From an uncultured SAR116 cluster alpha proteobacterium (lineage in GTDB: Bacteria; Pseudomonadota; Alphaproteobacteria; Puniceispirillales; Marisalimonadaceae), in NCBI GenBank assembly GCA_902595145.1, contig CACJOU010000001.1, forward strand, positions 96,976 through 160,975: 64,000 nt of DNA, written 5' to 3'. The notes under the pieces are model-generated. The model saw only the letters and a program-made list of their open reading frames with translations, ran no database searches and was not told where the DNA came from. Each line of letters opens with the position of its first letter. Position 1 is the stretch's first letter. The position numbers and the translations under genes are program-made. Below, piece after piece: positions 1 through 64,000 of the stretch.

Positions 1-1
1 C

Positions 2-370
2 GATGAAGCTCTAAAAATTGGAGATAGAATAGCTATACTTCGCGATGGAAGCATGGTTCAGGACAGTGATCCGCAAGAAATAATTATGAACCCTGCAGAT
101 GAATATGTTTCTGATTTTATTAAAGACATCAATAGAGCTAGAGTAATACAAGCAAAATCAATAATGACACCAACAAATTCTAAAAGCTCAGGTGCTACAG
201 TTAAAGAAGACATGGTGTTAGAGGATATACTTCAGATAATGTCAGATGCACCTTCAAAACCAGTTACTATTGCAAACTCAAAAGGTAAAATTACTGGAAA
301 AATTGAAATGGTTAATTTAATTGAAGGTATGAAAAGACCTAAATCACTTGGGACAAATATTACTGGCTAA
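2..370 (+). CDS. proV: Glycine betaine/proline-type ABC transporter ATP-binding protein (ProV/OpuAA-like), C-terminal fragment truncated by the window start
   Basis: Frame is open from base 2 (DEALKIGDRIAILRDGSMVQDSDPQEI...), typical of the ProV ABC C-terminus followed by a CBS-like segment. Confidence 0.8.
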   Translation, partial: DEALKIGDRIAILRDGSMVQDSDPQEIIMNPADEYVSDFIKDINRARVIQAKSIMTPTNSKSSGATVKEDMVLEDILQIMSDAPSKPVTIANSKGKITGKIEMVNLIEGMKRPKSLGTNITG

Positions 371-1676
371 AATTCTTTGGTCTTCCTATTTGAATAAGAT
401 TAAATCCACTTCCACTAAAACTATCTGGATTAAGAGCATTCCTTAAATCGACTAAAATATTTCCTTTCATATGTTTTAATCTTTCTGGTGACAAACTTCT
501 GAATTCGTTCCACTCAGTCAAAATTACTAGCGCATCACTATTATTTATACAATCTTCAATACTATCTGCAAATTGGATATTTTTTAATAATTTTTTTGCT
601 TCATACATTGCAACTGGGTCGAATGCAGAGATTTGTATATTTTTTTCTTGCAGTTTTGGAATAATATCTAGACATGGACTTTCTCTCATATCATCTGTTT
701 CTGGTTTGAATGCCAACCCTAGGATTGATACTTTCTTATTAGTGTAATTTTTTCCTAAGGTAGAAATTATCTTTTCTGCCATATCTATTTTTCTTTGAGC
801 GTTAAAATTGATGACATTTTCCACTATAGAAATATTTGAACCATAATGTTTGGCAGTTTTTACCAGAGCTTGAGTATCTTTGGGAAAACAAGATCCACCA
901 TAACCTGGTCCCGGATGCAAAAATTTACTACCAATTCTTTTGTCTAGACCAATTCCTCTTGAGACGTCATGAACATCAGCCCCAACCTTTTCACATAAAT
1001 CTGCCATCTGGTTAATATAGGATATTTTTACAGCCAGAAATGCATTACCAGCATATTTAATTAACTCTGCTGTTTTTAAATCAGTAAATAAAATTGGCGT
1101 TTCAATTAAATATAATGGTTTATATATTTTTGAAATTATTTCTTTTGCTTTTTCAGTTTCATACCCAACAACCACCCTATCTGGTCTCATAAAATCTTCA
1201 ATAGCATTACCTTCTCTCAAAAATTCTGGATTTGAAACCACATCGAATTTGGCTATGGGATTAATTTTTTTAATTATATTTTTAATTTCGTTTCCTGTCC
1301 CAACAGGCACCGTGGACTTGGTGACGACTACTGTATAACCAATTAAATTTTTTGCTATTTCCTCTGCAGCTTCATAAATATATGATAAATCAGCATAACC
1401 GTCACCACGTCTAGTGGGCGTTCCCACAGCAATAAAAACAACATCTGCATTAGCTATATTTTTCTTGACATCAATACTAAAAGTGAGCCGATTAGCATCC
1501 TTGTTTTTTTTAACTAAATTTTCAAGACCAGGTTCATAGATAGGTATAATATTTTTTTTTAGGTTAGTGATTTTGTCTTTATCTTTGTCTACACAACATA
1601 CATCAAAACCAAACTCTGAAAAACAAGTTCCAGATACTAATCCAACATAGCCAGTTCCTAACATTGTTATTTTCAT
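360..1676 (-). CDS. ugd: UDP-glucose 6-dehydrogenase
   Basis: MKITMLGTGYVGLVSGTCFSEFG N-terminus, GPGYGGSCFPKDT catalytic Cys motif. Confidence 0.95.
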   Translation of the reverse strand: MKITMLGTGYVGLVSGTCFSEFGFDVCCVDKDKDKITNLKKNIIPIYEPGLENLVKKNKDANRLTFSIDVKKNIANADVVFIAVGTPTRRGDGYADLSYIYEAAEEIAKNLIGYTVVVTKSTVPVGTGNEIKNIIKKINPIAKFDVVSNPEFLREGNAIEDFMRPDRVVVGYETEKAKEIISKIYKPLYLIETPILFTDLKTAELIKYAGNAFLAVKISYINQMADLCEKVGADVHDVSRGIGLDKRIGSKFLHPGPGYGGSCFPKDTQALVKTAKHYGSNISIVENVINFNAQRKIDMAEKIISTLGKNYTNKKVSILGLAFKPETDDMRESPCLDIIPKLQEKNIQISAFDPVAMYEAKKLLKNIQFADSIEDCINNSDALVILTEWNEFRSLSPERLKHMKGNILVDLRNALNPDSFSGSGFNLIQIGRPKNFSQ

Positions 1677-1777
1677 GACATATCCTCTTATATATGAGAA
1701 ACATAAAGTTTTAAACTGATTGAAAATAAAAAAATAATAACCATATCAACTACTATACTAGTTTATAGGATTTGTGA

Positions 1778-2641
1778 ATGAAAATTAAAAAAGCAATATT
1801 TCCAGTGGGTGGATTAGGTACAAGATTTCTTCCTGCTACCAAGTCAATGCCTAAAGAAATGCTTCCAATTGTTGACAAGCCCCTTATACAATATGCAGTT
1901 GAAGAAGCGGCTAATGCAGGTATTGACCAATTTATTTTTGTTACTAGTCGAGGAAAATCTGCCATAGAAAATCATTTTGATCATTCTTTTGAACTTGAAA
2001 ATAACTTACTTTCAAAAGGAAAAAGACAAACCCTTAAAACTGCTCAAGAAATGCTTAAAATCCCTGGGTCATTTGCTTATGTAAGACAACAAGAACCAGC
2101 TGGTCTCGGTCATGCTGTTTGGTGTGCTAGACATTTAATTGGAGATGAACCAGTTGCCATAATTCTTGCGGATGACTTAATTTATGGTGGAAATACAATT
2201 AAAGAAATGATTGCTAAATATAATTCTGGTAACATGCTTGCTGTAATGGATGTAGACAGAAAAGACGTATCCTCATATGGAGTGATTTCTCCTGGAAAAT
2301 CGATAGACAAAAATGTTTCTGAAATTTTAGGCCTTATAGAAAAACCATCCACAGAAAATGCACCTAGCAATATGGCTGTTGTCGGGAGATATATTATAGA
2401 ACCAGCCGTTTTTGAGGTCTTAGAACAACAAAATAGAGGTGCTAGCAATGAAATTCAACTTACTGACGCTATAGCAAGTAGAATAGGAGCGTCAAATTGT
2501 ATGGGATATAAATTTTCAGAGGAACGATTTGATTGTGGATCTAAATTAGGATTTATACAAGCAAACATTCGTTTTTCTATTGAAAGGCCAGAGATGAAAC
2601 AGAACCTTAAAAGTTGGCTAAAACGTGAAATAGTTAGTTAA
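1778..2641 (+). CDS. galU: UTP--glucose-1-phosphate uridylyltransferase
   Basis: KKAIFPVGGLGTRFLPATKSMPKEMLPIVDKPLIQYAVEEA motif. Confidence 0.95.
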   Translation: MKIKKAIFPVGGLGTRFLPATKSMPKEMLPIVDKPLIQYAVEEAANAGIDQFIFVTSRGKSAIENHFDHSFELENNLLSKGKRQTLKTAQEMLKIPGSFAYVRQQEPAGLGHAVWCARHLIGDEPVAIILADDLIYGGNTIKEMIAKYNSGNMLAVMDVDRKDVSSYGVISPGKSIDKNVSEILGLIEKPSTENAPSNMAVVGRYIIEPAVFEVLEQQNRGASNEIQLTDAIASRIGASNCMGYKFSEERFDCGSKLGFIQANIRFSIERPEMKQNLKSWLKREIVS

Positions 2642-2643
2642 AA

Positions 2644-4056
2644 TTGATGTTTAAGCATACTTTTAACAACACAATTCTACGATCATACGACATTAGGGGT
2701 ATTTATGATAAAACCTTAACAGAAAAAGACGCCTTCATGTTTGGTTTTTTCTTTGGAATTACAGTCAGAGAAAAATATCCAGAAAAAAAACATCCATTAA
2801 TTGTTGTTGGAATGGATGGAAGGTTATCTAGCCCATTATTAGAAAAAAAACTGACTGAAGGACTTGAAAATTCTGGTTGCGAAATTTACAGAATTGGACT
2901 GGGTCCAACGCCAATGCTTTATTTTGCAAGTAATTATTATAAGGCAGATGGAGCAATACAAGTGACTGGAAGTCATAATCCAAAAGATTATAATGGTTTT
3001 AAAATAGTTTTAAATCAAAACTCTTTCTTTGGAGAAGATATTCAAAAACTAGGTCATTTTGCAAGTAAAGGTTATTCAAGAACATTTAATGGTTTTTCTA
3101 AATCTATCGCAATAAATACTCATTATATTAATGAAATTATTAAACCTCTCCAAAATGTTAAACGGCAACTTGATGATAAAACTATTGTTTGGGATTGTGG
3201 TAATGGCGCATCCGGTCCTTCACTTGAGATGATAACCACAAAAATTCCTGGAAAACACGTTATCTTATATTCTAAAGTTGATGGCAATTTTCCAAATCAT
3301 CATCCTGATCCTACCGATGAGTCTACTCTAAAAATTTTGAAAAATAAAATGCAAGAGGTTGATGCTGAACTTGGAATAGCATTTGATGGAGATGGTGACA
3401 GAATTGGTGTTGTTGACAAGCAAGGAAGGCCTATTCCTGGTGATTTATTAACTGCATTTCTTGCAAATTCAATAGCTCCAAATGATAAACTTATCCAAAC
3501 AATAATTTTAGATATTAAGTCAAGTTATGTTGCGTATGAAAATATTATATCTCTAGGTTTTAAAGCAGAAATTGGAAAAACAGGACATTCAAACATCAAA
3601 AAAAGAATTAAAGAGATAAAATCCCCATTAGCAGGTGAAATGTCTGGCCACATTTTTTTTAGTGACACCTATTTTGGTTATGATGATGCACTTTATGCAG
3701 CTATAAGATTACTTACCTTAACGGCAAATAATTTTGAATTAGATAAATTTATATCAACTTTACCTGAAACATTTGTTTCACCTGAAATTAAGGTTTTTTG
3801 TTCTGATGAAATTAAATTTTTAACTATTGATAATATATCTAAAAAAGTGTTTGAAAAATATAATTCCAATGATGTAATTACATTAGATGGCTTAAGAGTT
3901 AAAAATAATCATGGTTGGTGGTTAATACGAGCAAGTAACACTGAAGAAGCACTGGTAGTTAGGTTTGAAGGTAAATCTGAAAAAGATAAGAAAGAATTGT
4001 ATTTTGAAGTTAAAAATCTTCTCAAAAATGAAGGATTAACTTTAGATAATTTCTAA
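2644..4056 (+). CDS. Phosphomannomutase/phosphoglucomutase
   Basis: LRSYDIRGIY, TGSHNPKDYNGFK phosphoserine loop, FDGDGDRIGVVD metal-binding loop. Confidence 0.9.
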   Translation: MMFKHTFNNTILRSYDIRGIYDKTLTEKDAFMFGFFFGITVREKYPEKKHPLIVVGMDGRLSSPLLEKKLTEGLENSGCEIYRIGLGPTPMLYFASNYYKADGAIQVTGSHNPKDYNGFKIVLNQNSFFGEDIQKLGHFASKGYSRTFNGFSKSIAINTHYINEIIKPLQNVKRQLDDKTIVWDCGNGASGPSLEMITTKIPGKHVILYSKVDGNFPNHHPDPTDESTLKILKNKMQEVDAELGIAFDGDGDRIGVVDKQGRPIPGDLLTAFLANSIAPNDKLIQTIILDIKSSYVAYENIISLGFKAEIGKTGHSNIKKRIKEIKSPLAGEMSGHIFFSDTYFGYDDALYAAIRLLTLTANNFELDKFISTLPETFVSPEIKVFCSDEIKFLTIDNISKKVFEKYNSNDVITLDGLRVKNNHGWWLIRASNTEEALVVRFEGKSEKDKKELYFEVKNLLKNEGLTLDNF

Positions 4057-4089
4057 AAAATGATATTAGTTTTTTGAATAATACTCACA

Positions 4090-7354
<3,265 letters not shown>

Positions 7355-7374
7355 TTAATATCTTGTTTGTATAC

Positions 7375-7383
7375 TGTGGATAA
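7375..7383 (-). promoter_or_regulatory. Perfect consensus DnaA box upstream of ccrM
   Basis: TGTGGATAA on plus = TTATCCACA on minus, about 39 nt upstream of ccrM start. Confidence 0.55.
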
Positions 7384-7453
7384 AATGATAATTATTGAAC
7401 AAAGTCAATTACTTAGTTGTAATTAATTAATTTATACAATATGTGTATTATTG

Positions 7454-8146
7454 TTAATTATTTTTACTATATATAGTAGCAATTGGTTTAAATGATTTTC
7501 TGTGTAAATCTAAAACACCATTTTTTAAAATAGCATTTTTGTGATCATTGGTGCCATAACCAAAATGACAGTCAAATAAGTAAGATGGATATCTTTTAGA
7601 TAACTGTCTCATTATAGTATCTCTTGTTTCTTTGGAAATAATACTTGCTAATGCAATAGTTTTGCAAACACTATCGCCCTTAACTAAAGTTTGAAGTAAA
7701 TTGCAAGGTAAATTTAGTTTTTTTGATTGTAAAAAATTGTCTAAATTTTCAAAATTTGGTTTAAATTTACCATCTAAATAAATACAAAAATCTTTGTCTT
7801 TATGTGTTTCTGTATTTTTTAATTTTTTAATTAATGAAAATATAGACCTTTTCATTGCAATGGCATTTGCATATGAAAGACCATACTTGTCAATTTCTTC
7901 TACACTTGCGATAGAAGAAGAATATTTAACAAAACTATCTAATGATAATATTATTTCTCTTCGCTTTGACGACTTTAATTTCTTGCTATCATTAATCTCT
8001 GAATGTAAGGATTTATATTTAGTAAAATCAAACCAACAGGCAGTTGATGCTAATGGTCCAGCCCATGAACCCCTGCCCGCCTCATCAACGCCTATCATTA
8101 AAATATTTTTTTTATGTAAATCTCTTTCAATATCAAAACTAATCAT
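7454..8146 (-). CDS. rnhB: Ribonuclease HII
   Basis: GVDEAGRGSWAGPLASTACWFD and SIISKETRD motifs. Confidence 0.92.
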   Translation of the reverse strand: MISFDIERDLHKKNILMIGVDEAGRGSWAGPLASTACWFDFTKYKSLHSEINDSKKLKSSKRREIILSLDSFVKYSSSIASVEEIDKYGLSYANAIAMKRSIFSLIKKLKNTETHKDKDFCIYLDGKFKPNFENLDNFLQSKKLNLPCNLLQTLVKGDSVCKTIALASIISKETRDTIMRQLSKRYPSYLFDCHFGYGTNDHKNAILKNGVLDLHRKSFKPIATIYSKNN

Positions 8147-8685
8147 TAATTCTTAGAACGAGAAAATTTATGCTCTTGAAGTCTAGGCATAATTTCTAAA
8201 AAGTTACATGGTTTGTGTCTTACATCTAACTGAAATTTTAATATTTCATCCCAGCCATCTTTACATGCAGATGGAGAGCCAGGTAAGTTAAAAATATATT
8301 TTCCATTTGCAACTCCTGCCAACGCTCTTGATTGTAAAGCAGATGTATTGATTTTTTTAAATGATAACCAACGAAACATTTCTCCAAAACCATCTATATT
8401 TTTTTCAAATATTGTATTCATTACTTCTGGCGTTATATCTCTTCCAGTAAGACCAGTTCCTCCAGTAGATATGATCACATCTATATTTTCAATTTTTATT
8501 AATTTTGAAAATAAATCATAAATTTTATTGAAATCATCTTTTACAATCTCTCTTACTGTTACTTTATGACCAAATTGTGTAATTCTATCAACTAAAGTAT
8601 CACCAGATTTGTCATTTTTTAATTCCCTTGTATCCGATATAGTAACAACCGCAATATTTATTGAAATAAAATCATTTTCACCCAT
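8146..8685 (-). CDS. moaB: Molybdenum cofactor biosynthesis protein MoaB
   Basis: STGGTGLTGRDITPE and NLPGSPSACKDGWDEIL motifs. Confidence 0.9.
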   Translation of the reverse strand: MGENDFISINIAVVTISDTRELKNDKSGDTLVDRITQFGHKVTVREIVKDDFNKIYDLFSKLIKIENIDVIISTGGTGLTGRDITPEVMNTIFEKNIDGFGEMFRWLSFKKINTSALQSRALAGVANGKYIFNLPGSPSACKDGWDEILKFQLDVRHKPCNFLEIMPRLQEHKFSRSKN

Positions 8686-8693
8686 TATTAAAC

Positions 8694-10469
8694 TTAACTT
8701 CCTGTATTGTTGAAAAAAATTTTTGAATCTAAAGTTTTTCCAGATGCTAACGAAAGAAGAATTGTGTTATCTTCATTAAATCTAGTCTTATATACCCATA
8801 AATTTGTAAGTACCAACTTTATATAATTTCTAGTTTCTCTAGCGGGTAAACTCTCTAACATTAATAGAGTGTCTTTATATTTATAATTTCTATCTTTTGT
8901 CCATTTTTTAAAATTTCCGGGACCGGCATTATAGCTTGCTAACATCCACATTAAATCATTATTTACGATAGGTAAAGTAAAGAGAAATTTTATATATTTG
9001 GAACCAATTGAAATGTTGTGAGGGGGATTATAAAGTAAATGATTTTTGCTTCTTCTAAGTCTATATTCTTTATTTTTCATTATAAATGCTGCTGTTGATG
9101 GAATTATTTGTAACACGCCCATAGCCTTTGATGAGCTTCTAGCTCTAGGGTTGAAACCTGATTCTTGTCTGGCTATTGCATAAATAAGTGCCTTATCTTT
9201 CAAATCTGATGTATCTATGCTCCAAGATGGTATAGGATATAATCCACCTAATAATATTTTATCATGGTCATTTCTTAAAATAGCAGCTAACCTAAAAGTC
9301 AATCCTGGCATTTTATTATTTGATGTGAATGATAATAATTGGGGATAGTCTTTCACATCAAATTTAGGAATAATTTTTCTAAACTCTCTTGCAGCTTTAT
9401 AAAATTCATTTACTTCTATTAATGCCAAGGCTCTGAGACCGCCCTTATGTTTAGTAATTTTATTAATTAAATTTTGATCATATTTGGGTAAGTCGAAGTT
9501 TGGGTTATACTTATACCCTAAAGAAGCCATTGCCAATGAACCATAAAAAGTTCGATCTTTTGTAGCTGCTTTTTTTAAAAAATAATTTGCCTCCTTAGCA
9601 TTTCCCAATAAATATGAAACTCTAGCAGACCAATAACCGCCTCCAGCAGTAATTCCTTCAGGTCCCTCAATATCTGATAATTTATTAAAGAAATATTTTG
9701 ATACTTTAATATCTTTTATTCTCCATGAAGCTAATCCTCCAGCCCATAAAGCTAAAGGGTTAAGTTTCTCTGACAAACTTATCGAAAGTCTAGCCTGTCT
9801 TATAGATTTATAATCTTTTTCAAAAATAAATAGTGCATGTGATAATTCTGCTCTAAGCTGTGATAACTCATTTTTTGTAAGATACTTTTTTACTTTTTTA
9901 CTATTCAACAAATTTTCAGCATATAAAGTATTTCTTTTATTAATAGCTCTTCTAAATTTAATTGAAGTAGAATAAGCAAACTTTTTATATTTTTTGTTAT
10001 CAATAGGAAATCTTGGCTTTAATACGTTTGCTTTAAATGTACCATATCCATTTAAAAAACCTGGTGTTGGTTTTTTTGGACTCTTTAAATTGTTCGGTTT
10101 TCTCTTAAGAGCTATCCTTGTAATTCTAGTGGCATCTGGATGGTCATTATATTTATCAAGCCAATTTTTTAAATCAGTGTATGAGCTTCTCCATCCAGTA
10201 GGATGCAAATATCTTTCAGCATATACGTTCCCTAATAAAATTTTATCATTCAATTTCTTGATTAAATTATCAACTTTTTTCCACTCTTTAGATTTTTTAC
10301 TTTTAATTGGAAGTTTTTGAATTTCAAAAATTTTTTTATAAATTTTTATATCATCTTTTGAGAGTATTTTTCTAACTTTTTCATTATTTGCAAACGAAAA
10401 ATTAGAACAAATTAGTGAACTTAAAAAAATAAGTCCAAAAAGCGTTTTTATATTTTTTAAGATTTTCAT
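8694..10469 (-). CDS. Soluble lytic murein transglycosylase (Slt-like)
   Basis: Signal peptide; C-terminal ARQESGFNPRARSSSKAMGVLQIIPSTA and ASYNAGPGNFKKW motifs. Confidence 0.88.
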   Translation of the reverse strand: MKILKNIKTLFGLIFLSSLICSNFSFANNEKVRKILSKDDIKIYKKIFEIQKLPIKSKKSKEWKKVDNLIKKLNDKILLGNVYAERYLHPTGWRSSYTDLKNWLDKYNDHPDATRITRIALKRKPNNLKSPKKPTPGFLNGYGTFKANVLKPRFPIDNKKYKKFAYSTSIKFRRAINKRNTLYAENLLNSKKVKKYLTKNELSQLRAELSHALFIFEKDYKSIRQARLSISLSEKLNPLALWAGGLASWRIKDIKVSKYFFNKLSDIEGPEGITAGGGYWSARVSYLLGNAKEANYFLKKAATKDRTFYGSLAMASLGYKYNPNFDLPKYDQNLINKITKHKGGLRALALIEVNEFYKAAREFRKIIPKFDVKDYPQLLSFTSNNKMPGLTFRLAAILRNDHDKILLGGLYPIPSWSIDTSDLKDKALIYAIARQESGFNPRARSSSKAMGVLQIIPSTAAFIMKNKEYRLRRSKNHLLYNPPHNISIGSKYIKFLFTLPIVNNDLMWMLASYNAGPGNFKKWTKDRNYKYKDTLLMLESLPARETRNYIKLVLTNLWVYKTRFNEDNTILLSLASGKTLDSKIFFNNTGS

Positions 10470-10476
10470 AGGATGA

Positions 10477-11223
10477 TTAGATTTCTTTTATTTTGTCTCT
10501 TAGAAGTTTCATATCCTCCCAAGCATATTTTTTTAAGTCTGGCCTGTTTAACAAATGTGAAACATTAAAAGTTGGAAGAATAGAAAATTCACAATTTATT
10601 TCATTAGATTTCAATGTTTGCCATTTTCCTCTCAGTTTTATAATGCTCTCATTCAATTCTAAAATTTGGTATGTGGGAACCTCACCTAAACAGACGATAA
10701 TCTTAGGCTTTAATAAATTTATCAAATTAATAATAAAGGGTCTACAAATTTTTATTTCTTCTTTACTTGGGTATCTATTGCCTGGAGGTCGCCAAGGAAT
10801 ACTTTTTATAATGAAAGTTTCATCCATATTAAGTTCTATAGCATTAAGCATTTTTTTAAACAATAATCCTTTACTTGAAACAAAAGGAACACCTTTCTTG
10901 TCCTCATCCACATCTGGGGGGCCGTCAATAATTAATAATTTAGAATTTGTATTTCCATAAAAGCTAACAAAATTAGTAGATGTTTTTTTTAATTTGCAAC
11001 CTTCAAAGATTTTGAATGAATGTTCTAATTCTTTGATTTGTAGTTCTTTATTTTTTTTTGAATGATGATTTATTTCTGGTCTTATATTTTTTTTGTTATC
11101 TTCAAATAAAGAAGGGGCCTCACAAAAAAATTTGTCGTAAACTATACTATCGATACCAATTTCTCTATAAAAATCCAAAACGTTAGTAATTAATTTTTGA
11201 TTTTTAGTTTCTAGCTGTTTCAA
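10477..11223 (-). CDS. Uracil-DNA glycosylase, family 4/5-like variant
   Basis: GVPFVSSKGLLF, PWRPPGNRYP, CLGEVPTYQIL and LPTFNVSHLL segments. Confidence 0.8.
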   Translation of the reverse strand: MKQLETKNQKLITNVLDFYREIGIDSIVYDKFFCEAPSLFEDNKKNIRPEINHHSKKNKELQIKELEHSFKIFEGCKLKKTSTNFVSFYGNTNSKLLIIDGPPDVDEDKKGVPFVSSKGLLFKKMLNAIELNMDETFIIKSIPWRPPGNRYPSKEEIKICRPFIINLINLLKPKIIVCLGEVPTYQILELNESIIKLRGKWQTLKSNEINCEFSILPTFNVSHLLNRPDLKKYAWEDMKLLRDKIKEI

Positions 11224-11301
11224 TTAAAATTTCCTATTAAATTTCATTTAATAAATATAAAATAGATTGTAATGAATTTTTATTAAAGAAAATATTAACT
11301 T

Positions 11302-12951
11302 TTGGTAGATTTTATGATTAAAGGTGCACTAATTTTTCTTATTACACTTAATTTGATAGGTTGTAATATGAAAACAAAAATCTCAGACGTATCACAAAGT
11401 CATTCAAATCAAAATAACAGTACTTCATATATAGGAAATTATCTTACTGCCAATTATTCAATTATGAAAGGGGATGCTTATACTGCTAGTCGAATACTTA
11501 ATAAAAACTTAAATAATTTAAAGCTTTTAGAAATCAAATTTTTTTCAAATATTGTTAGCGGAAATTTCGATGCTGCTGATAAGGTTTCCCATAAAATAAA
11601 ACTGAATAGTGAAAATAACACTTTTTATAATTTACCTCGATATATTTTAAAAATTAAAAATAATGATTTTAGAGGCAGTTTAGAAATTTTTAAAAATCAA
11701 AAATTATTTTTTAATGTAGATGGTTTAAATAATCTAATAAAATTTTGGATTAAGGAAAGAGAAAATACAAAAAACTATTTATCAAAAAAACATCTTATAA
11801 ATTCATCTATACATAAGTTGCTTATATTAGAAAATTTTTATGATTCTGATAAACTTGTTGAAATTGCTGACTTACTTTATAAAAGCAATAATTTAAATAG
11901 TCATGAATTTCTGTTGTTAGCAGGATTTTACTTTAGGGTAGATAATTTTGAAAAATCAAAAGAAATTATTAAAACAAAATTACCAAACCAATTTGATAAA
12001 AATACTATAATAAATGATTTTTCTAACAAAAATAACATATATAACAAAATCCAAAAAATAAATTTTATTTTAGCGTCCAAGATTTATAACTTGATAAATG
12101 AAAATAACTCAAAAATAAATAAGTCTTATTCTTATCAAAAAATCTTATTAGAATTCAGTATTTTTCTGGAACCTAAAATGGATATTTCTAAATATGCTTT
12201 AGCTGAAATCTATAACTTTGAAAAAACATTTAAAACAGCATTTAAAATTTTAGATTCTATTCCTGAAAATTCATTTTTTTCTTTAGCCGCTAATCTAAAA
12301 AAATTAGCTGTAAAAAAATCTTCTGGGATGGATATGGAATATAAAAATTTACTTTTCAAAATTATAAACATATGGCCTAATAATAAATTAGTTTTATATA
12401 GATTAGCAAATTACTATAAATCTAAATCACAATATCGTAAATCACTTAAGATTTATAAAAATATCCTAGATCGTTATAATTCAAATGATCGTGATTTGTT
12501 TTTGTATGCAGCTAATTTAGACAAGATTGGTAAATGGAAAGAAGCAAAAGTTTTATTTTTAGAACTTTTAAAAAAAAACCCACAGGATACTTTTACGCTA
12601 AACTATGTTTCTTATAAATTAGCTTTAAAAAACCAAGAATTGGAGCTTGCACTAGAATTAATAAAAAAAGCTTTGGTTATAGATCCTAATAATGGCTATT
12701 TTTTAGATACTCTTGGTTGGGTAGAATATAAGAGAAACAATTTTATTTCCGCAGTTTACTTTTTAGAAAAATCTGTTTCTATTCTTCCAAGGAGTGCTGA
12801 AGTTATAAATCACCTTGGTGATTGTTATTTCATGTTAAATAGAAAAAAGGAGGCTATTTTTGAGTGGAATAAAGCTTTGAAATACGAAACTGACAAAAAA
12901 ATAATAAAAAATATCAAAGAAAAAATTCGAAAACATGAGCATCTATTATAA
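11302..12951 (+). CDS. TPR-repeat lipoprotein
   Basis: Lipobox-like LIGCNMK; C-terminal TPR units (NYVSYKLALKNQELELALELIKKALVIDPNNGYFLDTLGWVEYKRNNF). Confidence 0.75.
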   Translation: MVDFMIKGALIFLITLNLIGCNMKTKISDVSQSHSNQNNSTSYIGNYLTANYSIMKGDAYTASRILNKNLNNLKLLEIKFFSNIVSGNFDAADKVSHKIKLNSENNTFYNLPRYILKIKNNDFRGSLEIFKNQKLFFNVDGLNNLIKFWIKERENTKNYLSKKHLINSSIHKLLILENFYDSDKLVEIADLLYKSNNLNSHEFLLLAGFYFRVDNFEKSKEIIKTKLPNQFDKNTIINDFSNKNNIYNKIQKINFILASKIYNLINENNSKINKSYSYQKILLEFSIFLEPKMDISKYALAEIYNFEKTFKTAFKILDSIPENSFFSLAANLKKLAVKKSSGMDMEYKNLLFKIINIWPNNKLVLYRLANYYKSKSQYRKSLKIYKNILDRYNSNDRDLFLYAANLDKIGKWKEAKVLFLELLKKNPQDTFTLNYVSYKLALKNQELELALELIKKALVIDPNNGYFLDTLGWVEYKRNNFISAVYFLEKSVSILPRSAEVINHLGDCYFMLNRKKEAIFEWNKALKYETDKKIIKNIKEKIRKHEHLL

Positions 12952-13828
12952 AATTTCTGCACCTGCAAAACTTAACCTAAATTTATTTGTTAGAGACAAA
13001 TTGTTAAATGGGCTTCATTTTCTAGAAAGTGACATATGTTTTTTAGAATTAATTGATAAAATCAGTTTAAAGTTTAATAATCATGATACTTTTTATCAAA
13101 ATAAAAATAATACATTTATGGTCAATCCTGAAAACAATTTAATTTTGCAAGCCATTAAAAAATTTAGATCTCACACAAACTGGAATAAAAAATTTGAAAT
13201 TTATCTAGATAAAAATATACCAATTGGCGCAGGTTTAGGTGGAGGTTCAGCAGATGCGGCAGCAACACTAGTACTCCTTAGAAAACTCTTTAATAAAGAC
13301 AAGAATAATAATAAAATACCAATTTCCACAATATTTACAATTGGCAGTGAATTGGGTTCTGATGTGCCTTCATGTATTATGAGTAAAGATTTGAAATTAA
13401 AAGGATACGGGAATGAAATAAGAAGAAAAAAATTTCCAAATAATTATTATTTTCTATTAGTTTATCCAAATTTTGAATTATCAACTAAATCTGTATTTAA
13501 ACATTTCACTGATATTGAAAACTTTAATCAAAAATCGAAAAAATTATTTTTTGAAAATATTAAAATTTATAACTCTCTATTATTTTCAGCAATAAGTCTA
13601 GCACCTGAAATTAAGTATGTTTTGGATAATTTAAAAAAAATTCGCAATATCGTTGCTTATGGTATGTCAGGAAGTGGTTCTACATGCTTCGGTATATTCA
13701 AAAGTTTAAAAGACTTACCTAATCTGAGTAATTTTTACAATAATAATTATTTTATTTGGTTTGGACAAAAAGCAAATTATAAATTGAATAGGGTTTGTCA
13801 CTCTAAATTTCTTGAAAATAAATTTTAA
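12935..13828 (+). CDS. ispE: 4-diphosphocytidyl-2-C-methyl-D-erythritol kinase
   Basis: SAPAKLNLNLFV N-terminus, PIGAGLGGGSADAAATL GHMP motif. Confidence 0.93.
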   Translation: MSIYYKISAPAKLNLNLFVRDKLLNGLHFLESDICFLELIDKISLKFNNHDTFYQNKNNTFMVNPENNLILQAIKKFRSHTNWNKKFEIYLDKNIPIGAGLGGGSADAAATLVLLRKLFNKDKNNNKIPISTIFTIGSELGSDVPSCIMSKDLKLKGYGNEIRRKKFPNNYYFLLVYPNFELSTKSVFKHFTDIENFNQKSKKLFFENIKIYNSLLFSAISLAPEIKYVLDNLKKIRNIVAYGMSGSGSTCFGIFKSLKDLPNLSNFYNNNYFIWFGQKANYKLNRVCHSKFLENKF

Positions 13829-13849
13829 ATAATGTAATTCAATAATTAA

Positions 13850-13924
13850 TGGGGCGTAGCCAAGTGGTAAGGCATCGGGTTTTGATCTCGTGTACCGTAG
13901 GTTCGAATCCTACCGCCCCAGCCA
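13850..13924 (+). tRNA. tRNA-Gln (anticodon TTG), CCA encoded
   Basis: Cloverleaf by hand: acceptor TGGGGCG/CGCCCCA, D stem GCC/GGC, anticodon loop TTTTGAT, T arm GTAGG-TTCGAAT-CCTAC, GCCA end. Confidence 0.95.
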
Positions 13925-13977
13925 TTTAAAAAATTTTCTCATGAGAAACATCTATTTATTTTCAAAAATAAATTTAA

Positions 13978-14676
13978 TTAGGTATTGTATTTCAAGTAGT
14001 ATAGCCCATTTTTATTTCTCAATGATAAAGATAAGTTTTTATCAATTTTATTTAACTTTTTCTTAAGCCTATATATATGCGTTTCTAAAGTATGTGTATT
14101 AATTTTATCTGAAAATCCCCAGATTTTTATTAATAAATCTTTTTTTAAAATATCTTCATTTTTTTTATTATAAAAGTAAATTAATAGATTATTTTCTTTT
14201 TCAGTTAAGTGTTCTGTGTAATTTGTTTCTAAATTAGAAATAGTTTTTTTAGATGGTGAGAAAATTATATGATCCATTAAATATTTATTAGAATTAATCA
14301 TGGTTTCTGGATAATTTAAGCTATCTAAATAATTAAGAAGAGTTACTAGTTTAAATGGTTTTTCTAATAAAAATACTTTGTTTACATTATCAATCATTTT
14401 TTTATTAAAAGGTTCGTGATAGGCAATGATGTTGACATGTTCATTTTTACTTTGAAGTATATTTATTAAATTTTTAATGTTATCGCCCAAATTATTTAAA
14501 TTTAAAATGCAAGCATCAAAACTTCTATTTGCCACGGTTTCATGCAGCTCTTCATTGTTTTCTACAACTAACAGATCATAATTATTGTATTTTAAAATTT
14601 GATAGTAAAGAATTGAGTTTAAAATTTTTTCCTTTTCATATAATAATATTGACAAGTTTTGTTTCAAGGAAATCAC
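13978..14676 (-). CDS. OmpR/PhoB-type winged-helix regulator with degenerate receiver domain
   Basis: C-terminal LTEKENNLLIYFYNKKNEDILKKDLLIKIWGF...NTHTLETHIYRLKKKL; receiver-like N-terminus with LEKPF but no phosphoacceptor Asp. Confidence 0.82.
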   Translation of the reverse strand: MISLKQNLSILLYEKEKILNSILYYQILKYNNYDLLVVENNEELHETVANRSFDACILNLNNLGDNIKNLINILQSKNEHVNIIAYHEPFNKKMIDNVNKVFLLEKPFKLVTLLNYLDSLNYPETMINSNKYLMDHIIFSPSKKTISNLETNYTEHLTEKENNLLIYFYNKKNEDILKKDLLIKIWGFSDKINTHTLETHIYRLKKKLNKIDKNLSLSLRNKNGLYYLKYNT

Positions 14677-14701
14677 CTTAATTAAATAAATAAAGATTCA
14701 C

Positions 14702-15811
14702 ATGAATAGTACATTAACAGTTAAAATAGAAAGAGCAATATCTGAGCTTAGAAGAGGAGGGAAGTTAGTAATCTCTGAAATTAATTCAGGAACTTCTGTC
14801 TTACTAGTAGCTTCTGAGTTAATAGAAAACCATACAATAGATGAGATGTCAAAACTTGCTTTATCAAGACCAAATATTATTTTATCTAAGAATCGAAGCA
14901 AGGCAATTGGTATAAATGGAGCTGATGGACCGTGTTCATTTTTAATAAAGAATAATTGGGAAGTGGATGATATTCTATCTCTATGTATGCCATTAGCTAA
15001 TCATAAAATTCCTATAATTGATGGTGCTTTGCCAGAGAGTTATACTGGAATTGTATCATCTTGTATATTACTATTGCGACAATCTAGGCTTCTTCCTGCT
15101 GGCTTGATGGCTATTATCTCAAACGTTTCAGTTGAACAAATAAATAAGTGGGCGTTTGATAAAAATCTAATTCATGTGAACACTTCTGATATTAAATCTT
15201 ACGAGCAAATAAGTGCTAGTAATTTAATCATGTCAGTTAAGGCTAAGGTACCAATTCTACATACTGAAAATTGTGAAATTATTATATTTAGACCAAGAGA
15301 TGGTGGTAACGAACACTTTTGCCTAGTTTTTGGAAAAAACAGAAAAATGAGTACTGATCACGCTTTAGTAAGAATTCATAGCCAATGTATAACAGGAGAT
15401 GTCCTAGACAGTCTCAAATGTGACTGTGGTCAACAGTTAAGACAATCTATCAAATTAATGGCTGAAGCTGACGAAGGAATTTTGATATATCTTGCACAGG
15501 AAGGAAGGGATATTGGACTACTAAACAAGCTTCGAGCATACTCATTGCAAGAAAGTGGTATGGACACTGTAGAGGCTAATGAAGATTTGGGATTTAATGA
15601 TGATGAAAGACTATATTACCCTGCAAAAGAAATTTTGGCCCAACTAAAAATTAAAAATGTAAAATTAATTACCAATAATCCTAAAAAGGTTGAGCACCTA
15701 GAAAATTTAGGAATAAAAGTTACAGAACGAATTGCTATTAAAATAAACCCAAACAAACATAATAAAAAATATCTTGAAACAAAATCCAAAAAATCAGGGC
15801 ACATACTTTAA
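14702..15811 (+). CDS. ribA: GTP cyclohydrolase II with N-terminal RibB-like (degenerate-looking) domain
   Basis: RIHSQCITGDVLDSLKCDCGQQLRQSI Zn-binding motif, LAQEGRDIGLLNKLRAY motif. Confidence 0.9.
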   Translation: MNSTLTVKIERAISELRRGGKLVISEINSGTSVLLVASELIENHTIDEMSKLALSRPNIILSKNRSKAIGINGADGPCSFLIKNNWEVDDILSLCMPLANHKIPIIDGALPESYTGIVSSCILLLRQSRLLPAGLMAIISNVSVEQINKWAFDKNLIHVNTSDIKSYEQISASNLIMSVKAKVPILHTENCEIIIFRPRDGGNEHFCLVFGKNRKMSTDHALVRIHSQCITGDVLDSLKCDCGQQLRQSIKLMAEADEGILIYLAQEGRDIGLLNKLRAYSLQESGMDTVEANEDLGFNDDERLYYPAKEILAQLKIKNVKLITNNPKKVEHLENLGIKVTERIAIKINPNKHNKKYLETKSKKSGHIL

Positions 15812-16501
15812 TTAAACTTGTCTATTGCCAAATAAAAGTGAACCAATTCTAACTGAAGTTGCCCCAAACTTTATTGCATCTTCATAATCACTGCTCATCC
15901 CCATAGATAATTCAGATAAATTATTTCTATTTGCAATTTTTTGTAATAAAAGGAAATGCATTGATGGTTCTTCGTTTACAGGGGGTATGCACATTAATCC
16001 AACAATGGGTAAATTTAAGTCTTCAATGCAATACTTTATAAATTTGTCTGCCTCCAAGGGATCTATTCCACTTTTTTGTGGTTCATTACCAGTATTAACT
16101 TGAATATAAAAACTATTAGTTTTAGTTTTTTCATGTAAATTTTTTGCTATCTCTGTTGCTATTTTTTCTCTGTCTATTGTTTCAATTACGTCGAATAAGC
16201 TGAGAGCTTGCTTTACTTTATTGGTTTGCAATGGCCCTATAAGTCTTAATTCTATATCATTATTAATCTCTATTCTTTTTTTCCAACGGTTGATCGCCTC
16301 TTGCACTCTATTTTCACCAAAAATTTTTTGTCTGCATGCAATTGCTTCGTCAACTTTATGATCTGGCTGTTTTTTGGAAACAGCTACTAATTTTGGAACC
16401 TTGTTTTCTGAAAAAAAACTTTTCTCATGTTTGTTTTGAATGTTTTTTAAAATGAACTCTATGTTCTCTTTTATATCTTCCAATATTTTTGCTCCATTCA
16501 T
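15812..16501 (-). CDS. YggS/PROSC family PLP homeostasis protein
   Basis: LVAVSKKQPDHKVDEAI, FGENRVQEA, IGPLQTNK, LSMGMSSDYEDAIKFGATSVRIGSLLFG motifs. Confidence 0.93.
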   Translation of the reverse strand: MNGAKILEDIKENIEFILKNIQNKHEKSFFSENKVPKLVAVSKKQPDHKVDEAIACRQKIFGENRVQEAINRWKKRIEINNDIELRLIGPLQTNKVKQALSLFDVIETIDREKIATEIAKNLHEKTKTNSFYIQVNTGNEPQKSGIDPLEADKFIKYCIEDLNLPIVGLMCIPPVNEEPSMHFLLLQKIANRNNLSELSMGMSSDYEDAIKFGATSVRIGSLLFGNRQV

Positions 16502-16632
16502 TATTTTTAAAAGTAATATTAGATTTTTTAAATATTTTATTGTTGCAAAAAAACAACAAAAAATTTAAAAAGTGATATTTATGCCATTAATTACTGGTTT
16601 TTATAGTTTATTTATAATAATAATTATGACTA

Positions 16633-16655
16633 TACATTTTTATGGTAAAAATGTA
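16633..16655. repeat. Perfect inverted repeat, 10-bp arms, 3-nt loop (TACATTTTTA-TGG-TAAAAATGTA)
   Basis: Read directly; 45 bp upstream of porin start. Confidence 0.85.
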
Positions 16656-16662
16656 ATTAACC

Positions 16663-16679
16663 GTTTTCAATGTGAAAAC
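16663..16679. repeat. Perfect inverted repeat, 7-bp arms, 3-nt loop (GTTTTCA-ATG-TGAAAAC)
   Basis: Read directly; just upstream of the porin RBS and start. Confidence 0.8.
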
Positions 16680-16699
16680 ATAAAATAAGGGGATACGCA

Positions 16700-17713
16700 A
16701 TGCGTAAATTACTTTTAGGTACAACAGCAATCGCAGCTGCTGCTACTTTATCAACAAATGTTGCCCTTGCTGACGTTTCAATCTCTGGTGCTATGGAATT
16801 TACATATTCAAGCCAAGATTCTGGTAATGCAGCAACAGGTGCATCACAAGACAGCTTTGCTACAGACAATGATGTAGCTATTAGCTTTTCAAACAAAACT
16901 GACTCAGGTCTAAGCATTTTCATGGTTTCAAAAATCGAACAAGTTAGTGGCATAACTTCAGACGAAGCCTACATGGGCATTAAAGGTGGTTTTGGTACAT
17001 TAACATTTGGTCAAGATGACGGTGCTGGTGATCAATTAACTAGAACTGCTCACGACCTAGTTGGACCTGATGCATTAAACGATGGTGGCGGAGGCGTTCT
17101 TGGCGCACAAGCTGGTAACGGTAATTTATCTGATGATAACGCTGACTTAATTGATGACGTTAACGACGAGAATGCAATTACTTACATCCTACCTACTATG
17201 GGTGGTTTAACAGTTGGTGCAACTTATAAAGACGCTGGTTCAGGTGCTTCTGATAATGCTGATGAAACAGTTGTTGCTGCTAAATATGCATTTGAAAGTG
17301 GAGCTGTTAAAGGATCAATCCACTATGGTAACAATAACATAAGTGGAGCTACCGCTGGTGCTGCATCAACAAACTCTGACTCAATGGCCATTGATGTTTC
17401 AACAGGTCCAATCAGAGCTGTTATTGCTAAAGCAGAAGACGAAGTTAGTTCAACAGTAACTACTGAAGTTACAGATTATGGTATTCAGTACAATGTTGGT
17501 AATGGACTTACATTAGCAGTTGTTGGAACTCAAGTTGAAGAGAATACTGGTGGTGAGACATCAGACATTACAACTGTTTCAGCTAAATATAACATAGCTT
17601 CTGGTCTTGATGCGTACGTTACATATCATGACTATGACTATAAAGCTGGTTCATCAGGTGAAACTGCTGATGATGGATCATGGACACAAATTACACTTAA
17701 AACTACATTCTAA
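16700..17713 (+). CDS. Gram-negative porin (Porin_4-like)
   Basis: Signal peptide MRKLLLGTTAIAAAATLSTNVALADVSISG; beta-rich acidic sequence; terminal Phe (TQITLKTTF). Confidence 0.9.
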   Translation: MRKLLLGTTAIAAAATLSTNVALADVSISGAMEFTYSSQDSGNAATGASQDSFATDNDVAISFSNKTDSGLSIFMVSKIEQVSGITSDEAYMGIKGGFGTLTFGQDDGAGDQLTRTAHDLVGPDALNDGGGGVLGAQAGNGNLSDDNADLIDDVNDENAITYILPTMGGLTVGATYKDAGSGASDNADETVVAAKYAFESGAVKGSIHYGNNNISGATAGAASTNSDSMAIDVSTGPIRAVIAKAEDEVSSTVTTEVTDYGIQYNVGNGLTLAVVGTQVEENTGGETSDITTVSAKYNIASGLDAYVTYHDYDYKAGSSGETADDGSWTQITLKTTF

Positions 17714-17732
17714 ATTTTTAGTTTGAACAATT

Positions 17733-17758
17733 AAAGGCGGCTGCAGCCGCCTTTTTTT
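17733..17758 (+). terminator. Intrinsic terminator of the porin gene
   Basis: AAAGGCGGCTGCAGCCGCCTTTTTTT: GC-rich perfect palindrome followed by T-tract, about 20 bp after stop. Confidence 0.93.
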
Positions 17759-17832
17759 ATTTTTAATTCATATTTAAATGATGTATCATTGTATCCAATA
17801 CTAAATGAAATATTTCACTTCAGGTTAAAATT

Positions 17833-18330
17833 ATGGTTAAAAGTATATTTATAACGATATTAATGCTTATAATTGTAAGTTGTTCGAATAATAAAATCGT
17901 TTCTAATCCACTAACAAATAAAAGCCCTACACCAGGTCTTTTTTCCAAAGATTCAGAAAAAGGAATATCATTATCTGATATTTTTAATCCTAAATTAAAT
18001 CCTGGTTCTGGAACTAGCGTAAATGGTTTTCTTTGGAGAGCATCCCTAAACATTTTATCAGTGGCACCTTTAATATCAACCGATGCTTTTGGTGGAACTA
18101 TTATTACTGATTGGTATGTTAAGAAAAATATCAAAAATAAAAGGATCAAAATTACCGCTTATATTAAAACAAGCGAATTAAGATCAGATGGAATTAAGAT
18201 AACGGTACATGTTCAAAAACTAATAGACAATGTGTGGTCTGATACAATTACAGATAATGATTTAGCTTCAAAAATTGAAAATAATATTTTGAATGAAGCA
18301 AGAAATTTAAGAATAAATTCAATTAAATAA
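17833..18330 (+). CDS. DUF3576-like lipoprotein
   Basis: Lipobox-like IVSCSNN; LWRASLNILSVAPLISTDAFGGTIITDWY segment; located before leuS as in other alphaproteobacteria. Confidence 0.75.
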   Translation: MVKSIFITILMLIIVSCSNNKIVSNPLTNKSPTPGLFSKDSEKGISLSDIFNPKLNPGSGTSVNGFLWRASLNILSVAPLISTDAFGGTIITDWYVKKNIKNKRIKITAYIKTSELRSDGIKITVHVQKLIDNVWSDTITDNDLASKIENNILNEARNLRINSIK

Positions 18331-18335
18331 TTATA

Positions 18336-20861
18336 ATGATGAAATATAACCCGCCTGTAATTGAAAAAAAATGGCAAAATAAATGGTCTGAACTTAAAAG
18401 TTTTAAAGCCAAAATTGATTACAATAAACCTAAATATTATGTATTAGAAATGTTTCCATATCCTTCTGGAGCTATACACATGGGACATGTAAGAAATTAT
18501 ACTTTAGGCGATTTAATTTCTCGATATAAAAAAGCTCAAGGTTTTAACGTTCTACATCCGATGGGTTGGGACTCATTTGGATTACCGGCAGAAAATGCAG
18601 CAATTGAAAATAAAACACATCCTACTAAATGGACTAATTCTAATATTGAAAATATGAAAATTCAGTTAAAACAAATGGGTTTATCTTATGACTGGGATAG
18701 AGAATTAAGTACTTGTGATCCAAATTATTACAAATTTGAACAAAAAATGTTTTTGGATTTCTATAAAGCTGGAATTGCTTATAGAAAAGAAACTTTAGTC
18801 AATTGGGATCCAATTGAAAATACAGTTCTAGCAAATGAGCAAGTTGTTGACGGTCGAGGATGGAGATCTGGAGCTGAGGTTGAAAAGAAAAAAATGAAGG
18901 GATGGTTTCTAAAAATTTCGAATTTTGCAGACGAATTACTTAATGAAATTGATAACCTGGATGGATGGCCTGAAAAGGTTAAAACAATGCAAAAAAATTG
19001 GATTGGAAAAAGCTACGGTGCTACCATTAATTTTTCGTTAGAAAATTCATCAGAAAAAATATCTATTTTCACAACTAGACCCGACACAATTTTTGGAGCA
19101 TCTTTTATTGCAATATCACCTCAACATCCACTTGCAAAAAAAATTTCCAAGAAGGATTCAAAAGCATCTGCCTTTATAAAATTTTGTGAGAAAAATTCAA
19201 CTAAAGAAGCTGATTTAGAAAAAGCTGAAAAATATGGATACGAAACGAACCTATATGTGTTTCATCCCTTTAAAAATGATGTAAAGTTAAAGATTTTTAT
19301 TGCTAATTTTATTTTAATGGATTATGGAACTGGAGCAATTTTTGGTTGTCCTGCACATGATCAAAGAGATTATGATTTCGCAGTAAAGTACTCTTTAGAC
19401 ATCATACCAGTAATAAAAACGAAAGAAAATCTCCCTTTTAATGGTGATGGGGTTCATATAAATTCTGAATTTTTAAATGATTTAAATACTGATGATGCAA
19501 TTAAATTATGCATAAAAAAACTAAATGAATTAGAAATTGGTAAAGAAAAAGTAACTTATAGGATACGTGATTGGGGTGTTTCCCGACAAAGATATTGGGG
19601 ATGTCCAATTCCTATAATTTACTGTAATGATTGTGGCGAAGTGCCAGTGCCAGAAGAAAAATTACCAATTAAGCTACCAGAAGATACTGATTTTAATATA
19701 AGTGGAAATCCTTTGGATAATCATCCAATCTGGAAACATACTAAATGCCCCAAGTGTAATAAAAAAGCTGTTCGAGAGACAGATACATTTGACACATTTT
19801 TTGAATCTAGTTGGTATTTTGCAAGGTTTACAGATCTCAATCCTTCAAGTGCCTTTACTGAAGATGCTATTAAATATTGGATGCCTGTTGATCAATACAT
19901 TGGTGGAATTGAACATGCAGTTATGCATCTGCTTTATTCAAGATTTTTTATGAGAGCCTTAAAGCATGTCAACTCTCTAGATATTGAGGAACCTTTTACT
20001 TCTCTGAAAACACAGGGAATGGTGTGCCACCAAACTTTTAAGACCAAAGATGAAAAATGGATTTTCCCAAACTACGTAATAAAAAAAGACAATGAATACT
20101 TTCACCTGGAGACAAAAGAGATTGTTATTCCTGGTAGAATCGAAAAGATGAGTAAATCAAAAAAAAATGTAGTTGACCCTCAGCAGATAATTGAAAATTT
20201 TGGTGCAGACACTGCACGTTTTTTTGTGTTATCTGATTCTCCTCCTAATCGAGATATGGAGTGGTCAGATTCAGGAGTAGAAGGTTCATGGCGTTTTTTA
20301 AATAAACTTTGGAAATTTGTAAAAAATATACCTAAAAGAGATATTGAAAATGATTTACCAAAAAAAATTTCCTCACGAAATAGAGAACTATTAACATTTA
20401 TGAATACAACAATTAAAGACGTTACAAAAGCAATTGATGAATTTCATTTCAACATAGCAGTTGCTCAAATTAGAAGTTTGTTTAACGTTGTTCTTACTCA
20501 TAGCATTGAAAATAAAAATGATTTTAGAGTTGTTGTTTTTGTTACAAACAAACTTCTTGTATTAATTAATCCTATGGTGCCTCATATAGCCGAAGAATTA
20601 TGGTATAGTTTAGGTAATAAAGATTTAATTTTAAATGAAAGTTGGCCTAAAGTTAACTTGGAGTATATAAAAAAAAATAATGTGAAAATTCCTATACAAG
20701 TTAATGGAAAAGTAAGAGCAATTGTTGAAGTACCTATAGACTTAGATAAAAAAGAAATTGAGAAAATTGCTTTGAAAGAAGAAAATGTTTTAAAATTTTT
20801 AGATAGAAAACCAAAAAAAGTTATTATTATACCTAATCGTGTTGTTAATTTTGTAATTTAA
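18336..20861 (+). CDS. leuS: Leucyl-tRNA synthetase
   Basis: FPYPSGAIHMGHVRNYTLGD (HIGH), KMSKSKKN (KMSKS), QYIGGIEHAVMHLLYSRF. Confidence 0.97.
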   Translation: MMKYNPPVIEKKWQNKWSELKSFKAKIDYNKPKYYVLEMFPYPSGAIHMGHVRNYTLGDLISRYKKAQGFNVLHPMGWDSFGLPAENAAIENKTHPTKWTNSNIENMKIQLKQMGLSYDWDRELSTCDPNYYKFEQKMFLDFYKAGIAYRKETLVNWDPIENTVLANEQVVDGRGWRSGAEVEKKKMKGWFLKISNFADELLNEIDNLDGWPEKVKTMQKNWIGKSYGATINFSLENSSEKISIFTTRPDTIFGASFIAISPQHPLAKKISKKDSKASAFIKFCEKNSTKEADLEKAEKYGYETNLYVFHPFKNDVKLKIFIANFILMDYGTGAIFGCPAHDQRDYDFAVKYSLDIIPVIKTKENLPFNGDGVHINSEFLNDLNTDDAIKLCIKKLNELEIGKEKVTYRIRDWGVSRQRYWGCPIPIIYCNDCGEVPVPEEKLPIKLPEDTDFNISGNPLDNHPIWKHTKCPKCNKKAVRETDTFDTFFESSWYFARFTDLNPSSAFTEDAIKYWMPVDQYIGGIEHAVMHLLYSRFFMRALKHVNSLDIEEPFTSLKTQGMVCHQTFKTKDEKWIFPNYVIKKDNEYFHLETKEIVIPGRIEKMSKSKKNVVDPQQIIENFGADTARFFVLSDSPPNRDMEWSDSGVEGSWRFLNKLWKFVKNIPKRDIENDLPKKISSRNRELLTFMNTTIKDVTKAIDEFHFNIAVAQIRSLFNVVLTHSIENKNDFRVVVFVTNKLLVLINPMVPHIAEELWYSLGNKDLILNESWPKVNLEYIKKNNVKIPIQVNGKVRAIVEVPIDLDKKEIEKIALKEENVLKFLDRKPKKVIIIPNRVVNFVI

Positions 20862-20873
20862 ATTGAGCTCAGG

Positions 20874-21350
20874 ATGTTTATTTTTAAAAAATTATTTTTT
20901 GCATTTTTAATATTTTTAATTGGTAGTTGTTCTTTTAAAAATTATGAAAATTTTCAGAATATTAACAATTATTCAATTAAAATTGAAGTGCCTAATGATA
21001 AATATAACTTATATCTTAAAGAAAGTTTAAAAAGATTTTTTCAAATTAATGATAATAAAAACAATTATACACTTAGAACTGAAATAAAATTTGAATCAAC
21101 CAACACATTGTCAGTTAGTGGTCAAAACGTTTTAAAATCAACAAAAGCTAAAATTAATTATCAATTAATAAATAAAAACGCAAACTTAGTAAAGTCTGGT
21201 TCAATAAACACTTTCCCAGCCTTAAGCTCTTCATCAAATTCTTTTTATTCTCAAGAAAAGAGTATTGAGCATATTAAGGAAAGATTAACAAAAAGCTCTG
21301 CAAAATCTCTTTATAAACATATTAGCGTTATTATAAGAAGATTAAATTGA
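20874..21350 (+). CDS. LptE-like LPS-assembly lipoprotein
   Basis: Lipobox-like LIGSCSF; position between leuS and holA as for lptE in many proteobacteria. Confidence 0.65.
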   Translation: MFIFKKLFFAFLIFLIGSCSFKNYENFQNINNYSIKIEVPNDKYNLYLKESLKRFFQINDNKNNYTLRTEIKFESTNTLSVSGQNVLKSTKAKINYQLINKNANLVKSGSINTFPALSSSSNSFYSQEKSIEHIKERLTKSSAKSLYKHISVIIRRLN

Positions 21351-22387
21351 AAATCGTTCCTATTTTTTATGAAGATAACTTAAAAAACAAACTAAAAAAC
21401 GTAAACATTATTTTTTTATATGGATCTAACATTGGCTTAGTAGAGCTTATATATAAAAAAACCTTGGAAATTTTGAAAATAGATACACATGACCCTTTTA
21501 CGGTTTCCAAAATAGACGGCAATGAATTTAAGGATAACCCTTTAGTACTTAATGATAATATAAATACTTTAAGTGCTTTATCAGATAAAAGGTATATACT
21601 CTTGGATCTGGTGCATATTTCTCTAACTAAAAATATAGAAAATATTATTTTACAAGCTGTTAAAACAGAAAGTAGTAATTATTTACTACTAATAAAAGCT
21701 TCAAATTTAAAGATAAGTTCTTTTATTAAATATTTCGAAAACAGTAATAATTCTATTTTAGTCCCTTGTTATGAAGAAAAAACAAGTACCCTTCATTCAA
21801 AATTAACAAATTTATTTTCCAAACATAAATTTAATTTCAAAACACATTTTGTTGAAAGTTTAATAATAAGACTTAGTTCAAATTCACTAACTAATGAAAT
21901 GGAAATTGAAAAACTAGATGTTTTTTTAACAAATAATAAAAATGTTACTGAAGAAATGATTTTTACGCTTATTTCAAACAATGATGATTTGAATTTAAAT
22001 AAAGTTATCGAAAATTGCTCTAATGGCAAACCTCTTGATGCATTAATATCTTTTGAAAATATTTATGAGAACCAAAGTACAACCATTACTCTTATACGAT
22101 TATTCGTTAATCACTTTAAATTAATAGAAAGAATTTTATTACTTTTTGAGAAAAACAAAAATTTAGAAAATGTTATAAATAATGTTAAACCACCAATTTT
22201 CTTTAAGAAAAGGGAATTTATATTTTTTCAATGTAAAATTTGGAATTTAAAATTAATAGATATTATATTAATTCGCTTAGTTGAGCTGGAAATAAAATGC
22301 AAATTAAATCATTTCTCAGAAAAAACAATTTTATCACAGTTCATACTATCTACTTCTATTCTTGCAAGGAATAGAATTAAGTCTTAA
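21347..22387 (+). CDS. holA: DNA polymerase III subunit delta
   Basis: FLYGSNIGLVELIYKKTLEIL and position after lptE-like gene; TTG start. Confidence 0.82.
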   Translation: MKIVPIFYEDNLKNKLKNVNIIFLYGSNIGLVELIYKKTLEILKIDTHDPFTVSKIDGNEFKDNPLVLNDNINTLSALSDKRYILLDLVHISLTKNIENIILQAVKTESSNYLLLIKASNLKISSFIKYFENSNNSILVPCYEEKTSTLHSKLTNLFSKHKFNFKTHFVESLIIRLSSNSLTNEMEIEKLDVFLTNNKNVTEEMIFTLISNNDDLNLNKVIENCSNGKPLDALISFENIYENQSTTITLIRLFVNHFKLIERILLLFEKNKNLENVINNVKPPIFFKKREFIFFQCKIWNLKLIDIILIRLVELEIKCKLNHFSEKTILSQFILSTSILARNRIKS

Positions 22388-23234
22388 TTTTTTTTATAAT
22401 AAAATTAAACTCTTCTAAATTTTTACATTGTAGTTTAATAGTTCCAGTTTTTTTCAAACTATCAAAATCAATATTTACATCTAATCCTGTTATTTCAGAT
22501 AATTCTTTTTCTAAATTAATTATGTCTATATTTTTATCTTTGTTTTTGGGAGACTTTATATTTCGATTTTTTATGAGTTTTTCGATATCCCTAGAATTAA
22601 GTTTATTCTTTAATATTATATCTAGATAAATGTCAGCATCTTTATGTCCTATAAGTGGTCGGACTTGACCAATGGTAAGTTTTTGTTGCAAAAGTAATTC
22701 CTTGGCTTTATCTGATAATAATAAAAGTCTAGTAATATTACCAACATAAGACCGAGATTTTCCAACTGCTTTTGAAATATCTTCTTGAGTATAATCGTAA
22801 TTGGTAATAAGAGACTGATAACCTTCGGCTTCTTCAATTGGATTTAATTCAGATCTTTGAATGTTTTCAACCAAAGACAATTCAGCAATTTTATCTTCAT
22901 TAATATCATCACGTATAATGGCTGGAATTTCATGTATTTTGGCTAGTTGACAAGCTCTCCATCTTCTTTCACCGGCAACTATAAAGTATTGATTTTTTAT
23001 AGTGTCATTTGATTTTAAAATCACTGGTTGAATTATGCCCTGTTTCTTAATTGAATTTGACAAAGACTCTAATTCATCTTTATCAAAAATTTTTCTTGGT
23101 TGCCACGGTCCAGGTTTGATAAACTCTAGTGGTATCATTTTATAATTATCAGTATTTTTTTCTACTTCAACACCCAAAAGACTAGATAGACCACTTCCAA
23201 GTCCTATGGGTCTAGCATTTTTCTTTTGTTTCAT
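22377..23234 (-). CDS. parB: Chromosome partitioning protein ParB
   Basis: IKPGPWQPRKIFD, VAGERRWRACQLAKIHEIPAIIR, VENIQRSELNPIEEAEGYQ. Confidence 0.96.
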   Translation of the reverse strand: MKQKKNARPIGLGSGLSSLLGVEVEKNTDNYKMIPLEFIKPGPWQPRKIFDKDELESLSNSIKKQGIIQPVILKSNDTIKNQYFIVAGERRWRACQLAKIHEIPAIIRDDINEDKIAELSLVENIQRSELNPIEEAEGYQSLITNYDYTQEDISKAVGKSRSYVGNITRLLLLSDKAKELLLQQKLTIGQVRPLIGHKDADIYLDIILKNKLNSRDIEKLIKNRNIKSPKNKDKNIDIINLEKELSEITGLDVNIDFDSLKKTGTIKLQCKNLEEFNFIIKKIKT

Positions 23235-24022
23235 TTTAGATCTTTCTCTAGATTAATGATTTCACCTGCCAATGAAGCATATGCTTGAGATCCTGGACAC
23301 GAAATATCATACATTAAAACTGGCTGACCGTAACTAGGTGCTTCAGAGATTCTAACGTTTCTTGGAATTATAGTTTTAAAAACTTTATCATTAAAATGAT
23401 TTTTAACGTCATTTGACACCATTTCACATATTTTATTTCTTTTATCATACATAGTTAGAAGTATACCTTGAAGAGTAATTTTATTATTAAAATTATTTTT
23501 AATTGATTCCAACGTTTTCAAAAGTTGTGTTAACCCTTCCAATGCATAAAATTCAGTTTGCAAGGGTACAATTAAACTTTTTGCTGCACATAAAGCATTT
23601 AATGTAAGCAACCCTAAAGAAGGTGGACAATCAATGAATATGTAATCGTAAAACTCACTAATTTCTTTAATTAAATCACGAATTTTAAATTCTCTATTTT
23701 TTACATCCACTAATTCTTGTTCAAGAACTGACAGATCTGGTGAGGTGGGAATAATATCCAATTTTGGAATCATAGTTTTTTTAATTGAAACATTAATATT
23801 GCTTTTACCACAAATTATAGAATATAAATCTTTATCTCTTTGTTCATATTTTATACCAAATCCAGTGCTGGCATTTCCTTGTGGATCTGCATCAATTATA
23901 AGTGTTTTTTTATCACATGCTGCCATAGCTGTTGCCAAATTTATTACAGTAGTAGTTTTGCCTACACCACCTTTCTGATTTGCAATAGCTATTATCTGTG
24001 TAAATTTATTTGTCATTTTCAA
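23231..24022 (-). CDS. parA: Chromosome partitioning ATPase ParA
   Basis: IAIANQKGGVGKTTTVINLATAMA deviant Walker A; DADPQGNASTG. Confidence 0.97.
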   Translation of the reverse strand: MKMTNKFTQIIAIANQKGGVGKTTTVINLATAMAACDKKTLIIDADPQGNASTGFGIKYEQRDKDLYSIICGKSNINVSIKKTMIPKLDIIPTSPDLSVLEQELVDVKNREFKIRDLIKEISEFYDYIFIDCPPSLGLLTLNALCAAKSLIVPLQTEFYALEGLTQLLKTLESIKNNFNNKITLQGILLTMYDKRNKICEMVSNDVKNHFNDKVFKTIIPRNVRISEAPSYGQPVLMYDISCPGSQAYASLAGEIINLEKDLK

Positions 24023-24665
24023 TATTTAACTTATCTACTTTGTATATATATAAAATTTTACCATCTCTATCTGTCATTGATGGATATTCTTCGAAACTAA
24101 TTTTTTTATTTTTACTTAATTCAATAACTTCTGAATAATAAGATTTTCCCTTTAAAAACAACAGGTTAGGTAATTCTTGTTTTTCTCCTAATGATTTATT
24201 TGTGAAGATCTCTACATAATCAACTAGCTTACTTAATGAAGCTAATGCTCTGGAAGTAATTAAATCAACATTTATAAAGCTTAAATCTTCAATTCTACAG
24301 TTATGAATAGTTATATCTATTTCTGTTAACATTGCAATTTCTTTTAAAAAAATGCACTTTTTATAATCTGATTCAACTAAATGAATATTTTTTTTACCCA
24401 TTATTGCAAGCACCATACCTGGAAAACCCGCTCCAGAACCAAAATCTATTATGTTTCCCTCTACATTCCTTACAAATCTATATAATTGTGCAGAATCTAA
24501 GAAGTGTCTAACCCAAATACTATTTATAGTGCTTTTACTTATTAAATTCATTGAGTTTTGCCACTTAGTAAGAATTTTCTCAAACACACATAATTTTTCA
24601 TATGTTTCACGTGAAACAAATACATGTGAACTAAAGTTTTCATATGTATTAATATTCGTTAACAA
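24006..24665 (-). CDS. rsmG: 16S rRNA (guanine527-N7)-methyltransferase
   Basis: [37 protein letters not shown]. Confidence 0.95.
24603..24618. promoter_or_regulatory. parS: parS centromere site inside rsmG
   Basis: TGTTTCACGTGAAACA, exact match to the canonical 16-bp parS palindrome. Confidence 0.93.
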
Positions 24666-26535
24666 CTCTATATTTTTTCTCTTGTTTTAAATGTCTAAGA
24701 AGCAACAAAGTGGCTGTTGGTGTAAATCCTGGAAGGCTTGATGCTTGAGCAACAGTGCTTGGTTTGTTTTTTTTCAGAATGTCCTTTATTTCATTAGACA
24801 GTCCCTTGATAAGGTTAAAATCAAAATTTATAGGAATTGTAGTCTTATTTTCTTGCCTATACATCTTTATGTCTTCTTTTTGTCTTTTGAGATAAACATT
24901 ATATATACAGTCTGTTTCTATTTGTGTATGTAATTCATCAGGGATTGTTTTTAAATCTGGCCAGATTTCAAAAAGATCTTTTATGAAATGTTTGCCAGAC
25001 GATAAAATATCTTTTGGAGACCTTGGATTTCCAGTCCTTGTACTTGGTAAATTATATTTTTTTAACAAGCTTGGCTTAGCGCTTAAATTATCAATCATTC
25101 TGTAAGAATTTTTTAAATTCTGTTTCTTTTCTTCCCATAACTTTTGTCTTTTTGTACCAATAATGCCAAATTTTAATCCCTTATCAGTTAGCCTTTGGTC
25201 TGCATTGTCAGATCTTAAAAGCAGCCTAAACTCAGCTCTAGATGTAAACATTCTATAAGGCTCAGGTGCTCCTTTACTTATCAAATCGTCAATCATTACT
25301 CCGATATATGCCTCTGATCTATCAAGCCTAAACCATTTAGGATGCGTGTTAAGGTTTATTGAAGCATTTATTCCAGCAATTAACCCTTGAGACGCCGCCT
25401 CTTCATATCCGGTAGTACCATTTATCTGACCGGCAAAAAATAGTCCCTTTATTTTTTTTGTCTCTAAAGTGTCTTTTAGAGCTCTTGGATCCATGTAGTC
25501 ATATTCAATTGCATAACCATATTGTCTTACAATAGCATACTCTAATCCAAGAATTGTTTTTAAAAATTCATTCTGAACTTTTTTTGGTAAACTTGTTGAT
25601 ATACCGTTAGGATAAACTAGAGGACTATCCAGTCCTTCTGGCTCAAGAAAAATTTGATGCGATTCTTTTTCAGAAAATCTACTAATTTTGTCTTCTATAC
25701 TTGGACAATATCTTGGACCAGATCCTTGAATTGATCCTGAGTAGACTGGAGATAAATTTAAATTATCGAATATTATTTTATGAGTGTTTACATTAGTTCT
25801 TGTTATGCCGCATTTAATTTGTTGGACAGATATTTTCTTATTCATATAGGAAAATGGTATTGGATCATTATCTGCTGACTGCATTTCAACTTTATTCCAA
25901 TTAATGCTAGATTTAAGCAATCTGGGTGGTGTTCCTGTTTTCAACCTACCAATTGGTAAATTTAGTTCTCTAATTTTTTTTGACAAATGGTTGGATGGCT
26001 CATCCCCTAATCTACCTGCTTGGATTCTTTCATTTCCAATATGAATAACTCCCCCTAAAAAGGTCCCAGTTGTTAATACTACTGATTTAGCTTTAATAGA
26101 TATATCATTATCTAAAACAACATTTTTAATAACATTTTTCTCGATCGTTAGGTCTTTTACTGTTCCCTCTACGATTGTTAAATTTTCATTTGATTGCAGC
26201 AAATTTGAAATAGCTTTTTTGTAAAGTTTTCTGTCTGCCTGTGACCTAGGCCCGTGAACTGCTGGTCCTCTAGATCGATTGAGCATTCTAAATTGGATTC
26301 CCGAAAGATCTATGGCCTTGGCCATTATTCCGTCAAGCGCATCGATTTCTCTTACTAGATGGCCCTTTCCCAAACCGCCTATAGCTGGATTGCAAGACAT
26401 CTCACCAATAGTCTCAATTTTCATAGTTATTAAAACAGTTCTAGCTCCCATTCTTGATGAAGCAGCTGCTGCTTCAACGCCGGCATGCCCACCTCCAATT
26501 ACTACTACATCAAAATTTTTCATGTTTTTTGCCAA
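24649..26535 (-). CDS. mnmG: tRNA uridine-5-carboxymethylaminomethyl modification enzyme MnmG (GidA)
   Basis: [62 protein letters not shown]. Confidence 0.97.
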
Positions 26536-26538
26536 AAT

Positions 26539-27837
26539 TTATTTACCAATACAAAAACTACTAAATATATCATCTAAAATTTCTTCTACGTCAATGATAT
26601 TGGTTATATTACCAATTTCTTTTGCAACTATTCTTAGGTTCTCAGACACTATTTCAGGATTAATATTTAAATCACTTTCCTGCACGTCATTCAAAGCATA
26701 TATTGATCTTTTTATTGCCTCTATATGCCTTTTTCTTGTAAGTAAAGCATTTTGTTTAGGAGCTAATGACTTTAAGTAATTAACGATTGAATTGATCATT
26801 TCATCAATCCCTATTCTTTCTTTAACAGAGATGTTATGAATACCTTTTTTAGATATAGTTTTGATATCTGATTTTGTATGTACCAAAATTTTCTTACATT
26901 TTGATTTGATTTCTGGATAAGAAAAATCTTCATTGTCAGATAAAATAAGGATTAGATCAGAAAATTCTGCTTTTTCTAAAGCTCTTTTAACTCCAATTTT
27001 TTCTACTTCAGATGCTGCATTTCTTATACCAGCGGTGTCGTTTAAAATAACAGGGAAACCTTCAAAATCCATAGTAACTTCTAAAATATCTCTTGTCGTT
27101 CCAGCCTGGTCAGTCACAATGGCAACCTTTTTATCTGATAAAAAATTTATAAGTGAACTTTTACCTACGTTAGGACGACCTAAAAGCGTTATGACAAAAC
27201 CATTTCTGATTCTTTCTCCATAATTGCTATATTTCAAAGATTTCTTCATATCTTCTAACATTTTTTGTACTTTGAAATTAAACACTTGTTCAAGTTCAGA
27301 TGGAAGCTCTTCATCTGAAAAGTCAATAAGAGCTTCTAATTTTGACAACAACCAAACTACTTCATCCCTCCACAAATTTATTTTACTTGATAGAGCTCCC
27401 TCATACTGCGACATAGATAAACTGAATTGATTTTCTGTTTCTGAATTTATTAAGTCGTTTAAACCCTCCGCTTGAGTTAAATCTAAAATCCCATTTAAAA
27501 AAGCTCTTTTTGTAAACTCACCTCTGTCAGCAATCCGAAATCTTTTTGTTTTGGAAAGAACTTCATAAATTTTTTTTTCGATTATGGTGCTTCCGTGAAT
27601 GTGGAACTCAATAATATCCTCTCCGGTTACAGTTTTTGGGCCTGGAAAGAAGATTATTAACGCATTATCAATGATATTATAATTTAAATCATATATTTTT
27701 CTAAGAGATGCAACACGAGGTTGCGTTGGTTTAAATGAAAAAATTTTGGGTATTTTTTTTGTCTCGCTTCCAGAAATCCTAATAATTTTAATTGCACTTT
27801 TTTGTGAACTTGAAGCTGAAGAAAAGATTGTGTCCAA
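26539..27837 (-). CDS. mnmE: tRNA modification GTPase MnmE (TrmE)
   Basis: GRPNVGKSSLINFL, DTAGIRNAASEVEKIGV, C-terminal FCIGK. Confidence 0.96.
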   Translation of the reverse strand: MDTIFSSASSSQKSAIKIIRISGSETKKIPKIFSFKPTQPRVASLRKIYDLNYNIIDNALIIFFPGPKTVTGEDIIEFHIHGSTIIEKKIYEVLSKTKRFRIADRGEFTKRAFLNGILDLTQAEGLNDLINSETENQFSLSMSQYEGALSSKINLWRDEVVWLLSKLEALIDFSDEELPSELEQVFNFKVQKMLEDMKKSLKYSNYGERIRNGFVITLLGRPNVGKSSLINFLSDKKVAIVTDQAGTTRDILEVTMDFEGFPVILNDTAGIRNAASEVEKIGVKRALEKAEFSDLILILSDNEDFSYPEIKSKCKKILVHTKSDIKTISKKGIHNISVKERIGIDEMINSIVNYLKSLAPKQNALLTRKRHIEAIKRSIYALNDVQESDLNINPEIVSENLRIVAKEIGNITNIIDVEEILDDIFSSFCIGK

Positions 27838-27859
27838 GTTTTAACTCTTTTTTTAAAAA

Positions 27860-27875
27860 TGTTTCACGTGAAACG
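27860..27875. promoter_or_regulatory. parS: Second parS site, between mnmE and rho
   Basis: TGTTTCACGTGAAACG, 15/16 match to canonical parS with intact 14-bp palindromic core. Confidence 0.9.
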
Positions 27876-27877
27876 TC

Positions 27878-29137
27878 TTATTTGTTCATTGCTCTAAAAA
27901 AATCTTCGTTAGATTTGCTTTGTTTAAGTTTGTCTAATAGAAAATCCATTGCGTCTACCGGTCCCATTTGAATCAAAATTCTCCTTAAAACCCACATCCT
28001 GGATAATGTATCTTTCTCAACTAAAAGCTCTTCTTTTCTTGTGCCTGACTTAGTTACATCAATAGCTGGAAAAGTTCGTTTATCCGATAGTTTTCTGTCA
28101 AGTATCACTTCACTATTTCCAGTGCCTTTGAATTCTTCGAAAATCACCTCATCCATTCTTGATCCTGTTTCAACCAATGCTGTGGCAATAATAGTTAAAG
28201 AACCTCCATCTTCAATGTTTCTTGCAGCACCAAAGAATCTTTTTGGTTTTTGAAGAGCATTTGCATCAACTCCTCCTGTTAAGACTTTACCACTCGATGG
28301 TATTACAGTGTTATATGCTCTGGCTAACCTAGTTATAGAATCCAATAAAATTACCACATCTCGCTTATGTTCAACTAATCTTTTAGCCTTTTCAATAACC
28401 ATATCAGTAACCTGAACGTGTCTTGAAGCAGGTTCATCAAACGTTGAGCTAATAACTTCTCCATTAACAGATCTTTGCATATCTGTTACTTCTTCCGGTC
28501 TTTCATCAATTAACAAAACAATCAGATAAATCTCAGGATGATTTTTAGATATGGCTTGTGCTATTGATTGTAACATCATTGTCTTTCCTGTTCTAGGTGG
28601 AGCGACAATTAGACCACGTTGTCCTTTGCCCATAGGGGCAACCATTTCTACAACTCGAGTTGTTATATCTTTATTGTTTGGATCAAACTCGGTTTCAAAA
28701 TTAATTTTTGCTTGTGGGTAAAGAGGTGTCAAATTATCAAAATTTATCCTATGACGAACAGACTCTGGATCCTCAAAATTTATATATTCAACTTTTAGTA
28801 ATGCAAAATATCTTTCACCTTCTTTTGGAGCTCTTATTTGACCCTCAACTGTGTCACCTGTACGAAGACCAAATTTTCTAACTTGGTTAGGAGATATATA
28901 AATATCATCTGGTCCAGCAAGATAATTAGATTCGGGTGATCTTAAAAAACCAAATCCATCAGATAAGACTTCAAGCACCCCATTTCCATATATTGCTATA
29001 TCGTTGTCAGCGAGCTTTTTTAAACAGGCAAACATCATGTCCTGTTTCCTTAAAGTACTTGCGTTTTCTATTTCTAAACTCTCGGCATAAGTTAATAAAT
29101 CTGATGGGTTTTTTGCTTTAAGATCTTTTAAATGCAT
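27878..29137 (-). CDS. rho: Transcription termination factor Rho
   Basis: [64 protein letters not shown]. Confidence 0.97.
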
Positions 29138-29159
29138 TTAATTCTCATTTGATGGAAAT

Positions 29160-29600
29160 TTATATTAATTGGAAATTTGGTTTGACTAAAATCAAAATAA
29201 TAATAAAAGTCATTAATAAAGTTGGTATTTCGTTTATTATTCTATAAAATTTAGTTTTTTTAAATCTATACCCTTTTTTAAAATCTTTGTAAAGAATAGA
29301 TAAATAGAAATGAAATATAGTTAAACAAAAAACTAAGAATAATTTAATTAAAAAATAATTTTCACTTAAAAAGTAAGTGTTATCATATAATAAAAGAAAC
29401 CCTAATACATAAGTAACAACTAGAGCTGGTGTCATTATGTAATTCAACAACCTATACTCCATTAGTAAAAAAGTTTCATCCATATCACTTAAATTTTTAG
29501 TATCATTATGATACACAAAAAGCCTTGGTAAATATAGTAATCCCACCATCCAGGATATTATTGAAATCAAATGAAAAGATTTAATGATATCATAAAACAA
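29160..29600 (-). CDS. hemJ: HemJ-like protoporphyrinogen oxidase (small membrane protein)
   Basis: KSFHLISIISWMVGLLYLPRLFVYH; multiple TM segments; adjacent to hemE. Confidence 0.85.
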   Translation of the reverse strand: MFYDIIKSFHLISIISWMVGLLYLPRLFVYHNDTKNLSDMDETFLLMEYRLLNYIMTPALVVTYVLGFLLLYDNTYFLSENYFLIKLFLVFCLTIFHFYLSILYKDFKKGYRFKKTKFYRIINEIPTLLMTFIIILILVKPNFQLI

Positions 29601-29609
29601 TATTTATAT

Positions 29610-30641
29610 TTACCTATTATAATTTCTAACGATACTAATAACTTCTTTTACATTATCTATCTTACAATCTGGAGTAAGACCATGACCAACGTTAAATATA
29701 AATCTCTTGTCTTTCATAATATCTAAACAAGTTAAAACATTCTGACTTAAATAATCACTATGAGATGGAATAAGTGATGCCGGGTCAAGATTACCTTGTA
29801 TAGCAATATCTTTATTAATATTCATTATTGCCCAAAGTAAATCAACTGACCAGTCTAACGCAATACAATCAACTTTACTTTCAAAAGAATATCTTACAAT
29901 AGACGCTCCTGCTTTAAACGGAAATCCAATAACAGGAACAAAAATTTTCCTAGATCTTAAAATATCTATAATTTTTGCCGTTGGTCTTATTGCACAATCA
30001 TTAAAGAAGTTATTGGGAATCATATGAGACCATGAATCGAAAAGCATTAAGACATCAGCTCCAGCTCTAGCTTGCATTTCTAATTTATCAGCAACATAAA
30101 CTATAAGTGTTTCAATTAATTGCATAAACCATTTATTTGAACTCCAAAGAGCTTTTCTAGTATTAATAAAATCTTTGCTTCCTTTTCCTTCAATCATATA
30201 GCAAGCTAAAGTCCAAGGAGCCCCTGCAAATCCAATTAACCCAATAGTTTTTGGTAAAGTACTTCTAAGATAACTGATTGCATTTTTCAACGGATCGAGT
30301 TTGGTTGATATAGATATATTTTGTAAAATATTTGTTTCATCTGGGATCATAGGATTCAATGAAGGACCAAAATTTTTAGTAAATTTTACATTTCTATTCA
30401 TAGCCCAAGGTATCATTAAAATATCAGAAAATATTATTGCAGCATCAAGATCATAATACTTTAATGGTAGATTTGTACTTTTAATTATTAATTCCTCATT
30501 CAAACAAAACTTCACAAAATTTGTTTCTTTTTTTCTGATCTTATAATATTCAGGTAAATGTCTACCTGCTTGGCGTAAAAACCAAATAGGAATATCGTCA
30601 CATCTACTTTTAAGAGTTTTACTAATTAAATTTTCTTGCAC
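29610..30641 (-). CDS. hemE: Uroporphyrinogen decarboxylase
   Basis: PIWFLRQAGRHLPEYYKIR, GFAGAPWTLACYMIEG, FNVGHGLTPDCKIDNV. Confidence 0.96.
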   Translation of the reverse strand: MQENLISKTLKSRCDDIPIWFLRQAGRHLPEYYKIRKKETNFVKFCLNEELIIKSTNLPLKYYDLDAAIIFSDILMIPWAMNRNVKFTKNFGPSLNPMIPDETNILQNISISTKLDPLKNAISYLRSTLPKTIGLIGFAGAPWTLACYMIEGKGSKDFINTRKALWSSNKWFMQLIETLIVYVADKLEMQARAGADVLMLFDSWSHMIPNNFFNDCAIRPTAKIIDILRSRKIFVPVIGFPFKAGASIVRYSFESKVDCIALDWSVDLLWAIMNINKDIAIQGNLDPASLIPSHSDYLSQNVLTCLDIMKDKRFIFNVGHGLTPDCKIDNVKEVISIVRNYNR

Positions 30642-30908
30642 AAAATTACTTTATTAAGAAGTTGTATGATGTTGTTGTTTTTTATAAAATTGTGAATAAA
30701 AGAAAAAAAAAAATTAATCCACATATTTATAAAAAATTATTTATTGAATTATATAAGGAAATAAAGTTATTCACAAATAATAATCTTTATATTTAATTTT
30801 ATTAACATGTAAAGAAAATTTGGATAAATATTTAAAAGTAAAAAAATAACAAATTCATTAAAAGAAAATGACAATTATCAACAATTTATTCAGTAGAGAA
30901 AAAACTTC
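30642..30908. other. oriC: Candidate chromosomal replication origin (oriC)
   Basis: 267-bp AT-rich non-coding gap downstream of hemE start and upstream of coaE; two TTATTCACA boxes (30691-30699 minus, 30767-30775 plus) plus one-mismatch boxes at 30715, 30819 and 30875; gene-direction switch at the gap. Confidence 0.75.
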
Positions 30909-31511
30909 ATGATAATAATTGGAATAACAGGTTCAATAGGTATGGGTAAAACAACTGTGTCTAAAATGTTTAGAGTTTTAAAAATACCAGTTTTTGATTC
31001 AGATAAAAAAGTAAAAGAAATATTAGAAAGAAATTATGACGTTATAGAAAAGATATCAAAGATTTGGCCCGAATCAGTATCGATTAATCAAAAACAAAAA
31101 AAAATTAAGAAGGAAGTTCTAAGCAATAAAATATTTGAAAATAAAAACGAAAGAAAAAAATTAGAGAAAATAATACATCCACTTGTTAAAAAAGAGAGAA
31201 AATCGTTTTTGAAAAAATTTGAGGAATATTTTGTAGTAGGCTTAGATATACCTTTATTATACGAAACAGGTATGGATAAAGGATGTGATTACATTTTTTT
31301 AGTACATACTACAAAAAAAAATCAAAAAAAAAGGGTCTTAAAGAGGAAAAATATGACCGAAAAAAAATTTGATTTAATAAATAATTCACAATGGAATTTT
31401 GAAAAGAAAAAAAAAGAAAAACCTTTTATAATAAATACATCTTTTGGTAAATTGGTGACATTTATTATTATTTTGTTTTATTTGTCTAAAATAAAATATA
31501 GAGGAAAATAA
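30909..31511 (+). CDS. coaE: Dephospho-CoA kinase
   Basis: IIGITGSIGMGKTTVSKMF, VFDSDKKVKEIL, DIPLLYETGMD. Confidence 0.92.
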   Translation: MIIIGITGSIGMGKTTVSKMFRVLKIPVFDSDKKVKEILERNYDVIEKISKIWPESVSINQKQKKIKKEVLSNKIFENKNERKKLEKIIHPLVKKERKSFLKKFEEYFVVGLDIPLLYETGMDKGCDYIFLVHTTKKNQKKRVLKRKNMTEKKFDLINNSQWNFEKKKKEKPFIINTSFGKLVTFIIILFYLSKIKYRGK

Positions 31512-31512
31512 A

Positions 31513-32226
31513 ATGACTAGAGAATTAGTGCTCGACACTGAAACTACTGGATTAGATCATGAACATGGCCATAGGATTATTGAAATTGGTATAGTTGAAT
31601 TGGATAATCACTTACCAACAGGAAATTATTTTCATTATTATCTAAATCCAGAAAGAGATTCAGATAAAAGGGCACAAGAAGTACATGGATTAAGTAGAGA
31701 ATTCTTGAAGAACAAACCAAAATTTTCAGAGATAGCTGACGAGTTTATGAATTATTTATCAGATAGCAAAATTATTATTCATAATGCATCATTTGATGTT
31801 GGTTTTTTAAATGCAGAATTAACTAGGTGTAATATGAAAAAGTTAAATGAAGACAAAATTATAGATACAATTGTTTTAGCTAAAAAAAAATTTATAGGCC
31901 AATCTGTTAGCTTGGACTCACTTTGCAAAAAATTTAATATTGATCTAACAGGAAGAGAAATCCATGGAGCCATGAAAGATGCTAAACTTTTAGCCTCTGT
32001 ATATTTAGAATTAATAGGAGGAAGGCAATCAAAATTAGATTTTGATATTATGAATGACAAAACAAGTTCTGCAGAGGAAAATCATTTATTTAATCTAGAT
32101 GAATACTATAGAAACATGGGCATAAAAAAAGTAAAACATTTTAACATTAATGAAGATGATTATAAATTGCATCTGAAATGCATACAAACAATAAAGAATA
32201 GTATTTGGGAAAAAATTAATGATTAG
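31513..32226 (+). CDS. dnaQ: DNA polymerase III epsilon subunit
   Basis: RELVLDTETTGLDHEHGHRIIEIG, IIHNASFDVGFLN, HGAMKDAKLLASVYLEL. Confidence 0.96.
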   Translation: MTRELVLDTETTGLDHEHGHRIIEIGIVELDNHLPTGNYFHYYLNPERDSDKRAQEVHGLSREFLKNKPKFSEIADEFMNYLSDSKIIIHNASFDVGFLNAELTRCNMKKLNEDKIIDTIVLAKKKFIGQSVSLDSLCKKFNIDLTGREIHGAMKDAKLLASVYLELIGGRQSKLDFDIMNDKTSSAEENHLFNLDEYYRNMGIKKVKHFNINEDDYKLHLKCIQTIKNSIWEKIND

Positions 32227-32653
32227 TCTTTTTCAAAAGACTAAAATCTATTTCATTCAATATAATAGGAATACTCCCCCCTCTTCGAGTAATGTTTTCA
32301 ATTATTTCTTTAACAAAAGGAAATAAAAATTTTAGACCTTCTTCAGTCAATAATTTTTGGTTATGATTATTTTCTCCTAAAACTTGAAAAAGACCGAAGT
32401 AGTCTAACTCAAGATTAAATAATTTTTTCTTATTTTTTTTAGACGAACAATCTAAAATATATTTAAAATTAAGACTAAAAAGATTGTTGTTGTAAGGTTT
32501 ATAAACGACATTCATGTTAACATCTATGTAATTGTTGTTGTTATTGCCTGAATTATTTTCATCAATGCTTTGAGGGTTCTCGAAGGATAAATCTTGAATA
32601 AAACTCTTTATTAATTTAATAATATCATTCTTATTTACGTTTACATTACTCAT
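32216..32653 (-). CDS. secB: Protein-export chaperone SecB
   Basis: DLSFENPQS, LLTEEGLKFLFPFVKEIIENITRRGGSIPIILNEIDF; start placed at internal Met (MSNVNVNK), the longer ORF N-terminus being unlike SecB. Confidence 0.9.
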   Translation of the reverse strand: MSNVNVNKNDIIKLIKSFIQDLSFENPQSIDENNSGNNNNNYIDVNMNVVYKPYNNNLFSLNFKYILDCSSKKNKKKLFNLELDYFGLFQVLGENNHNQKLLTEEGLKFLFPFVKEIIENITRRGGSIPIILNEIDFSLLKKTNH

Positions 32654-32777
32654 TAAATTCTCTAAATAATTAATTATTCGAATGTATATATGAAATAAAT
32701 AATAATGAATATTAATTTTTAATTTTTTTTGTATAATAAATTTGCAATAATATTCTAATAAATGGTGGTTAAAAAAC

Positions 32778-33407
32778 ATGCAAAACAGTTTCCCGTATAT
32801 TGATATTTTAATTTTTGGAGTTATAGCAATTTTCCTTATTTTTAGACTTAAGAACATATTAGGTACAAAAACGGGTTTTGAAGAGACAAATGTTAATGAA
32901 AAAAATCAAGATAAACGATTTACTAATGTGGTACCTTTAAAGTCTAACAAAGATGATGTTGTAGATTTAGAATTAAATAAAATTTTAGACATTGATCCTA
33001 ATTTTAATGTTGATGATTTCTTGTCTGGATCAAAAAATTTTTTTGAAATGGTTTTAGAAAGCTTTGTTAGTGGAAATTTAGCAAACATTAAAAATTTTAC
33101 TAAAGCATCAGTCCTCAAAAGCTTTAAATCTGCTATTGATGAAAGAAACAAAGAACAAGAAACACTCATTATTGACTTAAAGTCAATAAAAGAAAATAAA
33201 ATAACTAAAGCAACTATAACTAAAACATCTATAAAATTAAACGTTGTTTTTGAGACTTTACAAATAAGAGCGTTAACGGATAAAGATGATCAAATTATTG
33301 ATGGAAATACTGAAAATGAAATTGTTGTTAAAGATGAGTGGGTTTTTGAAAGAAAAATAAACGACAATAATCCTAACTGGACACTTGTTGAAACCAAAAG
33401 TAATTAA
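32778..33407 (+). CDS. Tim44/TimA domain protein
   Basis: N-terminal TM (YIDILIFGVIAIFLIFRLKNILG..TG), ALTDK/ DEWVFERKINDNNPNWTLVET typical of Tim44-like proteins; position between secB and smr-domain gene. Confidence 0.85.
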   Translation: MQNSFPYIDILIFGVIAIFLIFRLKNILGTKTGFEETNVNEKNQDKRFTNVVPLKSNKDDVVDLELNKILDIDPNFNVDDFLSGSKNFFEMVLESFVSGNLANIKNFTKASVLKSFKSAIDERNKEQETLIIDLKSIKENKITKATITKTSIKLNVVFETLQIRALTDKDDQIIDGNTENEIVVKDEWVFERKINDNNPNWTLVETKSN

Positions 33408-33411
33408 AAAT

Positions 33412-33873
33412 ATGATTGCTATCTCAAAACATGATAAAAAAGTATGGGAAAATTATGTCTCTAACTTTGAAAAATCTGTTTTATTGTTAAAAAATGATAG
33501 CTTGAAAAAAAGAAAACTAAGCAACAGTAAAATTGTTACAAAAAAAGAAAAATCATTAAATAGTTTTAAAAATTTTAAGAAAAATAAAATAAATCCAGAT
33601 ATAAGTTTAGATCTACATGGGTACACACTATATTCTGCAAAGTTATTATTACAAAAATTTATTTCTAATTGTTATGAAAAAAATATACGAAATGTTTTAA
33701 TTATAACAGGAAAAGGACAAAATAACAAAGGCGCTTTAAAGGAGGAAGTGCCAAAATGGTTAATTGATAAATCATTCAAGCAATATGTTATAACTTTTAA
33801 TGTGGCGCCAAGTCAATTTGGAGGCGAAGGAGCTTTATTATTAAGAATAAAAAATAGATTCAAAAAAATTTAA
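33412..33873 (+). CDS. Smr-domain protein
   Basis: LDLHGYTLYSAKLLLQKFI and LIITGKGQNNKGALKEEVPKWL motifs; ATG at 33412 preferred over TTG 33385. Confidence 0.88.
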   Translation: MIAISKHDKKVWENYVSNFEKSVLLLKNDSLKKRKLSNSKIVTKKEKSLNSFKNFKKNKINPDISLDLHGYTLYSAKLLLQKFISNCYEKNIRNVLIITGKGQNNKGALKEEVPKWLIDKSFKQYVITFNVAPSQFGGEGALLLRIKNRFKKI

Positions 33874-33893
33874 TTATTAATTGTGGATGATAA

Positions 33894-34511
33894 ATGACCA
33901 AAAAAATTCATGACAGAACTTCGACTGTTGATAGAAATACTAATGAAACTGAGATTAAAGTAAATGTTAACTTAGATGGTAGTGGTAAACACTCAATAAC
34001 AACAGGTTTACCCTTTTTTGATCATATGATCCAGCAACTCTCAAAACATAGCTTAATTGACATTGATATAAAATGTAACGGTGATCTTGAAATTGACTCA
34101 CACCATACAATGGAAGATGTTGGATGGGCACTTGGGAAAGCTATTAATGAAGCATTAGGTGATAAGAAAGGCATAAAAAGATATAGTTTCAGTTATTTAC
34201 CTATGGATGAGTGTCTGACCAGATGTTGCATTGACATATCAGGTCGTCCTTGGTTGGTTTGGAATGTTTTCCTACCAAATGTAACAATAAAATATATAGA
34301 AACTGAAATATTTAAAGAATTCTTTCAATCCTTTTCGCAATCTGCAGAAATCACACTTCATATTGAAAATATTTATGGTCAAAACACGCATCATATAATA
34401 GAATCATGTTTCAAGTCTATGGCTGTTTCTCTTAGAAGTGCAATTCAACTTGATTTTAGAAACTTAGAAAATGTTCCATCAACAAAAGGAACTTTAACAG
34501 GAAACAAGTAA
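33894..34511 (+). CDS. hisB: Imidazoleglycerol-phosphate dehydratase
   Basis: TGLPFFDHMIQQLSKHS, IDSHHTMEDVGWALG, FRNLENVPSTKGTL. Confidence 0.96.
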   Translation: MTKKIHDRTSTVDRNTNETEIKVNVNLDGSGKHSITTGLPFFDHMIQQLSKHSLIDIDIKCNGDLEIDSHHTMEDVGWALGKAINEALGDKKGIKRYSFSYLPMDECLTRCCIDISGRPWLVWNVFLPNVTIKYIETEIFKEFFQSFSQSAEITLHIENIYGQNTHHIIESCFKSMAVSLRSAIQLDFRNLENVPSTKGTLTGNK

Positions 34512-34512
34512 C

Positions 34513-35172
34513 ATGAACCTAGTTATAATCGATTATGGTTCGGGTAATTTAAGATCTGTAGAAAATGCATTTAAAAACTCTGTTGAAACTAATAAATTAA
34601 ATTTCACAATTCAAGTTACTAACGAGTTAGAATTAATTTCTAAAGCAGATCATTTAGTTTTACCTGGTGTTGGATCTTTCCCTGACTGTAAAAAAGGTCT
34701 TGAAGATATAAAAGGTTTGGTCAATTTATTAACAAATGAAGTTATAAATAACAAAAAAAAATTTTTAGGAATTTGTGTAGGTATGCAACTAATGGTTAAT
34801 TTTAGCCTCGAAAAACAAAGAACTGAAGGATTTTGTTGGCTTGATGGTAACTTCAAAAAAATTGGGAAAAAGGGTTTAGACTATCTTGGCAGGGATTATA
34901 AAATTCCACATATGGGATGGAATAATTTACAATTTAATTATAATAATCACCCTATTTTAGAAAATATTACTGAAAATGAACAATTTTATTTTGTTCACTC
35001 TTTTGCTTTAGAAAGTAAAAACACCAATCAAATAATAGCTATAACTAATTATAACCAAAAAATTCCAGCAATAATTGGGAAAGATAATTATATAGGAGTT
35101 CAATTTCATCCAGAAAAAAGTGGTAATTCGGGTCAAAAATTTATATATAACTGGCTTAAATGGTATCCATAA
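34513..35172 (+). CDS. hisH: Imidazole glycerol phosphate synthase subunit HisH
   Basis: DYGSGNLRSVENAF, LGICVGMQLMV, GVQFHPEKSGNSG. Confidence 0.96.
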   Translation: MNLVIIDYGSGNLRSVENAFKNSVETNKLNFTIQVTNELELISKADHLVLPGVGSFPDCKKGLEDIKGLVNLLTNEVINNKKKFLGICVGMQLMVNFSLEKQRTEGFCWLDGNFKKIGKKGLDYLGRDYKIPHMGWNNLQFNYNNHPILENITENEQFYFVHSFALESKNTNQIIAITNYNQKIPAIIGKDNYIGVQFHPEKSGNSGQKFIYNWLKWYP

Positions 35173-35187
35173 TATTAGAGAGATAAA

Positions 35188-35724
35188 ATGGAAATGAAAT
35201 CTAATAAATACAATGTTAAGGCTGAATTATGTAAAAATTTGAGTAAAGTTGATTTACAAGAATTATGTGACGCAACTGAAGAGGCAATCTTAGCTGGAGG
35301 AGGTTTTGGATGGATCTCACCTCCATCACTAAAAACACTTCAAGATTATTGGAAAGGGGTTTTGCTTATACCAGAAAGAGTTTTAATTATTGGAAAATTA
35401 GATAATGTTTTGGCTGGATCTGCTCAACTAATTAAACCAGCTAAAAATAACGAAGCTCAGTCTCATTCTTGTACATTAAGTACTTTTTTCTTTGCTTCTT
35501 GGGCAAGGGGGTTTGGTCTTGCCAAAGCCGTTTTTGAAAAAGCTGAATTAAAAGCAAAACAAGATGGTTTTAAAATTATTAACTTGGAAGTAAGAGAAAC
35601 ACAGCTACGAGCAATTCAATTATATGAACAGGCTGGATATGTTAGATCAGGTATTAATCCAAAGTCAGTTTTCATAGATGGGAAATATATAGCTGGCTAT
35701 TATTATTATAAAGAACTTGAATAA
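35188..35724 (+). CDS. GNAT-family N-acetyltransferase
   Basis: FASWARGFGLAKAVFEKAELKAKQDGFKIINLEVRETQLRAIQLYEQAGYVRSG, GNAT acetyl-CoA core. Confidence 0.87.
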   Translation: MEMKSNKYNVKAELCKNLSKVDLQELCDATEEAILAGGGFGWISPPSLKTLQDYWKGVLLIPERVLIIGKLDNVLAGSAQLIKPAKNNEAQSHSCTLSTFFFASWARGFGLAKAVFEKAELKAKQDGFKIINLEVRETQLRAIQLYEQAGYVRSGINPKSVFIDGKYIAGYYYYKELE

Positions 35725-36491
35725 TGAAAGATAACTTTTTTACATTATACCCCGCCATTGATGTTAAAGATGGAAAATGTGTTAGACTTCTCTTTGGAGA
35801 AATGGAAAAAGAAACAGTTTATAATAATAATCCATTAGATCAAGCTATGTGGTTTGTGGATCAAGGAGCAGAGTGGTTGCATATTGTTGATTTAGATGGT
35901 GCGGTTGCTGGCGAAAATATAAATAAAAGAGTAATTGAAAAAATTTTGCACAAACTTCAAAACAAAGTAAAAATTCAACTAGGCGGGGGTATAAGAAATA
36001 TTAACGATATTGATTTTTGGATACAGAATTCAGTTAATCGAGTAATTTTGGGCACATTAGCTCTAGAAAATCCAAACTTTATAAATCAACTCGACGAAGT
36101 GTACTCAAAAAAAATTGTTGTCGGAGCAGATGTCAGAAATGGAAAAATTGCTTCACACGGTTGGAAAAAACAATCAGATATAATTGCTGTAGACTTAATT
36201 AAAGATCTGAATTCTTCTATTGTTAGTTCTGTGATATATACTGACATTACTAAAGATGGGAGTTTAAAAGGAGTAAGCCTAGAACAAACCGTAAATTTTG
36301 CCAAATCAATTCCTCATTCTGTTATTGCTTCAGGGGGTGTTTCATCATTAAATGATATTTCAAGATTAGCCAAAGAGTTTTCAAATGGAGTACAAGGGGT
36401 CATAGTTGGAAGGGCATTATATGATAAAAGGTTTACATTCTCAGACGCATTACAAAAGATAAAAGAGGCAAAATCTAATGCTTTCAACTAG
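35724..36491 (+). CDS. hisA: HisA phosphoribosylformimino-AICAR ribotide isomerase
   Basis: LYPAIDVKDGKCVRL, LGGGIRNINDIDFWI, YTDITKDGSLKGV, IASGGVSS. Confidence 0.96.
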   Translation: MKDNFFTLYPAIDVKDGKCVRLLFGEMEKETVYNNNPLDQAMWFVDQGAEWLHIVDLDGAVAGENINKRVIEKILHKLQNKVKIQLGGGIRNINDIDFWIQNSVNRVILGTLALENPNFINQLDEVYSKKIVVGADVRNGKIASHGWKKQSDIIAVDLIKDLNSSIVSSVIYTDITKDGSLKGVSLEQTVNFAKSIPHSVIASGGVSSLNDISRLAKEFSNGVQGVIVGRALYDKRFTFSDALQKIKEAKSNAFN

Positions 36492-37251
36492 GGTAATAGC
36501 ATGTTTAGATGTGCACAATGGAAGGACAGTTAAAGGCATAAATTTTATTAACTTAAAAGACGCAGGCGATCCAGTAGAACAAGCAAAGCAATATAGCACA
36601 ATAGGTGCTGATGAGATTTGTTTTTTAGACATTTCTGCTACTCATGAAAAAAGAAGAGCTATGTTTAATGTAATTTCTAAAACAGCTGAGACTTGTTTTG
36701 TTCCACTTACAGTTGGAGGAGGTGTAAATGATCTTTCTGATTTTAGGGACTTATTAAACTCTGGAGCGGATAAAGTTTCAATAAATTCATCTGCTGTTTA
36801 TAATCCAAAATTATTAAAACAATCTTCAGATAAATTTGGAAACCAGTGTGTTGTTTTAGCAATTGATGCCATAGAAAATATATCAATGCCTAGTGGTTAT
36901 GAGGTAACAACTCATGGAGGAAGAAAAAAAACAAATATAGATGCTCTTAAATGGGCAAAACAAGGTGTAAAAAATGGAGCTGGTGAAATATTATTAACAT
37001 CAATGAAGTCAGATGGAACAAAAAAAGGGTACAATTTAAAACTAACAAATTTAATTTCTAAAAATGTTTCTGTTCCTGTGATTGCATCAGGGGGAGCTGG
37101 AAGCCCTAAAGACATGGTTGAGGTCGTTTTAAAAGCTGGCGCATCTGCAGTTCTAGCTGCATCAATTTTTCATTATGGTATTCATACAATAAAAGATGTA
37201 AAAAATGAAATGTCTAAAAATGGGATACTTGTAAGAGATTGTGAAAATTAA
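36478..37251 (+). CDS. hisF: Imidazole glycerol phosphate synthase subunit HisF
   Basis: RVIACLDVHNGRTVKGINF, LTVGGGVNDLSD, GAGEILLTSMKSDGTKKGYN. Confidence 0.97.
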   Translation: MLSTRVIACLDVHNGRTVKGINFINLKDAGDPVEQAKQYSTIGADEICFLDISATHEKRRAMFNVISKTAETCFVPLTVGGGVNDLSDFRDLLNSGADKVSINSSAVYNPKLLKQSSDKFGNQCVVLAIDAIENISMPSGYEVTTHGGRKKTNIDALKWAKQGVKNGAGEILLTSMKSDGTKKGYNLKLTNLISKNVSVPVIASGGAGSPKDMVEVVLKAGASAVLAASIFHYGIHTIKDVKNEMSKNGILVRDCEN

Positions 37252-37573
37252 AATGAACGAACAAATCATTAAAGAAGTATTTAATATTTTAACACAAAGA
37301 AAAAAATTTAGTGAAAACAAATCATATACATCTCGTTTGATAAAAAATCCTGAATTGTTAGCCAAAAAAATTGGTGAAGAATCATCAGAACTAATTATAG
37401 ACTTTATTAAAAACAACAAAGAAGGTGCAATAAAAGAATCAGCAGATTTAATTTATCATATTTTAGTTATTTGGGTCTCTTTGGGTATTAACCCAGAGGA
37501 AATTTGGAAAGAGTTGTCTTCTAGAACGACAATATCTGGGATTGAAGAAAAAAAAAACAGAGGTGTAAAATGA
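37241..37573 (+). CDS. hisE: Phosphoribosyl-ATP pyrophosphatase
   Basis: SYTSRLIKNPELLAKKIGEESSELIIDFIKNN; follows hisF. Confidence 0.92.
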   Translation: MKIKMNEQIIKEVFNILTQRKKFSENKSYTSRLIKNPELLAKKIGEESSELIIDFIKNNKEGAIKESADLIYHILVIWVSLGINPEEIWKELSSRTTISGIEEKKNRGVK

Positions 37574-37932
37574 ATAATTTATATGATCCAGACAATATAT
37601 TTGCTAAAATATTAAGATCTGAAATTCCTTGCAATAAAATATTAGAAAATGAATTTGCTTTGGCCTTTTCTGATATTAATCCTCAAGCCCCAATTCATAT
37701 ATTAGTAATTCCCAAAAACCCTTATATCGATTTTTATGACTTTACAAAAAATGCCTCAAATAAACAACATGAAAGTTTTTGGAAACTGGTAAATGATGTT
37801 ATTGAGCACTATAAAGTTGAAAAAGAAGGATTTAGGATTATTACAAATTCAGGAAGTAACGGTAATCAAGACGTACCTCATTTTCATGTTCATCTTCTAG
37901 GAGGAGAAAATTTAGGGAGGATGATTGGTTGA
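37570..37932 (+). CDS. HIT-family (HinT-like) hydrolase
   Basis: NIFAKILRSEIPCNKILEN, DVPHFHVHLLGGE histidine triad. Confidence 0.94.
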   Translation: MNNLYDPDNIFAKILRSEIPCNKILENEFALAFSDINPQAPIHILVIPKNPYIDFYDFTKNASNKQHESFWKLVNDVIEHYKVEKEGFRIITNSGSNGNQDVPHFHVHLLGGENLGRMIG

Positions 37933-37935
37933 GTC

Positions 37936-38889
37936 TTAAATTTCTAACTTTTTTTCAATGAAATCCCAGAACATTTCTTCAATCGCTATTGAGTCCAAAT
38001 TTTTTATCTCTCTTATTCCAGTTGGAGAAGTTACGTTAATTTCAGTGATGTAGTCACCAATTATATCTATTCCAACAAAATAAAGTCCTTTTTTAATTAA
38101 AGAATGTGAAATTTCTTTACATATAAATTTATCTCTTTCAGTTAATTCTGTTTTTTCAGGTTTTCCTCCAACATGCATGTTTGATCTACTTTCACCTGAT
38201 TTTGGAACTCTATTAATTGCACCAACTGCCTCTCCATTTAATAAAATTATTCTTTTATCCCCGTTTCTAACGTCTTTCAAATATTCCTGTATCATTAAAG
38301 GTTCTTTGTTTTGACTAAAAAACATCTCCAAGATTGAATTTAAATTTTCATCTTCTGGAAGAATGTGAAATATACCCTGCCCACCATTTCCATATAGCGG
38401 CTTTATAATAATGTCTTTGAATTGTTTCCGAAAATCTTTAATAGCATCGATGTTGCGACTGATTAATGTTTTTGGCATTAAATGTGAGAAATTTGTAACA
38501 AAGATTTTTTCTGGAGAATTTCTAACTTCAAAAGGGTTATTTACAATTAATGTAGAATTTGAAAGTTTTTCAAGAATATGAGTTGCACTTATATAAGCCA
38601 TATTAAAAGGAGGATCTTGTCTCATCATAATCACATCGTATTTTGATAGTGGTTTTATAAATGTATCATGATATTTAAACTCATATAAATTATTAGATTC
38701 AGACAACTCTAATTCACATATGTTTGCTAACACATCATTATTACTGAATATTAGGTCCTCAGGTTTAAAAAAACTTATATGATGTTTTCTTCTTTGAGCT
38801 TCTATAGCAAGAGCAAAAGTTGTGTCGCCTTTAAGATCCAATGTTTCCAAGGGATCCATTAAGAATGCTATATTAAGATTACGCCTCAT
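37936..38889 (-). CDS. gshB: Glutathione synthetase
   Basis: IAFLMDPLETLDLKGDTTFALAIEAQRR, MRQDPPFNMAYI, INVTSPTGIREI. Confidence 0.95.
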   Translation of the reverse strand: MRRNLNIAFLMDPLETLDLKGDTTFALAIEAQRRKHHISFFKPEDLIFSNNDVLANICELELSESNNLYEFKYHDTFIKPLSKYDVIMMRQDPPFNMAYISATHILEKLSNSTLIVNNPFEVRNSPEKIFVTNFSHLMPKTLISRNIDAIKDFRKQFKDIIIKPLYGNGGQGIFHILPEDENLNSILEMFFSQNKEPLMIQEYLKDVRNGDKRIILLNGEAVGAINRVPKSGESRSNMHVGGKPEKTELTERDKFICKEISHSLIKKGLYFVGIDIIGDYITEINVTSPTGIREIKNLDSIAIEEMFWDFIEKKLEI

Positions 38890-39458
38890 CTTGTATCTTT
38901 ATTAAGTATAATATAATTATAGACTTCTTTAATAAATCTTGCACTTGAAGCATGACTTTTTACACGGTTCATCTCAAGTTCACTATTAGCAACACCACTA
39001 ATGTAAGCCGTATCATTAACCACATCTATTGAAAAATTAATACTATTTATGGATTTATCTACCATTATTCGTGCTCTAATTTCACCCACTGAAGCTATAT
39101 CTCTTGCAATATTTTTCAGAGACGATGTATCAGTCACTTGTATCTCATTGTTAACTTCTTTTACACCTCTTATATTCCAAGCTAACTTCGTAAATTCAAT
39201 TTTGTCATTTGGATTATTCAATTTACCAGTATATAAAACTGAACCATTATTAACAAAAACTTTTGTGTCTGCTATTAAATCTTTATTATATTTATAAATC
39301 AAATTAGATATTTTTGTTTTTATAAGGCTATCGTTTATCGTTGTGCCTAGCCCCTTTTCTTTAGTTGCAGCTCCTATAGAAACCATTCCTACAGTGCCAA
39401 CTAAAGGAGCACACGATTGCACAAATAAAGTAACAAGTAATATAAATAAATTTCTCAT
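38886..39458 (-). CDS. BON-domain lipoprotein (DolP/OsmY-like)
   Basis: Lipobox-like FVQSCAP; two BON-like repeats (DTKVFVNNGSVLYTGKL..., SIDVVNDTAYISGVANSELEMNRV). Confidence 0.85.
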   Translation of the reverse strand: MRNLFILLVTLFVQSCAPLVGTVGMVSIGAATKEKGLGTTINDSLIKTKISNLIYKYNKDLIADTKVFVNNGSVLYTGKLNNPNDKIEFTKLAWNIRGVKEVNNEIQVTDTSSLKNIARDIASVGEIRARIMVDKSINSINFSIDVVNDTAYISGVANSELEMNRVKSHASSARFIKEVYNYIILNKDTR

Positions 39459-39516
39459 ATTTAGCCCTCTCTAAATTAGAACAATAAATTAAAAATAAAA
39501 ATTGTCATTGTTAATT

Positions 39517-40413
39517 TTAAGTACATTTATCATCTCTTATTTTTATTGCTTCGTTATAAATCACTCTTCGGGGTAATTTAGTCTCAGTTATAATTTCATT
39601 TACAGTGTCGCGAAATGATAGTTTTTTTAGTTTATTTTTGATAATTATATTTAATGTTTCAATATTTAAGTCTTCTTTAGCATAACCTTCTACTATTAAT
39701 ATAATTTCCCCTTTAATGGGGTTGTAATTTTTCTTTCTTTTTTCAATGATATTTAGAATATTTTCTAAATCACTAGTAATAATTTCCTCATACGTTTTTG
39801 TTAGCTCTCTTGCAATTGAAATTTTTCTGTTTCCAAATACTTCGTGCATTACTTTAAGTGTATTACTAATTCTTAAAGAAGTATCAAACCATATTCCTGT
39901 CATGACATATGTTTGAGTGGCCAGAAATTGTTTTTTTTTTAAATTTTTCTTGGAAGAAACAAATCCACCAAAATAAAATTGATTTGTTGGAAGGCCAGAC
40001 AGTATTAATCCATTAATAACAGAAGAAGGACCTGGTGCATGAGTTACCTTAATATTATTTAACTGGCATTCTTTGACAAGTTTATAACCTGGATCAGATA
40101 TTAATGGTGTCCCCGCGTCACTGACTATTCCAATATTTATTTTTGAAAGGAGTTTATTAATAATGTATGGCCTTTTACTTGAAGCATTATTATCGTTATA
40201 AGAAATAAGATTTTTACGTTTAATATTAAGATATGAAAGTAATTTTTTAGTTTTTCTGGTATCTTCACAAAGCAAAACTTCTACAGTTTCCAATAATTTA
40301 ATAGCTCTTAAGCTAATATCATCAAAATTACCTATTGGAGTTGCGATTAAATATAAACATCCTTTTATCTCGTTATCAGGATGTTTTAGATCTTCTTTAC
40401 TTACTTTTTTCAA
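39517..40413 (-). CDS. rsmI: 16S rRNA (cytidine1402-2'-O)-methyltransferase
   Basis: GCLYLIATPIGNFDDISLRAI, LCEDTRKTKKLL, IVSDAGTPLISDPGYKLV. Confidence 0.95.
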   Translation of the reverse strand: MKKVSKEDLKHPDNEIKGCLYLIATPIGNFDDISLRAIKLLETVEVLLCEDTRKTKKLLSYLNIKRKNLISYNDNNASSKRPYIINKLLSKINIGIVSDAGTPLISDPGYKLVKECQLNNIKVTHAPGPSSVINGLILSGLPTNQFYFGGFVSSKKNLKKKQFLATQTYVMTGIWFDTSLRISNTLKVMHEVFGNRKISIARELTKTYEEIITSDLENILNIIEKRKKNYNPIKGEIILIVEGYAKEDLNIETLNIIIKNKLKKLSFRDTVNEIITETKLPRRVIYNEAIKIRDDKCT

Positions 40414-40455
40414 TATATTACCTTAAAATTTATTTAAAATAATTAGCGAGTTTTC

Positions 40456-41946
40456 ATGTTTTTAAATAATATTAAACATAATCTTATTATAATTTTTTGT
40501 ATATTATTAATGATAAATGGATGTAATAGAGAAACCAGTAAAATAATAATTGAAAATAAAAGTACACCAGAAAAACAAAAAATAACAAAAGAAAAATCAA
40601 AAATAACAAATGAAGCATTTGTTAATAAAAACTATTCAAAGAGAAGAGTATTAAAAAGCACAATATTAAAAAAGAACATTGAAATACCAAAAGAAAAACA
40701 AACAAGTGATATTATTTTTGAATTTAAAAATGAAAGATTACTTCAAGGCAGAAATATTTCTAATAAAGTTGAAGATAAAAAAACGAGGCTAGCATTATCA
40801 GCCGTTAAGAAAATGTTTAAAAAAAATTTAAGCTCAGGTGACACTGAACTTAACTTAAAAAACAACGAAAATATTTCTATTTTTAATAGATATATGTTTG
40901 AAACAATTAAAACTATAAATTACCAAAATATTATAGTTTTTCTACCTTTAACAGGTAAGTATTCAAACTTTGGAAATAAAATAAGAAAATCACTTGATTT
41001 AAGTATGTTAAATTATGGTAACAGTCAAATAAAATTAATTTATTTTGATACAGGAAAAGTTATTGATCTAGAGCTCATATCAAGATTATTTGATGTGCTT
41101 AACCCCAAATTTATCATTGGTCCATTTACAAGAGAAGTATTATTAAAAATCAAGCCATTTGCAAAGAAAGATAACATACCAATCCTAACGTTTTCAAATG
41201 ACATAGCAATGGTGGAGAGTAATGTATGGTCCTTGGGATTCTCTCCAGAAGAACAGGTTCAAAGTGTAATTTCATGTGCCTTATTGCATGGATATAGTAA
41301 ATTTGGCATTATTGCTCCAGATAATCTGTATGGTAAAATCATTTCTGGACAATCAGTAGATTTGATTTCAGTAGATAAACAAAATTATTATAGCTCACTT
41401 TTTCTTTCAAATGAAGAACTAAACAATAAAGCAAATCTTTACGCAAATTTGAGAAGATTTTTACAGTATTCTGAATCTGAAGAAACACACACAAAATTTG
41501 ACACTATTCTTATTGGAGGAAGAAAAGAGTTTATATTAGAGATAGCACCTTTATTAGCTTTCTTTAATGTAGACTCAAGATTCGTGAAAATTTTGGGCAC
41601 TGAAACATTCAATGATGATCAAATTAAAAATGAACCATCATTAGAAAAATCTTGGTTTCCTGTGATATTAAGTAAGAATAATGAACAGTTTAAATTTCTT
41701 TGGAAGAATAGTTGGGGAGGTACTAATGATTATTTTTCAAATGCAGGCTTTGATGCTGGTGTAATAGGTATAAACTATATAAATAATCTGCAAAAAAATC
41801 TTCAATATTTAAATAATGCTGAAGCTCCAGTAACTGGATTAATTTTTGATGATAATGGTTATGTTAAAAAGCCTATTCAAGTGATGCAAATAGAGGATTT
41901 AGGAAAATTAACCAACATTAAAAAATGCGTCAAATCCAATGATTAA
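40456..41946 (+). CDS. LpoA-like penicillin-binding-protein activator (periplasmic binding fold)
   Basis: Lipobox-like MINGCNR; IVFLPLTGKYSNFGNKIRKSLDLSML; divergent from rsmI (cf. yraL-yraM pairing). Confidence 0.8.
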   Translation: MFLNNIKHNLIIIFCILLMINGCNRETSKIIIENKSTPEKQKITKEKSKITNEAFVNKNYSKRRVLKSTILKKNIEIPKEKQTSDIIFEFKNERLLQGRNISNKVEDKKTRLALSAVKKMFKKNLSSGDTELNLKNNENISIFNRYMFETIKTINYQNIIVFLPLTGKYSNFGNKIRKSLDLSMLNYGNSQIKLIYFDTGKVIDLELISRLFDVLNPKFIIGPFTREVLLKIKPFAKKDNIPILTFSNDIAMVESNVWSLGFSPEEQVQSVISCALLHGYSKFGIIAPDNLYGKIISGQSVDLISVDKQNYYSSLFLSNEELNNKANLYANLRRFLQYSESEETHTKFDTILIGGRKEFILEIAPLLAFFNVDSRFVKILGTETFNDDQIKNEPSLEKSWFPVILSKNNEQFKFLWKNSWGGTNDYFSNAGFDAGVIGINYINNLQKNLQYLNNAEAPVTGLIFDDNGYVKKPIQVMQIEDLGKLTNIKKCVKSND

Positions 41947-43108
41947 TTAAATAATCTAAAATACTATTTAGTTTTATCATATATTTTTTGTTTACTTTTA
42001 AGACATCATCCTTAAATGATAAAATATCTCGTTTTTTTAATTCTTCAAGAGATTTAAAATTTATTATAGATAAGTCATTTATTTTGGAAACGTCTAAACC
42101 TTCATACAGTCTTAATCCCATAGTAAGTGTATCAATGTCAGAAATGTTAGTGTTTAATTTAGTAATTTTCTCAAATTCTGGTTGCAACAAATTTTTGGAT
42201 AACCAAGTTTTTGGATTCTTATAATTTTGATATTCAATTCTATTTAAATTTTTATTTGATGACCACAATCTACCATATGCACCTGGTCCTACACCAATCC
42301 AATTCTCAGAGTTCCAATAATTTAAATTATGTTTACATTTAAAACCTTTTTTTGCATAGTTTGAAACTTCATATTTGATAAATCCAAAATCATTGAGCAC
42401 TATGTTAGAGATATTATAAAACTCAGCAGCTTTGTCATTATCTATTAATTTAATAAAACCATTTTTATGATCTTTGAAAAACTTTGTGCCTTCTTCAATT
42501 GTTAATTGATATAAAGAGAGATGTTGTAAATTATAAGTATTTAGAAAACTTTCTAATTCATTTGTCCAATCATGTATTTTTTGATCATGAAAAGCATATA
42601 TTAAATCAACGGAAATATTTTCAAATATTTTGGATGCATCATTTAGTGCAATTTTGACATCTTTAATATTGTGTAATCTTCCAAGAAATCCTAAATATTT
42701 GTTATTTAAAGATTGCGCACCAATCGATATCCTGTTTATTCCTAATTGTTCAAATTTAACAAATTTTTTGGTTTCGTACGAACTTGGATTAGCCTCAAGT
42801 GTTATTTCAATATCTTTTTTAAAACCAAATATTTTTTTTGATGTATCTATTATACTCTCTACTATTTTTAATGGCATTAATGAAGGAGTGCCGCCACCAA
42901 AAAAAAGTGTATCAAGATGTCTAAAATTTATATTGTTTTGAATTAATTCTTCTTTCATAGCTAATAATTGATTTTTATATGATTTGATCCAATCATCTAC
43001 TTCAATTTTTTCGTTCACATGAGAGTTAAAATCACAATAAGGACATTTTGACTCACAATAAGGCCAGTGAACATAAAGACTTAATAAATTTTGATTATAT
43101 TTATTCAA
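41930..43108 (-). CDS. hemW: HemW-like radical SAM protein
   Basis: LYVHWPYCESKCPYCDFNSH, FFGGGTPSLM, RISIGAQSLN. Confidence 0.92.
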   Translation of the reverse strand: MNKYNQNLLSLYVHWPYCESKCPYCDFNSHVNEKIEVDDWIKSYKNQLLAMKEELIQNNINFRHLDTLFFGGGTPSLMPLKIVESIIDTSKKIFGFKKDIEITLEANPSSYETKKFVKFEQLGINRISIGAQSLNNKYLGFLGRLHNIKDVKIALNDASKIFENISVDLIYAFHDQKIHDWTNELESFLNTYNLQHLSLYQLTIEEGTKFFKDHKNGFIKLIDNDKAAEFYNISNIVLNDFGFIKYEVSNYAKKGFKCKHNLNYWNSENWIGVGPGAYGRLWSSNKNLNRIEYQNYKNPKTWLSKNLLQPEFEKITKLNTNISDIDTLTMGLRLYEGLDVSKINDLSIINFKSLEELKKRDILSFKDDVLKVNKKYMIKLNSILDYLINHWI

Positions 43109-43722
43109 TTTTCTAAACTAGGAAAACACAAACTTTTTAATTTCTTAAATGCTATAGCTCTGTGACTGATACTATGTTTAAATTCTGGATCCATTTCACC
43201 AAATGTATCATTATATCCTAATGGTTTAAAGATTGGATCATAACCGAATCCAAAATTACCTTTAGGTGGCCATGAAAATTTACCATCAATTTTTCCAGAT
43301 ACTGTTATGTTATTTCCACTAGGCCAACTAAGTGACAAAGCACAAACAAAGAAGCATTTATAATTCGGTTTATTTACTTTATTTATTGAGTCGTTGATTT
43401 TAGACATTGCAAGATTAAAATTTTTTTCTTCGCCGGCCCATCTAGCAGAATAAATACCTGGTTCATTGTTTAGATCACAAAAGCAAATTCCACTATCATC
43501 TGACAAACTTGGAATTCCTGTTTCTTTACACACGTAAGATGATTTAATTAAAGCGTTTTTTTCAAACGTATTCCCATCTTCAATTGGCTCTTTTAAATTG
43601 AAATCATTTGCTGACAAAACCTCAATTTGTAGAGATTTTAACATAATTTTAATTTCTTCAACCTTGCCTTCATTATGACTAGCAATTACTAGTTTATTAT
43701 CGTTAAATATATATTTTTTCAT
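43105..43722 (-). CDS. rdgB: XTP/dITP pyrophosphatase
   Basis: KLVIASHNEGKVEEIK, LSDDSGICFCDL, GNFGFGYDPIFKPLGY, SHRAIAFKKL. Confidence 0.95.
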   Translation of the reverse strand: MKKYIFNDNKLVIASHNEGKVEEIKIMLKSLQIEVLSANDFNLKEPIEDGNTFEKNALIKSSYVCKETGIPSLSDDSGICFCDLNNEPGIYSARWAGEEKNFNLAMSKINDSINKVNKPNYKCFFVCALSLSWPSGNNITVSGKIDGKFSWPPKGNFGFGYDPIFKPLGYNDTFGEMDPEFKHSISHRAIAFKKLKSLCFPSLEN

Positions 43723-43727
43723 AAAAT

Positions 43728-44459
43728 TTAATTTAAACCTAGAGCAACTTTTTGAATTCTAAATATATTCTTTGTACCTATTTCTGCCAGGCTCAAAAGT
43801 CTTTGAAATTGTTCTTTATTGAATGGTTTTTCCTCAGCTGTTGTCTGTATCTCAACAATTCGATTATTTGAAGTCATAACAAAATTTCCATCAGTTTCTG
43901 CGCTTGAATCTTCTTCATAATCCAAATCAATTAATTCTTGATTTTCACAAATACCGCAGGATATAGCTGCAACCTGGTCTATTATTGGGTTTTCTGATAA
44001 TTTTCCTGACTTGAGTAAAAAATTAATCGCTTGATAAAGGGCTACCCATGCCCCGGTTATAGAAGCAGTTCTTGTACCCCCGTCGGCTTGTATTACATCA
44101 CAGTCTATCTTTATCTGAAATTCAGCCAATTTTTGTAAGTCTACAATTGATCTGAGGGATCTTCCAATTAGTCTTTGAATTTCTTGTGTTCGCCCTGAAG
44201 GCTTTCCTTTAGTAACTTCTCTATCCATTCTAGAATGAGTGGATCTTGGGAGCATTCCATATTCTGCAGTAATCCATCCTTTACCAGAATTTCTTAACCA
44301 TAGTGGTAATTTACTCTCAACTGAAGCAGTACACAAAACATGAGTTTTTCCAAATTTTGCAAGGCATGATCCTTCAGCATAAGGAGAAAAATTTGCTTCA
44401 AGTGATATATTTCTTAATTCGTCGAAATTTCTGTTTGAAGGTCGTTTAAACATAAGCAC
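43728..44459 (-). CDS. rph: Ribonuclease PH
   Basis: [63 protein letters not shown]. Confidence 0.96.
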
Positions 44460-44598
44460 TTATAAATTAGTTAAATTTATCCAAAGTTTTTGTAAATTTA
44501 ATATAAATTTTTATTTAGCTTTATAATTTTTTAACTCTTGTAAATCAACCTAATATTTATTATGTGATTAATAATCAATAAATATCCGGAGTCTTAAA

Positions 44599-45249
44599 TT
44601 GTCTAAAAATAAGATGACATCAAAAACAGATAATAAAGATGAAAATTCTTTGGAAGAAAACATTAACGTTGACCCAGATACCAATACTGGTGAAGTTAAT
44701 GTAGATGAAAATGAAGATGAAGATGTTTCAATTGAACAAACAGTTGAAAATCAGAATAAACAAATTGAAGAACTTAAAGATCAACTCTTAAGAAGTTTAG
44801 CTGAAAGTGAAAACTTAAGAAAAAGAACAATTAAAGAGATTGCTGACGCTAAAAAATATAGTCATATTTATTTTATAAGAGACTTAGTTTCATCAGTTGA
44901 TAATCTTCAAAGAGCACTAGAGGCAGTTCCCGATGATAAATCACAACTCTCTGAGCCAATAAAAAACTTAGTTATTGGTTTAGAAATTGTTGAAAAGGAA
45001 ATATTAAACTCATTTGAAAAACATAGTTTAAAACAAATTAATCCCCTAGGAGAGAAGTTTGATTATAACCTTCATCAGGCAATGTTTGAAGTTCCAACAA
45101 ATGAAAAGGATCCAGGATATGTTGTTGAAGTTTCACAAAAAGGATATCTTTTACATGACAGACTAGTTAGGCCAGCAATGGTAGGAATATCAAAAAAATC
45201 CGAAGAAGAAACTACAGAGCAAAATAATAAAAAAAATGAACAGAAATAA
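44599..45249 (+). CDS. grpE: GrpE co-chaperone
   Basis: RSLAESENLRKRTIKEI, EKHSLKQINPLGEKFDYNLHQAMFEV; TTG start. Confidence 0.94.
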   Translation: MSKNKMTSKTDNKDENSLEENINVDPDTNTGEVNVDENEDEDVSIEQTVENQNKQIEELKDQLLRSLAESENLRKRTIKEIADAKKYSHIYFIRDLVSSVDNLQRALEAVPDDKSQLSEPIKNLVIGLEIVEKEILNSFEKHSLKQINPLGEKFDYNLHQAMFEVPTNEKDPGYVVEVSQKGYLLHDRLVRPAMVGISKKSEEETTEQNNKKNEQK

Positions 45250-45263
45250 TTTTTATTTATAAT

Positions 45264-45291
45264 CTTGTAAATTCAACAACTTAACCCATAT
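45264..45291 (+). promoter_or_regulatory. Candidate RpoH (sigma-32-type) promoter for dnaK
   Basis: CTTGTAA-N14-CCCATAT, close to CTTGAAA-N13-17-CCCCATNT, 65 bp upstream of dnaK. Confidence 0.65.
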
Positions 45292-45355
45292 AACAAAATT
45301 ATATTATTTAAAAAACTAATTCTTAGGAATTATTCTGAATTTAGGGAGCGCATTA

Positions 45356-47275
45356 ATGGCAAAAGTTATAGGTATCGATTTAGGTACAACGAATTCATGT
45401 GTATCTGTGATGGATGGTAAATCACCTAAAATTATTGAAAATAGTGAAGGTGCCAGAACAACACCATCTATGGTAGGCATTACAGATGACGAACGATTAG
45501 TTGGACAGCCTGCTAAAAGACAGGCAGTAACAAATCCTGAAAACACTTTATTCGCTATTAAAAGATTGATAGGGCGAAGACATGATGACGAATATTCCAA
45601 AAAATTTTCTGAATTAGTACCATATAAAATTATATCTGCAAAAAATGGGGATGCATGGGTTCAAGCTAACGGACAAGACTACGCACCCTCTGAAGTTTCT
45701 AGCTTTATCTTACGAAAACTCAAGGAAGATGCCGAAGCATTTCTTGGAGAAAAAGTTGAAAAAGCTGTAATTACAGTGCCCGCTTACTTCAATGACGCAC
45801 AAAGACAAGCAACAAAAGACGCTGGAAAAATTGCTGGACTTGAGGTTCTCAGAATAATCAATGAACCAACTGCCGCTGCTCTTGCTTATGGTCTTGACAA
45901 GAAAGAAAGTGGTACAATTGCAGTTTATGACTTAGGCGGTGGAACATTCGATGTATCAATCCTAGAAGTTGGAGACGGTGTTTTTGAAGTAAAATCAACA
46001 AATGGTGACACATTTCTAGGTGGAGAAGATTTTGATCAAAGAATAATAGACTACATAGCTGAACAATTCAAAAAAGAAAATGGAATTGACTTAAGGACTG
46101 ATAAATTAGCTCTTCAAAGAATGAAAGAGGCCGCTGAAAAAGCTAAAATTGAACTTTCTAGTGCAGCTCAAACTGATATTAATCTACCTTTTGTAACAGC
46201 TGATGCAAGTGGGCCAAAACATCTTAATGTAAAATTAACAAGATCACAATTTGAAAGTATTGTAGATGATCTTATTACCAAAAGTATTAAACCATGCAAA
46301 GCTGCCTTGAAAGATGCTGGAGTTAATGCTAGTGATATTGACGAGGTTATTCTTGTTGGTGGAATGACTAGAATGCCAAAAATAGTTGAAGCTGTAACTT
46401 CGTTTTTTAAGACAGAACCTCATAGAGGAGTAAATCCTGACGAAGTTGTTGCTTCAGGTGCAGCTATACAGGGTGGGGTTTTAATGGGTGACGTCAAAGA
46501 CGTCCTTCTATTGGATGTTACTCCGCTATCATTAGGAATTGAGACATTGGGTGGTGTGTTTACAAGATTAATAGACAGAAACACAACCATTCCTTCAAAA
46601 AAATCACAGATTTTTTCAACTGCTGAGGATAATCAATCAGCTGTAACAATTAGAGTTTCTCAGGGTGAAAGAGAAATGGCCTCAGATAATAAATCTTTAG
46701 GCGAATTTAACTTGGAAGGTATTGCACCTGCTCCAAGAGGAGTACCCCAAATAGAAGTAACATTTGATATCGACGCAAATGGTATTGTTAACGTAAGCGC
46801 TCAAGATAAAGCCACTGGAAAAGCTCATAACATTACAATACAAGCATCTGGTGGGCTTGACGACAATGAAATTGAAAGAATGGTAAAAGAAGCTGAGGAT
46901 AATGCTGAAGCGGACAAAGAAAAAAGAGAAGCCATCGATGCTAGAAATCAAGCTGAGTCAATGATACATGGAGCCGAAAAATCATTATCCGATTTAGGTG
47001 ATAAAGCTGAGGATAATGCAAAGAGAGAGGTAGAAGATGCTGTTGCTGAAGTCAAAACTGCTTTAGAAGGTGAAGATATTTCAGTTATAAAAGAAAAAAC
47101 ATCGTCTTTATCAGCGGTTATGATGAAAATGGGTGAAGCGGCTTACAAAGCAAATGAAGCAAACAATGCTGAGAGTGCAGACAATGCAGATGATACTGGT
47201 GAAAGTCAAGAAGATGTTGTAGATGCAGATTTCGAAGAAGTCAAAGATAATGAAGAAAAGAAAGATGCTTCGTAA
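45356..47275 (+). CDS. dnaK: Chaperone DnaK
   Basis: [46 protein letters not shown]. Confidence 0.98.
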
Positions 47276-47306
47276 ATAGACTAAAGATAAACTTAAGGCA
47301 TATTTT

Positions 47307-48407
47307 ATGGCACGTGATTATTACGAGATACTTGGTTTATCTAAATCTGCGTCGGATAGTGAAATAAAATCTTCTTACCGTAAATTAGCTATGAAGTATC
47401 ACCCTGACAGAAATCCTGGTGATAAAAAAGCAGAAGAAAAATTCAAAGAAATATCAGAATCTTATGAGATTTTAAAAGACCCCCAAAAAAAAGCTGCCTA
47501 CGATCAGTTTGGACATGCCGCATTCTCTCAAGGTGGTGGAGGAAGCTCGGGTGGAGGATTTTCGGGTTTTGGAACAGGCGGTTTTTCAGATATTTTTGAA
47601 GATATGTTTGGTATGGGAAGTGATTCAAGAAGAAGATCTGCTTCTGCTGGCTCAGATTTAAGATATGATTTATCTATTTCTCTTGAACAAGCTTTTTCTG
47701 GGGACCAAGTCGAAATTTCCCTAACAGTACCTGGAAAATGTGAATCGTGTAACGGAACCGGAGCTAATAAAGGTTCACAACCAAAGCAGTGTGGTCAATG
47801 TGGTGGATATGGAAAAGTAAGAGCTCAACAAGGATTTTTTACAATAGAAAGGACTTGTGCTGCTTGCTCTGGTGCTGGAGAAATTATTGGTGATCCTTGT
47901 AAATCCTGTAAAGGGCAAGGACGAGTTAATAAAAATAAAAAGCTATCAGTGAATGTCCCAGCTGGTGTAGATAACGGAACGCGCATTCGTCTTTCTGGTG
48001 AAGGAGAAGCTGGTCCAAGAGGTTCATCAGCTGGCGATTTGTACATTTTTATTGATATAAAAGATCATTCTCTTTTTCAAAGAGATGGAAAAGATACTTT
48101 TGTTGAGGTGCCGGTAAACTTTATTGATGCCGTTTTAGGAAATTCCATTCAAGTTCCATGTATTGATGGGTCTAAAGCAAAAATGAATTTAAGTGCTGGA
48201 ACACAAAGTGGTACTCGTTTGAGAATGAAGGGAAAAGGAATGCCTGGATTACGAGGTGGAACTAGAGGCGATCAGTATGTACAAATTAATGTTGAAACGC
48301 CAGTTGGTCTCTCAAGAAAACAAGAAGAGTTATTCAATCAAATAAAAGATTTAGGATTAGAAAAAATCAGTCCTAAAACTAGTAGATTTAAAAAATTAAT
48401 TCAGTAA
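47307..48407 (+). CDS. dnaJ: Chaperone DnaJ
   Basis: DYYEILGLSKSASDSEIKSSYRKLAMKYHPDRNPGDKKAEEKF; CxxCxGxG repeats. Confidence 0.97.
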   Translation: MARDYYEILGLSKSASDSEIKSSYRKLAMKYHPDRNPGDKKAEEKFKEISESYEILKDPQKKAAYDQFGHAAFSQGGGGSSGGGFSGFGTGGFSDIFEDMFGMGSDSRRRSASAGSDLRYDLSISLEQAFSGDQVEISLTVPGKCESCNGTGANKGSQPKQCGQCGGYGKVRAQQGFFTIERTCAACSGAGEIIGDPCKSCKGQGRVNKNKKLSVNVPAGVDNGTRIRLSGEGEAGPRGSSAGDLYIFIDIKDHSLFQRDGKDTFVEVPVNFIDAVLGNSIQVPCIDGSKAKMNLSAGTQSGTRLRMKGKGMPGLRGGTRGDQYVQINVETPVGLSRKQEELFNQIKDLGLEKISPKTSRFKKLIQ

Positions 48408-48455
48408 TTTGAAATTTGTCTATACTTAAACACTGAAATAATAAAAGAGATTACC

Positions 48456-49268
48456 ATGAATAAAATATCTATTTCTATTCCCGGCAGTAACGGCAAAATG
48501 GGTAAAACTCTCCTAAGCCTTATATTAGAAAGTTCTAAATATGAAATAGCATCAGCAACATGTTTACCTAATGAAGACGAAGTAGGTATTGACATTGGTT
48601 TGTTTGCTGGAAAAAGTAAAATTAATAAAGCAATTAACGCAGAGCCTTTCTCAATGTTTCAAAACTCTAATGTACTAATCGATTTTACTGCTCCAGATGC
48701 AACAATGTTTCATGCTAAAGAATGTTATAACAACAATATGGCCATTGTAATTGGTACAACTGGATTAAATGCTGATCAAGAAAATGAATTACAATCTTTT
48801 TCTAAAAAAATACCTATTGTTTATTCTGCTAATTTTTCAATAGGAGTAACTTTGTTGGCTCAACTAGTTTCAAACGCCACTAAAACTTTAGGCTTTGACT
48901 GGGATATTGAAGTTTTAGAAATGCACCATAAACACAAAGTTGACTCGCCATCAGGGACTGCATTATTACTTGGAAAATCAGCTGCAGAGGCAAGACAACA
49001 AGAACTGTCAAATGTAAAATCTATTTCACGTGATGGATTAGTTGGAAAAAGAAAATCAGACGAAATAGGTTTTGCAGTTTTAAGAGGCGGCGATGTTGTT
49101 GGTGAACACTCAGTATTATTTTGTAATTCTGGAGAGAGAATAGAATTAGCTCATAAAGCTACAGACAGGTCGATTTTTGCTTCTGGAGCTTTACGTGCTT
49201 CATATTGGGCTGCAAGTGCAGAGCCAGGTTTTTATTCTCTTGCAGATGTGTTGGAAAATGGTGGATAG
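48456..49268 (+). CDS. dapB: 4-hydroxy-tetrahydrodipicolinate reductase
   Basis: ISIPGSNGKMGKTLL, EMHHKHKVDSPSGTALLLG. Confidence 0.95.
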   Translation: MNKISISIPGSNGKMGKTLLSLILESSKYEIASATCLPNEDEVGIDIGLFAGKSKINKAINAEPFSMFQNSNVLIDFTAPDATMFHAKECYNNNMAIVIGTTGLNADQENELQSFSKKIPIVYSANFSIGVTLLAQLVSNATKTLGFDWDIEVLEMHHKHKVDSPSGTALLLGKSAAEARQQELSNVKSISRDGLVGKRKSDEIGFAVLRGGDVVGEHSVLFCNSGERIELAHKATDRSIFASGALRASYWAASAEPGFYSLADVLENGG

Positions 49269-49274
49269 TTTAAA

Positions 49275-49790
49275 TTAATTCATTATTTCTTTTACACAAG
49301 CCTTAATATTGATCGCTCCATTTAATTTTGTGGGTCTTTTTTCTATATAATTAACTAAATAAACTCCATTTTTTTTTAGTAAAAACACATCTATAAAACA
49401 TTCTTTAAAATGATATTGATAATTTTTTAATTTTCCTTCTTCTTTGACAAAGTGACTTTTACCAAGTGTTTTAATAAGTTTTTCTTCATTCCAATTTATA
49501 AACTTATCTAAACTAAATTGATTAGCATTTGGTATTTCTACTTGTTTTTGTAAAGTTATCTTTTGAACTGTTTCTGTTTGTTTAGGCATTTCTATTGGAG
49601 CCATATCGCTATTATTTGTAGATTCGTCAACTGTAAATTTTGAGGATTTATTTTTTTTATTTAACATCTCTACATTAGAATTCTTACTGATATTTTGATT
49701 AAAAATGTTTTGATGTTCAAAGGTGTGGCATGCATTAATAGAAAAAACTATACAAAAACCAAAGATAATTTTAATAAGAATAGATTTCAT
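49275..49790 (-). CDS. Hypothetical lipoprotein
   Basis: Signal/lipobox-like FSINACHT; conserved-looking C-terminal KTLGKSHFVKEEGKLKNYQYHFKECFIDVFLLKK. Confidence 0.6.
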   Translation of the reverse strand: MKSILIKIIFGFCIVFSINACHTFEHQNIFNQNISKNSNVEMLNKKNKSSKFTVDESTNNSDMAPIEMPKQTETVQKITLQKQVEIPNANQFSLDKFINWNEEKLIKTLGKSHFVKEEGKLKNYQYHFKECFIDVFLLKKNGVYLVNYIEKRPTKLNGAINIKACVKEIMN

Positions 49791-49852
49791 AAATTATATT
49801 CATAAATATTGTTAATAAAGAAGTCTATTTAAAAAATTATTTTGAGGATTAT

Positions 49853-50827
49853 ATGAAAAATTTTAAAGTTGATATTTGTTTTATTGGTAACGCAATAGTA
49901 GATATTTTATCTAAAACAAGCAATGAAATGCTCCATAAGCTTCGAATACCTAAGGGTTCTATGCAAATTGTTGACCAAGAAACATGTGACAAAATTTTGA
50001 AACATATTCAAAATCCATCAATTATTTCTGGTGGGAGCGCTGCAAATACAGCAGTAGGTTACAACTCATTTGGAGGTAAATGTTGCTTTATAGGTCAAAT
50101 TGGTAACGATAAGTTTGGGGATTTGTTTGCAAAGGATCTAAATAATTCTGGTGTATTTTTTCAAGATAAAGATCTTCAATTAGTAGAAAAAACTTCTAAA
50201 AGTATTGTTTTAGTTACTCCTGATGCAGAGAGAAGCATGAATACTTTTTTAGGAGCTAGTAACAAATTTAATATTAAATCTTTTGACAAAAAATTTATAA
50301 TTAGTAGTAGCATGATTTATATCGAAGGATATTTATTTGATCAACCTGAGGCGAAAGAAGCAATATTTTACTGCTGTAATTTAGCAAAATCTCAGAATAA
50401 AAAAGTTGCTTTGAGCTTATCAGATTTATTTTGTGTTGATAGACATAGAATAGATTTTCTTAAATTAATTGACAAATATGTTGACATTATCTTTGCGAAT
50501 GAAGAAGAAATAAAAAGTTTGTATCAATCAGAATTGAAAGAAAGCATAAAAAACATAAAAAATAATGTTGATTTAGGTGCAATTACGCTCGGTTCAAAAG
50601 GCTCTGTTGTTTTTGAAAATAAACTTGAATATCTTGTAGATCCAATAAGCGTAGTAGAACTAGTTGATACAACTGGTGCAGGTGACTTGTTTGCTGCGGG
50701 TTTTTTGTTTGGTTTTATCAATAAACATTCAATTGAAAAATGTGGTCATTTAGGAAACAAAGCAGCTTCAGAAATCATAAAACATATCGGAGCTCGTCCT
50801 AAAATTTCACTAAAAGAAATTTTGTAA
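49853..50827 (+). CDS. PfkB-family kinase (adenosine kinase-like)
   Basis: GNAIVDIL, ISGGSAANTAVGYNSFGG, VELVDTTGAGDLFAAGFLFG. Confidence 0.92.
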   Translation: MKNFKVDICFIGNAIVDILSKTSNEMLHKLRIPKGSMQIVDQETCDKILKHIQNPSIISGGSAANTAVGYNSFGGKCCFIGQIGNDKFGDLFAKDLNNSGVFFQDKDLQLVEKTSKSIVLVTPDAERSMNTFLGASNKFNIKSFDKKFIISSSMIYIEGYLFDQPEAKEAIFYCCNLAKSQNKKVALSLSDLFCVDRHRIDFLKLIDKYVDIIFANEEEIKSLYQSELKESIKNIKNNVDLGAITLGSKGSVVFENKLEYLVDPISVVELVDTTGAGDLFAAGFLFGFINKHSIEKCGHLGNKAASEIIKHIGARPKISLKEIL

Positions 50828-50835
50828 TATATTAT

Positions 50836-53139
50836 TTATTTTGAAAAAATTGCATTATATGTAGCTATTGATGCAGAGTTAACAATATCTGATACAGACG
50901 ATCCCATTTGAACAATTTGGAAAGGCTTTTCGCCACCTATCATAAGCGGTCCTAAAATAGATCCGCCACCAAGTTTTTGCAATAATTTAAAAGATATATT
51001 TGCAGCTAGGAGGCTTGGCATTATTAAAACGTTAGCAGGACCAGATAGTCTACAGAATGGATAATTTTCTTTTATCAGATCATAATCTAAAGCAACCTCT
51101 GGTGTCATTTCACCATCAAACTCAAAATCAACTTGTTTTTTGTCCAGTATATTTACCGCTTCTTTTAAATCTTTTGAACTAGGTCTGGATAAGCTTCCAA
51201 AATTAGAGAATGACAATAAAGCTACACGAGGTTTATAACCTAGTTCTTTAACTGTATTAGCAATACCTGTTGCTATATTGGCTAATTGTTCAGCGTTTGG
51301 TGTGTCATGTATATTTACATCTCCAATAAAAACAGTTCTTTCTTTAGATACCATCATAGACATCGATAAAAAACTTTGATCACTTTTTGATGATATTACT
51401 TTAGTAATGTCGTTAAAGCACCTGCCAAATGGTCTAGTAACTCCAGTAACCATCGCATCTGCATCACCAGCAGACACCATAGATGCTGCAAATACGTTCC
51501 TATCTTGGTTAATTAGTCTTTGACAATCTCTTCTTAAATGACCATCTCTATGTAGTAACTTATATAAATTATCTATGTAATTTTGATTATTTTTACTAAG
51601 ACTAGCATTATGTATAATTAGTTCATTTAGCCCTTCTAAATTAACCCTTTCCATAGTTTCTCTAACTCGATTTTCTCTGCCAATTAATATTGGTATTCCA
51701 AACCCTGAATTATAAAAAGATAAAGCAGCTCTTATAGTTTTCTCTTCTTCTCCCTCTGCAAAAACAACCCTTTGTTTTTTCCCTTTTATTCTAGCTTTAA
51801 TAGGCTCTAAAATAGAAGCTATAGGATTAGTTCTACCTTCTAATTCTCTTTTATATGCCTCTAAATTTTTGATAGGTTTTTTTGCCACACCACTATCCAT
51901 TGCTGCTTTAGCAACAGCTGATGAAACAGACGAGATCAGCCTTGGATCAAAAGGCGCTGGTATTATATAATCATTGCCATAATGCAGTTGAACGCCATGG
52001 TAAGCCGCATTAACTTCATCTGGTACATCCTCTCTAGCTAATTTAGCTATAGCATTGGCAGCGGCAATTTTCATTTCTTCATTTATTGTTGTGGCTCTTA
52101 CATCTAGAGCACCTCTAAAAATATATGGAAAACCAAGCACATTATTAACCTGGTTTGGGTAATCTGACCTCCCAGTAGCTACAATTGCGTCGGATCTTAC
52201 GCTTTTAACATCCTCCGGCATAATTTCAGGAATAGGATTAGCCATTGCAAATATTATTGGTTTCTCAGCCATACTTTTTACCATTTCTTTTGTTACTGAT
52301 CCAGGAACTGATAAACCTAAAAAAACATCTGCATTTTTTAGAGCATCTTCTAAAGTTCTTAATTTGGTATCAACGGTATGACCAGATTTCCATTGATTCA
52401 TATTGCTTTGTCTTCCTTTATATAATACACCATCCCTATCAACTAAAATAATATTATTGTTTTGTGCTCCCATCGCTTTTAATAGTTCAACACAAGCTAT
52501 GGAAGCAGCACCAGCACCATTACTTACAAACTTAGTTTCCTCTATTTTTCTATTGGTTAAATGAAGAGCATTTATTATTCCTGCTGCAGTTACAATTGCT
52601 GTCCCATGTTGATCATCATGAAAAACAGGAATATTCATTTTTTCTCTTAATCTTTGTTCAATTATGAAACAATCAGGAGCTCTAATATCTTCTAAATTAA
52701 TTCCTCCAAAACTTGGTTCGAGTAAAGATATAGCATCAACAAATTTTTCTGTGTCATCTGTATCTACTTCTAGGTCTATTCCATCAACATCTGCAAATTT
52801 TTTGAATAATACAGACTTTCCTTCCATAACTGGTTTGGAAGCAGCCGCCCCAATATTTCCAAGTCCTAAAACTGCTGTACCATTAGAAATAACTGCAACA
52901 ATATTCCCTTTTGATGTATATTCATAAATAGTATCAGCCTTTTTCTCAATTTCAAGACACGGCGTTGCAACTCCTGGTGAATATGCTAAAGACAAATCGT
53001 GAGAACTGATAAGAGGTGTTGTTGATGTAATTTCTAATTTTCCAGGGCGACCTTTTTTGTGATATTCCAAGGCTTCTTTTTCTAAGTTAGATTTGTAATT
53101 AGCATCACTATTGGTAGTAGACATTTTTTCCTCAAACAC
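50836..53139 (-). CDS. maeB: NADP-dependent malic enzyme with C-terminal phosphotransacetylase-like domain
   Basis: 767 aa; SLAYSPGVATPCLEI, FHDDQHGTAIVTAAG, C-terminal RVVFAEGEEEKTIRAA and MVSAGDADAMVTGVTR. Confidence 0.95.
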   Translation of the reverse strand: MFEEKMSTTNSDANYKSNLEKEALEYHKKGRPGKLEITSTTPLISSHDLSLAYSPGVATPCLEIEKKADTIYEYTSKGNIVAVISNGTAVLGLGNIGAAASKPVMEGKSVLFKKFADVDGIDLEVDTDDTEKFVDAISLLEPSFGGINLEDIRAPDCFIIEQRLREKMNIPVFHDDQHGTAIVTAAGIINALHLTNRKIEETKFVSNGAGAASIACVELLKAMGAQNNNIILVDRDGVLYKGRQSNMNQWKSGHTVDTKLRTLEDALKNADVFLGLSVPGSVTKEMVKSMAEKPIIFAMANPIPEIMPEDVKSVRSDAIVATGRSDYPNQVNNVLGFPYIFRGALDVRATTINEEMKIAAANAIAKLAREDVPDEVNAAYHGVQLHYGNDYIIPAPFDPRLISSVSSAVAKAAMDSGVAKKPIKNLEAYKRELEGRTNPIASILEPIKARIKGKKQRVVFAEGEEEKTIRAALSFYNSGFGIPILIGRENRVRETMERVNLEGLNELIIHNASLSKNNQNYIDNLYKLLHRDGHLRRDCQRLINQDRNVFAASMVSAGDADAMVTGVTRPFGRCFNDITKVISSKSDQSFLSMSMMVSKERTVFIGDVNIHDTPNAEQLANIATGIANTVKELGYKPRVALLSFSNFGSLSRPSSKDLKEAVNILDKKQVDFEFDGEMTPEVALDYDLIKENYPFCRLSGPANVLIMPSLLAANISFKLLQKLGGGSILGPLMIGGEKPFQIVQMGSSVSDIVNSASIATYNAIFSK

Positions 53140-53262
53140 TTAAAATTATGATTTTAAATTATAACTTAAATTTTTTAAAAGATCTTAATAAATTGTATTT
53201 TATTAAAAATATTTCGATTATAAATAAGATTGCATTAAGTTTTAAAGGAAAATTATTTTATT

Positions 53263-55899
53263 TTGAAAAATGTACACACTCCAATGATGGAGCAATATCT
53301 AAATATTAAGAATAAATATAAAGATGCCTTACTTTTTTATAGGATGGGAGATTTTTATGAGTTATTTTTTGAAGATGCAATTGTAGCTTCAGACGCATTA
53401 GAAATTGCTTTAACTAAAAGAGGTAAATCTAATGGTAAAGATATTCCCATGTGTGGTGTTCCTTTTCATTCAGCTGACAACTATTTGCCAAAATTAATTA
53501 AAAAAGGTTTTAATGTTGCTATATGTGAGCAAACAGAAACTGCTGAAGAGGCTAAACTTAACTTAAAAAAAGGACCTCTTAAAAGAGAAGTTGTAAGAGT
53601 AATATCACCAGGCACTTTAACAGAAGATAATTTGTTACAGAGAAAAAATAATAATTATTTAGGAGCAATATCAATATTTAATGGTTTAATTTCTGTTGCA
53701 TGGGTAGATGTCTCGACAGGATATTTTAAATCAAGACTTATTGGAAAAGAAAATAATTCAAATCAAAAACAATTATTAACCAATTTTATGTTAAGGAAAG
53801 ATTTCTCAGAAATATTGATCTCTGATGATATGGATTTGGATTATATAATTGATGAATGGCGTCCTTTAATAAAAAGACAATCTCCTAGTTTATTTCACTA
53901 CCAATCTTGCTTTGATCAGATTTGTTCATATTATTCAGTTATTTCATTAGATGGTATTGGTTCCTTCAGTAAAGGAGAAATTATTGCAGCTGGAGTATTG
54001 TTATCTTACTTAAAATTAACTCAATGTGGAAAAACACCATTTCTTTCAATGATTAAATCTGAAAATATTAATGATTTTTTAGAGATTGATTATTTTACCC
54101 AAAAATCACTTGAAATTCTAAAAAATTTGTCGGGAGATAATGAAGGAAGCTTAATTTCTTGTATAGATGAAACAAAAACTGCTAGTGGTGCAAGGTTACT
54201 AAGGCAGAGAATAATTGAGCCATTTTATGATCTCAGTCTGATACAAGACAGATATGATGTGATCAATTGGATTTTAGGAAATAATATTGATATAAATTAT
54301 TTTCAAGATAGTTTAAAAAGTATCCCTGACCTTGAGAGATCATTATCGAGAATTTCATTATCAAGATGTAGTCCCAAAGACTTACTTTTAATTTCTAAAG
54401 GCCTTCTTAATATAAAAGAAATTTCCGAAAATTTGATATTAAGTCAGAAAAAAAACTTAAAACCTACGTTGCTAAATTCAATTTTGGATACTCTTAAAAT
54501 AGACTATGGTCTTTTCTTGAATGTTAAAAAAGCTCTAAAATCAGAGGTACCATTAATTTTTAAAGACGGTGGATTTATAAAAGATGGTTTTAATGAAGAA
54601 TTAGATTTTTTGAGAAATCTTAGAAATAATGAATTAAATCAAATAATGAAACTTCAAAAGAAGTACTCAGAACTTACTAAAATTAATTCATTGAAAATAA
54701 AACATAATAGAATGCTTGGCTATCATATAGAAGTAAGAGCTATACATGATCAATCAATAAGAAACATTGATTTATTTATTCATAGACAAACCACGGCTCA
54801 GGCATCAAGATTCACTACAAATGAACTTGTTGACATTGAAACACAAATTTTTAATTCACATGAAACAGCAATTAAAATTGAACTAGAAATTTTTAATGAT
54901 TTTGCTAGTCAAATATTGCAGAAAGGCAAGGAAATTTTAAATATTGTAAATTCTGTTTCAGAATTAGATATATCTTTTATGGTAGCTAATCAGTCAGTAT
55001 CTAGGAATTATATTTGCCCTATTGTTTCGAATGATAAAATATTAGAAATTACTGGTGGAAGACATCCAGTTGTAGAACACCAAATGAGAATTTTGGGAGA
55101 TTCCTTTATTTCAAATGATTGTAAATTAAATAATGAAGACTTAATATGGTTAATAACTGGTCCTAATATGGCTGGAAAATCTACATATCTAAGGCAAAAT
55201 GCATTAATAGCTATAATGGCACAAGCAGGTCTGTTTGTACCTGCAAAAAAAGCAAAAATAGGCTTATTTGACAAAATATTTTCTAGAGTGGGTGCGTCTG
55301 ATGATTTGGCAAAAGGACAATCTACTTTTATGATTGAAATGATAGAAACGTCATTAATTTTAAATACATCTACTGAAAAGTCTCTGGTAATTCTTGATGA
55401 GATTGGAAGGGGTACATCTACATTTGACGGTTTAGCAATTGCTTGGTCAGTTTTAGAATATTTGCATGAGAAAATTAAACCAATAACACTGTTTGCAACT
55501 CATTATCACGAATTAACAGCTCTAAAAGAAAATCTAAAAAATTTATCATGCCATAAGATGTCTGTTAAAGAATGGAATAATTCAATAATTTTTATGCATA
55601 AAATATTAAATGGAGAGGCAGATAAATCTTATGGAATTCATGTTGCAAAATTAGCAGGAATTCCTTCAGTCGTAACAAAGAGTGCAACAAAAATTCTATC
55701 TGATCTTCAAAATAAAAGTCAGACAAAAATAAACAGTAATAAAGAAGTAGCCATATTCAATTCAAAAGAAGTTGAGAGTTTTTTAGAAGAGTTTGATAAA
55801 ATAGATGTTGATGATGTAAGCCCGCGTCAGTCTCTGGATTTTTTATATAAACTCAAATCAAAGAGACAGGGTAATGGTAAAAGTAAATTTAAAAAATAA
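53263..55899 (+). CDS. mutS: DNA mismatch repair protein MutS
   Basis: TPMMEQYLNIKNKYKDALLFYRMGDFYELF, ITGPNMAGKSTYLRQNALI, LDEIGRGTSTFDGLAIAW; TTG start. Confidence 0.97.
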   Translation: MKNVHTPMMEQYLNIKNKYKDALLFYRMGDFYELFFEDAIVASDALEIALTKRGKSNGKDIPMCGVPFHSADNYLPKLIKKGFNVAICEQTETAEEAKLNLKKGPLKREVVRVISPGTLTEDNLLQRKNNNYLGAISIFNGLISVAWVDVSTGYFKSRLIGKENNSNQKQLLTNFMLRKDFSEILISDDMDLDYIIDEWRPLIKRQSPSLFHYQSCFDQICSYYSVISLDGIGSFSKGEIIAAGVLLSYLKLTQCGKTPFLSMIKSENINDFLEIDYFTQKSLEILKNLSGDNEGSLISCIDETKTASGARLLRQRIIEPFYDLSLIQDRYDVINWILGNNIDINYFQDSLKSIPDLERSLSRISLSRCSPKDLLLISKGLLNIKEISENLILSQKKNLKPTLLNSILDTLKIDYGLFLNVKKALKSEVPLIFKDGGFIKDGFNEELDFLRNLRNNELNQIMKLQKKYSELTKINSLKIKHNRMLGYHIEVRAIHDQSIRNIDLFIHRQTTAQASRFTTNELVDIETQIFNSHETAIKIELEIFNDFASQILQKGKEILNIVNSVSELDISFMVANQSVSRNYICPIVSNDKILEITGGRHPVVEHQMRILGDSFISNDCKLNNEDLIWLITGPNMAGKSTYLRQNALIAIMAQAGLFVPAKKAKIGLFDKIFSRVGASDDLAKGQSTFMIEMIETSLILNTSTEKSLVILDEIGRGTSTFDGLAIAWSVLEYLHEKIKPITLFATHYHELTALKENLKNLSCHKMSVKEWNNSIIFMHKILNGEADKSYGIHVAKLAGIPSVVTKSATKILSDLQNKSQTKINSNKEVAIFNSKEVESFLEEFDKIDVDDVSPRQSLDFLYKLKSKRQGNGKSKFKK

Positions 55900-58732
55900 A
55901 TTCTCATTCCTTAATAAATCTAAAGCAATTAATTCAGAGAATAATATTTTTGGGTTAGAAGAAAATATAGATACAAATTCAATCTGGTTCCAAAGCATGG
56001 AACCTGTTACCTACGCAAAAAATAATGGAAGAAAACTATATAAATTTAAAAAAATTAAAATTAATTGTGAAGCTTCAAAAGATTTTAAAAATTTACTTCT
56101 AAAGAATTTAAAGAAACAACTAGATTATTTTAAACAAAAAATAAGACAGGAGTTTTTAAGAACATCAGATGGCTCGCTTAATGTTGGTTTAAATGTAATT
56201 TTAATTGATAGTATGTTAAAAGAAATTATAGAAAATACCCACCAACATGTTTTCGGTAATATAGATTATAAATTATCTATAATAGCTGTTGGTGGATATG
56301 GTAGAGGTGAGTTAGCACCTCATTCGGATTTAGATTTATTATTTCTTATTCCAAATAATTTAAATAAAACTGAAACAAAAAATATAGAACGACTAATTCA
56401 ATTGATTCTATATTTACTTTGGGATTTAGGTTATACTGTTGGACATTCAACAAGAAATATTTTTGATTGCATAAAAAAAAGTAAGTTAGACCTTACTATA
56501 TCGACAAGTTTATTGGAAAAAAGGTTCATAGCAGGTAATGAACATAACTTTGATTTATTAAACACTAAATTTAACTCCTTCATTGCAAACACTAAAACGT
56601 TAAATTTTGTAGAAGCAAAATTAAAAGAATCTGATTTAAGACATAAAAAGTTTGGTGGATCTCGTTATGTCGTTGAACCTAATGTCAAAGATGGGAAGGG
56701 TGGATTAAGAGACCTTCACACTTTAATCTGGATTTTAAAATTTGCGTATAAGGTCGACTCAATATCTAATTTAATTAAAATGGGTGCTTTGTCTAAAAAT
56801 GAAGCTCTAGCTTTTGCTGAAGCGCAACGTTTTTTGCTTTCTGTAAGATGTCATCTTCATTATAGAGCTGAAAGAGAAGATGACAGACTAGCAATGGATG
56901 CTCAGTTAGAAATTGCTAAAGATATGAATTTTAAGAATACTATTACACATAAAGATGTTGAAAGATTTATGAAAAGATATTTTCTTGCTACAAAAACAGT
57001 TGGAAATTTAACAAGAATTTTTTGTGCAGCTATTGAAACAGAGTTCAACAAGCCTTTGAGATTAAGTTTCTTAAGCTTTAAAAAAAGTGAAAATGTAGAC
57101 CCATTTAGTATTGAATTAGGTCGTTTATATGTTCAAAATAAAAATATATTTACTGAAAATCCTGTAAATATAATTAAACTTTTTTATATTTCTCACCAAA
57201 AAAATATAGATATTCATCCCATTACATTGAGATTAGTGACAAGTTTAACAAAGTTGATCAATTCTGAAGTTAGACATGATTTTAATGCTAACCAAATGTT
57301 TGTAGATATTTTAACAAGTCAAAGAGATTCAACAAGAACTCTCAGGGTGATGAACGAATCAAACATTTTAGGTAAATTTATTCCTGAATTTCAAAAAATT
57401 GTTTGTTTGATGCAATTTGACATGTATCACTCCTATACAGTAGACGAACATACAATTTTTACAATTTCTAATCTTCACTCTTTAAAAAATGGAAAATTTA
57501 AAGATTTTGCTCCACTTGCCAGCAAAGTAATACAAGAAATTAGTTCTTATAGATGTCTTTTTGTAGCAATGCTACTTCATGACATTGCAAAAGGGAAGAA
57601 AGGAGACCACTCAGTCAATGGCTCTATAGTTGCATCAACTGTTTGTCCTAGGCTAGGGTTAAGTAACGATGAAACTGAAATTGTTAAATGGTTGGTACTC
57701 CACCATTTATTATTAAGCAAGACGGCTTTTAGATATGAATTAGGAGATCCAAAAATTATCAATGATTTTGCAGAAAAAGTAAAAACTGTTGAAAAATTGA
57801 AATTATTATTAGTTTTGACTGTAGCAGATATAAAAGGTGTTGGCCCAGAAATATGGAATGACTGGAAAGGCTCTCTTATATCTGACTTGTATTTAAAATG
57901 CCATAATTTCCTTCAAAAAAGAACATCTACTAAAAATGTTTATGAATATGTTAAAACAACAAAGGAGTCTTTTAAAAGCGATTTGTTAAAAAATGGTGTC
58001 AAGAATAAATCAATAGAACAGTACTGCAAGAATTATTATAAAAATTACTGGGAAATATTCAGTTTACAAACTCTCATTAATCACTTTCACATATTTAAAA
58101 AAATGGAAGATGACCAAAAAAAGTTTAAAATATATCTATCAGAAGAAAGTGATTTACAAGCAACTGAGCTGATTGTTATTGCGCCAGATCATCATGGTTT
58201 ATTCTCTCTTATATCAGGCCTGGTAGCCGCATCGGGATATGATATTGTTAGTGCAAAAATTATTACAAGATCAGATGGTTATGCGTTAGATACATTTTTT
58301 ATTCAAAATAAAGAAAAAAAACCAATTTTAGAAGATTATCTCAAAAAAAAATTAATAAAAACAATTTCTCTTGGTTTAGAAGGTAATATTGACATAGAAA
58401 AAGCATTAAATATAAAATGGGAAGAAATCCCTGCCCGTTTTAGAGCTGTAAAGGCTCCTACAAGAATAAAAGTAGATAATAAAACAAGTGAAAACTCTAC
58501 TATTTTGGATATTAAATGCAAAAATGCACCGGGAGTTTTATACAAAATTACAAAAACTTTAACTAGTTTAGGTATTCAAATAAACACTGCAAATGTTTCT
58601 ACATATGGTGACAGAGTGGTAGATATTTTCTATATAAAAAATGCATTCGGCTCAAAAGTTGATGATATAATAACAATAAATAAAATAAAGAAGTCAATTT
58701 CTAAAATACTAAAAGAAATTAATTTTACTTAA
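55874..58732 (+). CDS. glnD: [Protein-PII] uridylyltransferase
   Basis: AVGGYGRGELAPHSDLDLLFL, HD motif LLHDIAKGKKGDHS, C-terminal ACT domains. Confidence 0.95.
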   Translation: MVKVNLKNKFSFLNKSKAINSENNIFGLEENIDTNSIWFQSMEPVTYAKNNGRKLYKFKKIKINCEASKDFKNLLLKNLKKQLDYFKQKIRQEFLRTSDGSLNVGLNVILIDSMLKEIIENTHQHVFGNIDYKLSIIAVGGYGRGELAPHSDLDLLFLIPNNLNKTETKNIERLIQLILYLLWDLGYTVGHSTRNIFDCIKKSKLDLTISTSLLEKRFIAGNEHNFDLLNTKFNSFIANTKTLNFVEAKLKESDLRHKKFGGSRYVVEPNVKDGKGGLRDLHTLIWILKFAYKVDSISNLIKMGALSKNEALAFAEAQRFLLSVRCHLHYRAEREDDRLAMDAQLEIAKDMNFKNTITHKDVERFMKRYFLATKTVGNLTRIFCAAIETEFNKPLRLSFLSFKKSENVDPFSIELGRLYVQNKNIFTENPVNIIKLFYISHQKNIDIHPITLRLVTSLTKLINSEVRHDFNANQMFVDILTSQRDSTRTLRVMNESNILGKFIPEFQKIVCLMQFDMYHSYTVDEHTIFTISNLHSLKNGKFKDFAPLASKVIQEISSYRCLFVAMLLHDIAKGKKGDHSVNGSIVASTVCPRLGLSNDETEIVKWLVLHHLLLSKTAFRYELGDPKIINDFAEKVKTVEKLKLLLVLTVADIKGVGPEIWNDWKGSLISDLYLKCHNFLQKRTSTKNVYEYVKTTKESFKSDLLKNGVKNKSIEQYCKNYYKNYWEIFSLQTLINHFHIFKKMEDDQKKFKIYLSEESDLQATELIVIAPDHHGLFSLISGLVAASGYDIVSAKIITRSDGYALDTFFIQNKEKKPILEDYLKKKLIKTISLGLEGNIDIEKALNIKWEEIPARFRAVKAPTRIKVDNKTSENSTILDIKCKNAPGVLYKITKTLTSLGIQINTANVSTYGDRVVDIFYIKNAFGSKVDDIITINKIKKSISKILKEINFT

Positions 58733-58747
58733 TAAAAAATTAAACAC

Positions 58748-60382
58748 ATGAGAAATCCAGAAAAAAACAAAACATCTTTTTTCATAAGAGGGTTTACCCA
58801 ATCAGCCTTTCTTACAGTTATAAGTCGTATATCTGGTTTTATTAGAGATATATTTATTGCAGGATTTTTAGGTGCTGGCATTTTTTCAGATATATTTCTA
58901 ATAGCATTTAAATTGCCTAATTTATTTAGAAGAATTACGGCTGAAGGAGCCCTTACTTCTGCGTTTTTGCCAATTTATTCTAGATTAAAGACACAAAATG
59001 GAGAATTCTTAGCGTTTATTTATTTTAAAAAAGTTTTACACAGAGTTGTTTTCTCTTTGTTTATTTTAATGATTATATTTCAAATAATTATGCCATTTAT
59101 AATTCATTTTTTAGCTCCTGGATTTTTGAATAACCAAAATGTCATAGAGCAAACAACAACCCTTTCAAGAATAACAATAATTTTCATGCCATTAATTTCA
59201 ATTGTAGCTATTCTTGGTGTTGCAACAAATGTTTCTGGAAAATTTTGGGTTTTAGCATTTACTCCAACAATTTTAAACACAAGTATAATTCTAGGATGTT
59301 TCTTTATAAATGATTATTGGACTATAAAATCCTTACCTCTTGCGATTGCAACTGTTTTTGGAGGATTAATTCAAATAATATTTATCCTAATAATGATAAA
59401 AAAATTTAAGATTTTCAATTTTAAAAATTTAGAAAAAAGTAGAAGTGATAGAAATATTAATAGCCAAATACAATTTCAATTAAGCCAAACTTGGAAAAAA
59501 TTTTTACCAGCGGCATTTGGAGGCGGTATTTTACAAATAAATTTATTAGTTGATACTATTTTAGCTAGCTTACTTGGATTTGGGTCTATTTCTTATCTTT
59601 ATTTTGCTGACAGAATAGCTCAGTTACCTTTAGGTATAATTGGAATTGCTTTAGGAACAACCCTTTTAACTTCACTGTCAAAATCAATTGCCAGTAAAGA
59701 TACTAATCAATTTTCAAAAGAGTTAATTATTTCATTCAAGATAGGCTTGTTTTTTTCAATTCCTGCAGCATTAGTTTTTATTAATTTTAGTGATCTACTA
59801 ATAAAAGTATTATTTGAAAGAGGAGAATTTAGTTTTCAAGAAACAATTCAAACATCTCATGCATTATTAGCATATGCATTTGGAGTTCCAGCTTTCATTA
59901 TGCTTAAATCATGTCAACCAGCATTTTTGGCAGAAGGTAATACAAAAACTCCGATGTATATTGGTTTTATAATTTTAATTTTAAATATAATCTTATCATT
60001 TAGTTTAATGTTTTTTCTAAAGCATGCTGGTATTGCCTTAGCCACCTCAATCGTATCTTGGATAGGAACAATAATTTATATAATACTCTTAATAAAAGCT
60101 AAAAAAATCATAAAGCCTAAATTTTCATATAAAGAAGAAGATTCAAATTTATTTTCAGTTATTTTATATGGTCTGAAAATCACTTTTATTTCTTCTTTGA
60201 TGATATTATGCATGAAACTAGTTCAACACATATTAGAAATTAATAATATAAACGATACTTTTGCATTAATAACTTTATGTATATTTGGTTTTTTATTGTA
60301 TATTTTGACATCTAAGATTTTCAGATATATTCCTCAAGAATTATACCAATATTTATCTTTGAAACTTAAGAAAGCAAAATAA
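58748..60382 (+). CDS. murJ: Lipid II flippase MurJ
   Basis: [53 protein letters not shown]. Confidence 0.95.
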
Positions 60383-60386
60383 TAGA

Positions 60387-61421
60387 ATGATGAATTCACG
60401 ATTAAAACAAAGTAATAAAAGAATATTTTCAGGAATACAACCAACAGGAAATTTACATTTAGGTAATTATTTAGGTGCAATAAAAAATTGGGTGAATCTT
60501 CAAGAAGATATCTTTTCAATATTTTCAATCGTAGATTTACACGCAATTACCGTTCCTCAAAAACCTTCCCAACTAAAATCTTCAACTCATGAAGTAACAG
60601 CGGCAATTATTGCATCAGGAATAGATCCTAAAAGCGCCATTGTATTTAACCAATCTTCAGTAAAAGAACATGCAGAATTAGCCTGGATATTCAATTGTGT
60701 GTGTAGAATAGGATGGTTAAATAGAATGACACAATTTAAAGAAAAAGCTGGGAAAAATAGAGAAAAAGCTACTGTTGGTTTGTATGGATACCCAGTTTTA
60801 ATGGCTGCAGATATTTTATTATATAAAGCCACACATGTTCCTGTGGGAGACGATCAAAAACAACATATCGAATTAGCCAGAGATATTGCATCTTCTTTTA
60901 ATAATATGTTTACTAGTGATGATCAAAAAGATTTTTTTTCTTTACCTGAGCCACAAATTTTAGGTCAGGCTACACGAGTTATGAGTCTCAGAGATGGAAC
61001 AAAAAAAATGAGCAAGTCTGATGCTTCTGATGCATCTAGAATAAACTTAACTGACACTAAAGAAGAAATTTCAAATAAAATCAAAAAAGCTAAAACTGAT
61101 CCTCATCCATTACCTGAAACTCTAGAAGAACTTAGTACAAGACCAGAAGCCTTAAATTTAATAAATATTTATTCATCATTATCCAATCAATCAATTGACC
61201 AAACTTTAAGTCAATTTTGCGGACAAGGCTTTTCTTCTTTTAAACCTAAACTCATTGACTTGGCCATTGAAACATTAAACCCAATTTCATTTGAAATGAG
61301 AAAGTTATTAAATGATCGTAAAGAAATTGATAAAATATTAAGGATTGGTGCAGACAATGCTAGAAAAATTGCAGAACCTGTATTAAAACATGTAAAAGAA
61401 TTAGTTGGTTTTGTGATTTAG
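60387..61421 (+). CDS. trpS: Tryptophanyl-tRNA synthetase
   Basis: [62 protein letters not shown]. Confidence 0.97.
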
Positions 61422-61479
61422 AAAGTAAATTTGTAGAAATTAAAAAAAAAATGATTATATATTTATCAGGAGGTTAATT

Positions 61480-62037
61480 ATGTTTATTCAAACTGAAGAC
61501 ACACCAAATCCAGAAACATTAAAATTTATTCCTGGCGATATTATTCTTAAAACAGGAACTGCAGATTTTTCAAGTAAAGAAGTTGCCTCGGATTCACCAT
61601 TGGCTTTAAGGTTATTTGAAATTGATGGAGTTAGTAGAGTTTTTTTAGCAACGGACTTTATCTCAGTAACAAAAGATCCTCAATTGCAATGGAATAACCT
61701 AAAGCCTTCAATATTAACGGGAATTATGGAACATTATTCTTCCGGTCTTCCAGCAATTAATGATACAGAGAAAAATAATTCTGAATCAAATAATACTGAA
61801 GATTCAGAAACTATAAAACAAATTAAAGATTTATTAGAAACTCGTGTTAGGCCGGCTGTTGCTATGGATGGAGGAGATATTACATTTTGTTCTTTTGAAT
61901 CAGGCGTTGTGACATTGCAAATGAAAGGAGCATGCGCTGGATGTCCTTCTAGTACGGCTACTTTAAAAATGGGAATTGAGAATATGCTTAGACATTACAT
62001 TCCTGAAGTTACTGAAGTAAGGGCTGCAGAATTATAA
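61480..62037 (+). CDS. NifU-family Fe-S scaffold protein
   Basis: TEDTPNPETLKFIPG (Nfu N-domain), RPAVAMDGGDITF, MKGACAGCPSSTATLKMGIENML; strong SD aggagg. Confidence 0.94.
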   Translation: MFIQTEDTPNPETLKFIPGDIILKTGTADFSSKEVASDSPLALRLFEIDGVSRVFLATDFISVTKDPQLQWNNLKPSILTGIMEHYSSGLPAINDTEKNNSESNNTEDSETIKQIKDLLETRVRPAVAMDGGDITFCSFESGVVTLQMKGACAGCPSSTATLKMGIENMLRHYIPEVTEVRAAEL

Positions 62038-62077
62038 AAAATTTATTTAATATTCTTTTTTAACCTTAAATCATGTT

Positions 62078-63052
62078 ATGAGCTTACGTCGTTACCAGGA
62101 AGTATTATTTTTACTAATTATTATTTCATTTTTTATGATTGGTTTTTTAGGGCCAAAATTTTGGAAGATATCACAACCAATATTTAATTTTAAATCTATT
62201 CAGTATAATTTTAGTAATCCTGTTGTAAGTATTGATAGATTAAATCAATTTTATTCTAACAATAATTATTTATCTTCAGATCAATTCAATAATAAAGACG
62301 TGGTATCTAGGTGGTCCGAAAATATTTTGAATTATGTAAAAAATGATATTCCCATCCCAAGAATGTATTTTCCTTTCATTCCCAAAAATATCAGTCAATA
62401 TGAAACAAACAAGAAGAAATCAGTTTTTACAGCTATTTTATTACCTATAGCTCTAAGGGGAAATGAACTAGTACTAGAAGAAAGGAAGAAAATGAAAATA
62501 GCATTTTCTACTAATAATATTTTCCAAATTGAAAGCTTTTCAAAAAAATATAAAATTAAAAATTTTAAGAAAATTAATTTTAGTACCCTAAATAGATCAG
62601 AACTTAGAAGGATAAAATTAGAATTGTTAAATAAAATTAACAGTATACCAATTTCATTAATTTTAGCCCAATCTATAATTGAAAGTGGATGGGGGACATC
62701 TAGGTTTGCACAAGAAGGAAATGCACTTTTTGGTCAATGGACATGGAAAAATGACGACGGAATTAAGCCAAAAGGAAATCTAGATGCAAACTTTTCTGTT
62801 AAAAGTTTTGATAGTTTATTAGACTCTGTAAATTCATATATATTAAATTTAAATACCCACCCAGCGTATAAAGGGTTTAGAAATTTCAGAATATCACAAT
62901 ATAATACCGATAAAAATATTACCGGAACTGACATGGCAAATTTTCTGGACAAATATGCGGAAATAGGTTTTGAGTATGTGTCTAAAGTAAAAAAAATGAT
63001 TAAAAAAAATCAATTAATCAAGTACGAAAATTCTAGTTTAGAAACATTTTAG
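62078..63052 (+). CDS. Bax-like/glucosaminidase-domain protein
   Basis: LILAQSIIESGWGTSRFAQEGNALFGQWTWK, SVNSYILNLNTHPAYKGFR. Confidence 0.88.
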   Translation: MSLRRYQEVLFLLIIISFFMIGFLGPKFWKISQPIFNFKSIQYNFSNPVVSIDRLNQFYSNNNYLSSDQFNNKDVVSRWSENILNYVKNDIPIPRMYFPFIPKNISQYETNKKKSVFTAILLPIALRGNELVLEERKKMKIAFSTNNIFQIESFSKKYKIKNFKKINFSTLNRSELRRIKLELLNKINSIPISLILAQSIIESGWGTSRFAQEGNALFGQWTWKNDDGIKPKGNLDANFSVKSFDSLLDSVNSYILNLNTHPAYKGFRNFRISQYNTDKNITGTDMANFLDKYAEIGFEYVSKVKKMIKKNQLIKYENSSLETF

Positions 63053-63060
63053 TCAAATCT

Positions 63061-63999
63061 TTAATTAATAATAAATTGTCTTCCTAGCCATCGCCACCTG
63101 TTGTCATTACCAGCCATAGTACAATTTATTCTACCTCTACCTTTCAAAAATGGACCATTTAACCTTATTTCAATTCTGTTTTTACCTAATCTTTTTGTAT
63201 CAGTTTTTAATCCATTATTGGCAAAGCATCTAACAGCATTTCTTGGTTCAATTTTGTCAGATAACGTAAATCCGTAAGAGGGTGGATTTTTTGATATAAC
63301 TGGATCTTTGGGTGATAGATCTGAAATTGGCATTGGCAATGCGTTCACTGCTAATAAAAATCTATCCATATCTCCATATTTTTCATTCATTGCAAACCTG
63401 GGCAGCTCATACATACCTAAACTTTTGTGTGCTACTCCTGAATGTTGACCAAAAGCTGCAACAAATCCATGTTGTTTAACCTGCTTTATAACTTCTAAAT
63501 TATACTCACCATAGGGATAGGCAAAATACTTAGGTGCGCTTCCAATTTCATCAATAAATCTTTTATTTGAAATTGATAATTCTTCTATAATTTTTTCTCT
63601 TGTTAACTTAAACATATGTGGGTGTGTCTTAGTTTGGCTACCAATAGTAACTCCATGATCTCTTAAAGTTCTGATTTGTTCCCAATTCATATATCCAGGT
63701 GTTTTATTATCAATAACATCTGTTGATACGAATAAAGTAAAAGGGAAATTATGTTTTTTAAATATTGGCCAAGCGTAATTGTATACTGAAGAATAGGCGT
63801 CATCAATTGTGATAACTACAGACCTGTCTTTTATTTTTTCATCATAGTTTATTGCTGTAAGAGCCTTTTTAATACTTATTACGTTATATTTGGGTTTCAA
63901 TAATTCGTTTATATGTTTCATAAACTGTTCTTTTTTTATATTAGTAGATGGATACCTACTATCCCCAAATCTGTGATACATTATAAATGATGCATGATT
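63061..63999 (-). CDS. Polysaccharide deacetylase family protein, N-terminus runs off the window
   Basis: FIMYHRFGDSRYPSTNI, VVITIDDAYSSVYNYAWPIFKKHNFPFTLFVSTD; frame open beyond 63981 to the window end. Confidence 0.88.
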   Translation of the reverse strand, partial: NHASFIMYHRFGDSRYPSTNIKKEQFMKHINELLKPKYNVISIKKALTAINYDEKIKDRSVVITIDDAYSSVYNYAWPIFKKHNFPFTLFVSTDVIDNKTPGYMNWEQIRTLRDHGVTIGSQTKTHPHMFKLTREKIIEELSISNKRFIDEIGSAPKYFAYPYGEYNLEVIKQVKQHGFVAAFGQHSGVAHKSLGMYELPRFAMNEKYGDMDRFLLAVNALPMPISDLSPKDPVISKNPPSYGFTLSDKIEPRNAVRCFANNGLKTDTKRLGKNRIEIRLNGPFLKGRGRINCTMAGNDNRWRWLGRQFIIN

Positions 64000-64000
64000 G

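Follow-up and report, generated by a model that had tools for sequence, protein, structure and literature searches.

In Caulobacter and Rickettsia, the origin of chromosome replication (oriC) lies between hemE and COG1806, a neighbour that is typical of hemE-type origins without being universal, as Wolbachia differs (PMC1914354). Both Caulobacter crescentus Cori and Rickettsia prowazekii oriC are AT-rich, carry several DnaA boxes, coincide with a switch in GC skew and have dnaA elsewhere on the chromosome. For Bacillus subtilis the unwinding site is also described. The layout of its basal unwinding system (BUS) comprises a DnaA box, a spacer of mostly 13 nt and a series of 3'-GAT-5' trios; by the published definition, the middle base of a DnaA-trio has to be adenine, and the authors of that definition anticipated deviant motifs lacking it (PMC8287927). 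In B. subtilis DnaA the middle A is read by Asn187 and the G by Arg202 and Glu228, and replacing the middle A of the trio with T or G impairs both unwinding and initiation (PMC10721633). The DnaA of E. coli depends on the motifs 5'-TTGT-3' and 5'-TTATT-3' in the T-rich strand (PMC5742627). How differing DnaA proteins recognise differing single-strand motifs is an open question for the E. coli and Thermotoga maritima proteins (PMC10316083).

Here we describe the AT-rich gap between hemE and coaE in a member of the SAR116 cluster (Puniceispirillales). The gap lies in a 64,000-nucleotide stretch of DNA (G000:C1:96976-160975; hereafter termed the window), which belongs to a draft genome of 1.42 Mb in 49 contigs that is 72% complete. 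The gap is very probably the bidirectional chromosomal oriC of this organism, at which DnaA would open the duplex from one particular box (box 1) at an array of triplets on the hemE side. In most respects it looks like an ordinary alphaproteobacterial origin at the expected place, and its point of interest would be a plausible, reproducible variant of the unwinding motif.

Gene neighbourhood of the hemE-coaE gap

The hemE gene (TIGR01464) ends at 30641 and the gap starts at the next base (Table 1). As at the hemE-type origins of Caulobacter and Rickettsia, the genes coaE, dnaQ and secB come after the gap, and dnaA is not on the window contig C1 but on contig C3, which is the usual arrangement in Alphaproteobacteria. 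The locus differs from the Caulobacter and Rickettsia origins in that the gap is 267 bp long, its other neighbour is coaE rather than COG1806, COG1806 and maf are missing from this spot, and no CtrA is found in the family. The gene order of one relative (G048) bears on this difference. There, the order is hemE, gap, a COG1806-like gene, a maf-like gene, coaE and dnaQ, where the COG1806-like and maf-like names are our own reading of the two sequences. These two genes, which separate oriC from coaE in the relative, are absent here in the genus of the window, and the origin would therefore lie between hemE and coaE in this genus.

The partitioning genes parAB and two parS sites are found within 8.3 kb of the gap, with the parS sites 3 and 6 kb away. 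The original prediction, which proposed a bidirectional origin in this gap, had pointed out that the eight genes from parB to hemE all run leftward, and the gene strands in the window agree. Its companion statement, that genes to the right of the gap run rightward apart from secB, holds up to ~37.9 kb and fails beyond that point, where several genes run leftward; we take these to be a gshB-like gene, a BON-domain gene, rsmI, hemW, rdgB and rph.

Table 1. Features in and around the hemE-coaE gap, in window coordinates. Conservation is given as mean information per base.
Feature	Position	Strand	Remarks
Very probable oriC: AT-rich hemE-coaE intergenic gap	30642..30908	.	15% GC, box cluster, skew minimum 30649, conserved in 30 relatives
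DnaA-trio-like triplet array; proposed ssDNA DnaA-binding/unwinding site	30666..30677	+	G every third base in 30/30 gaps
13-nt AT-rich spacer, array to box 1	30678..30690	.	13/13 A or T; length conserved in genus
DnaA box 1, TTATTCACA, faces hemE; proposed loading box	30691..30699	-	exact TTATNCACA; 1.18 bits
DnaA box 2, TAATCCACA (TTATCCACA in near relatives)	30715..30723	+	1.26 bits
DnaA box 3, TTATTCACA	30767..30775	+	exact TTATNCACA; 1.09 bits
DnaA box 4, TTATTAACA, missing from the original prediction	30799..30807	+	1 mismatch; 0.85 bits
Conserved A[C/G]ATGTNNTTAA element (ACATGTAAAGAA here), runs into box 4	30805..30816	+	columns conserved in ~26 to 29/30 gaps
DnaA box 5, TTATCCAAA, weak	30819..30827	-	1 mismatch; 0.57 bits, lowest of set
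DnaA box 6, TTATCAACA	30875..30883	+	1 mismatch; 0.88 bits
DnaA box 7, TTATTCAGT (TTATTAACA in many relatives)	30886..30894	+	0.89 bits; visible by alignment only
hemE, uroporphyrinogen decarboxylase	29610..30641	-	TIGR01464 324.5 bits, above cut-off
coaE, dephospho-CoA kinase	30909..31511	+	TIGR00152 120 bits, above cut-off
parB (22377-23234) and parA (23231-24022)	22377..24022	-	
parS, TGTTTCACGTGAAACA, perfect	24603..24618	.	within rsmG (gidB)
Second parS, TGTTTCACGTGAAACG, 1 mismatch	27860..27875	.	between rho and mnmE

Composition and DnaA-box cluster

The gap has the AT content expected of an oriC: its 267 bp contain 15.0% GC compared with a window mean of 29.5%, and stretches of that length that are equally GC-poor make up 0.06% of the window. 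Within it are six DnaA boxes with at most one mismatch to TTATNCACA, two of which are exact, where 0.61 boxes would be expected. None of 5,000 dinucleotide shuffles of the gap gave six boxes, and two exact boxes arose in 0.02% of the gap shuffles. Because the box pattern itself is not enriched in the window (90 matches versus 108 expected), it is the clustering that constitutes the signal, and the gap is the densest 267-bp stretch for DnaA boxes in the whole window. Five of the boxes had been named in the original prediction, all with exact coordinates and strands. To these can be added box 4 (TTATTAACA), the conserved site TTATTCAGT that we number box 7, and the triplet array. Boxes 6 and 7 are arranged in tandem, 11 bp apart.

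Comparison with the gaps of relatives, which had been suggested as a check on the boxes, was carried out by aligning 30 distinct related hemE-coaE gaps of near-constant length. The boxes occupy conserved positions in these 30 gaps; all seven positions are kept, with box 5 the least conserved. Weighted information per base is 0.93 bits in the seven boxes and the triplet array and 0.26 bits elsewhere. When the arrangement of features was compared with its circular shifts along the alignment, it ranked 1 of 255 for conservation.

GC skew

We calculated GC skew for contig C1, for one 267-kb contig of a congener (G008) and for sampled stretches of larger contigs. A cumulative minimum was expected in the gap if it is an origin, and on contig C1, a single draft contig, the minimum indeed falls at window position 30649 (contig position 127,624 of 160,975 bp), eight bases inside the gap. 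The skew curve of this contig is shallow and nearly flat for ~40 kb to the left of the minimum, so the minimum alone is imprecise. In the congener, the minimum of the 267-kb contig is ~400 bp from that genome's own gap. Sampled 20-kb stretches of three complete genomes from the order show a switch of sign at hemE, with values of -0.18, +0.07 and +0.15 in succession in G043, and -0.070 followed by +0.047 in G042. In G048 the values are -0.069, +0.009 and +0.059, and the switch occurs at or just before hemE. The contig skew minimum, the skew switch at hemE in relatives, the conserved boxes and the known locus all support the proposal that the gap is a bidirectional origin.

A triplet array phase-locked to box 1

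The published BUS description asks for a DnaA box with no more than two mismatches, a spacer of 0-16 nt (mostly ~13) and at least three NAN triplets. In the window, box 1 (TTATTCACA) has no mismatch, the spacer measures 13 nt, and the longest NAN run after box 1 is two triplets. The published NAN rule fires by chance in DNA that is 85% AT (the mean NAN run after boxes in shuffled sequence is ~2.2-3.6), and for this reason we scored G at a period of three instead. Read 3'->5' from box 1, the array is GTT GTT GTA GTA (5'->3', ATGATGTTGTTG). All 30 gaps have a spacer of 10-14 nt after box 1 (13 or 14 nt in 17/30), followed by G-first triplets. At least four G residues at period three, forming four or five triplets, follow box 1 in 28/30 gaps and follow any other box in 0/30.

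The identity of the middle base varies among relatives. Canonical 3'-GAT-5' repeats occupy the array site in sister lineages, and in three of these (L021, L022 and L027) the site carries TAG x4-5 and thus contains the three or more NAN triplets of the published rule. On a hemE tree, GAT repeats are present in the outgroup L059 and in several deep lineages, while the clade of the window has mostly GTT and GTA. Over the whole genus, 75 triplets have T and 47 have A as the middle base, and in the window this base is T in 4/4 triplets.

The arrangement resembles B. subtilis BUS in its box, its 13-nt spacer and its G-first triplets on the strand that runs 3'->5' away from the box, and differs from it in having T rather than A as the middle base of every window triplet and in having a DnaA with Tyr rather than Asn at residue 187 (PMC8287927, PMC10721633). 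The tandem TAG repeats of the three sister lineages are like the T. maritima eTrio (TAG x3; PMC10316083), whereas the window has TTG-type triplets combined with standard DnaA boxes.

DnaA residues predicted to read the triplets

The cognate DnaA is encoded at L001:976-2412 on the minus strand. DnaA residues were numbered by alignment to the solved B. subtilis protein (8btg). At positions 187, 202 and 228, all 30 DnaA proteins of the genus carry Tyr, Lys and Glu, respectively. Relative to the B. subtilis residues that contact the trio, E228 is therefore kept, R202 is changed to K and N187 is changed to Y. Residue 187 is Tyr in 26 and Phe in three of 29 DnaA proteins sampled from other families of Alphaproteobacteria, which brings the alphaproteobacterial total to 3/59 with Phe and the rest with Tyr. 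The same residue is Asn in eight, Thr in eight, Ala in seven and Gln in four of 27 DnaA proteins from other classes of the phylum, with no Tyr or Phe among them.

These comparisons lead us to infer that DnaA has kept, or changed conservatively, the residues that contact the invariant G, and that it has lost the contact to A at the position where A is relaxed. Tyr at 187 may be what lets DnaA tolerate a middle T. We considered co-evolution of DnaA with the GAT -> GTT change in the genus and rejected it, as Tyr187 is constant across the genus; this constancy argues for tolerance rather than co-change.

Arrays similar to that of the window occur beside hemE in the order and in parts of the class. 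In a survey of the class, five or more G-period triplets were found at 10/104 boxes that face hemE and at 2/120 boxes of the opposite orientation; about half of the 80 hemE-upstream regions surveyed are without clustered boxes and might not be origins at all, and plain GC-rich sequence accounts for some of the matches. Shuffling gave a mean of 0.94 and a maximum of 5 such matches at hemE-facing boxes in 300 trials. The survey is suggestive of a variant triplet across Alphaproteobacteria, and among the papers searched we found no account of such a variant for this class. We propose tentatively, with slightly more doubt than confidence, a variant DnaA-trio for Alphaproteobacteria, 3'-G[T/A/G]T-5', in which the middle position would no longer be read as adenine owing to Tyr or Phe at 187. 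Under the same proposal, the motif of this SAR116 genus would switch between TAG-type, as in B. subtilis and T. maritima, and TTG-type, similar to the TTGT of E. coli, at one fixed site while the base-reading residues that we checked stay unchanged.

Possible routes of duplex opening

The arrangement of features suggests how initiation might proceed. DnaA would bind the box cluster, and an oligomer of DnaA-ATP would then grow from box 1 across the AT-rich spacer of 13 bp to reach the plus strand of the array. The duplex would open in the hemE leader, where helicase would be loaded. From there two forks would depart, one via hemE-parAB and the other via coaE-dnaQ.

Somewhat unlikely, though the best of the alternatives, is an oriC that uses the E. 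coli route, in which the opened T-rich strand is looped back to box-bound DnaA (ssDUE recruitment) and its TTGT motifs are read with no continuous filament being formed. The plus strand of the array is 5'-TTGTTGTT-3', and TTGTT occurs on the bound strand of the TTG-type array. The TTGT-bearing strand of the array corresponds to the motif strand of the E. coli DUE. The gap also contains one match to the IHF consensus (WATCAN5WTR) at 30876-30888, inside boxes 6/7, but this match is not conserved because the fifth box base is C in only 14/30 gaps. Although the trio strand of the window has TTGT twice, in keeping with the TTGT and TTATT motifs of the E. coli DUE (PMC5742627), the gap is without 13-mers and its triplets are locked to one box, an arrangement that fits a filament better.

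Opening might instead take place at the coaE side of the origin, with tandem boxes 6/7 directing DnaA to the strand opposite the initial coaE codons (3'-TAC TAT TAT TAA-5'). We regard this as decidedly improbable. The two co-oriented boxes, given their 11-bp separation, are like boxes 6/7 of B. subtilis, and NAN triplet runs after box 7 average 4.2 compared with 2.2 in shuffled sequence; yet coaE begins with the hydrophobic stretch MIII, whose NTN codons account for the run. Furthermore, the coaE side is not conserved, because coaE is not adjacent to the origin in G048, a relative from family f4, whereas the box and triplets on the hemE side are seen repeatedly in the order.

It is more improbable still that the gap is oriC and the array is conserved for hemE expression, either as a leader or as an unannotated N-terminal extension, rather than for DnaA. 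The array does lie 24 bp upstream of the hemE start. However, its distance from box 1 is tight (10-14 nt) while its distance from hemE ranges over 8-45 nt in the 30 gaps, and an in-frame stop separates the array from hemE in 25/30 gaps, the window included, which together argue that the array is not hemE coding sequence. The conversion of the array to canonical 3'-GAT-5' repeats in sister lineages also speaks against a role in hemE expression.

Finally, we consider it highly improbable that oriC is elsewhere and that the gap serves solely as a divergent promoter region for hemE and coaE, with DnaA boxes that regulate transcription. A gap between divergent genes must contain two promoters, and this genome has DnaA boxes in further promoters as well (the nrdJ pair and one before ccrM). 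Against this reading, the skew minimum falls in the gap, the skew sign switches at hemE in relatives, no stretch of the window is denser in boxes, the genome has only one other exact pair within 120 bp, and the position agrees with the origin locus known for the class.

Cell-cycle regulators and other DnaA boxes

A conserved A[C/G]ATGTNNTTAA element that runs into box 4 resembles TTAA-N7-TTAA or a CtrA half-site, although no CtrA could be detected in this family; exact copies of TTAA-N7-TTAA are absent from the 267-bp gap. CtrA was not detected in 27 genomes of family f1, where the best score against the CtrA model is at most ~142 bits, a value typical of ChvI/PhoB-like paralogs, compared with 222-292 bits in the majority of f2 and f4 genomes. 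A CtrA site overlapping DnaA box 4 (TT[A/C]A-N7-TTAA-like, as in Caulobacter) was therefore considered and rejected, since these 27 genomes are without a CtrA-scoring regulator. With no CtrA found in the family, control of the origin by CtrA is not expected. CtrA seems to have been lost in family f1 and apparently in f3, and kept in most f2 and f4 genomes. The window does encode a divergent response-regulator-like protein (13978-14676, minus strand) that has weak matches to many OmpR/PhoB models and relatives in four congeners (L364, L366, L367 and L368).

The ccrM gene is retained in the window (6254-7336, minus strand); its product scores best against the CcrM model, with 607 bits, which is below the Caulobacter-level cut-off of that model. 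There are no GANTC sites in the gap, and this absence is uninformative because only ~0.4 would be expected. A perfect TTATCCACA box at window 7375-7383 is located 39 bp ahead of the ccrM start and makes a link between DnaA and ccrM possible.

Outside the window, the nrdJ promoter is the only other place in the genome with two exact boxes no more than 120 bp apart. This TTATCCACA pair, 108 bp apart, is located at G000:C9:33246-33254 and 33354-33362 (L194 1747-1755 and 1855-1863). As nrdJ encodes a B12-dependent ribonucleotide reductase, the pair suggests DnaA control of nucleotide supply.

Implications

The 30-genome alignment provides a set of natural unwinding-motif variants that are paired with known DnaA sequences, and it bears on how DnaA recognises single-strand motifs. 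Moreover, with the origin fixed for this abundant and mostly uncultured marine group, read coverage would become convertible to growth-rate estimates by peak-to-trough methods.
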